Part shown: piece by piece, positions 1-64,000 of the stretch | How the letters are laid out: each line of letters opens with the position of its first letter | How positions within the stretch are numbered: the stretch's first letter is position 1 | Source: Symbiodinium sp. CCMP2592 | Taxonomy: Eukaryota; Sar; Dinophyceae; Suessiales; Symbiodiniaceae | NCBI GenBank assembly: GCA_905221615.1 | Contig: CAJNDT010003279.1 | Coordinates: 571,641 to 635,640, forward strand | DNA: 64,000 bases | Direction: 5' to 3' | The notes under the pieces: model-generated | The model's database searches: none | The model's input: only the letters and a program-made list of their open reading frames with translations | What the model was told of the DNA's origin: nothing | Translations under genes and position numbers: made by a program

Positions 1-660
1 TTCAACAGCGGCTTTAACAAGTAGTAATGGTAATACTAGGAACACAGGAAGTAATCCAAATGGGATCCTTGGTATAGTGGGGCGGCGCAACCCACCCTTT
101 CCCGGCGGCCTGAGTATTGCCATCCCCACGCGTTCCAAGATCCCCCTTTAGGAGGGTCTGGTGGGTTTGGAAGTGTTGGGTTCGATTGGGGTTTTAGTGG
201 GCCTATAGCTAGAGGGGTTTAGGAGGGTCTGGTGGGTTTAGAGGTTTTGGGTTCGATTGCCAGTCTTTCCTGGAGGGGGGTGGGGCTTGGTGTCTTCGGT
301 GAGCATAACTAGATTAACTAGAAGCATGTGTTTGGGAGGGTCTGGTGTATTTCGGGGGCCTCTCCCTCATGCCTAAACCCTAAGATTCTTGTAAATTAGC
401 ATCGATCCAACTAAGATGGACTGTTAGCACACAGGAAAAAGCAAACCAAAACAACATCACTTGGCCAAAAAAGCGCAAAAAATGCCGAGCTCTGAAATCC
501 TTGCTAGCAAACCCCAGTGCCACATTAGAATATGCGAAGGGAGCCTGAATAATTGCACCATGTTTGAGCCCCGCATTCCATCGCTTGGCTGCCCGCCAAC
601 CCAAAAGCCACTGCCCAAGATGACGGTAAGCCTTGCTTGGCCTTCGCCACTGAATCCCGA
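1..660. other. gene-free stretch with scattered TTTAGGG motifs
   Basis: No credible gene is visible. Between about 150 and 330 a GGTTTAGGAGGGTCTGGTGG phrase recurs in variant forms (near 147, 218 and 333), suggesting a small local duplication. Open frames from 380 to 700 exist on both strands but show no recognisable domain and overlap each other, so neither is called. Confidence 0.5.
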
Positions 661-669
661 AGCTCGAAC

Positions 670-759
670 TCATATAGTATATACATTGGCCTTAATGTAG
701 TCCCTATATAGGTACTTTGGGGCTCATGTATCTCTATATGGGTACATGGACCCTTAGGG
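670..759. repeat. family A inverted repeat (copy 1, decayed)
   Basis: The left part carries ATAGTATATACATTGGCC and the right end GGTACATGGACCCTTAGGG, as in the better copy at 1185-1285. The left terminal arm is mostly lost. Family A copies look like short non-coding DNA elements. Confidence 0.6.
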
Positions 760-1184
760 AAAGGGCCCGGAAGCGGTGCATAACCGTGTGCCTACCCTAA
801 TAAGGCTCCGTTGCAGTTGCCCTTTGTTGGTGTTCTGTTTAGTACGTTTAGTACGCGCTGGCAAAAACACGAGGTAGTTAGACAAATTTCATACCACAAC
901 CGCTGCAGCTCCAAACCCTCCTATCAGAAAGCCTAAACCTTTACGTAAAGGCAGCCTAGCAACCCCAAACCCCTAAGCTCCAGGATTTAATTATGCGTTA
1001 AGGGTTTAGAGGGCTTAAATTAGCTCAGTAAAGCAGCTACTCAACACGAAGCTTGTCAGCCTTGCTTGCCGCGATTTTCGGGCTAAGGCCGCCACACTCG
1101 CGCGGCAGGCACATGGGGCAATATTTTTTAGGGTCTTTTGGCTTACTTTAACCCGGTATAACCTACTTTTTAAGGGATTACTCC

Positions 1185-1285
1185 AAGGGTCCATGTACCT
1201 AAATAGTATATACATTGGCCTTAAAGTAGTCCCTACAAAGGTACATTGGGACCAAAGTATATACTGTTTGGGTACATGGACCCTT
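1185..1285. repeat. family A inverted repeat (copy 2, best)
   Basis: The outer arms AAGGGTCCATGTACC (1185-1199) and GGTACATGGACCCTT (1271-1285) are perfect reverse complements, and the pairing continues inward through an AGTATATAC/GTATATACT pair. The centre reads TTAAAGTAGTCCC. No protein is encoded. It would fold as a long hairpin; a MITE-like element is the simplest reading. Confidence 0.85.
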
Positions 1286-1350
1286 AGGGTTATATAAAGA
1301 AGTTATAATAAGGAACCCTAATTAGGTTATTCAGGGTTAAGGCGTGTATG

Positions 1351-1412
1351 TTTATATATACATATATAGGTATACATATATATATATATATATATATTTG
1401 TATATATAGGGC
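1351..1412. repeat. TA-rich microsatellite
   Basis: Alternating T and A with CATATA interruptions. Simple low-complexity DNA. Confidence 0.8.
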
Positions 1413-1480
1413 TTGGGGATAACAGTTGGGCCTGGATGATTCGTGTTGATCGCCTGATACCGTCCCTAGAACTATCCCTA

Positions 1481-1582
1481 GAGGCTCCATGTACCCAAGT
1501 AGTATATACTTTGGGCCCAATGTACCTATGTAGGGATTACTTGAAGGCCACAGGATATACTAGGTGGGTACATGAACCCTCT
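1481..1582. repeat. family A inverted repeat (copy 3)
   Basis: The left arm GAGGCTCCATGTACC pairs with GGTACATGAACCCTC on the right, with AGTATATAC inside the left arm and ATATACTAG in the right. It diverges from copy 2 at several positions. Confidence 0.7.
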
Positions 1583-1635
1583 GGGTATACTCTAATGTTT
1601 CACGAGGATTCTTACTACAGGGTTTTGATTATATA

Positions 1636-1744
1636 GTAAGCCCCAAAAAGTTGGAAACCTGATTAAGGACAAATAGTGCTGGGATTCCCTATGCATTACT
1701 TTAAGGATTAAGGCTATCGGGTTTCCCACTTTTTGGGCTTCTAC
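1636..1744. repeat. family F inverted repeat (copy 1)
   Basis: The left arm AAGCCCCAAAAAGTTGGAAA pairs with TTTCCCACTTTTTGGGCTT on the right. The centre contains TGCTGGGATTCCC, which also occurs inverted in the copies at 18441 and 28006. Non-coding. Confidence 0.75.
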
Positions 1745-2598
1745 CATGAAACCCACAAGCCACATATCGCTCATTAAGGCCCCTACTTCCAACAATCCCT
1801 TATAGGAACTAACCCTTATAGAACCCTTTAAACTTAGTAGCTGAGTGGATACACTTTACACTTGTGGGATATTATTTCCCACTTAAAAGCAGAAGTTGTA
1901 CACTTTTGGGGGGGCTTATGAACTCAGCCGCACCCTTTGGGTTATGTTTCTTTTTGACCCGAGGTTCCTCAGTAGGTGTTATTGCGGTATAGGATATACC
2001 GAACCCTTTCTTCAATATTCAGGCCGATATACATATATATGTGTATATATACATATATATATATACATATTCAAAGTAAAAGCGCGTTCATACTTTTAAC
2101 AGTATGTTCAACATTATCATTTTTGTGATATGACTAACAAAATAATGTGTTGAGTACTTATCTGTGTGTGTATATATATACACACAAAAATAAACATATA
2201 CATCTACGGCTATGATGCACTACCCCAGACACACAATGCCGTTTGGTTAAGAAGACATAAATAGCTAACTTGCTTTAAACTCCGAAACTTCTTAAGAAAG
2301 CTGGAATTCCATGAGCTGTAGTAAGGGGACTCTCGATTAATTACATAGGACACCGACTGGGGGAGGTTAGGGTTGCCACTGAACCACCTACATGGTACAT
2401 AAATCCCCTGAGCGCATGTCAAGGAGTGTTTGTTAAGTAGTTGAGTCTGGATGGTATTTATATATGTGCTGCAGCATCTGTTTAAGAAGGCTTGTTACAA
2501 CAGTCCGGAATAGGTATCAAAGTTAAAGGGGACTGCTTCCACCGGCGCAGTCGACAATAATCGAGCGTGCCGTGAGAGGACCATTACAACTGACGCTG
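1745..2598. other. gene-free stretch
   Basis: Holds short TA/TG microsatellites near 2021-2070 and 2160-2200 and otherwise unremarkable AT-rich DNA. No gene supported. Confidence 0.5.
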
Positions 2599-2711
2599 TT
2601 CCCAGAGAGCCCAATACCCCTTAATTAAGGAATATAGCTTAAACCATAATATGAAGCCCCTTATGGTTCAAGGTATAGTCCTTAATTACGGGGTATTGGG
2701 CTCTCCGGGTT
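2599..2711. repeat. family E inverted repeat (copy 1)
   Basis: The arms begin CCCAGAGAGCCCAATACCCC and end GGGGTATTGGGCTCTCCGGG. The inner part is AT-rich (TTAATTAAGGAATATAG). The dinucleotide TT lies outside both ends in the same orientation, compatible with a 2 bp target duplication. Confidence 0.8.
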
Positions 2712-2808
2712 TCCCTTGTGCTTCCTCCAAGCCTCTGAAAGCTTCATCCCAACGACACTTCTGCGAGACCAACCCGTGGTTACAGGCTTGGGCAATCTTG
2801 ATTCATAA

Positions 2809-2902
2809 TACCCAGAGGCCCCAAAGTAGTTCCTTTTTGGGAGCACCCTATAGGATTCTATATATGGACCTTCAAAAGGAACTACTTTGGGGCCTTTGGG
2901 TA
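2809..2902. repeat. family D inverted repeat (copy 1)
   Basis: The arms TACCCAGAGGCCCCAAAGTA and TACTTTGGGGCCTTTGGGTA are near-perfect complements. The centre GGGAGCACCCTATAGGATTC is shared with the copy at 4349. Ends are flanked by TA. Confidence 0.85.
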
Positions 2903-3189
2903 TTGGGCTTTCTCAAAACCCAGTTGATGCGGGGGAAGCCATTCATGCGCTGGTCGGTTCAGCCGAGCGGCAGGCGCGGAGTCGTCATGATGAGGCCAGC
3001 CCGATGTTCGTTGTTTTCTGGATGGTGCCGGCGGTGCTGGCAACGGGTGGTTGGCCAAACCCTAAACCCTAAACCCAAAACCGTGGCCAAAGCCGTCAAA
3101 GTGTTCGTTTGGGACGTGACTGAGCAGCTGCAAGATTCGATGGACGATGCGTGTGTGGAGATGGGCGAACATCCAGACGTCTATGATTT

Positions 3190-3277
3190 GCTTAAGAACC
3201 CCCAAAAATAAAAACATATATATTCCTTATGGGGGTAACATATGGATGATTATTTTTATTTTTTGGGGGTTCTTAAG
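3190..3277. repeat. hairpin element inside the gene remnant
   Basis: CTTAAGAACCCCCAAAAATA on the left pairs with a TTTTTTGGGGGTTCTTAAG arm on the right. It sits directly after the coding-like TATGATTTG and ends before GTAAATAG. Only this copy was seen in the window. Confidence 0.75.
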
Positions 3278-3372
3278 TAAATAGTAGACGTTATCCACTA
3301 CTGGGACACGATACTTTGTGTCTGCCGCGAGTACGAGCTTTCGGCCCCAAATGCCGAGCAGCCCGCTGTGAT

Positions 3373-3437
3373 CCAGAGAGCCCAATACCCTTGAATCTTT
3401 CAACTAGCAATAGGGTTTAGGGTTTAGGGTTTAGGGT
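3373..3437. repeat. solo arm of family E followed by TTTAGGG run
   Basis: CCAGAGAGCCCAATACCC (from 3373) is one family E arm with no partner downstream. It is followed at 3411-3437 by three to four perfect TTTAGGG units. Confidence 0.65.
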
Positions 3438-3625
3438 AACTCTTGGATTCTACAATAGATATAGCCATCGTTAGTTTGAGTTAGACTCCGAAGTTATCTT
3501 AAAACAGAAGTATTTTTGAGTCTTCTGCAAAAAAGTCGTCGATATTCCCAAACTATGACAGAACCCTTATAGACCCTAAACCTCCAACCCTAGACCCTAC
3601 TGCATAAAGGACCTGTAGGAAACCT

Positions 3626-3753
3626 TACTTGAAGGCTCATGGGACTTAGTAAGTAAGGTTATAAGTAGGGTTATAATTATATAGGATAACCCCACTTAGG
3701 GGACTTATGAGCCCAATTATAACCTACTTACTAAGTCCCATGATCCTCTATGT
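3626..3753. repeat. family C inverted repeat (copy 1)
   Basis: The left arm ACTTGAAGGCTCATGGGACT pairs with AGTCCCATGATCCTCTATGT on the right. The centre GGATAACCCCACTTAGGGGA is itself palindromic. TA flanks both ends. Confidence 0.85.
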
Positions 3754-3827
3754 ACAGGAGACCATGCTTGCAGGCGCAGGTGCCCTCCGCGCTCGGGCGC
3801 GGTCAGTGAGACGCCCATCGTGTCGGG

Positions 3828-3965
3828 TTTTTGAGTTTAGGGTTTTTGGGTTTAAGGTTTATGCTTTAGGCTTTAAGGTTTTGGGTTTAAGGTTTTGGGT
3901 TGAGGGTTTAGGGGGAAGAGAGTGGGAGTTTGGATTTTTGTTGGGGCTTTTAGGGTTTTAGGGGT
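3828..3965 (+). repeat. degenerate TTTAGGG tract
   Basis: Irregular units such as TTTAGGG, TTTTGGG, TTTAAGG and TTTAGGC follow one another. This is decayed telomere-type repeat inside the sequence, not a chromosome end. Confidence 0.7.
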
Positions 3966-4021
3966 TTAGGGAGTGAGGTCTGATAGCTCTAGGATTCTAG
4001 GGCTCTAGGGATTCAGGTTGT

Positions 4022-4059
4022 ATTGTTGATTATATAAATCCTGCATGACCCATAATACG

Positions 4060-4095
<36 letters not shown>

Positions 4096-4149
4096 CATAA
4101 TTCCCACATATTCCTTATTATGGGTAATGCAGGATTTATATCATCAATC
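4022..4149. repeat. family I inverted repeat with (TA)n centre (copy 1)
   Basis: TTGATTATATAAATCCTGCA on the left pairs with TGCAGGATTTATATCATCAA on the right, and CCATAATACGGAATAT with ATATTCCTTATTATGGG inside. The centre has a (TA)n run. Other copies lie at 14009 and 28222. Confidence 0.85.
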
Positions 4150-4218
4150 GTATTTTGGGGGGGTTAAGGGCTCGAAGGCTGGGCGGGATTTACGCTGTCA
4201 TGGAAGGTTGAGGGGCTT

Positions 4219-4341
4219 ACTTAGAGGATCATGGGCTTAGTAAGTAGGTTATAATTGGGGTTATAAGTCCCATAAGTGGGGTTATCCTAATTATAACCCT
4301 ACTTATAACCTTACTTACTAAGTCCCATGAGCCTTCAAGTA
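4219..4341. repeat. family C inverted repeat (copy 2, opposite orientation)
   Basis: The arms ACTTAGAGGATCATGGGCTT and AAGTCCCATGAGCCTTCAAGT, with TA on both sides. It is in reverse orientation to the copy at 3626. A family D copy follows after 7 bases. Confidence 0.85.
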
Positions 4342-4348
4342 GGGGGCT

Positions 4349-4442
4349 TACCCAGAGGCCCCAAAGTAGTTGTTTTTTGGGAGCACCCTATAGGATTCTA
4401 CTATGAACCCCAAAAAGGGACCTACTTTGGGGCCTTTGGGTA
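4349..4442. repeat. family D inverted repeat (copy 2)
   Basis: The arms TACCCAGAGGCCCCAAAGTA and TACTTTGGGGCCTTTGGGTA match copy 1 over almost their full length; only the loop and a few arm bases differ. Confidence 0.88.
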
Positions 4443-4495
4443 AGGCTTGGGGGAGGTTTTTGTTTGGGGCTTCAGTGGTTTATCGCTTCAGGGCT

Positions 4496-5938
4496 GTAGG
4501 GGCTTAGGAGTTTAGGGTTTAAAGCTTAGGAGTTTAGGGTTTCAGGCTTAGGAGTTTAGGGTTTAAGGCTTAGGAGTTTAGGGTTTCAGGCTTAGGAGTT
4601 TAGGGTTTCAGGCTTAGGAGTTTAGGGTTTAAGGCTTAGGAGTTTAGGGTTTAAGGCTTAGGGGTTTAGGGTTTCAGGCTTAGGAGTTTAGGGTTTCAGG
4701 CTTAGGAGTTTAGGGTTTCAGGCTTAGGAGTTTAGGGTTTCAGGCTTAGGAGTTTAGGGTTTCAGGCTTAGGAGTTTAGGGTTTAAGGCTTAGGAGTTTA
4801 GGGTTTAAGGCTTAGGAGTTTAGGGTTTCAGGCTTAGGAGTTTAGGGTTTCAGGCTTAGGAGTTCAGGGTTTCAGGCTTAGGAGTTCAGGGTTTAAGGCT
4901 TAGGAGTTTAGGGTTTAAGGCTTAGGAGTTTAGGGTTTCAGGCTTAGGAGTTTAGGGTTTCAGGCTTAGGAGTTTAGGGTTTCAGGCTTAGGAGTTTAGG
5001 GTTTCTTAGGAGTTTAGGGTTTAAGGCTTAGGAGTTTAGGGTTTCAGGCTTAGGAGTTTAGGGTTTCAGGCTTAGGAGTTTAGGGTTTCAGGCTTAGGAG
5101 TTTAGGGTTTCAGGCTTAGGAGTTTAGGGTTTCAGGCTTAGGAGTTTAGGGTTTAAGGCTTAGGAGTTTAGGGTTTCAGGCTTAGGGGTTTAGGGTTTCA
5201 GGCTTAGGAGTTTAGGGTTTCAGGCTTAGGAGTTTAGGGTTTCAGGCTTAGGAGTTCAAGGTTTAAGGCTTAGGAGTTTAGGGTTTAAGGCTTACGAGTT
5301 TAGGGTTTAAGGCTTAGGAGTTTAGGGTTTAAGGCTCAGGAGTTTAGGGTTTCAGGCTTAGGAGTTTAGGGTTTCAGGCTTAGGAGTTTAGGGTTTCAGG
5401 CTTAGGAGTTTAGGGTTTAAGGCTTAGGAGTTTAGGGTTTAAGGCTTAGGGGTTTAGGGTTTTAGGCTTAGGAGTTTAGGGTTTCAGGCTTAGGAGTTTA
5501 GGGTTTCAGGCTTAGGAGTTCAGGGTTTAAGGCTTAGGAGTTTAGGGTTTAAGGCTTAGGAGTTTAGGGTTTCAGGCTTAGGAGTTCAGGGTTTAAGGCT
5601 TAGGAGTTTAGGGTTTAAGGCTTAGGAGTTTAGGGTTTAAGGCTTAGGAGTTTAGGGTTTAAGGCTTAGGAGTTTAGGGTTTCAGGCTTAGGAGTTTAGG
5701 GTTTCAGGCTTAGGAGTTTAGGGTTTAAGGCTTAGGAGTTTAGGGTTTAAGGCTTAGGGGTTTAGGGTTTCAGGCTTAGGAGTTTAGGGTTTCAGGCTTA
5801 GGAGTTTAGGGTTTCAGGCTTAGGAGTTTAGGGTTTCAGGCTTAGGAGTTTAGGGTTTCAGGCTTAGGAGTTTTTAAGGCTTAGGAGTTTAGGGTTTAAG
5901 GCTTAGGAGTTTAGGGTTTAAGGCTTTAGGGTTTAGTT
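4496..5938 (+). repeat. 22 bp TTTAGGG-containing minisatellite, about 65 units
   Basis: A 22 bp unit, AGGAGTTTAGGGTTTCAGGC plus TT, repeats in register for 1.44 kb. Units differ mainly at one dinucleotide (CAGGC versus AAGGC). A rarer variant with GGGG in place of GGAG falls near 4662, 5186, 5450 and 5757. One unit near 5005 is shortened. Each unit contains one telomere-type TTTAGGG. The array is non-coding and looks like unequal-exchange expansion. Confidence 0.95.
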
Positions 5939-5945
5939 AGCAGTT

Positions 5946-6650
5946 TAGCCTTTAATGACTTAGAGTCTAGGGTTTACAAGCAGAGCTCAAGGTTCGGATT
6001 GTATTGCTTGATGCGTCTTAGGGTTTTCGTGGATAAAAGCGCTATGGGCTTGGGGTCGAAATATTAGTAACAAATGGGGGTCGGCAGGGCAGCTTGACTT
6101 GTGGTTACTTGCAACCCCGGGCTGGGGTACGCAACATCTTACTCACAGATCTTCCAAGTCCCCATGATTCCCACGACGGGTGATAGCTCTTGATTAAGGG
6201 AGCTCGTTTAAGAAATTGAGGCGTCCTACTTTGATTCGCACGGGCTTTATAGGTTTATGCAGATATTGATTGCCAACTCAAGAAAATCCCCAAGCCTGCA
6301 CCCTAAACCATCCCATACCATCCGTAAACCCTTAAGCCTAGACCCTAAACCTCAACCCTATAAGCCCTAAGCCTGAACTGAAGCCCGAACCCTTAGCAAC
6401 ATGGAATGGGCTCTTACTCCGAGACCGTCCAGGAGTTAGGGTTCTGGGTTTAGGTTGTAGGACTTTGGGGTTCGGGCTGCAGTGACCCGTCGAGCCGAGC
6501 CTGCGGCACCAAAGCCGAGCGGAGTTAAAAGCCGTCCAGGGCGCAAAGCATGCCCCCTGCCACCGCCGCCGTCATCCGATGAGGCACCTAGAGGGGCCGC
6601 GGTCGTACGGATCGTGAAGGGTCTTCTTCGGAGAGCCCTTGCAAGAGACA
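5946..6650. other. gene-free stretch
   Basis: After the minisatellite the sequence is unique apart from a degenerate CCCTAAA patch at 6300-6390. A GC-rich piece (6470-6640) has open frames on both strands but none is convincing. Confidence 0.45.
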
Positions 6651-6654
6651 GCAC

Positions 6655-7056
6655 GTGACACTTTGGTGGATGAGTACACCAACCGCGCATGCAGTCAAGG
6701 CAACCCCCGAGGTTGATGCAGGTCGACCATCCATCGCAAGCGGATTAACGACTTTGATGACGCCACCGGGCTCACCGAAAGCGTCATGTAGCAGGCTCTC
6801 AGCCCTAGGGGCTCATGGAAGAAGCTGGAAGAAGAAGATCGCACACCCCAAGTGTGCCGCAGGCCGAGATTTTCACCTGTCTCTGCGGAGCATGCAGACC
6901 CTGCTTTGGCTGTTTCCCTCAACGATTGCATGCCAGTCGACACTTCTGCAGCAAAGCGGCCATGTATCCTTCAACTCAGAAACCCTCGGTTCTTTCAAAC
7001 CCCCGAAAGCCTCATCCCTACCCCAATGCTTCATAGAGGGGTCTGAAGAATACTAG
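6655..7056 (+). pseudogene. possible decayed coding piece
   Basis: The GC-richer block has long overlapping plus-strand frames. The most protein-like peptide is VSAEHADPALAVSLNDCMPV near 6875-6935, in a different frame from the longest one. No domain is recognised and there is no clean start or splice structure. This may be an exon remnant or chance. Confidence 0.2.
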
Positions 7057-7146
7057 TAGTATTGAAGCAAAACCCGAGGTGTTATGCTAGGTATTCACGC
7101 CCCTCCGTTATACAATCACATGCCAGAATGTTGCACCAAACAATAC

Positions 7147-7262
7147 AGAGACGCAAAAGGTAGAACCCAAAACCCCAAAACCCTAAACCTTGAACCCTAA
7201 ACCCTAAACCCCAAAACCCTGAACCTTGAACCCTGAACCCTAAACCCCAATACCCTAAACCG
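7147..7262 (-). repeat. degenerate CCCTAAA tract
   Basis: Units CCCTAAA, CCCTGAA and CCCCAAAA follow each other. Interstitial telomere-type repeat, C-rich strand on plus. Confidence 0.75.
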
Positions 7263-7940
7263 TGGTTGGGGGCTCCCAGACCCCCTAAGGTTGCCAAGCA
7301 GAAGCCCTCAACTCGAAACTCTCTCCACTCTCTACCCTAAGGGTCCAGGTATCTCCTTAGGAGGGTCCGGAATGTCCTGGGGAGAGTCCTTGGGACTCTT
7401 TGGGGCCTCAGAAACCCTCAATTTTGAGGCTCCCCAATTTGTTAGGACCCTTAGGGTAAATAAACTCCAAGTTTAATGACCAAATGACCCTTAAACGTAG
7501 GGGCCCTATACTATACTTGCTTACTATACCCTAATCTATGAATCCCCATATGGCAGACTTAATTAAAACCCTCTTGGGGTTCATTTCGTCTTGAATGCAA
7601 GCCCCCCAAAAACGAAAGCACGCCCGGCACAACTCCGAACCGAGGTTGGTACACGTCTGGGAGTCCACGCTGCAGCATCCAGCGATCTCCAGCTTGGGAC
7701 CAAGGGTTTGGAGCATGGGGTTTAAGGTGTAGGGTGTAGGGCTTACCCTCTTTGGGGATTAGGGCTTTAGGGGTTGATGGGTTTTGGGTTAGGGCTTTTC
7801 GGGTTTATGGGGGTTTCGGGGTTTACGGTTTACCTGTAGCGTTAGCTGTAGCAGACGAGACCTACCCTGTTAGGATTCCTTACTATGGCTTCTATATACA
7901 GTTCCTTAAAAGGGCAGGTGTTTTGGGCCACAGGCAGGGT
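7263..7940. other. gene-free stretch
   Basis: Contains an imperfect inverted repeat in which CTCTACCCTAAGGGTCC near 7330 answers GGACCCTTAGGGTA near 7445, and TTTAGGG remnants at 7710-7830. No gene supported. Confidence 0.4.
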
Positions 7941-8016
7941 TTACCCATAGGCCACAAAGTACTTGCAGGATTCTATATATGGACCCCAAAAAGGAACTAC
8001 TTTGGGGCCTTAGGGT
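7941..8016. repeat. family D inverted repeat (copy 3, internal deletion)
   Basis: TACCCATAGGCCACAAAGTA and TACTTTGGGGCCTTAGGGTA form the ends. The left half has lost part of the arm seen in other copies, leaving GCAGGATTCTATATATGGAC. Confidence 0.7.
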
Positions 8017-8120
8017 ACCCTAAGGCTCCTATTAGGGTCATGGGCGCTCTGGGGTAAGGTTTTGGGCTCTGGAGGGCTGCGGCCAGGGTTTGGGATCTCA
8101 CTTCTTGGGTCCCGGAGCCT

Positions 8121-8231
8121 TAGGAGGTTCATGGGTAGTTATAAGTAGGGTTGTAAGTTGGGCAAGTCTATTAATAACCCATATAAGGGGACTTATAACC
8201 CTACTTATAACTACCCATGAACCTCCAAGTA
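8121..8231. repeat. family B inverted repeat (copy 1)
   Basis: The arms AGGAGGTTCATGGGTAGTTA and TAACTACCCATGAACCTCC pair perfectly and continue into ATAAGTAGGG/CCCTACTTAT. TA lies outside the left arm and after CCTCCAAG on the right. Confidence 0.88.
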
Positions 8232-8726
8232 GTCAACATGCCTTCAAGCTGCGCGTACATGCGAGGGTGCTGTTGTTGTAGGCGTAGGAGTTTAGGGTTC
8301 GCGCTTGTTGACGAGGATCTGCATGACGTTTGTGGTCCTTCGGTTGGAGGTACGTAACGACGATGCTTGTGATGGTTTTGAAGACGAAGATTTCCATGAC
8401 TCCGTCAGCTGAACTGAAACTTCCATGGTAGTCGTTTTGTATTGTTGCTGTTGCCCAGGGTTGTTGACTCATAGACAAGGTCTCCCGAGCCTTTTCAGGT
8501 AAATCACTACAGCATACCAGTCAAGTAACCTACTTAAAATGATTTGAGGGACCCCGTTGCAATTGCAGTAGTGTGCCCGAATTGACGCCTTTCCAGCTCC
8601 CTGTGCCTAATCCCTGCAAACCCTGAACCCTATGCTAGCCTTATACCAGCCTAAGCCATGAGTCCTAAACCCTCTGAGCCTAAACCCTGAAGATGACAAA
8701 GAGTGTCGTTGGTTTCTGTGCTCCTC
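8232..8726. other. gene-free stretch
   Basis: Unique sequence with one minus-strand frame (8233-8478) lacking recognisable features, and CCCTAAA remnants at 8615-8700. Confidence 0.4.
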
Positions 8727-8820
8727 TACCCTAAGGCCCCAAAGTAGTTCCTTTTGGGGGCTCATATATAGAATACTATAAGGTAATCCCAAAAAGGCAC
8801 TACTTTGGGGCCTTAGGTTA
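8727..8820. repeat. family D inverted repeat (copy 4)
   Basis: TACCCTAAGGCCCCAAAGTA pairs with TACTTTGGGGCCTTAGGTTA. The centre ATAGAATACTATAAGG is shared in inverted form with the other D copies. Confidence 0.85.
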
Positions 8821-8893
8821 AGTTCAGATTGGCCTGACCAGGTGACGCTGTGGTAGCGCTTCTGCAGGATCATGTCGGGTGCCTCGATTGCCC

Positions 8894-8996
8894 AAAGGCT
8901 CCATGTACCTTTATAGTACATACTTCGGCCTTAAAGGGGTCCCTATATAGGTATTTTAAGGCCTAAGTATATACTATATGGGCACATGGAGCCTTA
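8894..8996. repeat. family A inverted repeat (copy 4)
   Basis: AAAGGCTCCATGTACC on the left pairs with GGCACATGGAGCCTT on the right; the inner ATAGTACATACTTCGGCC answers GGCCTAAGTATATACTAT. Confidence 0.85.
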
Positions 8997-9356
8997 GGGT
9001 AGGGCTTGCAGTGAGGGGTTACTACTTGGGGTTTAGGGTTTGGGGTCCAGGATTTATCTGGTGGAATCTTCTGCATCATGACCGTTGTCAGCGGGCATGT
9101 TCCTTTCTGCCGTCAGTAGTGCTGTATAAGTATAAGGACCTCAGACCCAAACCTTCACCTAAATCCTAATTCCTCTTATTCCTACACTCAATCCCAAACC
9201 CAAACTCTCAACTCCTCCATGAACTCTCTTCGTGGCACCGTATACTGTCAATGATCTTCTTGCAGGTTTAGGGTTTAGGGTATAGGGGTGTGCTTGCGAT
9301 GGAGTCGCCTGGAATGGTGGCTCTGCAACTGGAAAATTTCGAATGAAGCCCGAAAA

Positions 9357-9452
9357 CCTACTTGGAGGTTCACCGGTAGTTATAAGTACGGTTATAAATA
9401 AGTAGGCTAGCTATACTTATAGCCCATATAAGGGGACTTACAACCCTACTTG
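9357..9452. repeat. family B element, right arm incomplete (copy 2)
   Basis: The left arm CTACTTGGAGGTTCACCGGT is intact, but the right side stops at ACAACCCTACTTGGGATC without the ACTACCCATGAACC arm. Confidence 0.65.
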
Positions 9453-9486
9453 GGATCTAGGGATTCTGTAAGGGTATAGGGTTTAG

Positions 9487-9657
9487 GGCCTACTTGGAGG
9501 TTCATGGGGTAGTTATAAGTAGGGTTCCTTTCAGGGTCCTTGTACGGGATCTTCAGGGATTCTACAAGGGCATAGGGTTTAGGGCCTACTTGGAGGTTCA
9601 TGGGGTTGACATAATAAAGGGACCCTGAAAGGAACCCTACTTATGACTATCCATGGT
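9487..9657. repeat. family B composite with repeated left arm (copy 3)
   Basis: The left arm CTACTTGGAGGTTCATGGGG occurs twice (near 9490 and 9590), separated by GGGTTCCTTTCAGGGTCC, whose complement GGACCCTGAAAGGAACCC follows the second arm near 9624. The phrase AGGGTATAGGGTTTAGGGCC before 9490 recurs near 9570. This is a local rearrangement or nested insertion. Confidence 0.6.
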
Positions 9658-9734
9658 CCGGGTAGGGCTGAAGCCGTCGTCGGATTTTGGGCTTCAGGGA
9701 ATCAGGTTTGGGTTTAGGGTTTAGGGCGTAGGGT

Positions 9735-10037
9735 TTAGGGTTTAGGATTCCAGCTGTTCTTCTGCAAGTGCAGTCTTAAACCCCCCAATGCCCATAACTT
9801 TAAATGCTCACCACTGCCATTCTGTGGCCCCAAGCCCCCAAAGCCTACACCGCATAACCTTAGCTTGTGAACGGCAAAGCCCTTCCCCATGTCAAAAGAG
9901 CTTTCCTGTAGTATTGTCCGCCTGAGAGCGGCAGCAAGATCAAGAAGTGTAGTTCTTTGAATAGCTAAATATTTCCTTACCATCCACATATCACTATAGT
10001 ATAGCATGCTCCCCCATTCTGATGATTCAGGCCCCAA
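9735..10037 (-). pseudogene. possible coding piece, unknown
   Basis: The minus-strand frame contains the protein-like stretch YLAIQRTTLLDLAAALRRTI near the middle. Its C-terminal end runs into TTTAGGG repeats (residues WNPKP), so the true end is not here. No family is recognised. Confidence 0.2.
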
Positions 10038-10689
10038 AATACTATTGCCATGGAAATCATTGGAGTCGCTTGTAGTAGCACTGTAAGAGCAATCAGTGCT
10101 GCCACAAGTACTTCCAAGAGGAAGAGTGACATAGGGGCCACGAGCTTGGTCGACCGTTTTTTTCTGAGAAAGGCTAGTTGGTTTAGACTTGGGTGGAAGC
10201 GGTCATACAGAAGTAATCCAGACCCTGGAAGGATCTGAAAGGTAGACTCCTTAAAGGAGCTCTTCTCAGGTGCCCCTTAGTCGATGAGTAGTATCGGGTC
10301 TCCCATTAGGGGTCGAGTGTCAGATCCTCCTGGGAGTTTGGGAAGGTTTTTATATGTGATGTAGGTGCAATAATTAAGATAGGGTTTAATTAGAATAGGG
10401 TTTAATAGTTAGAATGGGGTCTTGGCTTATAACAAGTAGAATAAGGAACCCCTAAATACTATAGGTACTGATTTAGGCCGCTATAGTACGTGTTCTCTTG
10501 GAGACATGTGTAGCTGAGGTGCCCACGCTGGCAAGCTCGATGTCGATTTGCACGGCCCTCGCAGAGTTTGCATGTGGAGGCCTCTTCATATCCCTAGTCA
10601 AAACCTAAACCCTAAACCTTAAGCATAGCAGCCACCTTTGAAACCAAATTTGGCGACAAGGAGAGTGGCCTCCATTTCCTGGCTCCAAC
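10038..10689. other. gene-free stretch
   Basis: Unique sequence with no supported gene. A short duplicated phrase AGAATAGGGTTTAAT occurs near 10380-10410. Confidence 0.4.
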
Positions 10690-10813
10690 CACTTGGAGGG
10701 TCGAGGGACTCAGTAGGTAGTTGTTTTATAGAGTCACAAGTATCATAACCCCAATTAAGATCCCCTTTAGGGTACTTGTAGCTCTACTTACTAAGTCCTC
10801 CCATCCTCCAAGC
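10690..10813. repeat. family C-like inverted repeat (copy 5, diverged)
   Basis: ACTTGGAGGGTCGAGGGACT on the left pairs with a CTTACTAAGTCCTCCCATCC arm on the right. CA lies immediately outside both ends in the same orientation, supporting a 2 bp duplication. Confidence 0.75.
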
Positions 10814-10814
10814 A

Positions 10815-11355
10815 AGCTGAACACATGGATGCCTGGAAAGTACGATGGCCCTCAAACAGGCCAAAGCGAGCAAGTGCTCGGTGCCTACAAATTTATGTTG
10901 AAGGTGGCGGGCCAAACAGAGGTTTGCGAGTGCATCCTCAAACCCAAAGTGCATGGCTTCCAAAAGCGCGTACGGCTGACCGACCCGCTGACGCTGCAAC
11001 TTCGACTTCCTCAAGTTCACAAAATTGTTGTAATCCTTGGGGACGGCAGTGTGGCCGTGCAGGCCGGGATCCAGGGCGTGGTTCAAACAAGTATGGAGTC
11101 TGGCCTCGTTGCACACGGACGACAGCCAGGGCTGCCAGCATAGCGGCAATTTGATCCAAGAATACCATGACTGGATGCCCCGAACTTTCACAGCTCCTGG
11201 GTTGGGTCAGAAACCGAGGGTGGATGGCTTTGCTCGGAGTGTTTACCGGGCAGCACAGGAGGTTCTCATGGACGCCATGTAGGAGATGTCAGAAATGCCG
11301 CCCGCTTGGCAGAGCAAGCTCCAGCTCTTCCCCCGCGATGTGCACAAGGTCATGA
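10815..11355 (+). pseudogene. possible decayed coding region
   Basis: GC-richer block with open frames on both strands (plus 10721-11143, minus 10784-11191). Neither shows a domain. Peptides such as EQVLGAYKFMLKVAGQTEVC on plus look protein-like. Strand and function are uncertain. Confidence 0.2.
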
Positions 11356-12190
11356 GAGCTTCATCTACCCTCTACTAGGACACTTAATGCCTACGGTTTG
11401 GGGGTTATAACCCTACAAATGCAGGTGCAAAGAGGATCCTGGCAAGTAGATAATTTTTGGGAAGTCGGACCCAGCAAAAACGTTGATATCCAGCCTATGG
11501 GATCCAGACCTGGCAGTTGAGGTTTTCGGGTGTAGTACTGTGCCGTAAGACCTCAACACAGCCACGAAGTTAAGCCCTTGACAAGAAGCACCGAAAATGC
11601 CTTAAGACCCGTCCCGAAGGCTGGCCCCGCAAGCCTGTGTGTTAGCCCAACTAGGACCGTCATATTGCATGTAAACGCGTGGGCGTAGACCTCAAGAGGC
11701 CTAGAGTTGAGGGTTTTTGGGGTTTGAGGGGGTTAGGCTTAGGGACTACGGGTTGAGGGCTTGGTCATCCTTGGCTCGTGCGAGTACAAACTTCTCTGGG
11801 CCAGGGAGCACAAAAACTTAGAATCCTAGCATAAGTGAAGGATCCCCGGCTATGAGGCCTATTAACGGAAGCAGGTGGATGCCTGAACTCGTGGCTGCTT
11901 GAGCTCGCGTCTGTTTTCGCCTCCAGTTGCCTCTAATTTTTAGCTGCATTTTAGCCAATGGGGTCCCCCAGGTACAGACGCTACAGACACTATACAGACA
12001 CTCCTGGAAGAATGTTTTATCCATCTACACTCTGAACCCTAAGCCCTCAATCCTGAACCCTATAAACCCTGAACCCTAATTAAGCTCTAAATGCCAAATG
12101 CCCTGTGGCACGACCCCTAGGTGCACCTAGATGCTCTCAGAAGAAAAAGTCTTTACACATACACACCCTGGTCCCTAAACTCCCCTAAAC
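11356..12190. other. gene-free stretch
   Basis: Unique DNA with short CCCTAAA remnants (12030-12090). No supported gene or repeat family. Confidence 0.4.
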
Positions 12191-12192
12191 CC

Positions 12193-12288
12193 TACTTGGA
12201 GGTTCATGTTATAAGTAGTAGGGTAACAATACTTATAACCCATAAAAGGGGACTTATAACCCTACTTATAACTGCCCATGAACCTCCT
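12193..12288. repeat. family B inverted repeat (copy 4)
   Basis: The left end CTACTTGGAGGTTCATG lacks the GGTAG step. The right arm reads CCCTACTTATAACTGCCCAT then GAACCTCC. Confidence 0.75.
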
Positions 12289-12484
12289 ATTCGCGCCCTG
12301 AACCCTATACCCTTATATAATCCCTATAGATCCCTTTAAAGGGACCCCCTCCAAGTAGGGTTCAGGGGCAACTCGTGCCCTGCAAGCCCTAGGTGCAGCC
12401 TGGCTCGAGTCCCTCGCAGCCTCAGGGCTGTCTCGCAGTTCACATTGGCCGCTCCTCCTGCAGGCCGAATAGCTGCTGGGAACT

Positions 12485-12568
12485 CCAGAAAGTTGGAATA
12501 TAGTTTCAGGGTAGGATACCTTATAATTTACCATAAATGGTTTAGGATAATCATATTCCAACTTTCTG
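12485..12568. repeat. family G inverted repeat (copy 1)
   Basis: CCAGAAAGTTGGAATATAGT on the left pairs with ATCATATTCCAACTTTCTG on the right. The inner GGTAGGATACC and TTTACCAT are conserved in copies at 16015 and 19683. A GGAACT phrase before the left end is also shared with those copies, so the element may be slightly longer. Confidence 0.85.
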
Positions 12569-13150
12569 ACCTTGACTTTAGGGCCTAATTTTTGGGTTTT
12601 GAGAGTTTCAGAGTTCATCGGCTTTGGCTTTAGGGCCTAGTTTTTGGGCTTGAGAGTTTCAGAGTTCACTGGCTTTAACAAAGGCGCCTGAAATTATTCA
12701 GAATCTTTTGGGCTTGTTTGCGGTTTTAAGGTCGAGGGTTTGGGTTTGGGTCTCCACGCTTCTTGTAGCTTTTTTTTTACACAGTGTGTCAATGCGCCAA
12801 TGCAGACACTCATAAAGACAATATTTACTAAGTCCCCTGATGGTCAGAATATGTGTTCATCTACGCTACGACTCGCCTAACCGAAACCCAAGTGAGGTTC
12901 CCGCCCAGGTCAGAGCCGTCGCACCAAAAAATTGTGCTTGCTTGGTGAGGTTGGATGGCAGCATCTAAGTTTGGATAGTGGGGAATGCTATTGAGTGCAT
13001 ATACACTGGATGATTGGAGTCACCATGTTCCAGTATGTGTTCAGGCAACCGTTTACCTGCTGTTTCCAACGTTGGATGCGGGCCACTGTTGTCCTTTCAT
13101 GCTGTATCTCACTTGCCCGAGCGCAGCTTTGGTGCAAAAGCTGGTGGCCA
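12569..13150. other. gene-free stretch
   Basis: A GGCTTTAGGGCCTAGTTTTTG phrase is duplicated (near 12570 and 12622, about 51 bp apart). Otherwise unique. Open frames at 12988-13230 overlap on both strands and belong partly to the family A element that follows. Confidence 0.4.
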
Positions 13151-13151
13151 C

Positions 13152-13383
13152 TTTCCACTGATGTCCCAGAGGGTCCATGTCCCAACATGTCCCAAAATAA
13201 TATAATAGACCTTGGCTCCAAAGTATCTACATAGCGACCATCTCAAGGCCTTTCCACTGATGTCCCTGAGGGTCCATGTCCCAACATGTCCCAACATAAA
13301 ATCTAGACCTTGGCTCCAAAGTATTTACATAGCGACTCTACCTTCAGGCCAAAGTATATACGATTTGGGGACATGGACCCTTA
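13152..13383. repeat. family A element with internal 99 bp tandem duplication (copy 5)
   Basis: TTTCCACTGATGTCCC starts at 13152 and again at 13251, and the following 80-odd bases, including GGGTCCATGTCCCAACATGT and TAGACCTTGGCTCCAAAGTA, are repeated with few changes. The single right arm GGGGACATGGACCCTTAAAC lies at about 13367-13386. Confidence 0.8.
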
Positions 13384-13499
13384 AACCCTAAACCCTACAG
13401 AAGCCTTATAGAGCGCTTCAGGTGCCCTAAGCCTTATCTAGGTTCCTGCCTATGGTACCCTTCTGCCCAGGTTGTTTTTGGGTTCCCTTATTCCAAGCC

Positions 13500-13610
13500 T
13501 AGGACTCAGAGTAGGCCCTTATTCCCTTTTTTAGGGTTCAGGTTCCCTTATAAGCCCCTTAAACGCAAAAAGGGCACCCTTTTTATTCCTAGGTTACTCT
13601 TAGGTCTAGA
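13500..13610. repeat. family J inverted repeat (copy 1)
   Basis: CTCAGAGTAGGCCC pairs loosely with GGTTACTCTTAGGTCTAG, and TTCCCTTTTTTAGGG with AAAAGGGCACCCTTTTT. The same order occurs at 46911. Confidence 0.7.
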
Positions 13611-13700
13611 AGCCGAACAGTCGGAACAAGCGTACCCTTATCATAATGGGGCTACTTCAGGAACCTAGTTATAGAACGCTTACAGTATATACTCTTTGGG

Positions 13701-13820
13701 ATCCTTAGGGGTGTAGGGGGGAGGGGTGTAGGGGACTATATTTCCTTAAATAGGCCTTATTAGTCCTTATTATGGGCCTTAAGGCCCCCTACCCCCCCTC
13801 CCCCTACACCCCTAAGGGTC
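13701..13820. repeat. GC-rich inverted repeat
   Basis: CCTTAGGGGTGTAGGGGGGA on the left is answered by CCCCCTACACCCCTAAGGGT on the right, across a TCCTTATTATGG centre. The arms are almost pure G on one strand and C on the other. Related to family A by its CTTAGGG end and the ACTCTTTGGG phrase on both flanks. Confidence 0.75.
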
Positions 13821-14008
13821 CCTATGATACACTCTTTGGGGACAAGGACTTTTAATGGGTTTCTGTTACCTTCAACTCCTGGGCCTTTTTGAGCCCCCGA
13901 GCGGGCCGGAAACGCCCACCATACGGTTGACGATGCAAATCTGGGTTTCCTTTGAAGGGATCTATAGGGGTACCTTTAAGGGGCTTTAAGGGATGTATAG
14001 TGTTTTAG

Positions 14009-14086
14009 GGTTGATGATATAAACCATGCGTTACACATAAGTAATATATCATAGTTCCCATAGGCTAGGGCCATTAAGATGATGCA

Positions 14087-14130
<44 letters not shown>

Positions 14131-14137
14131 TCAACTG
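14009..14137. repeat. family I inverted repeat with long (TA)n (copy 2)
   Basis: GTTGATGATATAAACCATGC on the left. The right arm GATGCAGGATATATAT runs into about 40 bp of (TA)n and ends ATCGTCAAC, so the microsatellite has expanded inside the arm. Confidence 0.75.
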
Positions 14138-14640
14138 TACTTACTGCTGAACATGGCCCGAGTCTGACCTGCATCGTTTTTTTGGGCTTGGGTATTAGGG
14201 ATGTTTACTGTTCGTATTTCGGGATGACATTAGCTTCAGGGTTTAGGGATGTTTACTGTTTCGGGATTAATTGAATTTAGGTTTAGGGTTTAGGGATGTT
14301 TACTGTCGCTGGATTAATCTAGTTTTAGTGATCAGGAATGTTGAGGCTCTGGTGGTTCGGGTTTAGGGCTGAGGGTTCAGGGTTCTGGGGGTTTAGAGGC
14401 AGGGTGAGCCTGAGATCAGAACTCACAATTTCGAAACCATGCCTCGGTGGGCTCCTAAAGAAAACTACTACGAGACTATGCCCCAAGATGTCCGTCTTTT
14501 AGGGTTTAGGGTTTAGGGTTTAGGGTTTAGGGTCCAAGACCCCGATATCATGGCCTTTGATTTTGTGCTACACCCTCCTCAGCCCCCGGAAAGTCTGAGC
14601 ATTCTGTTGAATTCAGCTGGACGGTTGCGAACACTAGGGG
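14138..14640. other. gene-free stretch with TTTAGGG run
   Basis: Three variants of AGGGATGTTTACTG recur near 14206, 14244 and 14294. A perfect run of five TTTAGGG units lies at 14497-14534. No gene. Confidence 0.5.
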
Positions 14641-14753
14641 CACAAGTAGGGACACATTACTTGTAGGGTTATAAGTAGGGCAACTATACTTATAGGCCAT
14701 ATTAGGGGACTCATAAGCCCACTTATAACTACCTATGAACCGCCAAGTAAGCC
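14641..14753. repeat. family B inverted repeat (copy 5, diverged)
   Basis: ATTACTTGTAGGGTTATAAG on the left; the right side CCACTTATAACTACCTATGA then ACCGCCAAGTAA. A second partial right arm, ACTACCCATGAACCTCCAAG, lies at about 14821-14840. Confidence 0.7.
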
Positions 14754-15712
14754 CTAAACTCTATACCCTGATATAATCCCTGTAGATCCCTTGAAAGGGA
14801 CCCTTAAGGAACCCTTATAACTACCCATGAACCTCCAAGTAAGCAAGTTTCGTCGACTTTAGGACTCCGTACAGATTTGGATGAGGATCTCAGCGCTCAG
14901 GGCGGGGGTCTTCGAATCTGTCCTTGTGCGGTAGGGTTTAGGGTTTAGGGTTAGTCCTGGTTCTGAGACGCGAAATCCTACACATCTCCCGAAAGCTGCA
15001 ACTCTGAGTCCTGTGAACCAACGGTTGAAACCATGGGCCCCCAGTATGGGCCCTGAATGCTGGGATTCTTATATACCTGCTAAATAGCCTATATAGACTA
15101 TTGAGGGTCCCTAGAACTCCCTCAAAAAGGTCTAAGGGTCCATATTCGGGGATCATACTTCTTACCTTAGGGTGAAGCCTGAGCCTTCAACCCGCATCTC
15201 TCCCGGAACTTAGCCAATGCCTCACAAGGGCACATTGACATAAATACTTCCAATTCCTTTGATTACGGCAGTAGCCTGAAAGCATAAAGGGACCCTTGTC
15301 ATGTTTGAAAGTGTATTCCTTATTGAATATACCTTAGATCATGTTCACGATCCATTTGCAGTTCCAGATAGGTTCCTCAATCCAGCAGTTTGGGGAGTTT
15401 AGGGTTTAGGGTTTAGGGGAGTTTCGGAGTGTCTGGGGCAACTGTCAGGCAGCCCGGTGTGCTATGGAAGCAGAGCTGCAGGAGGCACTTTTACAGGATT
15501 ATGGTAGGATTTTTGTTGGTATAGGGTTCAGGCGTTTAGGGTTTGGGGTTTCGGAGGCCTTAAAGGATCGCGTCACTTCGTAACTTAAAGGATTCTTCAA
15601 GGGATTCCTGAAGGGATCTTAAATGGCCTAGGGTGCGCATGGGACTTTAAATGAGGTAAGTATACGTAGAATTACCATCAACTACCAAGTCAATTAACTC
15701 TAACCCCCTTCT
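14754..15712. other. gene-free stretch
   Basis: CCCTATACCCTGATATAATCCC (in part) near 14763 resembles the phrase after the B copy at 12300, so the two regions may share a longer duplication. TTTAGGG runs lie at 14933-14951 and 15397-15418. No gene supported. Confidence 0.4.
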
Positions 15713-15832
15713 TACTTGGAGGTTCATGGGTAGTTATAAGTAGGGTCAGAAGTCCCCAAATTTGGGTTAGTTATAATATAGTTACCCTACTTATAACCCC
15801 ACTTACAACGACTACCCATGAACCTCCAAGTA
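15713..15832. repeat. family B inverted repeat (copy 6)
   Basis: TACTTGGAGGTTCATGGGTA on the left and TACCCATGAACCTCCAAGTA on the right are exact complements. TA marks both ends. A small inner inverted repeat (ACTTATAACCCCACTTACAA) disturbs the right arm. Confidence 0.88.
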
Positions 15833-16014
15833 GGAGGATTTTGAGTTCTATATCTCAGACCGCATCTGCTTGCTCAGAAACCGGGGGCGATTGGTCAGCT
15901 TCGATTTGGAAAGTAGAGCTGCGTAGTTTGATCAGTATTCCTTTGTTGACGGGTGCTGGGCACCCGGTATAGAGTTGGAGGACCTGTTGACTTTGCAAGT
16001 AGGTACAGGGAACT

Positions 16015-16099
16015 CCAGAAAGTTGGAATATGGTTTCATGGTAGGATACCCTAAAATTTACCATCGAAGGGTTAGGATAATCATATTCCAGCTTTCTGG
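16015..16099. repeat. family G inverted repeat (copy 2)
   Basis: CCAGAAAGTTGGAATATGGT pairs with ATCATATTCCAGCTTTCTGG. Nearly identical to copy 1, including the GGAACT before it. Confidence 0.88.
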
Positions 16100-17178
16100 C
16101 TTCTAGCGTATGTAATTACGGTAACTACGCGTTCAGATTTTAATTTCGATTCAGTACTCTGTCAGTCCTAAAACCCGTGACCCTGAAAGCCTACCATCTA
16201 AACCCTAAACCCCATAAGCCTAAACCATGCGACCCCAATCCTAGAGTGGGGCGTTGTAGCCTTAGCCGCGCAAAGCCTCAAGCTTGAACCTAGGGTTTTA
16301 GGTCAGCTTAAGTTCTCTCGAGTGATGTCTTGCTTTGTGCTAGGCCTCCAGTTCACCGTGTAATAGTATGCGACCCTATCAAACCTCATAACAACAATAC
16401 AAACTTGCTTGAACCACCAAAGATCAAAGCCTCCAACGCAGTTTTCCGGCATGGCCTCTCGCCTACGGCGCACCTACGACCGCACGGAAGCCAAGTGATG
16501 ACGTCGGTTTCTTGAACCACTGATGCCGGCACCGAATTTCAATTTCAGTGGTACAGGGCTTAGTTTTTGGTTTAGAGCTTACGGTTAGTTTGGGTTTGGG
16601 CGGGTAGTATAAAGTGCGATTCAAGATTTGGGTTTGCCCCTGCATCGGTTCGCGGCCCTTGCAGCATGCATGTGGAAGGCTCCCTCAGAAGCTACGCGAC
16701 ATACCTCGAATGACAACGGTATGCACAATAGTTACGAGCTGCTGTACTAGTAACTAGTAGTTGTAAACCTAAGTTATACTCCGACATGTTTACGTACTTG
16801 GGAGTCGTTGGGCAATATTTCTCTGACATCTTGGGCTGACAGCGCGGGAGACTGGTTCAGAGTTGACTGTATTCAACGGATCGGGGGACTTAGTAAGTAA
16901 GCTTACAAGCATTGTAACTGGTCTGATATTATTACAAGAAATGACAAGTTAACTCGCCTCGTTTGAAACCCTAGTTATCAGGTCTCCTGAAACGCTAGTT
17001 ACCAAGTCTCACCATCCTTTCCTAGGGGGTCTGGAAACGGCTGTCTAAATCGGTTCTGTAAGCTTTTACTTGTCGTCTCATTTGCAGTTGTTGTTGTGTT
17101 GGCCACCGCATGTTTTGCAATGCGGTTACGGGATCCTGACTGTAAAGGGGGCCAACCTAAACCCTAAACCGCAAACCC
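16100..17178. other. gene-free stretch
   Basis: Unique sequence with CCCTAAA remnants at 16195-16240. No gene or family member recognised. Confidence 0.4.
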
Positions 17179-17292
17179 GTACCCAGAGACTCCAATATCC
17201 CTTAATTAAGGAATATTCCTTAAATTTTATTAGGGATCCTATTATAATTTAAGGAATATTCCTTAGTTAAGGGATATTGGAGTCTCTGGGTA
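17179..17292. repeat. family E inverted repeat (copy 3)
   Basis: TACCCAGAGACTCCAATATC pairs with GATATTGGAGTCTCTGGGTA. The inner TTAATTAAGGAATATTCC answers GGAATATTCCTTAGTTAA. TA flanks both ends. Confidence 0.88.
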
Positions 17293-18253
17293 TGTAGTTT
17301 ATGGGTAGCGCAGTGGTGAGTTGGGACTTGCGCTGCTAAGCCTGATCAGCCTGAGCCTATGAGTGTTTTTGGTTTTCCTGAGCTGTAGAACACCTTTTGT
17401 TGTTGGTTTTGATGGATTCAGGGTTTAGGGTTTCATGTTCTGGATTGTTGTTGCTTTATACTTCTCAAAGAGTTATTGGGTGAAGGTGAGGCTTAACACA
17501 GGCGTCTGCATAATTCCGAAGGCCCGCAAACAGTGCTTGTCTTGTGTAGTTTTTCATTCCTGGTCATCATGTTGTGTGATTTTAATTGTAGAACCAAGAC
17601 GTTTGCTTGAAGCCCACGTCCTCTTACCGTGGTGTTGTTTTTAGGGTTTAGGGGTTAGGGATAGATATAATGAATGAAGACAGTGCTGCTACACACTGCG
17701 CAACATCTGGAACTTCTTTGCAGCGCCTGGGATCCATGCACCCACTAGTCACTGCAAGCTCTCTAGTCAGCCCAAGACTAGAAACCCTAAACCCTGAGCC
17801 CTTTTTCCTAAACCCTAAACCCTGAACCCTAAACCCTGAGCCCTAAACCCTAAACGCTAATTAAACCCTAAACTTCAACCCTTGGCCAGATCTTTAAGGA
17901 CTCACTGGCCAAAGCCATGCCAGTCACCAGCAGAGCCTCCAGGACGGGAGTTCAGCTGCAGCGGGTGAGGGTTCCTCAGGGGTACTTAGAAATGGATCTT
18001 AAGGGGTTACAATAGTCCTTAGTCTAAGTTCAGCATGGGTTCAGAGTGTCGACACAGCGACCTTGTGTAAACCCTAGTGTAGAGGTTATGTTATGTAAGT
18101 GTATGCGGTACATCTGAGGTTGTTCAGCAAGATTTAACTCTACAAAAACCGGGTGGTTTTCGTAAACCCCTAAACCCTAAACCCATTGAAACACCTTCAT
18201 CAAGCCCTGGCAGGTCCATAGAGCTTTGTAAAATGCCTTCGTACAAGAATCCC
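17293..18253. other. gene-free stretch with CCCTAAA tract
   Basis: A degenerate CCCTAAA tract lies at 17778-17880. The open frame at 17435-17644 ends in a TTTAGGG run and has no recognised domain. Confidence 0.4.
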
Positions 18254-18354
18254 AAGGCTCCATGTACCGCTATAGTAGACACTTAAGCCCCAAAGTAGTC
18301 CCTATATAGGTTCTTTAAGGCCAAAGTATATACTATATGGGTACATGGAGCCTT
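18254..18354. repeat. family A inverted repeat (copy 6)
   Basis: AAGGCTCCATGTACC (18254-18268) and GGTACATGGAGCCTT (18340-18354) are perfect complements. The centre CCAAAGTAGTCCCTATATAG is typical of the family. Confidence 0.88.
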
Positions 18355-18440
18355 CGGGGAACCGTAAGCTTAGCCCCGGGAGGCCCCGCAGGACCGCATA
18401 CGCCACTAGACAGCCCTAGTAGCTCTCTTCTAGAGCCCTT

Positions 18441-18555
18441 ACAGTAGAAGCCCAAAAGTTGGAAACCCAATAGCCTCAATCCTGAAGAGTAAAATATGGG
18501 GAATCCCAGCACTATTTGGCCCTAATCCGGGTTCCAACTTTATGGGATGTACTGT
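18441..18555. repeat. family F inverted repeat (copy 2)
   Basis: TACAGTAGAAGCCCAAAAGT with TTGGAAACCC on the left; GGGTTCCAACTTTATGGG and TACTGTAGAG on the right. The centre GGGGAATCCCAGCACT is shared with copies 1 and 3. Confidence 0.8.
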
Positions 18556-18955
18556 AGAGTCATAAACCCCACAAAACACGAAACCCCGGAAACCCTCCGT
18601 AAAGAGCTGTGTTAGTTGGCCCTAAAACCTAAGCCCTAAACCGGTAATGCAGCAACCTGATTCAGAACCCCGGTCCTATAACCCCGTCATATCAGGATCC
18701 ATGCAAAGAGCCCTAATAAAGACTCATGGTTTCTTGATCAGGTTTCTACCTCAACCCACCAAACCCTACTTTTCTGAAGGTTCTTATTTTTAACCCTAGT
18801 ATGGAATTTATATGAACCTTACAAAAAAGTTGGTTCTGGTAGGTTAAGGTACTTTGAGCCTTTTCCAAATAACATTTCAGGACCTCGCCCGGATAGTCTC
18901 CGCCTTGACCCTGGCGGCACCTCGGGGCGTGGAAGGGGAGGCTGGGCTGCTTCTG

Positions 18956-19120
18956 AGGGTTCCTTTCAGGGTTCCTTTAAGGTTTGTATAAGGATTCATT
19001 TGAGGGTTCCTTTAAGGGTTCATTTAAGGGTTCCTTTAAGTTAAGGTTCCTATAAGGATTCATTTGAGGGTTCCTTTAAGGGTTCATTTAAGGGTTCCTT
19101 TAAGGGTTCCTTTCAGGTAC
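18956..19120 (+). repeat. tandem repeat of 64 bp built from AGGGTTCCTTTA
   Basis: The phrase TATAAGGATTCATTTGAGGG occurs at 18987 and again at 19051, with the sequence between duplicated. Inside it AGGGTTCCTTTA and AGGGTTCATTTA alternate. It leads directly into the left arm of the next family A element. Confidence 0.8.
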
Positions 19121-19207
19121 CCAAATACTATATATACTCCGGGCCCAATTGTCTAGGGAGTACTTTAAGGCCAGCGTGTATAGTATTTGGATACATGGAC
19201 CCTTAGG
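19101..19207. repeat. family A inverted repeat (copy 7)
   Basis: GGTACCCAAATACTATATAT on the left is answered by TATAGTATTTGGATACATGG then ACCCTTAGGG on the right. The left terminus is merged with the AGGGTTCCTTT tandem repeat. Confidence 0.7.
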
Positions 19208-19682
19208 GCAAAGGAGTTAACCTATACAACGTTTGCGTTTATGGTTGCAGATTTACGTTTCAGGGGTTCGAAGAGTTTCGGGGGTTTGAGGGTTATGCAG
19301 GAACTGCTGAACTTGATCTGCCTGTGGTTGCATAAGGCTTTCGGTCAGAATTCCACACTCCATTAATTCCACACTCCACACACTTCAGGTGGAGGCCTGT
19401 TTGTGTTCCTTGGGTCATAATTTTCATGTGGCAGTACTATAGGGGCCTTAATTACCAATCCTTCTTCAGGGATCCTATTTCATCATAATTTTGAATTCTA
19501 ATTATTAAGGCCCCTACATGACTCCCCAGGACAGCTGCGCCCTAGAAGGGTTGGCCGGAATCCTCGCCGCGAGCTTGGAAGGCAGCCGCTTTTGCTGCCG
19601 CCGGCAGTCTCGCCAAAGCTTTGCGAGCGAATTCTTCCGAGGTGCCCAGACTGAGAGATGCATCTCGGGTCATAAAGTAAAA

Positions 19683-19767
19683 GCCAGAAGTTGGAATATG
19701 ATTATCGTAACCCTTCTATGGTAAATTATAGGGTATCCTACCATGAAACCATATTCCAACTTTCTGG
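19683..19767. repeat. family G inverted repeat (copy 3, inverted orientation)
   Basis: CCAGAAGTTGGAATATGATT pairs with GAAACCATATTCCAACTTTC. Orientation is opposite to copies 1 and 2, judged by the TTTCTGGAGTTTCC right flank. Confidence 0.85.
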
Positions 19768-20282
19768 AGTTTCCTATAGAGTTCACCTGGACCCTAAGAG
19801 ACCTACATGTTTAGAGCTACCTATCATATGTTCCTTATACAAGTCCTTACATGGGTAGGTTATGTGGGGAAACAGTAGGGCCGACAGGGTTCAAACGGCT
19901 TGGTTTTTTGAGTCTCGTTGTCACTGTGTATAGGGCTTGAGGTTTGGGCTCACGGCTTTAGGTTTGCTGGGTTTGGGCTTAGAAATCTAGGGCCTACAGT
20001 ATCGGGCTAGGGTTTAGCGGGTTTGGAGTTTCAGGGTGTTGGGGTTTCGTGGCCTTTAGAACGTTTTTGGGTTGTTTACTGTACATGGGCTTGTTTGGTT
20101 TGTCTTGCAGGTAGAGTTTTTGGGTTGGGCCCCCCACCTCGCCCCCGGGACCAAATCCTGAACTGCTAGGCTAGAGCTTTGTATGTTTTTGTTTGCACGG
20201 CAATGGTTTCAGGATTGCCTACGCCCCGTTAATTGAGAAGCATAGTCATCCGGAGGATGATTTAAGGCAATACTCCTTAATG
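19768..20282. other. gene-free stretch
   Basis: Loose TTTAGGG-like words, otherwise unique. No gene. Confidence 0.4.
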
Positions 20283-20384
20283 ACCCAGAGAGCCCAATAC
20301 CCCTAATTCAGGAAAAAAAGCTAAATCATAATATTGAAGCCGCTTTATAATTTCAGGTCTATTCCTTAATGAAGGGGTATTGGT
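20283..20384. repeat. family E inverted repeat (copy 4)
   Basis: ACCCAGAGAGCCCAATACCC on the left; GAAGGGGTATTGGTTAGAAG on the right. The right terminus is degraded. The centre ATATTGAAGCCGCTT corresponds to ATATGAAGCCCCTT of copy 1. Confidence 0.75.
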
Positions 20385-20457
20385 TAGAAGCTGCCCCCAC
20401 CCTGTAATAGTGGTATAATAGGAATATAATAGGGCCCTAATATAATCCTATATAATC

Positions 20458-20472
20458 CTCATGGTCACTATT
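20458..20472. repeat. target-site duplication, left copy
   Basis: CTCATGGTCACTATT here is repeated exactly at 25173-25187. The two copies bracket the retrotransposon, so this is a 15 bp duplication made at insertion. Confidence 0.93.
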
Positions 20473-23400
20473 TTTTTCTCACTCTGGCTCTGGCACGCGC
20501 GCACAGCAATGCAGTGCGGCGCGTAAAGTCTCCGTCCGTCGGTGGGCTAAGCAAGCAGCGGACGGGCCAGAGCCGAAAGCGCCCCGACCCGCCGCCCGCA
20601 ACAAAATCCCCGCAGGCACTCCCTTGCCGATCCAAGGAGCGAGGCATCGACCCCAACAATCAAGCCGTCCATCAAAAAGCTGACCCCAAGCTCGGTGAGA
20701 TCCAGACCCCTAACGAACACAGCGTCGAGCCTCAAACCCTGAAAAGCACTGCGGAGGGCCTGCCGGACTAAGTACAGCCGCGTAGCCACATTGGGCGGGG
20801 CTGGAAGAAAAGCTTGTGTGCTGGCCGACAACCAGGAACCCTGTGATCCCTGAACCGGATAAACAAAACCACCACGACAGTGAAGCATGAAAACCACCTC
20901 AAGCCAAGAGATCCTGTGGGCCTGTTCGGACTCAGCATCCTGTACAAACATAAAACGACAAAGATCCTGCACAAAATCTGTAGGAAAGCTTGCCGCTGCC
21001 GCTGTTGCCACAGATTGCCAGTTGACGGGAAGGCACTCCTCAAGATCCAGTACCCTCGCGACTGCGGGTAGCTCATCACGAACGTCTTCATCCGCAGCCT
21101 CGATGCCGGAGTTTCCATCATGGCGATCTCCCAGAGTTGCAGCCGCAATACCGAAGTACATCGCCCGAAGCGAGCGGAGCGCCCGAAGCGTGAGGCCATG
21201 ATAATCCAAGGCTCTGCCCAACACCTGCTGAAGATCAGTCGGCCGGTTGGCATTCGTCAAGACCGCCAAAGTGTCCGCATGTTGATTTCCACACTGTACC
21301 CAATCTTCAAATGGGGATTCGGTCAAAGTCCGATCCAGATGAGATGGCACATGGAAAACCTGGAAGACCTCCTGTGGCAGCTGGTCAAGAAGCTCGGCCA
21401 AGTACGTCCAGAGGTCCGCGTTGTCCTGGGGAAGCTCTTGGCCCGATTGCCAAGCCTTTATGCCGTCCACAGCATTGAGCGCATCTGACCAGACCATACA
21501 CGGCACCGCATTCACGAGAGCAAATTTCGCCGCTGAGATCAAAGCCCAAAGCTCAGCCCGGGGAGCAGTCTGCAGTAATCCGGGGACGGGTCCACTGGAC
21601 ACCGGCCGGCCATCATCCAAAACCACCGCCCAGGCGGCCAAAGCAAACTCGGGTGCCTCGGAGTTCTGGCACGCTCCGTCCGTGAACAGATGATGCCAAG
21701 AAGTGCCAGACCCTGTACTCCAAAAGACCCCCGAAACATCAACCACCTCTGAAAGCAAGCGCCTGAACTCAGGGAGATGCGGGTTCGCCGCCGGAAGCAG
21801 ATGGTGCGTAAGGGCACAAGGGAGAGTATCCCAGGCTTGCACGATCCAGGTGTGCGCTGCACGTTGATCATGGAACCGTGGGCACTGGCAAAGACGGTGC
21901 TTGACCGTGTCTGGCACTCCACAGTGGCGACACAACTCCGCGGTCGGGGCGTATTTCGCATGCTGTGCTCCGAAGAGGAAAGCCCCGGAGCGAATGGCAG
22001 CAAGTCTGGCAGTGTCAAGTGCCGTCAATGAGGAAAGGTCAGCCCGAAGGAGTGGGGCATCAAGGCTTAGAAGATCGTGCATACTCTGCCTGTGGCAGTG
22101 TTGTGTCGCCACAAACTGCAGCCATGAATGCTCCAACAGACGATGCAACAAAGCAGTCGGCATCTGAAGAAGATGGTGCCGCAAACCCTCACCATCCTGC
22201 ACCCAAGGAGGATCAAGAACCTGCCAGCCGATCTGTCCGAGGACCTGCAAAAGCTTAGAGAATGGACCATGTCGCAGCCGACCCTGGAAAGAGCGCATGA
22301 AGCGAGTCCACATTGGAAGCAAGCTGGCAGAAGAGGAGGCCATGCGACGGATGTCCCGAACGCAAGCCCAAAGCTGATAGAACCCCGGATCCTGTTCACA
22401 ATCACCGAGGACGGAGAGCCTCAGCATAGAACTTGATCCAGCTGGGCGGATGCGCAGTGCACCGGTGGCAGCGGCGCGCAGCCTGCCGAGCTCGGCATCC
22501 GCTAGAGGGCAACCCGAAATCGCATGGAGCGCCCGGGGCCAGCACTTACCTGACAATGCACGAAGTTTTTGCCAGAGTGGAGCCCGAGAGCGACGAAGAG
22601 AAGCCCACAAAGAGTCAAGGGCCGAGCATCGGTCACGGAGCAGACGGTTTCGTGTAGCTGGCACAAAAGAGAACAGGCCACCCAGTTCCCGTGCAGATTC
22701 CAGCACCGGCAGCCCCAACCCGGAAAGACCCCTGCGGTCCGAAGGATCCGTAGCCCAAACGTAGGACTTTGCAGCATCCAGTTCAAGGCCAAGCATGTCC
22801 GTAAAGCATGTCGTGGTCTGCACCGCACTCGCTACTGAACCGGGGCTTTCGGCCAGGCACGAGAAGTTGTCTACGTATGTGAGGGCCCGCACAGACGGTG
22901 CAAAAACCCTCATGTAAACATGATAAGCCCAATCTGCCAACGTCATCGCCAAAGGGCTAAGCGGGCACCCCTCGGGGAAGCCTCTGGTGGAGGCTATGGC
23001 CTCTCCAATGTGTCCTCGAATCAGGATCCGTCTAGTAGTGGACTGGAGAAATGCAGCCCAGGGCCCAATCAGAGTCCACGGAAGTCCAAGCTGAGCACCC
23101 AATGCAAGGAGAGGGAGGCGAGGGAGAGCGTTGAAGCACTTCACTATGTCTGTGCAGTAGCCTAAGATGGGACAGCCTTCCTGAATGGCCAGCTCAATTT
23201 CGCATTGCATGGTGTACCAGAGATCCATCGCAGAATGGCCCGGCAGAAAACCGTGTTGCCCATGCGATATATGCGTGCGCAGCAAGCGCAATCCCTGGCG
23301 TGCACGAATACCGGCCCAGGCCCTGTACACTACCGAATACAAGCAAATGGGGCGGTAGGCCTGCGTGTCAGTCCGCCCATTCTGCTTATTAAGCAAGCAC

Positions 23401-25172
23401 AGAAATCCCATCAAGAGTTGTTTTGGCCAAGGGCGCCTGGAGTTTTCAATTTCGGCAAGGAAAGCCAAGAGCTGCAAGACCCTTTCAGTTGGCATGTGCA
23501 GCAAGTCCAGCCTAGCCCAGCCATCAGGACCTCGGGCAGCCCGAGGCTTGAAACGACGGATTGCCTGGCGCCACACCGGGACAGTAATGGCAGGAAGCTC
23601 CAAGGAACAACGAGGCATGTAGGCCGCAGCGAAAGACAAGAAGCGATCCCAGGCTTCGGCAGGGATCGAGGAAAATTCCCCCCAACGGGAAGACCAGAGC
23701 TTTTTGAATTCATAATGAAGATCGGACACGGAGGAGAGCGTCTGTACCTGCTCAAGTTCATGCCCGTCTGGCGCTTGCAAGGGAGCCGCCAGGGTGCAGA
23801 CGTCTTCTTCAGTCTTGGTAATGTGGACTGGCACGCCATCCACTTGCCAGAAGGACGAACCCCGAGCATCGGGCTCACCTTCAACTTGCACCTGACAGCG
23901 ATCCTCAGAAACAGCCAAAATGGCATGTGTTGTGGTGATGGTGAGTGTGTCGGCCTGGGAAGGGGCAGGCTCCCTCAGTTCGCGATACAACTGGTTGATG
24001 TTGGTCTCATACCTAGAATCCACAATGCGCAGCTTCTGGCGGAGATGCCAATCCTCAAATTTGCGATAGTTAAGTCGAAAGTCATCCAACAGCAGGCTAA
24101 CCTCCCTCGCACCAGGAACCGTAGCCCGCCTAGGATGCGGGCGGGTCGATTGGCCCACCAAGCCTCAAAACCTCCCGAGAACCCTCGTGCACGAAGAATT
24201 GATCGCCAGAGGGACACTCGGTACTCGCAAGCCTGTGGACTGACATTGGCAGCATGGACAGCATGTCGTAGGGATTGGATGCGGCGAAGCTGTTGAAACC
24301 ATCTCTTTACCTCAAGGCAGAGACCATCATGCCGCATGGCCTCCTCGCCTGGACGGCTCGGACTAATGGGGGGCCGATCAGCCTGATGTTGCTGGGGCTG
24401 TTGTCGACGGCCACGGCCAAAAGCATTGCGAGGAAGTTGGCCTCCAGGCGTGTGGATGATGAAGCCCTGGAGGCTGCGCTCGAATTGGTGGCCAAAGCGT
24501 CGGTACCACACATCAGAATCCTCGGACTCAATCGGATCATGCTGCCCCACCTCTTGCCAGGAGGCAATAGAAGCCTCCGCCCAAGGGATTTCTGCGGGAA
24601 GTGGCCAAGTCCAAGCCGGAACTGATACATCAGGCAGGCGGAGCTTGGCGATTACAGTAGAGTGCTCCTGAAACACATCCAAAACGTCAACTTGCGAGCA
24701 CAGGGCAATTGCCTCAGGAGACAGCCATACAAAATCCCTGTACGTGGCGTGCTTACAGGTGGGTCGGGGTTCTTGGCCCCAGAGCTGGGTGGCAAGGGTT
24801 TGTGCATCCTGCCATCCATTTGCTCGCCAAACAGCACATTGTTCTAAAGAGTCCACATCGTGATTGAAGTCGCCCAGTATCAATCTGACTCCTCTCATTC
24901 CTAAAACCACCTGTTTAGTCAACGGCTGAAGCATGGAATCCGTTCTAGGCAGTGCATCAGGCCAAGAGGGGCCTTGTGGGTAGCCATACACCGTCGCAAC
25001 AGTGATGGTTGTGGCAGCGGGGTAATGTTGACAGACAGACACCCGGCCAGATTCAAAAAGCCCAGCTGGCCAGACCAACTGAAATGGACGACTCGCAAAG
25101 TCAGAAACCTGCAAAACTCCGGTCCAGCTACCAGCCCAAGTGGAATGAGAGCGAAGAGCTGCCGGTGCGCCA
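20473..25172 (-). mobile_element. 5'-truncated non-LTR (LINE) retrotransposon with RNase H
   Basis: The 4.7 kb element lies between exact 15 bp direct repeats. Reading on the minus strand, its 3' end at 20473 is a short A tail (five to seven T on plus) preceded by a 74-base untranslated end. The body codes for an apurinic-type endonuclease remnant, a reverse transcriptase, a finger and RNase H. The 5' end at 25172 falls inside the endonuclease domain, so the copy is 5'-truncated, as is usual for LINE insertions. The body is clearly GC-richer than the flanks. No LTRs are present. A frame break separates the endonuclease and transcriptase parts, so this copy is unlikely to move on its own. Confidence 0.93.
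20547..24161 (-). CDS. LINE reverse transcriptase with zinc finger and RNase H
   Basis: Long frame of 1204 residues. The reverse-transcriptase core is seen as FKPRAARGPDGWARLDLL near residue 210, TDIVKCFNALP near 338 (catalytic Asp), FPEGCPLSPLAMTLAD near 395 and TYVDNFSCL near 427, where the usual second Asp of the catalytic pair is Asn. Near 742 CRHCGVPDTVKHRLCQCPRF looks like a CCHC-type finger. An RNase H domain follows: FTDGAC near 825, APRAELWALI, VWSDALNAVDGI and QHADTLAVL supply the acidic residues, and HVPSHLDR lies between them. The product would copy element RNA at the target and remove RNA from the hybrid. The N-terminal start is artificial: the protein-like sequence continues upstream in another frame. 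After RNase H about 170 residues of unclear role remain. Confidence 0.92.
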   Translation of the reverse strand: MVGQSTRPHPRRATVPGAREVSLLLDDFRLNYRKFEDWHLRQKLRIVDSRYETNINQLYRELREPAPSQADTLTITTTHAILAVSEDRCQVQVEGEPDARGSSFWQVDGVPVHITKTEEDVCTLAAPLQAPDGHELEQVQTLSSVSDLHYEFKKLWSSRWGEFSSIPAEAWDRFLSFAAAYMPRCSLELPAITVPVWRQAIRRFKPRAARGPDGWARLDLLHMPTERVLQLLAFLAEIENSRRPWPKQLLMGFLCLLNKQNGRTDTQAYRPICLYSVVYRAWAGIRARQGLRLLRTHISHGQHGFLPGHSAMDLWYTMQCEIELAIQEGCPILGYCTDIVKCFNALPRLPLLALGAQLGLPWTLIGPWAAFLQSTTRRILIRGHIGEAIASTRGFPEGCPLSPLAMTLADWAYHVYMRVFAPSVRALTYVDNFSCLAESPGSVASAVQTTTCFTDMLGLELDAAKSYVWATDPSDRRGLSGLGLPVLESARELGGLFSFVPATRNRLLRDRCSALDSLWASLRRSRAPLWQKLRALSGKCWPRALHAISGCPLADAELGRLRAAATGALRIRPAGSSSMLRLSVLGDCEQDPGFYQLWACVRDIRRMASSSASLLPMWTRFMRSFQGRLRHGPFSKLLQVLGQIGWQVLDPPWVQDGEGLRHHLLQMPTALLHRLLEHSWLQFVATQHCHRQSMHDLLSLDAPLLRADLSSLTALDTARLAAIRSGAFLFGAQHAKYAPTAELCRHCGVPDTVKHRLCQCPRFHDQRAAHTWIVQAWDTLPCALTHHLLPAANPHLPEFRRLLSEVVDVSGVFWSTGSGTSWHHLFTDGACQNSEAPEFALAAWAVVLDDGRPVSSGPVPGLLQTAPRAELWALISAAKFALVNAVPCMVWSDALNAVDGIKAWQSGQELPQDNADLWTYLAELLDQLPQEVFQVFHVPSHLDRTLTESPFEDWVQCGNQHADTLAVLTNANRPTDLQQVLGRALDYHGLTLRALRSLRAMYFGIAAATLGDRHDGNSGIEAADEDVRDELPAVARVLDLEECLPVNWQSVATAAAASFPTDFVQDLCRFMFVQDAESEQAHRISWLEVVFMLHCRGGFVYPVQGSQGSWLSASTQAFLPAPPNVATRLYLVRQALRSAFQGLRLDAVFVRGLDLTELGVSFLMDGLIVGVDASLLGSARECLRGFCCGRRVGALSALARPLLA

Positions 25173-25183
25173 CTCATGGTCAC
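23975..25183 (-). CDS. LINE endonuclease part, 5'-truncated, frame-broken from RT
   Basis: The frame carries LILGDFNHDVDSLEQC at about residues 98-112, the GDFN motif of exonuclease-endonuclease-phosphatase (AP-type) LINE endonucleases, and EHSTVIAKLRLP near 178 in the place of the terminal His motif. The N-terminal third of the domain is missing because the element is truncated, and the apparent start at 25183 is inside the target duplication rather than element sequence. Near 24125 coding similarity passes to the reverse-transcriptase frame, so a frame change (indel or programmed shift) lies there; residues after about 352 of this frame are nonsense. Confidence 0.85.
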   Translation of the reverse strand: MTMSGAPAALRSHSTWAGSWTGVLQVSDFASRPFQLVWPAGLFESGRVSVCQHYPAATTITVATVYGYPQGPSWPDALPRTDSMLQPLTKQVVLGMRGVRLILGDFNHDVDSLEQCAVWRANGWQDAQTLATQLWGQEPRPTCKHATYRDFVWLSPEAIALCSQVDVLDVFQEHSTVIAKLRLPDVSVPAWTWPLPAEIPWAEASIASWQEVGQHDPIESEDSDVWYRRFGHQFERSLQGFIIHTPGGQLPRNAFGRGRRQQPQQHQADRPPISPSRPGEEAMRHDGLCLEVKRWFQQLRRIQSLRHAVHAANVSPQACEYRVSLWRSILRARGFSGGFEAWWANRPARILGGLRFLVRGRLACCWMTFDLTIANLRIGISARSCALWILGMRPTSTSCIAN

Positions 25184-25187
25184 TATT
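25173..25187. repeat. target-site duplication, right copy
   Basis: Exact match, CTCATGGTCACTATT, to 20458-20472; it marks the 5' junction of the LINE. Confidence 0.93.
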
Positions 25188-25356
25188 ACATGCAGGGTGG
25201 GGGCCCCTTCTAAGGTATTGGGCCTTCAGATTTGGGGTTCCAAGCCCTGTTTAATGGGCTGCAGTGGGTCGAGGGCAGGGAGGCGAGGGATGTGGGGCCC
25301 CCCAATCTGAACAGCAGAATCCGAGGGATCATCAAGGCTCTGGCTCCCTGAGGAAT

Positions 25357-25479
25357 TACTTGAAGGCTCATGGGACTTAGTAAGTAAGGTTATAAGTAGG
25401 TTATAATTAGGATAACCCCACTTAGGGGACTTATAACCCCAATTATAACCTACTTAAGTCCCATGATCCTCTAAGTAGG
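25357..25479. repeat. family C inverted repeat (copy 3)
   Basis: TACTTGAAGGCTCATGGGAC on the left; GTCCCATGATCCTCTAAGTA on the right. TA flanks. The centre GGATAACCCCACTTAGGGGA is identical to copy 1. Confidence 0.88.
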
Positions 25480-27259
25480 GTTTAGGGTGGAAGGGGGTTT
25501 CAGGTTTAGAGTCGGGCTGACAGGTTTGACAGCAGTTCGTCGTCTTCCTGCGCGTGCTCCATCGAATTTCGCTGGCGGATAAGGATGTAGAATTCCGATG
25601 AACCCTGGTAGCAAGATTCCGAGTGATTAATACCAGTATAGAATAGAACCTTTCTACCGTACAACCCTCTTGTAAAACCAGAAAACTTTTCTGAGGACAA
25701 TAGAGCCAATCATTGGAAACACAGGGCCTTCCATTGGGAATACATGCAGGAGTCCTGGCGGCGCATTGCATGGGTCAGGGCCCACAGAACGGAGCCCGGG
25801 ATTCCGAGAGCTTCGGACGTTTAGGGATTAGGGTTCAAGGTTTAGGCGTGCTTGGGTTCTAGGGTTTCATTTATGCGTTCGTCTCAGGGATTCAGAAGAA
25901 AGTTTGTAGGGGCGTGTATATGTTGTTGTTTTGTTTATTTGGTGTGGTTAGGGCTTATAGAGTGTTTGTTTAATGACTTCAAGGTTAGGGAGTCGGGTTG
26001 TTAACCCGGTACATGCACACGGTAGATGTAGATGTGTAAGCGTACGTGTACACACTTTGGCATCCACATGTGTGATGATGGGCTATGTACATCATCATAT
26101 GTGTGTATGTCGTGCAATAGCAAGATCAGAACCGAAACAGCTGCCAGGTAGCAGTTGTCAAGAGTTGATCCTGGGAATTAAGAAGGCCGAGTCATACAGT
26201 GCTGCCCCTGCACGTGCTCACCATCTTTCGAAAGCTGGGTGTGTCTCCGGGTTCCAAACATGCAGCCAAGTAGATGCTATACAAGGTTTTCAGGTTTACT
26301 TAGGGACGCTGGTGCACCTGGTCGTCAACGTCAGGTTCGAAATGAACCCAAGACGAGAACTGTCAGGGTTTAGGCTTTGGGTTTCGGACCGCAAAGGCCT
26401 ACACGATAAAACCACACTATAAGTCCTAATTGATTAAGCCCTGAGGCCTGTGCAAGCGCCGGGCACGCGCAGCTGGATGTTTTTGGAGATCCTCCTATCC
26501 AGGCAGGGTTTGGGAACAACATTTCTGTACATGTATACTGACATGCACATACGCTTACATGTGTCTGGGGGTCCGAGCCGTTACAAGATACTCACTTTTT
26601 ATACTTTACTCTTCATAAAATCCCGTTCGGCCCACAGAAGATACGAAGCGACAGTTAGCGACGAGTGCCAACTTCCCCTGCAGACTTGCCTGTTCATGAG
26701 CCATGGCTTCAACTATCTTATTACATGAACCTTAAAAAACAGATCATGCATTTAAAATTTTCAGCCTTCCAATAAAACTAAAGCTGAAAGCCTAAAGTTC
26801 GCAGCGCAGTGCCCGATGCCATCCTCCACTGTGTCGTTGTTCGTTGAAGCAGTCTGAGAAGTTACGCTTCAAGGGCACGAAAGGGGCCTCGATATTTCGA
26901 GCAGGGTTTGGGGAGGAAATTATACCATAATTATAACAAGGAGCCCCCAAAACCTTGTTCTACTTCATTTGAGGGTTTCCGAAAATAGGGGACTTTGAGA
27001 TACTACCCTAAGTCCTTATTACAAACACCCCGAACTAAGGTACCCCTACTTTTCGGAAACTCCCATTTAGGCCCTAAACCCTAAACCCTAAACCCTAAAC
27101 CATACAAGAAGGAGCCCTTAAAAAACAAAAAAAAACATTATGGCTGGGGATCTGGGCTTCGGGGTTGGTGGTCAGGGCTTGCAAGTTTAGGGGTCTGCAC
27201 AGCCCGACCGTGACTTCCGAGAACCCGTACATTGTTGTAGGGTGATCCGAAAGTCTAAA
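25480..27259. other. gene-poor stretch
   Basis: No recognised gene. A 149-residue plus frame (25973-26422) and a 92-residue one (26450-26728) are open but have no domain; the first shares no codon pattern with neighbours. Near 26960-27050 GAGGGTTTCCGAAAATAGGG is answered by CCCCTACTTTTCGGAAACTC, another inverted repeat. CCCTAAA units run at 27070-27104, followed by an A-rich stretch. Confidence 0.4.
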
Positions 27260-27368
27260 TGTGGGTAGTTGTCAAAATTAGGGTCACTTTTTTTGGGTCC
27301 TTAGTTTATACTACGGCACCTAATATTTAGGGTAGCGAAAAACGGACCATGATTTTGACAACCACCCA
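27260..27368. repeat. family H inverted repeat (copy 1)
   Basis: TGGGTAGTTGTCAAAATTAG pairs with GATTTTGACAACCACCCA. The central phrase TACGGCACCTAATATTTAGG is shared with copies at 27577 and 28505. Confidence 0.85.
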
Positions 27369-27576
27369 TATCATGGCCGCTGTCAAGACCAAGACCCCTA
27401 CAGAAACAGGTGCAATAGTAGATCAAGGTACGCCCTAGGGCTCCTGTTCGCTTGTCACCACGGCTGTTCTGCAGGTGGAAAGCCCAAAACCTCATCATGG
27501 CGCCATACACTTTACATCCGTAAAACCGCGAAACAGTGATACTGACCAAACCATTTCAATTCCCTTGAGCATACTA

Positions 27577-27688
27577 CATGGGTGGTTGTCAAAATAATGG
27601 TCCCCCTTTTGGGTGCCCCAAATATTATAGGTGCCGTACTAAAATAAGGACCCAAGAAGGGACCCTAATATTGACAACCACCCACATG
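27577..27688. repeat. family H inverted repeat (copy 2)
   Basis: TGGGTGGTTGTCAAAATAAT pairs with AATATTGACAACCACCCA. CA lies outside both ends in direct orientation, indicating a 2 bp duplication. Its centre is inverted relative to copies 1 and 3. Confidence 0.85.
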
Positions 27689-28005
27689 CTTCAAGCGCCC
27701 TCCAAACTTCTGCGAGGTCCGAGAAACCATCCTTTGAGAGCCCTATAGTACACGGACAAGAGCCCTTCAAACGCTCTGAGGCTTTAGGATTAAAGGTCTG
27801 TAGGGGGGTTTAGGTGCTATACGGGTTCTCAAGGTATGTGCCAAACTATATAGTTAGTAGCGGTTCTATGAGGGGCTTATTGTTTTGGGTCTGTAAAGCG
27901 AGAAGGCAAGCCCTAGATAATGTGTTTTGAGCCCTTGAACTCTGGATCCTAAACCCTCCTGTCCTAAACAGTTCCCTTCATCGGCAAGCCCTAGACCCTG
28001 AAACA
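27689..28005. other. gene-free stretch
   Basis: Unique sequence, a few TTTAGG words. No gene. Confidence 0.4.
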
Positions 28006-28124
28006 TTACAGTAGAAGCCCAAAAGTTGGAAGCCCAATAGCCTCAATCCCTAAGACTAATGCATAGGGAATCCAAGCACTGTTTGGCCTTAACCCGGTTT
28101 CGAAACTTTTTGGGGCTTACTATA
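28006..28124. repeat. family F inverted repeat (copy 3)
   Basis: TTACAGTAGAAGCCCAAAAG and TTGGAAGCCC on the left; GGTTTCGAAACTTTTTGGGG and CTTACTATAG on the right. Confidence 0.8.
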
Positions 28125-28221
28125 GCCTCTTAATTGGGCTTATAGGCGTTAGGCTGTCGAGTTCCTGGTTGAGGAGTCGGGGGTTCCCTTAACCTGCAAC
28201 AAACCTGCAGCTTTAAGGAAG

Positions 28222-28312
28222 TACGGTTGATGATATAAACCCTGCATTACCCAGAATAAGTGGGGTATATTCCTTATTATGGGCCACGCAGGATTTATAT
28301 CATCAACAGTAT
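28222..28312. repeat. family I inverted repeat (copy 3, compact)
   Basis: GGTTGATGATATAAACCCTG on the left; CAGGATTTATATCATCAACA on the right. No TA expansion, so this may be close to the original form. TA lies outside both ends. Confidence 0.88.
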
Positions 28313-28504
28313 GTCAGGAAATCACAGCAAAGAAAGACTTCTAGAGTTTCTAAGGAACTGGTATACTCTAAACCCTAAGCTTTGTCCTAAACCCTAAATT
28401 ATGGTATGGATTCATAGAGATGGCCTGGGGCTGGCGGCCCATAGCCTTTCTGTACAGCTCCTGGGACACAGGGGCTTCCCGCTTCGAGGAGCAGGGAACT
28501 TAGT

Positions 28505-28614
28505 CATATGGGTGGTTGTCAACATTAGGGTCCCTTTTTGGGTCCTTATTATAATACGGCACCTGATATTTAGGGTACCCAAAAAGGGACCCTAATTTTG
28601 ACAACTACCCATAT
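28505..28614. repeat. family H inverted repeat (copy 3)
   Basis: TATGGGTGGTTGTCAACATT and AATTTTGACAACTACCCATA; AGGGTCCCTTTTTGGGTCC answers GGGTACCCAAAAAGGGACCC in the inner arms. TA flanks. Confidence 0.88.
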
Positions 28615-29189
28615 AAAGTTATGAACGGTGTACTCTAGGGTTTGGGGCTTTAGGGTTCAGAGGTTTAGGGTTTAGGTTTAAGAAGAGATATCATGGTTAA
28701 CATAGGAACCTAGTATCCGGGCTAAGCATAACGCTGACACGTAGCCAGCGTAGTCGTTCTTTCCGATGTTTTTCATATCCATGCATATGCATAGTCTTCG
28801 TTCTCCTGTGTGTAGACGCGGATACCTGTAGCGCTGCCTTCGACTGCTGCTTGGTGGGCAATTTGACCCTCGAGATAAATCGGAAACGAAATATCCAGGC
28901 ATGCAGTGCCAGCAGCACGGCGGTTTGGAAGGCCTGCGACCCGGTAAGACGGGGGGTGAGAATGTGAGCCCAATTCTTGCTCCGATAGTCCTGCTAATCC
29001 TAAACCATCAGCTCTCGCTAACGCCAGGTTCTCTCAGCTTAGCTGCTCTGAACCAGCGTCGATGGCCACATTAATATAAGAAAAGCTCCTACAATCTGAC
29101 CCGCAGATCCTACTACCCTAATCCCTGAACCCACTCCCTGACATTCCGTGTGCCTAAACAGTAACACCCAAGAGGCTCCCATGTACCCA
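28615..29189. other. gene-free stretch
   Basis: TTTAGGG remnants at 28635-28680. Minus-strand frames at 28678-28973 overlap in three registers and none is convincing. Confidence 0.35.
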
Positions 29190-29303
29190 ATACCCAGAGG
29201 GCCCAATAGCCACTAATTTAAGGAAGATAGCTTAAATCATAATATGAAGCCCCTAATGATTTAAGGTATACTCCTTAATTAAGGGTATTGGGCTCTCTGG
29301 GTA
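29190..29303. repeat. family E inverted repeat (copy 5)
   Basis: TACCCAGAGGGCCCAATAGC on the left; ATTGGGCTCTCTGGGTA on the right. It follows directly on AGGCTCCCATGTACCCAA, half of a family A arm, so it appears to have inserted into a family A element. Confidence 0.85.
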
Positions 29304-29757
29304 GCTACCTTAGGTCAACTGCATGAGCATAGACACTTGTGGTCACGTTGGGTCGCAAAACGTCAGTACACATGCTTCTAGGTACGTAGACGCCCCCACC
29401 CACAGTTCTAGGGTAATAGCCTAGCGCGGGAACATAGGTGTTTGGATGGGTTGAAGTTTCGGATTCAGGACGGACCTTCTCCTCTCACCTGGGGAGCCCA
29501 GTTATCTGCATGGTAGGTTACTGGATCATGGCTCCTCTACAGGGCATAAGGCGTCTAAGGAGGAGCAGTACTCTGTGTCTGGGTCTCGGCGGTTGCGGGT
29601 GTTTCATTTCGGGGGGTTTCTTTGGGGGCGTGTTTACTGTTCTTTTCCCATAATAAGGCTGCCGCAAGGTGTTGATGAGTTCGCGAGTTCCGTGAAGGAC
29701 CCAAGCAAGCAGAGTGTAAGCTCACATTGGCTCACATTGAAACCCTGGGATGCCCGG
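29304..29757. other. gene-free stretch
   Basis: The plus frame 29438-29653 is Gly-rich near its end (FGGVFTVLFP) but unrecognised. Nothing else seen. Confidence 0.35.
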
Positions 29758-29872
29758 TAGTACCCTTATTCCCTTTTTGTGGTCCTAGGTTCCTTATAAA
29801 GTTCCCCAATACCAAAAAGAGAGGCCTTTTTTATTGTTAGGTTACTGGGTAACCTAGAACCCGAAAATTTCG
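29758..29872. repeat. family J inverted repeat (copy 3, diverged)
   Basis: GTACCCTTATTCCCTTTTTG followed by CCAAAAAGAGAGGCCTTTTT and GTTAGGTTACTGGGTAACCT. Same order as the copies at 13500 and 46911. Confidence 0.6.
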
Positions 29873-30535
29873 CAAGCGTGACACTAGAAAAGCCATCAGT
29901 CCGAAACCAATACCCCGAGGGTTCGAAGTACAGACATAGTCCCAAGCAAAATAATGTCTCCATGTCTGTCAGGAGTTAACAGTCTGATTTCTGCAGATCC
30001 TTGGGTTAGGCAAGCCCCTGAACACTGGATGCGGGATTTCCTAAATATGAACTTTATGCCTTCGCTTAGCAATGGAGAACCGGCTCTCTTGGCTTAGGGT
30101 CTAGGGTTTCCTAAACCCGAAACCTTACTTTCCTTAGGGGGATCTGCATATCAGCCCTCTTTGTGTAAAGTGGGCCTGAGAGTCTCGTATTTTAGGGCTC
30201 TGGTGCTTTAAGTTGTAGTTTGTTACTTTGTTGGTTTGTCGCTTGAAGTCTTTGGTGATATGAACTGGTTACATGGTTTTGTGGACTTGTCCTATATTGG
30301 TAGTTTATACGTCATTGATCCGCCTTTGCTATTTCCTGACTACTTGTCAGCTTGCCATCTACCTGCGTCGAGCCGGAGTACAGTACAACAAGCCGTTTCG
30401 ACAACCCTTGAAAGACTTTGCGAAGGCTAGATAACGCCCCTATAGAGCCTGCTTGAGTATTGACGGGGGCAAGTACAATTCATTAACGATAACCAGACAA
30501 ACGGCAGTCATCACCATGATACTAAATAGCTCTAT
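29873..30535. other. gene-free stretch
   Basis: The plus frame 30236-30430 (VFGDMNWLHGFVDLSYIGSL) is open for 64 residues with no recognised domain and is not called. Confidence 0.35.
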
Positions 30536-30562
30536 CTAGATCCATCGTCTGTACATACGCAC

Positions 30563-30565
30563 ATA

Positions 30566-30600
<35 letters not shown>

Positions 30601-30679
30601 CATATGTGTATATACTGTATTTTTTAGCAATAATATGTATATATTTATATACATACATACATACATACATACATACAGC

Positions 30680-30713
<34 letters not shown>

Positions 30714-30752
30714 CATACGCATCTATACATATATATATATATATATAGACAC
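30563..30752. repeat. CT, TA and CATA microsatellite cluster
   Basis: (CT)n passes into (AT)n, then a CATA tract near 30651-30676 and two more (TA)n runs. The tyrosine/isoleucine-rich minus frame here is an artefact of the simple repeat. Confidence 0.9.
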
Positions 30753-30859
30753 ATGTTAAACAATGAGGCTACGAGCTCGTAACTAGGCATGAACACCAAC
30801 ATCTGTGAGGCCCTGGAGCGACGAATGCATGTTCTTCCTGCCATCGCCCCAGTTGAAGG

Positions 30860-31030
30860 GTCGAGTTTGGGTTGTAGGGTTCAGGGTTCAGCATTGAGGC
30901 TGTGGGTCGAAGGATTCGTGAAGAAGGTTCCAGGTTCCAAGGTGCAGGTTTTAGGGTCCAGGGGTTTTAGGGGTTTAGGGGTTTAGGGTTTAGGGGTTTG
31001 GGGTTTAATGGTCTAGGGTTTAGGGTTTCG
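30860..31030 (+). repeat. degenerate TTTAGGG tract
   Basis: Irregular TTTAGGG, TTTTAGGGG and GTTCAGGG words culminating in TTTAGGGTTTAGGGG around 30965-31025. Confidence 0.75.
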
Positions 31031-31603
31031 GGCATGACACCTGCATTGTCCGGTATGCCTGCGGTTCGCAGGGAGGCTGTTGGAATGTAACGAACATGTT
31101 GAGTGTAAGAACCTACAGAGTCTGTGAGGCTGTTTATGGCTTGTTCTCCAAAGTCCTTGTAGTAGCGCAATTTCAAAACACTGTTAAACGTCTTCAGACG
31201 ATGCCGGCCCAAATGAGATCCTCTTATTGGAAACAGAAGCTAATAGTACTATAAGTCAGTAGTCTGATTCTTGTTCTGATTCCATTATGAACCTATGCTG
31301 TCAATCATATTCCTCATTGATTAGTTGTTTTGTTATATACATATATACAGTTATGTCAGGTATCATTCTTTTTGAGCGATCTTGGCACTTGTAGTTGTTC
31401 TTACATGTCTTAAACGGGCCAGCGTTGCAGGCTTTCGGGTAAGAGTCTGATGACTGCTTTGGAGCGCCGGGCGTAGGTGTAGCTTGAGCACGCAGACATG
31501 CTGAGGTCTTGATTTCCAAGGTTCAACTGATTGAGGGTGTTGGCTGAAGGGATGGTTTCGGAGCCTGTCTTCGCGTTTTCTAGGACCCTAACCATCCTGT
31601 CGG

Positions 31604-32056
31604 TCAACCGAAAACCAGAATTTCAATGGAGACCATAGCCCAACCGAATTTCAATTGTGTCCAAGTGGAGGAACAACTCCGCCGCCTAATGCCTCTTTGT
31701 GACCTGAAAATGGCGAGCATGGTACAGATCTGGAAGAGGCAGGAGCCCACTCTCGGATTCCACGTCTCGTCCTTCCATTCGAACAGCAGACAGTTCAGAC
31801 CATCGTGAATGAGACCCTGGCACAGGGGGACATAACTTGGACATGGAGGAGAAAGAAGCCATGCATCAGGCAGGCATGGCGCTACGAACGGTTTCAACTC
31901 AAGGGGTTCTCTTCCCGCCGTTGTAATCTTGACGTTGAAGGGACCGTGGACCGCGCACTTGCGTGTCCTAATCCTTATGATCTGTCGCCAGGCCTTGCCA
32001 ATGAGACGACGTGAGGTCAGTGGTGCGACTTCACACCATAGCGCCGTCCAATGCAG
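31604..32056 (-). CDS. coding segment of unknown protein, incomplete
   Basis: A minus-strand frame is open from a stop at 32057 down to 31604 (about 150 residues) and reads like real protein: RRLIGKAWRQIIRIRTRK, then KPFVAPCLPDAWLLSPPCPS and GLNCLLFEWKDETWNPRVGS. No start codon of its own is obvious and the last 30 residues look less natural, so it is probably one exon or a fragment of a broken gene. No family is recognised. The neighbouring plus-strand pieces from 32.1 kb are on the other strand. Confidence 0.4.
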   Translation of the reverse strand: MHWTALWCEVAPLTSRRLIGKAWRQIIRIRTRKCAVHGPFNVKITTAGREPLELKPFVAPCLPDAWLLSPPCPSYVPLCQGLIHDGLNCLLFEWKDETWNPRVGSCLFQICTMLAIFRSQRGIRRRSCSSTWTQLKFGWAMVSIEILVFG

Positions 32057-32119
32057 TCATGATGAGGGGCTCCGTTCTAGATTTTCCTCCGGAAAATCTA
32101 GAGCTTCCGATTTGTGCAA

Positions 32120-32823
32120 TGATTTCATCTCACGATTTTTCGCTTTGCTCCAGCCGAGCTGAAACACCAAAGGTTTTACATGGTGGAAGCCACCTTGCGA
32201 GGTTTGCGAAATTGCATCCTCCAAACTCACAGGGCGGCTTTCACTACAGACGAAATCAGGAACGCTTTAAGCACGGTCTGGTCTGAATGGCAGACCATTG
32301 TGCATTTCATTCTCAAGTCCAAGCTATGCACCTACATTCAAGGTGAGCGCGATGATCTCATCACCGCAAATGGATGCGATCCGGGCCGGAAGGATTTTCA
32401 AAAGGATCTCCTTAGCTATCTCGCCGGACAGAAACAGATACGATGATGCCCTGGTGAGGCACATCTATGGGTCTGGCAAGCTCTGCGCGACAGGATGCTG
32501 ACCGGGCCATATCGTGAGCCGGTGTACATTCATTGCGACGGTCAGGCCTGCAGCCTCCTGCATACCGTGCTGTGTGCGATGTTTTGCGCCGCCCCCAGGA
32601 ACTGCCCGAGACGTCCACCATTCAGGCCATGCAGATCATGGCAGCGGTGCGCAAGTACTTCCGGGACTTGGAATTGCACGCGGGCTACTACTGCTTCATG
32701 AAGAACCATGAGCAACCTATGGGTAGCGACTTACGCCGTGCCAGTTCGTCGTTGGCCGAGCTGCTTCAGCAAGCTCAGAAATGAACTATTTCGTGTGTGT
32801 GCGCGCGTGTGTGCGTGTCTCTT

Positions 32824-32859
<36 letters not shown>

Positions 32860-33030
32860 TCTCTTTCTCTTTATCTTCCTCTGTTTGTTTAATTATCCTT
32901 CTCTTTGGCTTTCTCTTTCTCTTTTTGTTCTTATATTCGTTGGCCGCTGGCCGCAGAAGAAGATCGACGCCTAGACGGCTTGATCTTGATCGGCCGCGGC
33001 TTGGCGAAGAGGCGAGCTGCCTTCTATGAA
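32120..33030 (+). pseudogene. broken gene, unknown product
   Basis: Several protein-like stretches follow each other on plus in shifting frames: HRAAFTTDEIRNALSTVWSE and GRKDFQKDLLSYLAGQKQ (frame to 32446), EAHLWVWQALRDRMLTGPYR (about 32456-32530), then IQAMQIMAAVRKYFRDLELH and SSSLAELLQQAQ (to 32784), and after a CT-rich stretch LDGLILIGRGLAKRRAAFYE before a stop near 33030. They could be exons with introns I cannot resolve, or one gene broken by frameshifts. No domain is recognised. Confidence 0.4.
32818..32935 (+). repeat. CT-rich microsatellite
   Basis: About 16 CT units around 32824-32856 followed by a CT/T-rich tail to 32935. If the flanking pieces are exons, this would be a polypyrimidine-rich intron ending at CTGGCCGCAG. 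Confidence 0.85.
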
Positions 33031-33329
33031 TAACTAGCCGGAAATGTGTGTTTGTGGTGTTCCTGTAGGTTGAACTTGCTTCGAGAGGTTGGCCACTTTT
33101 TCGCTGGTGCTCAGTGCCGCGGCTTTATTCTGTGTGACGGGCATGTTTCAGTCTCAGTGGTCGGTCTCATGACTTCTGCGCACTTGTTTGGAACATGTGA
33201 AGCACGGCGTGCATGGCCGGGTTATTTCAGGTTAAAGGCATGCTTATGATCAGCAAGCAGCTCGGCGACATGGACATCTATGTCCCTGCGTGCTGCGCGA
33301 AGATCAGAAGCTGCCGCTTGTTTTGGTGG

Positions 33330-33512
33330 CTCAGTGTGTTGGCTGCTGATATGTCAGCGCCAGGTGCTGGTGAACACCTTGAAGCAGGTCCCGAAGCTCG
33401 GCTTCGACCTGGGCCAGCGCACGGATCAGAGGCCATCCTAGCCAAGCAGGAGGCCAAAGATCTGCGTAACGAACTGCAGCTGATCCGAGATGTTTTTTTG
33501 TGTGACTGAACT
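33330..33512 (+). pseudogene. coding remnant with a frame shift
   Basis: Plus strand reads RQVLVNTLKQVPKLGFDLGQ in one frame around 33358-33425, then AILAKQEAKDLRNELQLIRD in another. The switch near 33425-33435 points to an indel. No family recognised; it may belong with the broken gene just upstream. Confidence 0.4.
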
Positions 33513-36482
33513 GCGTGCGCACTTGGTGCCGTCTGGTCCTCCCATTTGCTTGACTTCACCAACATACCCTTCACCATGGAAGTCGAGCCGAAATCAACAA
33601 GAACACTGCGTGCTTGCGAGCATCCGGATGAGCCTGCGTGCCCCGATCTCGCCACAAAAATTGTCGGAACCATGCAACAGTAGACTCGAGACTTCTGGCA
33701 ACCCTTATCGCATTCCTTACAGCAAACCCTTTAGTAGTTCTTGACAGAGCCTTACCATAAGGGTCCAAGGGACCCAATAACGAGGTACTCGCGTATCGGA
33801 TAGTAGCTATGTGCAGTATAGGATACTGTTTGGGAGAGTATATGATTATGAGGAAGTTGGCCTCAGGGTTATCCCTAAGCCTTACATAAACCCATATAAA
33901 CCTTAAACCCCTGCGTCTCAGATCCCCAGTTCCAAGCCTCAAGCCCTGTCCAAGTATGCTTTCCTTGTATGGCTGATTTAAACGGAAAGTTTTGTTGGCG
34001 TTTAGGTGGGCCCTCAGTCCAGAACCCCAACTCCCATACCATGAACCAAAACGCCGGCCCGTCCTGTCAGGAAAGTGTTCTTAGCCAGCCCGCAGGCCCA
34101 GAATCAGACGGGATTAGAGGCATTCGGTACATGGTCGGGTGTCAGGGTGTCGAAACTTTTTGTTTAGGGGAGGGGTCGGGGGCATGTACTTCATCGGGCT
34201 GGCGGCAGGTTTTCAATTTCGTTTGTGTGTGTGTGTGTGTCTGTGCGTGTGTATGTCTGTGCATGTGCGTTTGTGTGTGGGTGCTGTCGTGGCGTATAGG
34301 GAGCTTCCACTTTAGCATTGCCGATTCACCATGCACTGCAGAGGAGGTTCACGGATTGGTGTTCTACCTTGCTGCAAAATTTCGGACTCGGGGTTTGGGA
34401 CTCCGAAGTCCGTTATGCAGGTGTACATACCCAAACAGCTTGTGTTTTTGGGCCCAAGGCATTCAGAGTTTGCAACCGTTTTCGGCCGAAAGCTATGCCA
34501 GCACCTTGATCTTGCAGGAAGCGATACTGTTTGAGGAAAACTTCAAGCCCTTGTAACACAAGCCTCCAGGCTCGCCCATAGGCCACAACAGTAGTCTCGC
34601 TATGTCTCGCTAGTACTCGCTAGTACTGTTGGTAGTCATTGCGGGCTAGGGTTCAGAGTAGCTTTTTGAAGCCTGAACGATTAGTATTCATTATAGTATT
34701 CTTGAGGGTCATCCCCGGAGCATGTGTAAAGAGTACCGCAGAGGTGTCAACCGATGAAGCAATCTTCCTCGATCAACAATCCAAGTCTTAAAGATGCTAA
34801 GCTGATTGATCAATTGCTGCGTACAAGGTCCCCGTTTCCCCTGCTGAAGTTCGATGGCTGGATGTCGGAGGAGGTCAGTCTGCAAAATCCTGAACCAGAG
34901 GGCTGTTCCAGAGAGCACCAACGAACCATTTACAGATCATAAGCTCGCAGTGTAGTCTAAACATGCCTAGCGGTTCCCGTTTTCGGTTTAGTGGTTTCGG
35001 CTTGTCCGGGGAGCCTTGATCTTTAGGTTGTAACTGACGGAATCTTTGCAGGGCACTGAAGGAGCCCCAAAAAAAATTATTGCTTCCGTTTGAGTCCGAA
35101 ACTATTTATTCAATTATAGTGAATCCCAGAACGTTGGAACATTGACTTAGGATGATTAGTGCTGCGATTCCTTAAACGTTACCTTAAGGGCATGATGATA
35201 ATGATGTTGTACCTTTGTGGCTTGCGCCGTAGGCCCCTTTGCCAGTCTGTGGGGCGTGGGCTGGTCACCACGATTGAGGGTTGCCTGGCTACGTGTTGCA
35301 GTTTCTTTGGACGTCATTGCAGGGTTTAGACTGTAGGGGTGTGAGAGTCCAAAGCGGGACAGCTGATCCCTAAACTCGAAACTCCTAAGCCTTTAGGCCG
35401 TAAACCCTAACCCTAAACCCTTGAAGCCCTTTGCATTGTTAAACTTTGGAGCCCTTAAGCCCTTAAGTAGGCTGCTAAGCCTTGACATCCTAAGCCTCAG
35501 TATCCAGAATCCATAAACCCCAGCCCAGGAGTGTTCATGTCGCTCAATTTAAAAGCAGGGTTCCCAAGCCTGTGTGTAATGCATGGCCTGAACAATGACT
35601 TTATCTGCATGTGTGCATATATATATATATGTATATATACACATGTATCTATCGTTATTTATTTTTGTTATTCCTCAGGGTTCCTGAATGTCGTTCGACT
35701 ATAAAAGGCCCAAAACCCTCTTCCAACTAGAAAATCCCGTACATGACGCTCCGTTCAGTCGTCAGGATTGGTGTTTTGTTGCTGGGTTTCGGTTTTCGCT
35801 TACGCACATATACCTGCATTCCTGCATGCATGAATGCATACATGCATGCATGTGTGCACACACGCATAGATGGGTATAACATTATTTCCCGTACATTCTA
35901 TTGCATCATCAACGCTATACGCCCTTGGTTCACGAGGATCTCGAACCCACCGGTGCCTGTAGGATGAGAGGAGATATGGACGAGCACCTGCAGATTGAAA
36001 CTGGGCCTAATCCCTAGACACCTTAAATAAATCAACCTTGAAACCTTGAATCCCAAACCCTATCCCCAAACCATGCAGCACCTAAACCACAAACCCTTTG
36101 AGCAATCCCTTCACTACGACCTTTAAGTTTAATCCCCTGTAAGCCCAGGATTGAACAAAAAGCACCTCGTGCAAGTGATACAGGAGTCGACATGCTTAAC
36201 GGAATCCTAGTGTATTTAGTGCCTATATCGCCAGGAGAAAGACATCCTCGTTGCCGCAGCCGATGCTGGAAACCTTTGGCGGGCTTCCCCTTTGGCAGTG
36301 CGAGACTCAAAGGTGTTTCGGATGTGGTCGGTGTATTATGTGGTTTGGGTCTCTGTGTGTGTGCGTGGCGTGTTTGAGGGATTTCTAAGGGTTTCTACGA
36401 GCGGTTTATAGTTCGCAATAGTGCTTATGTTCATTGACCGTCTTAGGTATTCTAGTACCGAATGTTTGAGGGTTGTACATCT
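33513..36482. other. gene-poor stretch
   Basis: No recognised gene. It holds a (GT)n microsatellite (34222-34290), a family F-like fragment (35126-35200, GTGAATCCCAGAACGTTGGA), TA repeats at 35617-35645, a GCATGCATG-rich patch at 35820-35850, and CCCTAA words at 35390-35430. The 195-residue plus frame 33969-34556 runs through the GT repeat and is not credible as a whole, though its end (34330-34556) could be coding. Confidence 0.4.
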
Positions 36483-36530
36483 TGGTTTAGGGTTTAGGGT
36501 TTAAGGGTTTAGGGTTTAGGGTTGTGTTTG
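36483..36530 (+). repeat. short TTTAGGG run
   Basis: Five TTTAGGG-type units, one with an inserted AA. Confidence 0.8.
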
Positions 36531-37159
36531 GATCGCGTTTTCTTTAGGCCCCATACCACGCAAAAAAAGAAAACGGAGGAGGACGCTGTGGGAACCTAGT
36601 CTTTTAATGGATCGGGCTGAACAACTAAGACAAACTCTACAACGCACACGAAACTAGCCCAGAACTCTAGAAACCCTCCAAGTTGCATGTCCACAATGCA
36701 GCCAGGTGTCCTTGGATACTTCATCATGGGACATATACAACATACACAATACGAGCACGACTCTGGTCAGTGCACAGACTGGTCTGTTGCATACGAATGC
36801 AGGCAGCATCACACATGCAATCCGATTGGGTCCGATCAAGGACAGCTTAACACACAAGCCTGTGAGACGCATCCTACCCCGCACGGGCTGGACGTTTCAC
36901 GGCCGCCGCGGGACGCTTCACGATCTTTCTGACTCTGCCAGTTTTCTGATACCATCTGTTTCACGGAGCTATGGCTTTCAGCGGTTCACGCCCAGCTCTT
37001 CGTTGGCCATGAACAAGTCGTTCGTGACTTAAGAAGATCCTGCCGCAGCTCCGTGATTTGCTGCCTTAGAGCACTTTTGCTATTCGAAGCCGACGAAGAT
37101 GATGAGCTAGAGCTGGAATCTGAATCTCCGACGTGGTTGTCCGCATTGATTGGCACCTC
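36531..37159. other. no gene assigned
   Basis: Overlapping frames on both strands (36654-37032) have no recognised features. This may include the 3' untranslated part of the minus-strand gene that ends at 37160. Confidence 0.35.
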
Positions 37160-37870
37160 CTAGTCGTCCTCGTCAACATCCATCTCGTCGACACTAGCAA
37201 CCGCAGTGATGCGATTGTCTTCGTACGTGTTTCCGTTCTGGTTGTTGCCGAGGTTGCCACCATTCGTGTTTGCGTCCATCTTCTCGTCCATGGCCTCGTC
37301 CTTCTTCATGTTCTCGTTGTCGCCGGTCGTGTCCATGGGGTCGTCCTTCTTGTTGTGGGCATTCGAGTCCAGGCTTTCGTGCTCGTCCGTCTCGCGGTAG
37401 GGGTTGTTGTGCTCGTCCTTATTGTTGGTCTCCTTGCTGTGGTGATTCTCACCTTCGGACTTGCCATCCTCAATGGGTGGGGGGTCCTTGTCCTTGATTG
37501 CTTTGGCATTGGCGGAGTCCTTGTCCTTGATTGCTTTGGCGTTGTTGGGTGCACGAGACCGTTTGCTTTGCATCAAAGTGCGGAGTAGTCTGAGCTCGGC
37601 TTCCTTATTCCAACTGGCCTCCTTCATACGAAGCGCGTACCGCGTATTGGTAATCATAACTCGTAGATCTTGCTTGGATAGGGGTCGGCGTGATGAATGG
37701 ACCGGCACACGACCCGCATGGATGGCGTTAATCAGCTCCTCGATGTTTGGGTGCGACGATACATCTGTGTGTGGGTATGGCTCTGCTGGTGCGGCCGCTG
37801 CCGGCTCGAGCGATAGCAAAACCCGCTGGCCATCTACAATAGCTTTCCCTGATACCTGAAAAGGCAGCAT
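37160..37870 (-). CDS. acidic, disordered protein of unknown function
   Basis: A complete frame of 236 residues with an ATG start. Residues 1-100 look folded or partly helical (IEELINAIHAGRVPVHSS near 44-61, ASWNKEAELRLLRTLMQSKR near 84-103). The rest is low-complexity and charged: two copies of NAKAIKDKD at about 109-128, then long runs rich in Asp, Asn, Glu and Lys (DDPMDTTGDNENMKKDEAMD) ending in DEMDVDEDD. No signal peptide or membrane segment is visible. No domain is recognised. The gene is intronless as read, which would fit a retroposed copy. A 3' end with further acidic codons on the same strand continues past the stop in other frames but is not claimed. Confidence 0.55.
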   Translation of the reverse strand: MLPFQVSGKAIVDGQRVLLSLEPAAAAPAEPYPHTDVSSHPNIEELINAIHAGRVPVHSSRRPLSKQDLRVMITNTRYALRMKEASWNKEAELRLLRTLMQSKRSRAPNNAKAIKDKDSANAKAIKDKDPPPIEDGKSEGENHHSKETNNKDEHNNPYRETDEHESLDSNAHNKKDDPMDTTGDNENMKKDEAMDEKMDANTNGGNLGNNQNGNTYEDNRITAVASVDEMDVDEDD

Positions 37871-38107
37871 GTCTGCCAGTGAAACGAGTGAGACGTTGCT
37901 GTGCTACAGTGTTTGACTTGTCTTTAGCCGAAATCTGCACATGTGTTTGTCATCATTGCCCTCACCATCTGGGAGGTTGTATGCTAGACATGGCCAGAAG
38001 CTGCTGCACTTCAGAATGCTGGAGGTTGCAGCCCGATACTGTTACACTAACACTCTCCAAGTTGCGCCACATTGCAGTCGAGAGACCTGCAGCGGGCAGC
38101 TGAAGTC
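37871..38107. other. 5' flank of the acidic gene
   Basis: Unique sequence. The minus-strand frame of the neighbour does not continue here without stops. No promoter motif can be named; dinoflagellate promoters lack a clear TATA box. Confidence 0.35.
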
Positions 38108-38430
38108 TATTGAAGTTCAATAGCCGATATTTAACCTCAATAGCCCCCCCCGGAATCCAAGATCCAAGATGTCCCCAGAAAGTTTTTCGGCCAATCTTGG
38201 ATTCCGGGGCGGAGGGCTATTGAGGTTACATATCGGCTATTGAACCTCAATAAACCCTAACCATGGAATCCAAGATTCCCCGAAAAACTTTCTAGGGGCA
38301 TCTTGGATCTTGGATTCCGGGGGGGGGCTATTGAGGTTAAATATCGGCGATTGAACCTCAATAGCCCCCCCCCCGGAATCCAAGATCCAAGATACCTCTA
38401 GAAAGTTTTTCGGGAAATCTTGGATTCCAT
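38108..38430. repeat. three alternating inverted copies of a 100 bp unit
   Basis: The unit CAATAGCC then CCCCCCGGAATCCAAGATCC then AGAAAGTTTTTCGG appears forward near 38138, inverted near 38265-38330 (CCGAAAAACTTTCTAGGGGC, then ATCTTGGATTCCGGG) and forward again near 38360-38425. The linker TATCGGCTATTGAACCTCAA is itself repeated. The array can fold several alternative long hairpins. Confidence 0.88.
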
Positions 38431-39269
38431 GTCTATTGGCCGGCTCAACCCGTTAGAGTTTGGAAGAGAACATGTGGGAACCTATCCAAAAACAGGTTGG
38501 TCGGTTCAACACGTTAAAACTTGAGAAGAGAAGAACCTATCCAAAAACAGTTTCCCGCAGCGTCCTCTTCTCCCTTATTAAGGGTCCCTCCTTTTACCCG
38601 TGGATAGAAGCCTTCAAACCCAAACCAGCCAGCGAGAACAGGAGCTAGAAGGGTTCCTTTGAGGGTCCTTTTCCTACGGATGCCGCACCATTCTGGGGAC
38701 TTACAGACCTTAATTTGGGAAAGTACCCCTATGTAATAAACCCTAAACCCTAAACCCTTAGGGTTAGAGCCTTAAACTCTAAACTGGAGAAGTACCCCGA
38801 TTAAGTCTCAGAAGTTTTGAGTTTCGGGCCTTCTCAAAGATAGAGAACTACCCTTGCAGTGCCTTCTAGAAACCCTACAGACTCCCTCATAGATCTTTTT
38901 GACTAAATAGGGACTCGTGAACTCAACCCTAAACCCCTGAACCCTTAAACCCTAAACCCCTAAACCCTAAACCCTTGAACCCTAAACCCCTACCTTAACC
39001 CGGAAGAACCTACCTTTTTAAGGAAACCATAATAAGGAACCCTAAAAAGCTAGGCCATTCAGGGTTAAGGTAAGCCTTGGAGAACCGTAAACCCCTAAAC
39101 CCTTGAACCCTAAACCCCTAAACCCCTGAACCCCTAAACCCCTAAACCTTAGAGAACTACCCAAATCCAGGTTGAGCAGGGCCCCGATGCTCCGCCCACA
39201 CGAACTTCGGAGAGCGTCGGCGCCTTTGCTGGGCTAAGGGCCTAAGCCTTAATGGGGCTTATAGGCTTT
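38431..39269. other. gene-free, CCCTAAA-rich stretch
   Basis: ACCTATCCAAAAACAG is duplicated (near 38479 and 38536). CCCTAAA tracts lie at 38737-38765, 38926-38990 and 39090-39160. A further inverted pair AACCCGGAAGAACC and GCCATTCAGGGTTAAGG surrounds 39000-39070. No gene. Confidence 0.5.
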
Positions 39270-39850
39270 AGGCTTTAGAGCTCGGGGTTAGGCTTTAGGG
39301 TTTAGACTTTAGGGTTTAGGCTTTAGGGTTTGAAGTTTAGGCTTTCGGGTTTAGACTTCAGGGTTTAGGCTGTAGGGTTAAGACTTTAGGGTTTAGGCTG
39401 TAGATTTTGAGGTTTACGCTTCAGGGTTTAGACTTTAGGGTTTAGGCTTTAGGTTTTAGACTTTAGGGTTTGAGGTTTAGGCTTTCTGGTTTAGACTTTA
39501 GGGTGTATGCTTTAGGGTTTGAGGTTTAGGCTGTAGGGTTAAGGCTTTAGGGTTTGAGGTTTAGGCTTTAGGGTGTAGAGTTTAGGGTTTAGGCTTTAGG
39601 GTTTGAGGTTCAGGCTTTAGGGTTTGGGGTTTAGGCTTTGGGCTTTAGGGTTACGGGTTATGCTTTAAGGTTTGAGCTTTAGGGTTTAGACTTTAGGGTT
39701 TAGGCTTTAGGGTTTGAGGTTTGGGCTTTAGGGTTTGGGGTTTAGGCTTCAGGCTTTGGGGTTTAGGGTTTAGGCTTCAGGCTTTGGGGCTTGGGTTTAT
39801 AGGCTTTGTGGGGGGTTTAGGCTTTGGAGTTTGGGGTTTATAGGCTTTGT
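39270..39850 (+). repeat. degenerate TTTAGGG minisatellite
   Basis: Variants of TTTAGGCTTTAGGGTTTGAGG and TTTAGACTTTAGGGTTTAGG alternate for 580 bp on the G-rich strand, with no strict period. It is older or more mixed than the 22 bp array at 4496. Near 39820-39856 TTTATAGGCTTTGTGGGG is directly duplicated. Confidence 0.88.
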
Positions 39851-40229
39851 GGGGCGATCGCTGAAACTGCTACCTACATGATGTCACTGTTCCTCTGGAT
39901 AGCTAAGTCATCCACTAGTGTTCCTCATGTTTCAAGTCTTAGGGTTGGTTGGTGTCTGCATGTCTCTGCATTTCAGCCAGACCCTGACTTGCCCTACTTC
40001 AGAAAACAAGGTGTCCACACATGAGCGAGAGCCGGAGCTAATTTGACCCTAGAGCCCTAAAAACAATGCCTTCAACCCTTAGAAAAGTTCATCGTGGAAG
40101 AGGAAAACAAGATTTTGAAAGAGGAAAACGTCATGGTCTCCTAGCTCGCCGCATATGCTCAGGGCCGTGAAGACCCAAGTGGTTCCCGCCAAGAGTGCAG
40201 TGTCTGCGGAGACCAGAAGCGCTGCTAAG
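39851..40229. other. gene-free stretch
   Basis: Short unique sequence. The 66-residue frame starting 39824 is not recognised. Confidence 0.35.
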
Positions 40230-40341
40230 CTTGAACCCCTAAACCGGTAAACCCCAAACCCCTAAATCCTAAACCCTAAACCCCTAAACCGGCAACCGCC
40301 TAAACCCTAAAACCCTAAACCCTAAACCCCTAAACCCTCAA
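40230..40341 (-). repeat. CCCTAAA array, left of the telomere-type insertion
   Basis: Units CCCTAAA and CCCCTAAA run up to AAACCCT at 40341, where the second LINE-type element begins. The array resumes at 46584 beyond the element's A tail. Confidence 0.85.
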
Positions 40342-40405
40342 GTAGCTGGTACACACGTGCATGGGTGCTAGGTGTTGAGGCCTGTTTCGTTTCCACTTAG
40401 TACCC

Positions 40406-41305
40406 TTGACGTACGTCTACTTGAAGGTTCTTGCTGGTGTTGCGACACCGGTGTCAGCATCACGAACTCTCTCATCGTGGTGCTGTTCGCTTCCTTCCTC
40501 AGCTTCAGCCTCACAACTGTCTTCATTGGCATCTTGTTGTGCTGTAGGACGGTTTTGTTTTGGTCGCTTGGTCGCGACATCTGGTTTGACAGGATCGATG
40601 ATGCATCATCGACAACTACGCACAGCAGTGATCCTGTTCGCGTTCATCGTCGTAGGAGGACAAGATCTTGAGACCTTGACTCAAGGCTTGAGTCTTGGCA
40701 TCGAAGCCACCTACCCAAGTCAGGGGTTCCGAGGGGACTTCCTTCAAGATGCCTTGACCTTGCCTGCAAGTACCAAGGCCCTTGAACAGCTCAACCGCTT
40801 CATCGAACTCTCCAAGACTGCAGCTGACACCAGTGTTCATGACTCTGCTTCAGGGATCGACTGGGCCATCCTGAAGTCCCTCTTCACTACTGTCTACCAA
40901 GGAGTGTTGAGAACTACTGGTAGTGCAGCCTTGAACGTTCCTGGCTTGACTGCGACACAACGTGTTGATCCTGGTCTCTGTGCAAGATCTGCTGCACTTG
41001 TAGTAGCAGTGCATCCTGATCTGTCGGGACAAGTGTTGTGGAACATGCTTGGACAGCAAGTGGGTTGTTCAGTCATCTTGGCTGACTTGGTCGCGCGCAA
41101 GGCCAAGACTGTTGTGTCTCCGACTGTCATCAACCAGAGGAAGTCTACCTTGATGACGTGGGCATCTGCCATCTCTTCTACAAGTGCAGATGAGCTGCGG
41201 CGACTTGGTGTAGTCTCAGGTCTTCTGGCGTCACTTGATCTTGCTGATCCAGCCAACGGCTTCTACATGGTTGTCACGCAAGCGGAGTTCAAGCCTTGCC
41301 TATAA
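40406..41305 (+). CDS. unknown ORF upstream of the reverse transcriptase
   Basis: A 299-residue frame ending 70 bases inside the reverse-transcriptase ORF. Residues from about 85 look protein-like (DFLQDALTLPASTKALEQLN, VHPDLSGQVLWNMLGQQVG, STSADELRRLGVVSGLLASL); the first 70 are Ser/Cys-rich and may not be translated. It lacks endonuclease motifs, so it is not the usual N-terminal LINE domain. It could be an ORF1-type protein, or host sequence joined to a 5'-truncated element. Codon use (many C and T at third positions) differs from the 1049-residue ORF downstream, where G is commoner. Confidence 0.45.
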   Translation: MTYVYLKVLAGVATPVSASRTLSSWCCSLPSSASASQLSSLASCCAVGRFCFGRLVATSGLTGSMMHHRQLRTAVILFAFIVVGGQDLETLTQGLSLGIEATYPSQGFRGDFLQDALTLPASTKALEQLNRFIELSKTAADTSVHDSASGIDWAILKSLFTTVYQGVLRTTGSAALNVPGLTATQRVDPGLCARSAALVVAVHPDLSGQVLWNMLGQQVGCSVILADLVARKAKTVVSPTVINQRKSTLMTWASAISSTSADELRRLGVVSGLLASLDLADPANGFYMVVTQAEFKPCL

Positions 41306-43244
41306 GGACAGCGCTGACACCAAAGAAGCGTTTCGGAAAGCACGAAGTACTAAACGAGGGGTGGATTGGACACAAGCCAGGCGGATGCGGAAGAGGAACA
41401 GACAGCAATGGGAAGAGGAGCGCATGCGTAGAGCGACCTCGGGGGATTGGGATGCCTACAGAACCTTGAAACCAGAGAAGTTCAAAGGGTGGGATGTTGG
41501 GTTTGCGGAAGCACAGGAAGGCCGGTGCCCCCACAAGGTGATCCATGATCACCTTGAAGCAATTTACACAACTGGTGGAGTTATCCCGCCGAAACCTGTC
41601 TGGGAGGGTGAGCTGGAAGAGTTCACCAAGGAGGAGCTTAGATGGGCTATTTTGCAAGGGAAGAGTGGCAAAGCAGTGGGGGCTGATGGCACCAGTCATG
41701 AACTTTTGGTCGGTCTCCTCAACACGCCAGGGGGTGATGATGCTATGCTGCCCTTTTTCAATGAGGTCTATCGGTCAGCCAACATCCCGGAAGACTGGGG
41801 GGTAGCGCTTATGCTGGTCATACCTAAGGAGAAGCACCCGCTCGATGCCAAAAGTTTACGGCCACTGTCGCTGGGGTCTAGTGTCTCCAAATGTTTCTGC
41901 CGCTTGCTCATGCTACGGACGATGCCAGCCTTGCGCCCTAAGGGTCCGTGTCAGTGTTCAGCTGCTGGGCGACAGTCTGCAGAGTATCTCTTTGGGGTGG
42001 GCCGTATCTTTCAACTTGAGACTGAGTGGCACTCTGGTTTGGCAATTGCTAAGATCGATCTGCGCAAGGCTTATGATCTGGTACATCGCCCTGCCTTGCT
42101 CGCACGTCTTGAAGCAACTATTGGTGATAGTGCGACGTATCGGTGCTGGCATGCCATGCTTTCGGATACTAGTGCGGTGCTTCAAACGGAGTGGGGTCAG
42201 ACTAGATTGCAGGTCGATAGGGGGATCCGACAGGGTTCGGTCGAGAGCCCTGCCATCTTCAGCTGGCTGGCGGAGCAAATTTTGGAGGACACCAAGGAGA
42301 AGTGTGGATGGGCTTCGAGGGCTTCGGTGTTTGCAGGGTTGACGGTCCAGGAGTTGTTGTTCATGGACGATGGAGGTGTCTGGGATAGCAGCGCAACAGG
42401 ATTGGCTCGGAAACTTCAGGAGTGGTCCAGGGAGCTGGCGAAGGCAGGACTCAGGCTCAACCCGGATAAATGCAAAGTCTATTTCTCACCCTACCTTCAG
42501 GGACCGAGACTGGTGCAGGTTGATGGGACGACGGTGCCAGAGGTCAAAGTGTTCGAAGTTATGGGGGTTCCTTTCTCTGTCGGAGCCAACACGTCGGAAC
42601 AGCTTGCCCCCTTCCTACAAAGGGCTAAGGACAAATTTTGGAGCCTGCGACATCTTTTCAGAGCACGAACACCGCTCAAAGGGAGAATACGACTACTAGA
42701 CAGGGTGGTTGGTGGATTGGTTCTTTGGTGCTTGGCGGCCCTGGTACCGGACAGTAGCGCTCTGGCCCTGCTGAACTCCCTACAACAACAACTGGTATTG
42801 TGGAGCATGAGGGTTGCGAAGCGTGCAGATGAAACATGGATGACCTTTCAGAAAAGGGCTCATAGGGGGGCACGCCAAGTCATCTGTACACATGCAGGAC
42901 GACGCTGGTCCACAAGCTGGTTGGAGCGCTGGTGGAATTTTGCAGGCCACAGAGCTAGGGGCATGGGCAGGGATAACCCAGGGGCGGCTTCCATTATCGA
43001 CAAGTACAGGGACCGAGAATGGTGGCTTGCTGAACAACGGAAGCCTCAGGAGGCACGACTTCAACACCCCAGGCATTACCCCAAACTTTCCAATTTGGAA
43101 AAGGACATGGACAGGGCTACAGGGGGTACCTTTTGGCGTAGGGTTGCACAGGACAGGGTACAGTGGGCAAAATGCAGGGATATGTGGATCCGACAGATGG
43201 ATTTACCATGGGCCAGTGGCAGACAGACTTGTATTAGGGCTTGA
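41235..43244 (+). CDS. non-LTR reverse transcriptase
   Basis: 669 residues. Core motifs in order: GKAVGADGTSHELLVGLL near 145-160, DAKSLRPLSLGSSVSKCF near 203-220, AKIDLRKAYDLVHRPAL near 271-287 (catalytic Asp), DRGIRQGSVESPAIFSWL near 327-344 and ELLFMDDGGVWDSS near 373-386, an intact FMDD box. A thumb-like region KAGLRLNPDKCKVYFSP follows. The N-terminal 60-90 residues are charged (RRMRKRNRQQWEEERMRRAT). No endonuclease or RNase H is present in this frame, so the copy is either truncated or relies on others. The frame is unbroken. The first 20 or so residues overlap another ORF and may not be real; translation could begin later. Confidence 0.88.
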   Translation: MILLIQPTASTWLSRKRSSSLAYKDSADTKEAFRKARSTKRGVDWTQARRMRKRNRQQWEEERMRRATSGDWDAYRTLKPEKFKGWDVGFAEAQEGRCPHKVIHDHLEAIYTTGGVIPPKPVWEGELEEFTKEELRWAILQGKSGKAVGADGTSHELLVGLLNTPGGDDAMLPFFNEVYRSANIPEDWGVALMLVIPKEKHPLDAKSLRPLSLGSSVSKCFCRLLMLRTMPALRPKGPCQCSAAGRQSAEYLFGVGRIFQLETEWHSGLAIAKIDLRKAYDLVHRPALLARLEATIGDSATYRCWHAMLSDTSAVLQTEWGQTRLQVDRGIRQGSVESPAIFSWLAEQILEDTKEKCGWASRASVFAGLTVQELLFMDDGGVWDSSATGLARKLQEWSRELAKAGLRLNPDKCKVYFSPYLQGPRLVQVDGTTVPEVKVFEVMGVPFSVGANTSEQLAPFLQRAKDKFWSLRHLFRARTPLKGRIRLLDRVVGGLVLWCLAALVPDSSALALLNSLQQQLVLWSMRVAKRADETWMTFQKRAHRGARQVICTHAGRRWSTSWLERWWNFAGHRARGMGRDNPGAASIIDKYRDREWWLAEQRKPQEARLQHPRHYPKLSNLEKDMDRATGGTFWRRVAQDRVQWAKCRDMWIRQMDLPWASGRQTCIRA

Positions 43245-43309
43245 GGGCGAAAGGGTTGTGGTATGGATGACAGGGCTCCTGCTGGGGCTGAACTTGATGG
43301 TGCTGCAGC

Positions 43310-46300
43310 TTGCTGGCCCCAATCTTGCCCAAAGCGAGCGCTTCGTGTCACACCGCAATGTGGTGTCAATTCGCTATCTTCGCCGGATGGACGTTGTCCT
43401 GGTGGAGTGTTTGTGCGGGTTCTCCTGAAGGGATGCCCGATCCAGATGAAAGGAACCTACAGCGCCCTTGGCGCCGGCAGCCAGATCGCTGGCTTGTTGA
43501 TGAAACCCTTGTGGGTTCCGGTGCTTTGATCAGCACGCCTGTCCATGCAGGCACACCGGGCCCTGAGACCATTAAGCACGACGAGGAGGAGATGGTATCG
43601 TGGATGCAGGGGACGATGACAACGGGAGGGCATGGCTCCGACCCATGGCTGGCGCTTTTACAGCGAATGGCTGGTGGACTGGAAGACATGCCGAAAGGGA
43701 TCAGAGGAGCGGCGGCAGGACAGCTGCTACGGTGGCTGTCGCACAGAGCGACGGATGTGGAGCACGGCTACTTCCTTGGACACGCAAAGGGCAAGCCGGC
43801 AGACGTGACTGCCTTGCTGGTGGCTATGCGAGAATCGGAGGATGAGCCGTGCCACCTCCTTCGAGGCACTCGGGAGTTTGAGTGGACGCTGGAGATGTGG
43901 CGTGCGGTATGTCAACACATCGAATGCCAGGATGGCTCCTTGGAGGACCTCGGACGAGAAGTGCCTATGAAGCTTCCAGTCATTATGTTGTTCCCTAAGC
44001 CTCTTCCACTGGATACGCCATCGGAGGAGGAGGAAGTGGAGCAAGGTTTGCAAGGTGCTCCGCCACCTAAGCGACGCCTGGTCCAGGTCGAATTGAGTTC
44101 GGGATCGGGTGACGTGCCCCGGACTTCGGTGAGTCTGTTGGCTCCTGTGAACGAGACGGGACGGGCAGAGCTTCATTTGGCGCTCACCATGGTGGAGCAA
44201 GCGGAGGAAGGCCCGACGCCGGTGGTGACAGCAGCACCCCTGGTACTACCGCCTCCGGCACCCCATGGGCTTGGGCGCTGTGGGCTCTCGCAAGCAGACT
44301 ACGAACGAATGTGGGATGGATGGAGGTCCGGAGCACTCATGTTGTCTGAGATCCGCAGAGTCCATGGGCCGATTGTGGCGCAACATGTGCTGGAGGAGTG
44401 GGGCCCCTTGCCCTTGGATGCCTACGTTACCCCACTGGATGCACCACCAGGCCTCAGCACTCCCAGACAGGACCTTACAGAGAGCAAGCCTGAGGAAGAG
44501 GATGCGGAAGATACGGGCCTCCTTCAAGGGATGGTAGTTGCAAAATGGCAGGGTGCCTTTGTTGCTGCGGCCCCATCACAGCCAACACCCAGGACTGAGC
44601 CACTGCCCTTCTTCGAGCTTGGACGAAGGATGGTGGATTACATGGTACGTGCTGGAGCCGAGGTTGGGCTGTTGTCCACAGTCTTGCAGCTGCTCACGGA
44701 GGATAGGGATGACGAGGGGTACTCGATCATGCTTGAAGAGTATCTCCTCCGTCTGGACCTTCCTATCGAGGAGGATGCTGAGAGGGCGGACGAAATACAC
44801 CCCCACCACCGCGATATCCTGGAATGGATGGAACAGGAGCTCTGGGAAGACTATGTTGACGTGATGGAGGCGGAGGCTGGCTGGGAGAGCGACGGTGTGA
44901 TGAACCGTCGGGCCAGCCAGACGGTATCTGCAGCTGATTGCAGAGTATGGAGGGAGTGGGCGACGTTGACCACTGCTTCTATACGGCCCCGCAGCAGATC
45001 CAGGTCTCCCAGGCGACAGGGCGATGCTACCAGCCTTATGGATGAAGGGGCAAAAATGAAGCCGAGGACAAAACAAGCGAGCAAGGCCAAACCGTCTGAA
45101 GCCTCGAGTCCCTCGACAAGGCCGTCGACGGCGACAGGCTCCGGTGCGAGAGAACGGGAAAGGAGCAGAAGAGGAGGGTCGCGCCGGTCGCCGGATCGTG
45201 ATGAGGAGAGACCAGAATTACCACGGCGCAGTGCAGGGAGGTGCACAGAGGAGGTGCGCCGTTTGAACCCCCTGGCGCGGCGAACGCATCGCCATGTGGT
45301 CTCTGGCACAAGGCCGATGGATGTTAACGAGGCCTCCCTATGGTGGCTTCGGGTTCTTGGCCTGAGGGGTCCTGTGGACAACGACATCACCAGCGTCCTC
45401 CCGCGGAGTGGGCATGACGACAGACTGGCGGAAGTACGAGATTTGCCCGTCTCAGACTTGCTGGTTGTTATGGTTGCCCTCCTGCGAGTTACGGCTATGC
45501 TGTGGGTGGAGTGTTGTCAGATGATGTATACACATCCACACATCTCTCAAGAAGTGGAGGTAACGGTGGAAGAGGAGGATGAGAGTATGTGGATGCAAAC
45601 TGGTGCCTGGACTACCTCAACGACGACCACGGAGATGCTGGACGACTCCTTGGGCAGGGAGTCCCACTGGAATGGCACCACAACGGATGATGAAAACTTT
45701 GGTGCGGTCAGGAGACGCGGGAGAGAGGCCATGGCCAGTCCGAATGTGGATGCTTTACTGCAGGATGAGCGGCAGCAGCAACAGGAGCTACAAGCAGAGC
45801 GACAGGCCCGCTGTGCGCAGGAAGCGGCACGAGATGATGAGGAGCAAGACCAGGAAAGGAGGGATGCTGCTTTGTATCGGGCTCACCAAGCAGAGGAGTA
45901 TCGGCAGTGGGAAAACTGGGCAGTCCTCAACACACCGTCTGACCCACCTCGCAGACAAAGAGTCTCCTTCCGAGTCCAACATGGGGATGCGGTGACTACG
46001 ACACACTGTGAGTTGCCGTTGGCTCGTGGTCGCCCGCTGCAGGTGACTATGTGGACTGAGGAGGTTGTGTCCGGATTGATGCCGGAGACCTCGGATGGGT
46101 TGGTGCGACGCCAACAGGGCCTTGCTCCAGTGCGAGCCGCTGGTGGCGCAGGAGACACCATGGTTGATGATGGAGTGGCCTCCTCTGCATCGACTGGACC
46201 TACGGTGGTTGGGCATACAGTGATGGACGAGAAGGAGCAGGACCGGATTCGCACAGAAACCTATGAAGCCTGGGTGAAGGGTTCCATCTCGGATGAGGAG

Positions 46301-46459
46301 GCGGTGAGCAGGGTTGGCGAGCATTATTACGTTGTCTTCCTAGCACAAAAAGCTGCGGATGACGAGGATGCGGCAGGAGGTGCTTCGGAGGGACCGTCGA
46401 AACGCCGTAAGTGTCTAGCAGAAGGGTGCGAGATACTGGAGAATGAGGGTGGGAAGTGA
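43310..46459 (+). CDS. large third ORF of the element: RS-rich, coiled-coil, unknown function
   Basis: 1049 residues in a frame different from the transcriptase. A Met at 43433 (residue 42) may be the true start, because residues before it look unnatural. It is acidic, with DTPSEEEEVEQG near 235. Residues 320-370 hold a helical YERMWDGWRSGALMLSEIRR. An Arg/Ser stretch IRPRSRSRSPRRQG lies near 560, followed by RERERSRRGGSRRSPDRDE near 620. A glutamine- and glutamate-rich helix ERQQQQELQAERQARCAQEA near 822 is a likely coiled coil. The end is SKRRKCLAEGCEILENEGG. No zinc knuckle or enzyme is recognised. Such features suit an RNA- or nucleocapsid-like chaperone, but that is inference. It ends 110 bases before the A tail, so it shares the element's 3' end. 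Confidence 0.7.
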   Translation: MLAPILPKASASCHTAMWCQFAIFAGWTLSWWSVCAGSPEGMPDPDERNLQRPWRRQPDRWLVDETLVGSGALISTPVHAGTPGPETIKHDEEEMVSWMQGTMTTGGHGSDPWLALLQRMAGGLEDMPKGIRGAAAGQLLRWLSHRATDVEHGYFLGHAKGKPADVTALLVAMRESEDEPCHLLRGTREFEWTLEMWRAVCQHIECQDGSLEDLGREVPMKLPVIMLFPKPLPLDTPSEEEEVEQGLQGAPPPKRRLVQVELSSGSGDVPRTSVSLLAPVNETGRAELHLALTMVEQAEEGPTPVVTAAPLVLPPPAPHGLGRCGLSQADYERMWDGWRSGALMLSEIRRVHGPIVAQHVLEEWGPLPLDAYVTPLDAPPGLSTPRQDLTESKPEEEDAEDTGLLQGMVVAKWQGAFVAAAPSQPTPRTEPLPFFELGRRMVDYMVRAGAEVGLLSTVLQLLTEDRDDEGYSIMLEEYLLRLDLPIEEDAERADEIHPHHRDILEWMEQELWEDYVDVMEAEAGWESDGVMNRRASQTVSAADCRVWREWATLTTASIRPRSRSRSPRRQGDATSLMDEGAKMKPRTKQASKAKPSEASSPSTRPSTATGSGARERERSRRGGSRRSPDRDEERPELPRRSAGRCTEEVRRLNPLARRTHRHVVSGTRPMDVNEASLWWLRVLGLRGPVDNDITSVLPRSGHDDRLAEVRDLPVSDLLVVMVALLRVTAMLWVECCQMMYTHPHISQEVEVTVEEEDESMWMQTGAWTTSTTTTEMLDDSLGRESHWNGTTTDDENFGAVRRRGREAMASPNVDALLQDERQQQQELQAERQARCAQEAARDDEEQDQERRDAALYRAHQAEEYRQWENWAVLNTPSDPPRRQRVSFRVQHGDAVTTTHCELPLARGRPLQVTMWTEEVVSGLMPETSDGLVRRQQGLAPVRAAGGAGDTMVDDGVASSASTGPTVVGHTVMDEKEQDRIRTETYEAWVKGSISDEEAVSRVGEHYYVVFLAQKAADDEDAAGGASEGPSKRRKCLAEGCEILENEGGK

Positions 46460-46583
46460 GTCGTGCTGAGTGGTATGAGGGAGCGTGCTGACAGGCTCGT
46501 AAGTAGCCTTCGTCGCCTTCCTAATAGGGATTTTCGACAGGCACCTGCAAGTCGGAAAAGAGGCGCTTAAAAAAAAAAAAAAA

Positions 46584-46823
46584 CCCTAAACCCTTAAACC
46601 CTTAACCCTTAAACCCTAAACCCTAAACCCCTAAACCCTAAACCCTTAAACCCTAAACCCTTAAACCCTAAACCCCTCAACCCCTAAACCCTAAAACCCT
46701 AAACCCTAAAACCCTAAACCCTAAAACCCTAAAACCCTTATATAAGCCCTAAACCCTTAAACCCCTAAACCCTAAAACCCTGAACCCTACAACCCTAAAC
46801 CCTAAAACCCTAAACCCTCACTG
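46584..46823 (-). repeat. CCCTAAA array, right of the insertion
   Basis: About 33 irregular units of CCCTAAA, CCCTTAAA and CCCTAAAA, interrupted once near 46739 by TATATAAG. Confidence 0.9.
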
Positions 46824-46910
46824 CAGGCGTCAATGTTGCTGAGGAGCTTTGGGGATGCTGCAAGCATGGCCCGGCGGGACTTCAGCGAAATTGCAAAACC
46901 TACTTTTCGT
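46824..46910. other. unique spacer
   Basis: Short unique piece between the CCCTAAA array and a family J element. Confidence 0.4.
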
Positions 46911-47019
46911 AGGACCTAGAGTAGGCCCTTATTCCCTTTTTGGGGGGTCAGGTTCCCTTATAAGCCCCTTTAAGCCAAAAAGGGCACCCTTTTTTTTCCT
47001 AGGCTACTCTTGGGTCTAG
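46911..47019. repeat. family J inverted repeat (copy 2)
   Basis: GACCTAGAGTAGGCCCTTAT pairs partly with CTAGGCTACTCTTGGGTCTA at the far end. CCCTTTTTGGGGGGTC answers AAAAAGGGCACCC. Almost identical in order to the copy at 13500. Confidence 0.75.
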
Positions 47020-47029
47020 TTTCAACTCT

Positions 47030-47478
47030 ATAACCCAAAGGGTCCTATGTATTGTTATGGGGGATACTTCCTTAAGTCATTATAGTAATTTCTAATATGG
47101 AAATCCTACATTCTGCTATATCGGTACATAGAACCCTTTGGGTACGGATTTCATATCATAAGGACCCGAACAGGGAAGCCTCTGTTAAAGCCTGAATGCA
47201 ACGTTCCTAAACGGTGAACCCTAATTCCTGAAACTCTGGACCCTATAAACCCTGAAACCCTCAAGCCATGAAGCTCTGCACCCTAAGGCCTGAAACCCTT
47301 CAGCCATGAATCCCTGAAGCCCTTAAATTCCAAACCGTGAAGCCGCAAACCCTCAAACCCTAACCCTGAAACCCTAAGCCCGAGATTTCGGATGGAGGCC
47401 GTTCTCGCGGAGTCACGGGATTTACCCAGCAGCACCTCGGCCGTGGAGACCCCGGACTCTTCTGTGTTCCGAATGCTC
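47030..47478. other. gene-free stretch with a family A-like inverted pair
   Basis: AACCCAAAGGGTCCTATGTA near 47032 is answered by TACATAGAACCCTTTGGGTA near 47127, an A-like element. CCCTGAA/CCCTAAA remnants follow to 47390. No gene. Confidence 0.5.
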
Positions 47479-47602
47479 ACTTGAAGGCTCATGGGACTTA
47501 GTAAGTAAGGTTATAAGTAGGTTATAATTAGGATAACCCCACTTAGGGGACTTATAACCCCCAATTATAAGCTACTTACTAAGTCCCATAATCCTCCAAG
47601 CA
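47479..47602. repeat. family C inverted repeat (copy 4)
   Basis: ACTTGAAGGCTCATGGGACT and ACTAAGTCCCATAATCCTCC. CA lies just outside both ends (CTCACTTG and AAGCAGAA) in direct orientation, which an inverted-repeat end could not produce, so it reads as a 2 bp target duplication. Confidence 0.88.
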
Positions 47603-48130
47603 GAACATATGCATTTGGGGGGGGGTTCGGACGACTTAGTTAGTCGGCGAACGGCCTTTTCAAGTATCCGACCCTAACTGAGGTTATTGCACTTACAACT
47701 TATAAAACCCATATTGCACTTACAACTTACAAAATCCACAAATCTGCGACTTACTAAGTCTCCCGATCCTCCAACCAAGGGCCTTAGTAATTAGAGTAAG
47801 CTTTCTTTAACTGTTCCTTAAATAAGATCCCAGTACGGGTGACTCTAAGGGTGTAGTAAGCGCCAGAAGCAGGGTCCTTACAACAAGTAGGCTCTGGTGC
47901 TAGGTAGGGCTTTGGGACATTTTCTATTTTCCCTTTTGGGGGTTAAGAGGATCTTATTTACTAATATTTTTCAAAGGCTTCAAAAGCCCCACCTAGTGGT
48001 GGGTTAAGGCCTACACGATCCCAGACCCCTAAACTACCGCTTGCATGTTGGAGAGTTCGGATCTAGACTCGCTGTGTGCGGCATGTCAGATCAAAAGAGG
48101 TTTAGGCGGTTTAGGGTTTAGGGGTTCAGG
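47603..48130. other. gene-free stretch; last TTTAGGG words
   Basis: A looser C-like pair (GGACGACTTAGTTAGTCG near 47628; ACTTACTAAGTCTCCCGATC near 47750) and a duplicated TTGCACTTACAACTTA (47686 and 47713). The last TTTAGGG run in this style is near 48105-48122. Confidence 0.5.
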
Positions 48131-48367
48131 GCGTCCTAGGGTGACCCCGTTCGGGGTGACCCACTTCCTCTTGGAATTTAGAGTTGCTGTACAATGATGA
48201 TCAGTAGCATTCCATATGCTGCTTTTGTGCCGTGGACATTCCTCACTAAATCACTAAAGTCGTAGGACTCCGAACTCCTGAATTGCACAAACAATGCCAC
48301 AAGAGGCAGCAGGGGCCTGAATCCACACGTTGCCGACCCTTTTTTCGCAGCACTCCGACCGCACTGC

Positions 48368-48776
48368 TTAGTCATCCATGTCCGAGTTCCGCCTCTTGAG
48401 GCCAGCCTTGGCCTTCGCTTTAGTCTTAGTAGCTGCAGCCTTCGTCTTGGGATCGCCACGGCCACGTGCCCTGCCGCCTCTGCCCCTCGCTCGTGCTCTT
48501 GATGCTCCGACTTCGGGAGGGTTACCTTTGTCTGGTACAGCACCGACACGTGGAAGGTCACTTGAAGAGCTGGCCGGATCACCTGCATGTACACTTGAGT
48601 CGGCCCTGATCAGCTTGGGCAGATCGGCAGTCTTAGTCTTCTCCAAGGGGCGGACACGTAACACACTACTGTCAGAACGGGCCGGTGAAGCCGCTTCGGC
48701 TCCAGTAGGCGGGGTCCGGAAGCCGGTCGTCTTGTCAAACAGACCCACCACGTCTTTGATGTGCTTGAAGTTCGGC
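48368..48776 (-). CDS. terminal exon: basic RG- and K-rich tail
   Basis: Begins after CCCAG and completes an Arg codon with the previous exon, then PNFKHIKDVVGLFDKTTGFR. The rest is Ser/Pro-rich and then strongly basic (RARARGRGGRARGRGDPK, TKTKAKAKAGLKRRNSDMDD) up to the stop. An RG-rich, Lys-rich tail suggests nucleic-acid binding and nuclear import. The plus-strand frame here is a shadow. Confidence 0.75.
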
Positions 48777-49915
48777 CTGGGTCGGTCAAATAGAATGAGA
48801 TTCAGGGATTCGGACGGTCAAGGGCCCACAGACTATTATCAGTGAACGGGAGATTGACATGGTAGGAGAGAATCCGTCGGCACAGCCAGGGTCCCAGGGT
48901 TTTCTTCGAAGTCTGAGGTCTGTGAATAAGAGACTCCTGAAGATGGAATTGTGTACCAGGTCCCAGGGTTAAAACCTCGAGATTTAGATGGAATCCTTTA
49001 AAGCCTTCAGCATTATATTAAGCCTTAGCCGTTTCTTAGCCAGGCCAGTGCCAGGGTCCAGGGTCAGGGTCCGGGTCCGAGAATGCGAGATATCTGACTA
49101 GCAAGGGTCAGGGTCTCAGGGTGTGATTAGAGACACACGCGCGTTTGCTTCAGTTGGGCTGGGTCAATCTCAGTTAGTTAAAGTTTGATATCCCAGACAT
49201 GGACGGAGTCATTCATTATATTATAGGGTCAGGGTCCCGGACCGGAGTCGGAGTGAGTAGAGAGTATGTCTGAGAGTCTGCTTCAGTCGGGCTGGGTCTC
49301 ATGTCATTAGACTAAAGAAGTCGGATTTCAATTCAACCTACTATTATACTATTAATTAAGGCAAAGGCTCTGGGTAAGTTACCCAGTGCCATGGTCCCAG
49401 CAGCAGGGAGGACGAAATAAGTAACCGTTAGGGTTAGGGTTTCGATTTATGTCTCACGGTTTTTCGCATATTTATTTTGCTCAGGATCGGATGATCAATG
49501 AGTCTGATGCTTGAAACCTTCTGCTGGAGGGCTTATTTTGCCAAGTTCAGATCAGAACAGCCACATCTACTTGACATTGCCTTAAATTGCACATAATATT
49601 AAATGATCATTGTCATTCTGTAACGACATTATATAATATAGTCCCTAGCCCCGAGAATAACTATCAGTCTAACGGTTTAACAAGATTTAGCAAGGGTCAG
49701 CGGGACATTCAATTCAGGTCAGGGTCATGGTTGATTGGACGAGACTTGTTACAGACTACGACTGATTTCCTGAATTAATTATTTATAATTCAGAAATTCA
49801 TAGTGATAGATTAAATAAATAAATAAACCCAGGCCGGAATCCCTGACCCTCACCAGTGAGAACCAGAACCCTGCAATTAGGTAATATCCCCTGGACTCCG
49901 GATGATCGGATAGGC

Positions 49916-50057
49916 CTCTTCAGCAAGACTTCCTCAGCAACCAAGTAGTCATCCACAACCGTGTCCCAGCACCAGCTGACACACTCGTGCAATGCCTCGG
50001 CTTCCGTGAGTTGCCGCCGCACGCCGTCCCACCGAGCAGCGTGGGATTTGGATGCGC
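49916..50057 (-). CDS. exon 11
   Basis: Starts after CCAG; the first codon is completed with G from exon 10 to give Gly, then ASKSHAARWDGVRRQLTEAE and a Trp-rich helix ALHECVSWCWDTVVDDYLV. Ends GAG before a GC donor (GCCTAT). Confidence 0.78.
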
Positions 50058-50629
50058 CTGGCTGCTAATATTCATCATTGCCGGTTATGATTAGTGTCGC
50101 AGGGGTCAGGGTGGGTTTAAATTACAGTAAACGAATATATTACGTAAATCAGATCATTTGACCTGATTGACATAGGCGGGGGGGGGGTTCTGATGAGTGA
50201 CGATGAAGCTTTGACCACCGGGTTACGTTTTCGTTCAGGGTTCAGGCTGCAGTTACGATAGAATCCAAGCTAATAATAATCAGACTTTTAATATATAAAC
50301 TTACTTGCTGTCATCGAACCGACTATTGAGAATGCCACCGGCAGGCTGTCAGTCAACTAGTTTCAGAAACGGTCGCCGACTAAGTATTATATTATATTAT
50401 GATATGTAATTTATTGACTAGGTAATTATTATTTAATGGACTAGAAAAAACTAAACAAAGCACTGTCTACTATTGACTATAGCTGGGGATAAGAACAAGA
50501 ATAATGACAACTGCAGGTTTAAACCAACACACAGACAATGACATTAATACTTAAGTTAACTAACGTTGGAACCACCGGTTTAAACCTGTTGAATCGAATC
50601 GAATCTACTCAGACTCAGAGCCGAAGAGC

Positions 50630-51371
50630 CAGTCTCATTGTCGAAAATGTAGACCTGGTAGCGCCTCTGTACGGGATGGCGATTGAACCGACATAGGAAC
50701 GAAGTGCCAGTCGGCAACAACCTCCCCAGGATCGCGGGGGTCTCGTGCCGCGGGCTCATGTGACCAGACTTCACATCTGCCCGCTCTGCACGCTCAGTGC
50801 GTGCTTCCTTGATTTTTTCTTCGTCAGCGGCCACCGCTGCCAACTTGACAAATTCACTCCTGTCCACTGGGTCCAGTGCCTTGAACGCCGCCAGGATGCT
50901 GCTAGAGTGATGGCTGCTGTGGAAATTCCGATCCCAGCTCTTGCCCAGCAAGGCATCCATCATCCTTTGTTGCTCAGAATCATCAATCTCACTGCCGAAG
51001 AAATGCAACAGGCAAGCTTTTGCGTAGTCCGGTTTGATCAGGGAGCCGTTCTTGCCTTGGCCTTGGCCCTTCTTCGGAAGAATGAAACGAAATTCCGCGT
51101 GCAATGCCTTCAGATTCTGCGCCGTGAGGAAAACTCCACTCTGCAGGGCGGCCTTGATGGGATCTCGTGCTGCCTCGACCTGCTCGAGCACCACCATGTA
51201 GCCACGCATCTCGGTCGGCGTCGAAAGCGGGTGGCACACAATGCTCTTGCAGTTGAGCCAGACAGGCTCCTTGAGGCTGGTCTGGAACACCCACAGCGGC
51301 CTCTTCATCGCTGATTCAGCATTGACACTGAAGAAGACCTGCCAAAACTGACGGACCCAGATTCCGGATCC
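50630..51371 (-). CDS. exon 10, longest exon
   Basis: Opens after TTTCTCAG with GSGIWVRQFWQVFFSVNAES and runs 247 codons. Middle: FILPKKGQGQGKNGSLIKPD; a charged helix ADEEKIKEARTERAERADVK; end GTSFLCRFNRHPVQRRYQVY. It ends at CTG before a GC donor (GCTCTT). The last part plus exon 11 has strand-strand-strand-helix character. Confidence 0.82.
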
Positions 51372-51764
51372 CTGAGAAATGAAATGTAAAACAGCGACAG
51401 TGACACCAACATGATCCCCAAATTACTCGAACAGCACAAATTCAATACAGATGGGAATTCACGAGGTGTACTGTTACAACCGCAAGCGAACTACACAGCA
51501 ATCAGTCAGATCATGGCACAAAATATACTGAGTTAATGGACAACTGCCAGGATCAGTATGATCGATGAACGGAGTAGCTGATGGAGAATCCACACTTGCC
51601 AACTTGCATAGTAAGTACTGATTATGTCTAGTCCATTCAGAAATCCCATATACATTCCTCTTCAAGAAATTCAGACCTGCAGATCTCCAACCTGTGAGAA
51701 ATCTGCCCGTGGGTCTGTGAGTTTCGACAGGCCTGTCCTGTCTGACTGCCCAGCCCTGGGGATG

Positions 51765-52420
51765 ATACATCTGTGAGAAAGCTGTGTGTAATAGGCAGCT
51801 TTCTCGTAGATTTCTCAGATTCTCACAGGTTCAGCACAGGTTTCTCACACCTTTCTCACAGGTTTCTCAAAAATTTCACATAGGCATCTCACCGCTTTCT
51901 CACGGCTTTCGCTGAGGTTTCTCACAGGTTTCTCACAGGCGTTCTTAAAGGTTTTCCTATGCTTCTCACAGGTTTCTCACAGGTTTCTCACGACTTTCTC
52001 ACTGATTTCCCACAGCTTTCTCACAGGTTTTCACAGGTTTCCCATACAGGTTTCTCACAGCTTTCTCAAAAATACTTCACAGCTTTGAAGAGGTTTCTCA
52101 CAGGTTTCCCACAGGTTCTCACAGACATCTCTCAAGGCTTTCTCAGTCTCATTCTCACAGTTTCAGTTCACAGGTTCCTGAAAGCTTTTCCATAGATTTC
52201 TCACAGACTTCCCAGAGTCTGCACAGGTTTCTCACAGCTTCCTTACAATTTCTCACAGCTTTCTCACAAAGTTTCACCGAGCTTTCTCAAAGATTTACAG
52301 ACAGTCAACAGTTTCTCACAGAATCCCCACGGCTTGCGCACAGGTTCCTCACAGCTTCCCTCAAAGACACGAGGAAGCCGGAGTCACGGAACCTGAACCC
52401 ACTCACAGCTGTCTCACAGA
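51765..52420 (+). repeat. TTTCTCACAGG minisatellite inside an intron
   Basis: Degenerate units of about 10-13 bp with core TTTCTCACAGG repeat irregularly for 650 bp. It lies in the intron between the exons ending 52732 and starting 51371. On the gene's sense strand each unit reads CCTGTGAGAAA, containing a GTGAGA donor-like word. Confidence 0.92.
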
Positions 52421-52731
52421 TTTCACCTCACCGAAAATTCAAAAGACAGTTCAGACAATTCACGATGAGTCCCAACCATTCATTCCACTCCATCGACAGT
52501 TTGATTGAAGACAATCTAGACAAACAGTTAAACACTGCTATTCAAATATCAACCCGGTAATTCGCGCATGAATATTTATTTAACATTATGCTAATTAACT
52601 TATAGTAATAAAATAAATAGTTAGGTTAGAACGAGTCTGCAGCCCCAGCCGCAGTTTAATCTGATGAATTAAATGTTTATTATAGCACTCGGAGCTTAAG
52701 TCTAGTCTAATGACAATGATTCGATACAGGC

Positions 52732-52856
52732 CTTCTCCCCGATGCGGTGTTCAACCAGAGGGGCCATCAGTGCACCGTACTTTCGAAAGCCCAGTGACAC
52801 TGCAGTCTGGCCGCTGTTCTTGTTCTGAAACACGTTGCCCTTCGTGAAGAACACAC
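52732..52856 (-). CDS. exon 9
   Basis: A short exon of 125 bases. After GCAG it finishes a Gly codon with exon 8, then VFFTKGNVFQNKNSGQTAVS and FRKYGALMAPLVEHRIGEK. Ends AAG before a GC donor (GCCTGT). Phase matches on both sides. Confidence 0.85.
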
Positions 52857-53895
52857 CTGCAGTGGTTAAGCTAAGGGCCCTACGAATTTACATATTACAC
52901 AACTAAACTCATTGCTATTGCCATATAAATACTATGAGTTATAAGTAAGAGCGACTCGATGAAGCAAGTAGGGGCCTAAGGCTTAGTTCAAGCTTTGCTT
53001 TCTTAATTCAGGTTCATGCACGTCCGTTGATTTTGTCGGTCATTTGTGAGAGTCAGAGTGGGCCGATGAAAACCTCATCTGAAGGATCGACCGAGTCAGG
53101 GGTACTCAATCAAGTAAAGTATGGTCAGCTTGCGTTGCTGCTTGGTTTGTACTACTCGGAATCATAGCTATGTTACAATGTTAATGTTACAGTGTTAATG
53201 TCCTAATGTCTTCCCACACCGCATGATTAAATCGATTAGATTGTGGGATGGGCATTCGGCCGAGGACCCCGGACGCTGGACTTCGGATCAGGCAGCTCGG
53301 CACTACTTAGATCATATCAGAGCTTGGAGGCAATCGAACGTTAGGATAAAAGTTGAATTTCCGGTTGCGACGATAATAATAATAATATTTTGGCATAGGT
53401 TACCAGGTTGTTAGAATGAATACCCAGGCTCAGTCAGGCAAGACATGAATTATCAGTGAAATTAGTATCATTGTTAGTATTCAGGTAAAGCGTTCACAGC
53501 CCTAGTAACTTGATTGAAACACTATTATATTAGCAATCCATTGATTATTGCACGGACCGTAGCCGCTGACATTTAAATTTCAGTAACTTAAAATTTAGTG
53601 TGACTCAACACCTCAAATAATACATACCCCCCAAAGCGCTGACAGTGCAGTGAGGTGATTCAACCGGACCGGCAACCCTGGACCTTAGGTAAATTTAAAT
53701 TGTAATTCAGTAATTTTGATTGTTTCGTATTTCTTCTTAGCTTAGGTTCTACTTAATTAGATAAATACTTAGCCTGAAAACGACTATAGTGAATGACGAC
53801 ATAACTCCAAATCCGAAGATCGATCGCGTAACTCCATACAGTAGTCAAATGCCCCCAAATTGTACATCAAATAAATAATAGCATCATAATCTGGC

Positions 53896-54218
53896 CTGTC
53901 CAGGAGAGGTTGATTGGTGCATATCCTCGAGCATCCAAGTGCAGATGTCTCAGCAGGGCTGTTGCAGCCGCTGCAGTCTGATTCGATGCTGTACCGGCTT
54001 TCTTGGAACACTCCAGTTTCATGTTAACCAGCCCTTTGCGTACCTCCTTGTCCAGGTCTCGGGTACTCCCGGATTTGAACGCTTTGCCAGCCAAGGTAGC
54101 AAGCTGAGGCTCCTCCTTCCGAGACTGCACGTGATTCGTGTGATCTTTCATTGTCGTCCGAAGCACAGGCCATTCTGTGCTTCTTTCCAGGGTCGTGCAG
54201 TAAAACCAACGAGTCCAC
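53896..54218 (-). CDS. exon 8
   Basis: After TAAG it completes Lys with exon 7, then WTRWFYCTTLERSTEWPVLR and a Lys/Ala-rich helix LVNMKLECSKKAGTASNQTA. Ends NLSWT plus one G before a GC donor (GCCAGA). Confidence 0.83.
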
Positions 54219-55102
54219 CTTAGTTCAGTCTTAGTGTCGCTGTTGTTGCCTCTTTCAGATTCAAGGTTTCGAGTTGTCTTGGATCCGTTAGGACAGGGTC
54301 AGGGTTACGGATTCCGGGAATTATGTATTAATAGTTTTTTGAATATTTTTGACAGGGTCATTGACAAGACAAAGAAACGACTACGACATTGTTCCAATAG
54401 TATGTTTAATAAATAGGTCGCCTGATGGACTGTCTGTCTGACTGATGGCAGCTGGGAGAACCCTATTTTATTTTGTTTATCAGTACCCAGACCACAGTTA
54501 CCGAATACCAGGGGGCAGACCCGGAGGTAGGAACGAATAATGATTTTAAAGTTCTAGGGACTTGACTACCGTAGTTAGTAATTTATTTAGTAATTTTTAA
54601 ATGCAAATTCATTTAATAATAATAATAATAACTAGATGTAGTAAATATTATTATTAGTTAAATTAAACTTAAACTAAATTAACTAATAATTAGTAGCTTG
54701 ACTTGAGGGGGTTTCAGGACTCAGAATCATCAGAGTCGGAAGTTGGTTCAGGTCTCAATTCGGAGGGACTCGTGGTGTTGATATTATAAATAAATTGAAA
54801 CATATTCCTTTGGACATTTGAATAACTGTAGTATTACTGTATGAGTTATTTTTTATTTTAGTGGTAAGGGTAAGGGTGAATTATTATTATTTCTGTAACT
54901 GAACATTTATTGTTGTATTCATATCCGTTAACCAGCAACAAATATTATAATATTTATATATCCAGTTCAAATGCAATGATTAATTAATTAAGACTAGACT
55001 CGAACATTCGGTTCAGTTCGGTTCAGATGTCACACACTGATAGATCACGACCTGTCCTTGGGTCACTGTCACATCAAAACCGGTCCAGTGCAGGCGAGGG
55101 GC

Positions 55103-55746
55103 TTGTTCATGGCAGTTGGAAGGTTCGAACTGCGGGCGACGGAGGCTAGGTGCGCGAAGAGATCTTCCAGGTCCCATTTCGTGTTCGCCGGACCGGCATA
55201 CAAGTGCTCCGCTTGGAGCCGGATGCCGGCATCACTTACCAGCCACCTTCCTTGCTCGCACACCAACCAGGATTCACGAGCAGTTTGTAATCGGTTCCAG
55301 GCTAAATCCAGTAGTAGCCCGGAAATTGCTGCCCGATCTGCCGGAGGGGTCTTGCTGTCTGATGCAGAGGCACGTTCAGCTGCCAGCACAGCATCCCACA
55401 CCTCTTTGATCATGTCCAAGCCGGCCTGGGCAGCTGACCGGTCCTCCATGAGAACGACTGCCAGCGAATTCGGCTGGCAGGTGCTGAACTGGATTTGTGA
55501 CCAGCTGCGGGCTGATGCGATCTCAATCAGCACTCGCCAGTACTTCTCAATCATTTTGCACTCGCCCAAAAACCATTGTTCTGAAGCATCTGGATCTTGA
55601 GGGAGAAGGGGGGGTGCCGACATAGAAACCGTGATGCCGAAGCTTTCAAGCGCTTGCCTGTCATGAATCCGTTGCAGGGTCGTCCGCACTGTTGTGAACC
55701 AGGCAGCACCACTTGCACGGTTCGCCTGGAACTGCATCGTGGTCTC
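55103..55746 (-). CDS. exon 7
   Basis: Begins ETTMQFQANRASGAAWFTTV after CAG; contains IEIASARSWSQIQFSTCQPN, LLLDLAWNRLQTARESWLVC and LYAGPANTKWDLEDLFAHLA. Ends AACAA before a GC donor (GCCCCT), giving NKW across the junction. The open frame continuing to 55069 would be intron read-through. Confidence 0.83.
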
Positions 55747-55819
55747 CTGCCGCTTAAACACCGAAATCGCAACCGGGGTAGGGGTGGTGGTGGTATGGTT
55801 AAATGATTAATACGTAGTC

Positions 55820-55866
55820 TGTGTGTGTGTGTTTGATACCAATGTATATATATATATATAACTATA
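55820..55866 (+). repeat. GT and TA microsatellites
   Basis: Short (GT)n at 55820-55831 and (TA)n near 55845-55860, in an intron. Confidence 0.7.
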
Positions 55867-56695
55867 TACGTTGCTTACTAGGAATCGGGAAGACTCACTA
55901 ATAATAAATGAACCCGGAGTCCAATAAATAAACTGTATTCAGGTTCTGAACTTTGGGTTTATTGTGGGATGCAGGCGGTCCGTCCGTCCGACCGACCGAC
56001 CGATGACAGGACTCATCAAACTTAACTTAACAAACAGTAGTACCAGTCAGTAACCCGACATTGGACATTTTAGACTTAGACATAAATCATAAGGTTCCAC
56101 TCACTCTACTCTGGAATCCTGGAGTCCAGCTCGGCTCGAATTGAATCGAAGACGATGATGCAGTGTAACAGTAATGAATAAATAATAATTTAAATTCATC
56201 ATATTAATAATACAGGATTGAGCTGAAATCCAGCCACTGGTGATGCTTGAGTGAGGTTAGTAACCATGTTCATGCCATTATTAACCGGAGTGTCGTCGGA
56301 CTGGGAAGTGATTATTATTTATTGACCCATAGATAATAGTAATTACTTACTATGTGGAAGGATCTAGTAATTAACTTGCCATAACTAAGACTAATGACAA
56401 AGTAAGTATTTAACTAACTAACTCAGTGACTCAGACAGACAGAGGCAGGACGAGACAGAGAGAGACTCAGGCGATCATCCAGGGATCTGCTGACAGTCGA
56501 GGGGTCCAGGGCTCAGGGTAAGTGGGTCTGACTAACTTAACTAATAGTTAAAAGGCCTAATTTGAAAGACCATTGTCACTGTCAGGTTCACAACGACCTT
56601 TATTATCAAATTAAAATGCTCCGCCCTCCCGGTCCCGGGCGGACCGAATCAGAGTCATCACCAGTACTTATTATTATTAAAAGGCCACATCGACA

Positions 56696-56746
56696 CAAAC
56701 ACACACACACACACAGAAACACAGACACACACACACACACACCACC
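56696..56746 (+). repeat. CA microsatellite in intron
   Basis: (CA)n with two AGA interruptions. Confidence 0.85.
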
Positions 56747-57108
56747 TATTTAACTAACTCCTGAAGCCTCTAATGTCCGACGCTGTAGTACTCTGAGCAT
56801 ACACTTACTAAGCTACACTGAGGGATCGTTGTACAATCAGCTGGACCGGCCGAATTATTATGAATGAACTGACACTGTCAGACTGTCAGCTGTATCTGTT
56901 CTTACGTCATAGTTGCTAGTATACTGCAGTTAGTTAGTTAACATAATATTTAATAATCAACTAACAACTTATTAAAGATACAACTTAACTTAGTCGTCAG
57001 GATGTCAGTCATGGTGAGCATGACCGGCTACTAATTCAATAATAATAATAATAATAACTGCTGCTGTTTAACTACTAACTAACTAACTAAGTTTAAGTTA
57101 CGACTGAC

Positions 57109-57384
57109 AGGGCCAGGGCAGCAGACGGAGTCCTGACTCTTCTGCTGCTGGAGTATTGAATGGTATTCATGATTCACAGGCCCACAAGCAGCACTCACCA
57201 TTCTCAAGTCATCTTGCAGGGCCCGATCTGAATAGAGGTGAGCACACAGACGCATTGTGTTGCCAAAGCTCTGGCGCAGCTTCTGCAATTCGGCTTTAGT
57301 CTGTGGCAGGCTGCCTTGCACATCTCCGACGACAACGTTGGCACGTTCGCCGTCAGGGTCTTCATCATCATCGCTCTCCTGGTC
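57109..57384 (-). CDS. exon 6
   Basis: Starts DQESDDDEDPDGERANVVVG after CCCAG (acceptor choice tentative; another AG lies at 57417). Contains LPQTKAELQKLRQSFGNTMR and LQDDLRMVSAACGPVNHEYH. Ends before a GTCAGT donor. Confidence 0.72.
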
Positions 57385-57468
57385 CTGGGCTGGGGCTGGG
57401 CTGACATGATGCAATGCTAGGATTGTCTAGCTACGTCCAGTTTATATCTATGTTTACTGTAGTATTCA

Positions 57469-57557
57469 AGTTTAACTTGTTTTAATTTTACAGTGATTGA
57501 ATTGAATCATTTATGTATTCAATTCAATCACAGTAAACTGTTTTTTAAATTAAACTT
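57469..57557. repeat. AT-rich hairpin in intron
   Basis: GTGATTGAATTGAAT (57493-57507) and ATTCAATTCAATCAC (57517-57531) pair perfectly around a 9-base loop; the pairing continues imperfectly through AAGTTTAA and TTAAACTT outside. Confidence 0.85.
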
Positions 57558-58176
57558 GCTTAGTCTTAACTTTAACTAGTAACACAGTCAGTATAACAAT
57601 AACAAACTATTCTTTGTCTGTCAAGGACTCCTAGCTAAGAATATTCATTTGTCTCCCAGTACAGTCTACACTGTAACCCAGGTAACCTCAACTCTCCAAG
57701 TCTCCACTGACAGAGTCAGTCTGAGGTTTAAGACTATGACAATTACCATAATCATGATTTAATTAATTTAATCTATGAATGAACTAACTATAGATACTAA
57801 AACTAAAATCTTTGATAACCGAAGCCGGTGCCTACTAACTACTAATACCAACTAGCCTGATGTCGTATCTCGAAAAGCCGACCGTGACAGACAATAATAA
57901 TTCAGTAGTCACTAGCAGTAACAGACAACTTATATTAAATCTAGTCATTGTAATATAGTAACTTAGTAAGTAACGCTGACCGGGGCCTGCCTGGATCCCT
58001 GTCCCTGTCCCTGGCAATGAATTCCAAACTTAACCCAACTGCATTGCATTGCAGACCAAATCGGAAATTCAAGTACCCAAAGCCGAGCCTGGAACCTGGC
58101 ACGATAAGCAAAGCTTAGTTAGCAGCCCCTCATTGTCAATGACTCAACAAAGGCAACTTCCAAAGCTCCGCTTGAC

Positions 58177-58305
58177 TGGCACTGGGCGACGAGCTGCATC
58201 TCCGAGCTTTTGGAGCGCGTGGTCGAGGACGGTGCCAAGCAATGTCCAGTTGTCGCACAGGTAGTCCATTACTTCCACAGAACCGAACCATGACTTGGTC
58301 TTCAC
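58177..58305 (-). CDS. exon 5
   Basis: After GGCAG reads VKTKSWFGSVEVMDYLCDNW then TLLGTVLDHALQKLGDAARR. The frame meets a stop at about 58137, so the exon ends before it; a GTCAAG donor after CCA keeps phase but is tentative. Confidence 0.68.
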
Positions 58306-58532
58306 CTGCCCCAGCTAAATTTGGTCACTGTTTCAGGGATGATTCTTGGGTTCTGATGTTAAGCTAGTATGACAATGATGGTCTTTTGAGTCACTGAGAA
58401 TTTCAGTGGAGAATGGCGACTATCTTATATTTCATGGTTAAGACATTATATTATAACATTAATAAGAAAGACACATCCCGCAGGACTCAAAGTCAGAATC
58501 GGGTCTGTGCTGTCGCCGTGGTCTCTGACTGA

Positions 58533-58535
58533 CTC

Positions 58536-58586
<51 letters not shown>

Positions 58587-58607
58587 TCTCTCTGTCTCTC
58601 TCTCCGT
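58533..58607 (+). repeat. CT microsatellite in intron
   Basis: About 30 CT units with few interruptions, directly 3' of the exon 4 donor on the minus strand, where it reads as GA repeats. Confidence 0.9.
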
Positions 58608-58669
58608 GAGGCTTTACTGGGTCATTTCGTCAATTCAATGGAGAATGAGTCGGTTGATGTTCCACTGAC

Positions 58670-59102
58670 CGAGTCTGAGGGCCCTGCATAGGCTGGGAGA
58701 TTCTTGATGGCAGGTAATGTAGCAATGTCAGAGGCAGAGCGAGGAAGTCGGGCGTCCAGGTGGTCGCATCTCATGTCATTCATCATCTCATCTAAGAGAA
58801 CGTCAAATGACTCTGCCGACATTCCCTTAAGGTCCTCAGCTGCTTCCTCCAGGGTCTGCTTGTTTTTTCCGCCCCCAGAAGGGCCATGAGAACAATTCGC
58901 CAGTAGCCCGCTGAGGAGCAAACAATACTGTAACCCACTGCGACGCAGTGCATTCCTGCAATCGTTCCATGATGAGTGGGTCGACTCAGGGTAGCCGTAG
59001 ACTCTCAAACCCAGTTCGTGTCCCAAGCAATGCACCATTTTGAACGGCAAAGTTTCTTCGTCAGCAGCCTTACTTTCAAGCAACACTCCGAGGACAAGGC
59101 TC
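58670..59102 (-). CDS. exon 4
   Basis: After GACAG completes an Arg codon, then SLVLGVLLESKAADEETLPF and LRVYGYPESTHSSWNDCRNA. Then EEAAEDLKGMSAESFDVLLD and DHLDARLPRSASDIATLP. Ends at TCG before GTCAGT, 45 codons after the LPRSAS region; read-through would meet a stop at 58622. Confidence 0.83.
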
Positions 59103-59493
59103 CTGTCTCATCAGAATTATTGATATCTTGATGTACTTTCCTGTGGTTTCTGCTTCTCAGACTCAGACTCAGAGCTCAAGGCGAGTAACCCAGCCCAGCA
59201 ACCCTGAATCCCTGTCACTGATTATTCATTAACTAATTATTCCAGGATTTACGAATAATCAGAAAATAAGCAAGACAATACTAACATGATGGCGAGTCAT
59301 ATGCCAATATATATATAAGTAATAATATCATAAATTTAATTATATGATAATATTTAGCAGTTGGTACTGTAGGACTCCGACAAGAAAGACAGTTAACAAC
59401 AATAATTATGATGTAATGACATCGACTAGACAGACATAATTTAATGGTAGTCTTGTCATTTTAGACATTAATTCTGAAGATTATTATTATTGC

Positions 59494-59610
59494 CTGGGAG
59501 CAATCGTCAGGATCATGCGCTGATCTGCCCGCGGAGGGTTCAAGCCGTGCTCTGGAGCAGGAAGTATCTCGCTTGCACTTTTCAGTGGAAGCAATCTCAC
59601 GGCAGGCTTC
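59494..59610 (-). CDS. exon 3
   Basis: A 117-base exon between CCCAG and a GC donor (GCAATA). The phase dictated by both neighbours reads KPAVRLLPLKSASEILPAPE then HGLNPPRADQRMILTIAP. The other minus frame is also open, but only this one joins both sides. Confidence 0.72.
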
Positions 59611-60434
59611 CTGGGCTATTATTAATCGCTTTGGCAGTACTACTACCTAAAGGATTGATAATCAACAAATGACAATAAGTAACTAACATCGTACTGTACC
59701 TGACCGGGCCTTCAACTCAAGGTCTGAGCTGATTATCATTATCTAGTTATTCGTCACAGCACTTGTTTATTATTATTAATTAACTCAGTAAGTTAACATC
59801 TAAAAGATAAAGAAGAATCCTTTAATTAACCATTGCCATTGCCACTACTACACTAAACTATCGTCGTCAGTATTTAACTAACTAATAATAAGGCATCGTA
59901 ACTTGAGATTTACAATAATAACTCAGGATTTACTACTGCAATCAATAATAAAATATGCTACACTTCCTATACGTTACTAATTGAAATTTGGACTGAGAGA
60001 GTTCATCTCTTATTATCGGTCTATCAGAAGTTCAGAACACACTGATTTGCAATGATACTAATTATATAAGTAACTTACAACTTGTAATAATCGACAAGAA
60101 TACGAGTCAGGTCATGTCATATTGTATGAACCGTTTAACCAATTAGATTGTTGACGATGGCCTGCATACTCACAGCACGCCCATAATTAATAATGAACCT
60201 GACACAGTCGTCGGAGTATGGATGCAAGTGATGTAGTAATGTTCATGAACCGCCATGACAATTACTGACACCAATTCCCAACTCCGGAAGTAATGTAGTG
60301 ATTAGTGGTGTAGGTTACTAAGACCCAGCCTAGCCTGGTGTTGGTGACCTGACCTGCACAAGACCAAGAGATCTACTGACACACTCGTCGTTGACGAATC
60401 ATCATGAACGTAAGCACCCCACCCTAAACCCGAC

Positions 60435-60574
60435 CTGACAGACCCACAACCCCGGTAACAGTAAGCAGCACCAGCCGCCAGCCACATGACTACTGAGCTG
60501 CCGCCAGAGATCAAGTCCTTGAGGGTGTGGCCCCACATCAGGTTCAGGTTGGCATTCAATGCTTGTGCCAGCAC
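60435..60574 (-). CDS. exon 2
   Basis: After CCCAG: VLAQALNANLNLMWGHTLKD, then LISGGSSVVMWLAAGAAYCY. The hydrophobic VVMWLAAGAAYCY is too short for a confident membrane helix. Ends AG before GTCGGG. Confidence 0.7.
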
Positions 60575-60719
60575 CTGGGATTAATTGGTGTCAATGGGAG
60601 CATGGACACTGGTGGGCAGCGGCACTAGAGTCACTAGAGGTGGGGTATGAAATCAACCCGATGTCCTGACTGAAGCTGGGTTATGCTCCCTTGTTAAGAC
60701 TGCTGACTGACTGCTGAAC

Positions 60720-60804
60720 AGAGGCCAGCATGCCTTGTATCGTCTTTCGCTGTTTCACCGGCAGGTCTTCTGGCGGATCCAGCTCGCTGTGGGCACCGAG
60801 ATTC
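60720..60804 (-). CDS. most 5' exon joined
   Basis: After TCTCAG: NLGAHSELDPPEDLPVKQRK then TIQGMLAS. Joins exon 2 in phase. It needs two bases from an earlier exon, so the gene starts further upstream. Confidence 0.7.
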
Positions 60805-61233
60805 CTGAGATGACAGGGTTGGAGGTTTGGGCATCGGGCCTTGGCAGGCAGATGATTAATTTAATTATTGATTGAATATTGATATAATACTTATTATTGT
60901 TAATTGGCATTGGTCCTGGTTGGGTCTTTAGGATAATAACCTGAGTTCAAGTAAATTAAAATAAAGTAGAAAAGAAAAGCCTAAGCCAAGCTGTAGTTAA
61001 GTCCAGTAGCCGTACAAATGTAGATGACCAGATAAGAAATAATAAGGCCGACATCGGGTAATTCATGTATTAAATACGGATGGATCTCAGATCACATACA
61101 CAATAATATATGGCATAATAATCAATGCTGGTATTCGGATATGCCTACGGTGGCCTTAGCCTTAGTAGGGTGTCTTCAATTAAGTAAACAGTAACCATAT
61201 TATATTATTATAGTCTCCATGTTTACTGTCACC

Positions 61234-61297
61234 CGACACTCACATTTCTTAAATAATACCTTCAACGGAAGGTATTATTTAAGAAATGTGAGTGTCG
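61234..61297. repeat. perfect 30 bp hairpin with 4-base loop
   Basis: CGACACTCACATTTCTTAAA at 61234 and onward to 61263 is matched without error by 61268-61297, ending TTTAAGAAATGTGAGTGTCG. The loop is AACG. It has no relative elsewhere in the window. Confidence 0.95.
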
Positions 61298-61987
61298 ATT
61301 TACACAGCACAGTAATATGATAAAACCCCATGGGCCCGTCATCAATGGCAAGGCTTCAAGATAATAACAATATGTTGTCTTAGAGCCCCGGCTATACTAT
61401 TTACTTTGCCAATTGGCTGCACTGCATGGCATTAGAATCTTCGGCTGGGTCTTGTGATTAAGGAGCCCCTCCTGCCTAACTTCGTCGCTGGTCAATCATT
61501 GTGACTGTGAAATCAGATCAGTGAGGCCCGAGGTAAACATAACACTTGTCATTGAAAGGATTCATGACCATGAGTACATGCAGCATCCAGTTGCTTTAGT
61601 GTACGACTTGGGCATTTGGTGGCGTTGACAGACATGACTCAATGACATTATGACATTAGTTACAGCTTTGAGTCCCTGCCTGCTTAGAATCCCAGGAACC
61701 CAACTAATAACCTGCCTGCCTGCAATCTCAAATCAAAGGCTTGCAGCTTCGGAGCTCGAGACTCTGAGAGTCTCACAGCAGCACAAAGTCAAAGACTTAA
61801 AGACACAAAAACATGTTACATTAAACCATATATCAGAAAAGGACTTAAGAATCTACCTAAATTAAATGAGTAGAAATAACATGTAGAGACATTCTGGGGC
61901 CGAGGACAGTGACAGGCAGATAACCTCGCCTGGAGTCTGGAAGGGCGAGAGGTGTCTGTGCCTAATGCCTTGTAATGATAATATAGT

Positions 61988-62280
61988 AAGGTAGTAGTAG
62001 TGGTAGTAGAAGTAGTAGTAGTATTAGTAGAGGTAGTAGTGGCAGTGGTAGTAGTAGTAGTAGTAGTAGTAGTACTAGCAGGAGTAGCAGCAGCAGCAGC
62101 AGCAGCAGTCGCAGTAGCAGTGGCAGTAGCAGTGGCAGTAGCAGTAGCAGTAGTAATTGTAAGTGGTCGTAGTAAGAAGTAGTCGTAGCAGTGGTCTAGT
62201 AGTTAGTAGCAACAGTAGAAATACCTTTTGCAGTATCAGTAGTAGTGGTGGTGGCGGTGGTCCTGATAGTGAGTGGTAGT
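61988..62280 (+). repeat. AGT/GCA trinucleotide cluster
   Basis: GTAGTAGT-type repeats turn into GCAGCAGCAGCA near 62090 and AGTGGCAGTAGC near 62115-62150, then fade. The valine/alanine frame over it is a by-product of the repeat. Confidence 0.9.
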
Positions 62281-62516
62281 AACTTAATTAATAGTAGACG
62301 CAGCGCTAATGCCAGGCAAGCATACTGTGCAGCCGCCCCTGAGCGTACTAGTCTCGACGAAGTCAGATTGGATTAAACAAACGGTGTGCAAAGGCACGTC
62401 TGCTTCAGCTGGCTGGCGATGGCTGCGATGCTGGGCAGTGCCTGGGCGAGCAGATCTGGCGTCGGGTATTTTGTTTTTGGTCTTGTTGCTACAGTTAAAG
62501 TTAGAGAGAGGCATGC

Positions 62517-62640
62517 CACAGGTCAGATTGCGCATTGCTGACATACAGGAATACACACGCATGATCTCCGAGCACTCCCTTAGCTTTTTCCGATCTCTCT
62601 TGAGCTTGATTCTTGCGACTGACCTTCTTCAGTGACAGCC
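62517..62640 (-). CDS. possible further upstream exon
   Basis: Two minus frames are open here. One gives GDHACVFLYVSNAQSDL and, if it ends at TGTG before a GC (GCATGC), contributes two bases that make Trp with exon 1, so phase fits. The other gives SEIMRVYSCMSAMRNLTCGM. The start is not clear and the plus strand is also open. Confidence 0.35.
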
Positions 62641-62710
62641 AGTGGAGCGGCCCAAATGAGGAGCACACCGAGGGAGCGAACTGAACTGGTACGGCATAGT
62701 CTAACAACAA

Positions 62711-63359
62711 TAGTATTATTAGTAGGTCTTAATCCCGGAAAACTTAATAATGTCTAATGTGTAACTGTACTTGACTCTACTTTACTTACTTGAGCTGAAC
62801 ATGTGTAACACAATAAACTACCAGCCCAAAATTCCAAACCCAATGGACCTAGTCTAGCCGATCATAGTTTTAAAAACATCTATGCATATCCCTTGTTGTA
62901 ACCATTGTTATTCTTGTTATCCCAAACTACTACAAACTAACTACTCCTGCCTAGTTTTACTACTGCCTGCGACTGCTAGTGTACTGCGACTGCTAGTGTA
63001 CTGCTACTGCTGCTGCCGCTACCTAGGACTAGGTTACTCATGCTGCTGCTACCACTCAAACTTCTCTACTGGTACTACCACACCTACAGTAGTTTACAAC
63101 AAGGAACAACACCATGCCTGCCAGTCACTGACTGCTAGTTCCAGATTCCAGTTATAACATGAGCAATGTGGTGGTGCTGTCACTACCAGAACCAACTACT
63201 GTCTGTGGCAGCCTGCTCCTAGTATTTATTCATGTCAAGTTTCGGCCATCAGCCGGATGACAGTGGTGCAGCTGCTTGGTTCATACTTCGGGGATAATTT
63301 AGTAATGTTATTTACTAGTCAGACGACCAACTACAATTACTAACAACACTGCCTGAGGA
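62711..63359. other. no gene assigned
   Basis: A CTACTGC-rich patch at 62960-63060 gives Leu/Cys frames of simple-repeat origin. Nothing else supported. Confidence 0.4.
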
Positions 63360-63557
63360 TTGATTCCTGCTGCAGACCGCCACTGCTCCTCGGAGGGTCC
63401 TTCAGCCATAGTCCAGCTCGGCAGATCTAAGTACCAAGGCCAGGCAGTGACGATGCAGCAGCTATGGGTCACCGTGCTTGATGGAAGGTTTGCCGACATG
63501 GCAGATCAGCTAGCAATGAAGTTACTTCGGAATTCACAAACACCTGCCACCATCTAA
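63360..63557 (+). CDS. possible exon, strand uncertain
   Basis: The plus frame reads AIVQLGRSKYQGQAVTMQQL then DGRFADMADQLAMKLLRNSQ after CTGCAG, which resembles protein. The minus frame over the same bases (LDLPSWTMAEGPSEEQWRSA) has a possible GC donor at CCTCAG. Only one can be real. I lean to neither strongly. Confidence 0.25.
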   Translation: MIPAADRHCSSEGPSAIVQLGRSKYQGQAVTMQQLWVTVLDGRFADMADQLAMKLLRNSQTPATI

Positions 63558-64000
63558 GGTCCTAACTAACTAAGTAACTAGTTACTAACGGTTTCGGGGT
63601 CATGTCATGTCTCAGACTCACTCCGTCTAGTTACGTTAAGTTTAGTGAAATCAATCATGTATTCACATTATTTTGTAGTTAATATTCAATATGGTATTTT
63701 TCTTGTAGCTGTACTACATCATTTTTTTTACAATACTGTAAATGTCGCAACTGTTGCAACCAACAATAATTCGATTAGTCTGCTATTTAAAATTAATTTA
63801 GTAAGTAAAGTTACTACTTTTATCTCTAATCTAAAGCATTCGAGCCGAGCAGTCTAGCACCCCATGGAAATTATTGTCACAGGCAGTCAGTCAGAGGCTC
63901 AGCTCAGTCAGTGACTCAGAGTCAGAGGGGGGGCCCAGGTTTCGATTCAAGGATCGTGGTATGGCTGTCAGACTTTCTGTCTGTCAGACTGTCAGTCAGG
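63558..64000. other. AT-rich tail of the window
   Basis: AT-rich unique sequence ending in GTCAG-rich words (CTGTCAGACTGTCAGTCAGG). No gene seen. Confidence 0.45.

Follow-up and report, generated by a model that had tools for sequence, protein, structure and literature searches.

A LINE copy between telomere-type arrays

The window, i.e., the whole 64,000-nucleotide stretch of Symbiodinium sp. CCMP2592 DNA that was analysed, carries a non-LTR retrotransposon (LINE) copy at approximately 41292–46583, which is 5′-incomplete and ends at its 3′ side in an A15 tail running directly into CCCTAAA (Table 1). Its reverse transcriptase (RT) frame is open (669 aa; Pfam RVT_1, E = 9.1e-19), and the copy has neither ORF1 nor an endonuclease. 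The original prediction had described a 6.2 kb block with an intact RT inside a telomere-type array. The CCCTAAA-type units on one strand at both flanks, the 15 A before CCCTAAA and the open RT frame were all confirmed, but the block is not one intact element, as the similarity of relatives to the window copy begins only at ~41280 (protein) or 41292 (DNA).

Table 1 Features of the window copy and its flanks
Feature	Position	Strand	Remark
CCCTAAA-type array, upstream	40234–40341	+	No direct contact with family sequence
CTCAAG at the array edge	40337–40342	+	Sequence; compared with leader junctions of relatives
DNA without a second genomic match, with a 299-aa open frame (40406–41305)	40342–41291	+	Replaces ORF1 and endonuclease
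RT part of ORF2, 5′-incomplete, endonuclease absent	41292–43244	+	Open frame listed at 41235–43244
ORF3, 1049 aa, Arg/Ser-rich middle	43310–46459	+	Aligned with DUF6822-matching relatives
3′ UTR, terminal GGAAAAGAGGCGCTT	46460–46568	+	Last 70 nt examined for a two-helix fold
A15 tail	46569–46583	+	Directly before CCCTAAA
CCCTAAA-type target array, downstream	46584–46818	+	Same strand as the upstream array

The 5′ CCCTAAA flank lies 950 bases away from family sequence. The intervening DNA (40342–41291) had no other match in the genome, either as protein (E 0.001, 25 candidates scored) or as DNA, which means that the 5′ telomere junction seen here does not belong to the family. Judging from these comparisons, the 3′ junction is the only family junction in the window, and the 5′ half of the copy would have been lost, or never copied. 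A host-mRNA chimera was considered for the intervening DNA, with the CTCAAG beside the array as a hint; neither the protein nor the DNA search gave a second copy. These six bases might at most be a remnant of a spliced-leader 3′ end; the leader scan did not report them, and returned nothing better than 5 edits for the window copy.

The words CCCTAAA and TTTAGGG occur 80 and 142 times in the window, respectively, where approximately 4 of each are expected by chance. A single copy in such surroundings proves nothing, and the case thus rests on genome-wide counts. The further suggestion that such an element helps to account for the interstitial repeats throughout the window was not supported, because there are many arrays and the A15 tail is the sole run of at least 10 A or T in the window.

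The neighboring telomere-type arrays switch strand within 38925–40341, from CCCTAAA to TTTAGGG-like (39262–39785) and again to CCCTAAA. Another retroelement was found on the minus strand (20547–25183), with RT and RNase H in one 1204-aa frame (20547–24161) and a 402-aa frame upstream; no clear A-tail-to-CCCTAAA junction was detected in the downstream flank examined. A satellite with a 22-base unit containing GTTTAGGG (~66 copies) occupies 4501–5936.

Genes, spliced leader and 3′ UTR of the family

The genome (1.098 Gb, 5383 contigs) was searched with the RT, which gave 66 scored matches from 2483 first-look candidates, a number that is thus a floor; 62 of the 66 had no internal stop. The sequences used for junctions comprised 20 copies fetched at 10 kb, 33 3′-end stretches and the window copy, that is, 54 of the 66, and the other 12 were not fetched for junctions. 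A separate contig search with the RT yielded five pattern matches and no relatives by tblastn.

From 5′ to 3′, the fuller copies contain CCCTAAA, a spliced leader (often doubled), ORF1, an in-frame TGA, endonuclease-RT, a third ORF (DUF6822), a folded 3′ UTR, A9–19 and CCCTAAA. Among the 20 relatives fetched at 10 kb, 17 (all but L012, L020 and L028) had the ORF1-TGA-ORF2 arrangement in contiguous frames, and RVT_1 was detected in ORF2 of all 17. The best matches of the RT in PDB were R2 proteins (E = 9.2e-21), followed by 8c8j (E = 4.9e-18), which we take to be L1. The RT type, the 3′ A tail and the endonuclease predicted in relatives identify the family as a non-LTR retrotransposon. Seven endonuclease residues (N27, E57, H126, D159, N161, D248 and H249) were invariant in the 16 aligned relatives, and the roles of these N, E, H, D-x-N and D-H residues are assumed. 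Exo_endo_phos was significant in one of the 16 members (E = 5.8e-9), and matches of the endonuclease profile to PDB were weak (best E = 0.0015; TDP2, 0.11 and above). The invariant residues and the one significant Pfam hit among 16 suggest that the endonuclease is APE-like. Across the available frames, dN/dS was 0.09–0.34 in both pairs with dS <1; the remaining pairs had dS >1 or were saturated, with dN/dS of 0.04–0.14 where a value was given.

ORF3 matched DUF6822 in all 15 aligned members at E ≤0.01 (best 5.3e-56); that of the window alone gave E = 0.0022, which is below the Pfam cut-off. Against solved structures the best ORF3 match had E = 0.17, and DUF6822 was unmentioned in the openly licensed literature searched. 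In 16 of 21 ORF3 frames, a hydrophobic segment after an early Met had a Kyte-Doolittle value (15 residues) of at least approximately 1.5, compared with 1.25 in the window copy; other parts of the same proteins are often as hydrophobic, and a signal peptide is not claimed.

One TGA lies between ORF1 and ORF2 in a common frame in 17/17 copies with contiguous frames. AUG is absent between this TGA and the endonuclease core in seven of them, so AUG reinitiation cannot yield the whole enzyme in those copies. TGA also ends ORF3 in 20 of 21 cases (ORF2 stops: TAG 10, TGA 9, TAA 2; n = 21), and the TGA after ORF1 is thus alone no proof of readthrough. UGA readthrough from ORF1 into ORF2 would be the simplest reading of these frames.

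As we read the 5′ boundaries, the exact leader suffix GGCTCAAG was present in 14 of 20 copies, a one-change form in 3, and neither in 3. The leader was plainly doubled in 12 of the 20, and the inner copy starts CCATTTT, directly after the AG of CCGTAG, in 7 of these 12; this would fit use of the AG of the earlier leader as the acceptor. Upstream of the boundary, a CCCTAAA-like score of at least 8 was found in 10/17 copies and a TTTAGGG-like one in 0/17. Genome-wide, and counted regardless of family membership, the double leader gave 174 matches, some of them overlapping, with CCCTAAA within 12 nt upstream in 25 (24 unique) and TTTAGGG in one. At C450:21537–21589, C4:71102–71139 and C538:75762–75799, the double-leader matches are 15 bases apart and overlap, corresponding to at least three leader relics in a row. 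According to passages of PMC8045281 and PMC10235124, dinoflagellate retrogenes carry relict spliced leaders, and like them the LINE family has leader sequence at the 5′ end of the DNA copy. Unlike those retrogenes, the retrocopy here is an element that encodes an RT itself.

Of 44 unique 3′ UTR sequences, 36 could form a two-helix fold, in many compensatory variants. The parse tries many placements, so the yardstick for this count was 100 letter shuffles of the first 50 of the 70 nt, which averaged 8.0 and did not exceed 16. Direct parsing was used because MAFFT alignment of 34 of the 44 pieces misaligned several rows; RNAalifold on another MAFFT alignment of the 3′ UTR gave only −4.4.

Junctions of the A tail with CCCTAAA

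A tail of A9–A19 was seen in 49 of the 54 copies, whereas L039, L040, L044, L046 and L058 had none within the fetched stretch. The base after the tail was C in 44 and G in 5, and never A or T. A CCCTAAA-like score of at least 8 followed the tail in 30/49, compared with 2–5% of random window positions, and exact CCCTAAA lay within 19 nt past the tail in 26/49. Neither a TTTAGGG-like tract nor the exact word TTTAGGG was found there in any of the 49.

Genome-wide, the terminus GGAAAAAGG-N5-A10, a pattern that leaves out the window copy's own GGAAAAGAGG subfamily, had 274 occurrences, and the reversed control had none. CCCTAAA lay within 12 nt past 75 of these termini (82 matches, 75 unique) and TTTAGGG past none, where the density on the plus strand of the window would give 3.8 and 7.4, respectively. 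The original prediction, drawn from one copy, had proposed a target choice that a tabulation of 3′ junctions should reveal. The A-tail-to-CCCTAAA junction does recur, with CCCTAAA on the sense strand, and both the exact word and the graded score support the choice. It had also named a majority of copies in other DNA as evidence to the contrary; this is not what the graded score gives, whereas exact CCCTAAA is absent within 12 nt of 199 of the 274 termini. Degenerate tracts are probably part of the 199, given that graded scoring picks up more tracts than exact matching.

The flank score was 0 after six of the 49 tails. That of L009 is a CCCGAAA-like tract, and those of L015, L017, L020, L030 and L048 look unrelated, which leaves targeting as a strong preference or as a pattern that has decayed. 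The 49 tails are not all independent: the 3′ junctions of L037 and L038 (C2974, C5195), and those of L050 and L051 (C3073, C5057), are identical, indicating duplicated or redundant assembly pieces, and the L052 3′ UTR is nearly that of L037. Given shared ancestry and these few duplicates, the p values reported here are optimistic. The family has repeatedly inserted in the telomere-type repeat in one orientation, which is our working definition of a telomere-repeat-targeting LINE.

Three further observations concern the tails. The tail is exactly 15 A in all six copies ending GAGGCGCTT or GGGCGCTT (the window copy and L009–L013). In L014 (oriented 8453–8541), two family elements lie head to tail, in the order tail, short CCCTAAA tract, spliced leader and ORF1-like frame. 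A10-CCCTAAACCC was found at 245 places genome-wide and A10-TTTAGGGTTT at one, the latter not being a clean control because slippage in arrays favours the former. At least 10 of the first 100 A10-CCCTAAACCC places listed are family ends, and the remaining ones may be other retrocopies or array slippage.

The A tail absorbs the AAA of the unit, which makes four of the seven registers indistinguishable. At 28 junctions the first four bases agreed with a register of the unit, and these were CCCT in 24, CCTA in 3, CTAA in 1 and TAAA in 0. The CCCT class thus holds 24/28 compared with 4/7 by chance (p = 0.001 if independent), a register that would put the nick within the T-run of GGGTTTAGGG or next to it. 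At the 5′ side, 16 of 34 joins follow CCC or CCCT (9.7 expected, p = 0.017; the class was chosen after the data were seen, and the 5′ register is loose), and 8 to 21 leader bases are kept.

Proposed insertion model and relation to known telomeric elements

Based on these sequence comparisons, we consider it probable (approximately 0.83) that the damaged copy in the window belongs to a dinoflagellate LINE family with a preference for (CCCTAAA)n/(TTTAGGG)n tracts, which it enters in a single orientation. Target-primed reverse transcription at the nick described above, as in TRAS, is the most likely mode. The host spliced leader, which is seen in the DNA copies, would be placed on the 5′ end of the element RNA by trans-splicing. 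ORF1 would then be read, and passage through the in-frame TGA, as the observed frames allow, would give an ORF1-endonuclease-RT fusion. The APE-like endonuclease would nick the TTTAGGG strand within its T-run or next to it, as the junction register suggests. The exposed ...GGGTTT 3′ end could pair with the A tail and prime reverse transcription, possibly aided by the 3′ UTR, whose fold is backed by compensatory changes. The cDNA end would then rejoin the other strand, with CCC or CCCT as the most frequent preceding bases and with many joins falling inside the leader.

A rather unlikely reading, though the one among the alternatives that retains some weight, is that the repeats were made at insertion, either by addition of the element to broken or free ends via TTTAGGG overhangs or by telomerase healing. 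Short tracts do lie beside some copies (e.g., L023 and L010), and one links the head-to-tail pair in L014, but comparable short tracts are frequent in the window where no such element is present. A tail followed by sense-strand CCCTAAA is the outcome of priming from a TTTAGGG 3′ end, as this reading has it, whereas the endonuclease encoded by relatives argues against it, and the absence of a concentration of copies at contig ends argues against free-end addition. For the 55 of 66 copies on contigs of known length, the spread along contigs resembled a uniform one (KS p = 0.93), and 8 copies lay within 20 kb of a contig end where 6.1 were expected, bearing in mind that contig ends are not chromosome ends. 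Telomere upkeep, which had been part of the original prediction, is thus unsupported. The targets examined are mostly interstitial on contigs, so the data speak for repeat targeting, and telomere maintenance is not shown.

It is highly improbable that there was no target choice, with tails meeting a very common CCCTAAA by chance and intact copies surviving there because nothing is disrupted. The word counts in the window show how common the repeats are, but the junctions are enriched 10- to 20-fold over window rates with a full strand bias (75 vs 0), and survival bias would not predict strand bias. We give just as little credence to slippage in arrays that grew the AAA of the unit to at least A10: A9–10 runs do occur within tandem arrays (L037, L038), as does a 40-base ladder on C109, and slippage may account for some of the 245 generic A10-CCCTAAACCC places, but family tails come after a conserved terminus that closes a coding element whose 3′ UTR is folded. 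Terminal attachment of the Penelope type, which fits the orientation, was disfavoured, since the relatives encode an APE-like endonuclease; Penelope-like elements of the endonuclease-deficient class have a telomerase-related RT and no endonuclease domain.

The preferred reading, target-primed insertion into telomere-type repeats, has counterparts in insects. TRAS and SART belong to the R1 clade, and the APE-type telomere-repeat-targeting LINEs known to us are from insects. Among the openly licensed papers searched, no title concerned a dinoflagellate telomere-targeting LINE, an absence that carries little weight. MoTeR of Magnaporthe and FoTeR of Fusarium are reportedly telomeric non-LTR elements linked to chromosome ends. 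Passages of PMC7265360 describe HeT-A, TART and TAHRE as non-LTR elements that are also linked to chromosome ends. In contrast to all five, the dinoflagellate family shows no excess near contig ends.

In passages of the same source, the TRAS insertion point on the (CCTAA)n strand lies between C and T, and the TRAS1 endonuclease nicks TT^AGG (PMC7265360). The dinoflagellate family resembles TRAS (TRAS1Bm of Bombyx mori) in that its tail-to-CCCTAAA junctions fall in the corresponding register class and its 5′ joins favour CCC/CCCT. It differs in its TTTAGGG host repeat, its 5′ spliced leader and the location of its copies, mostly away from contig ends; on its own side, its ORF1 and ORF2 also share a frame with a TGA between them, and a large ORF follows the RT. 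SART1 of Bombyx mori is likewise a telomere-repeat-specific LINE, whose 3′ UTR and tail have been tested for retrotransposition, but it inserts in the opposite orientation (passages of PMC7265360). The likeness drawn in the original prediction to both insect elements therefore stands in orientation for TRAS and not for SART1. The dinoflagellate family appears to work like TRAS, a likeness of mode and not a clade placement.

Passages of PMC8045281 interpret the LINEs of Symbiodiniaceae as what is left of an ancient expansion, a view that the open, selected frames of the family do not fit. The family gives Pfam DUF6822 a home in a LINE family, represents a set of candidate endonucleases with plant-type telomere specificity, and offers a route for leader-bearing retrocopies. 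As a numerous and diverse TTTAGGG-directed family in a dinoflagellate, it points to more than one origin of the strategy, or to a greater age than has been assumed. More tentatively, it is conceivable that these elements are promoterless LINEs, with a leader-capped RNA, an enzyme made by UGA readthrough, a downstream DUF6822 protein and a separately evolved, TRAS-like TTTAGGG specificity, and that insertion of other A-tailed RNAs into CCCTAAA tracts may be a further activity of their machinery. The 245 A10-CCCTAAACCC places against one of A10-TTTAGGGTTT would be a hint of this, part of which array slippage could account for. If true, such placement would link dinoflagellate retrogenes with interstitial telomere repeats.
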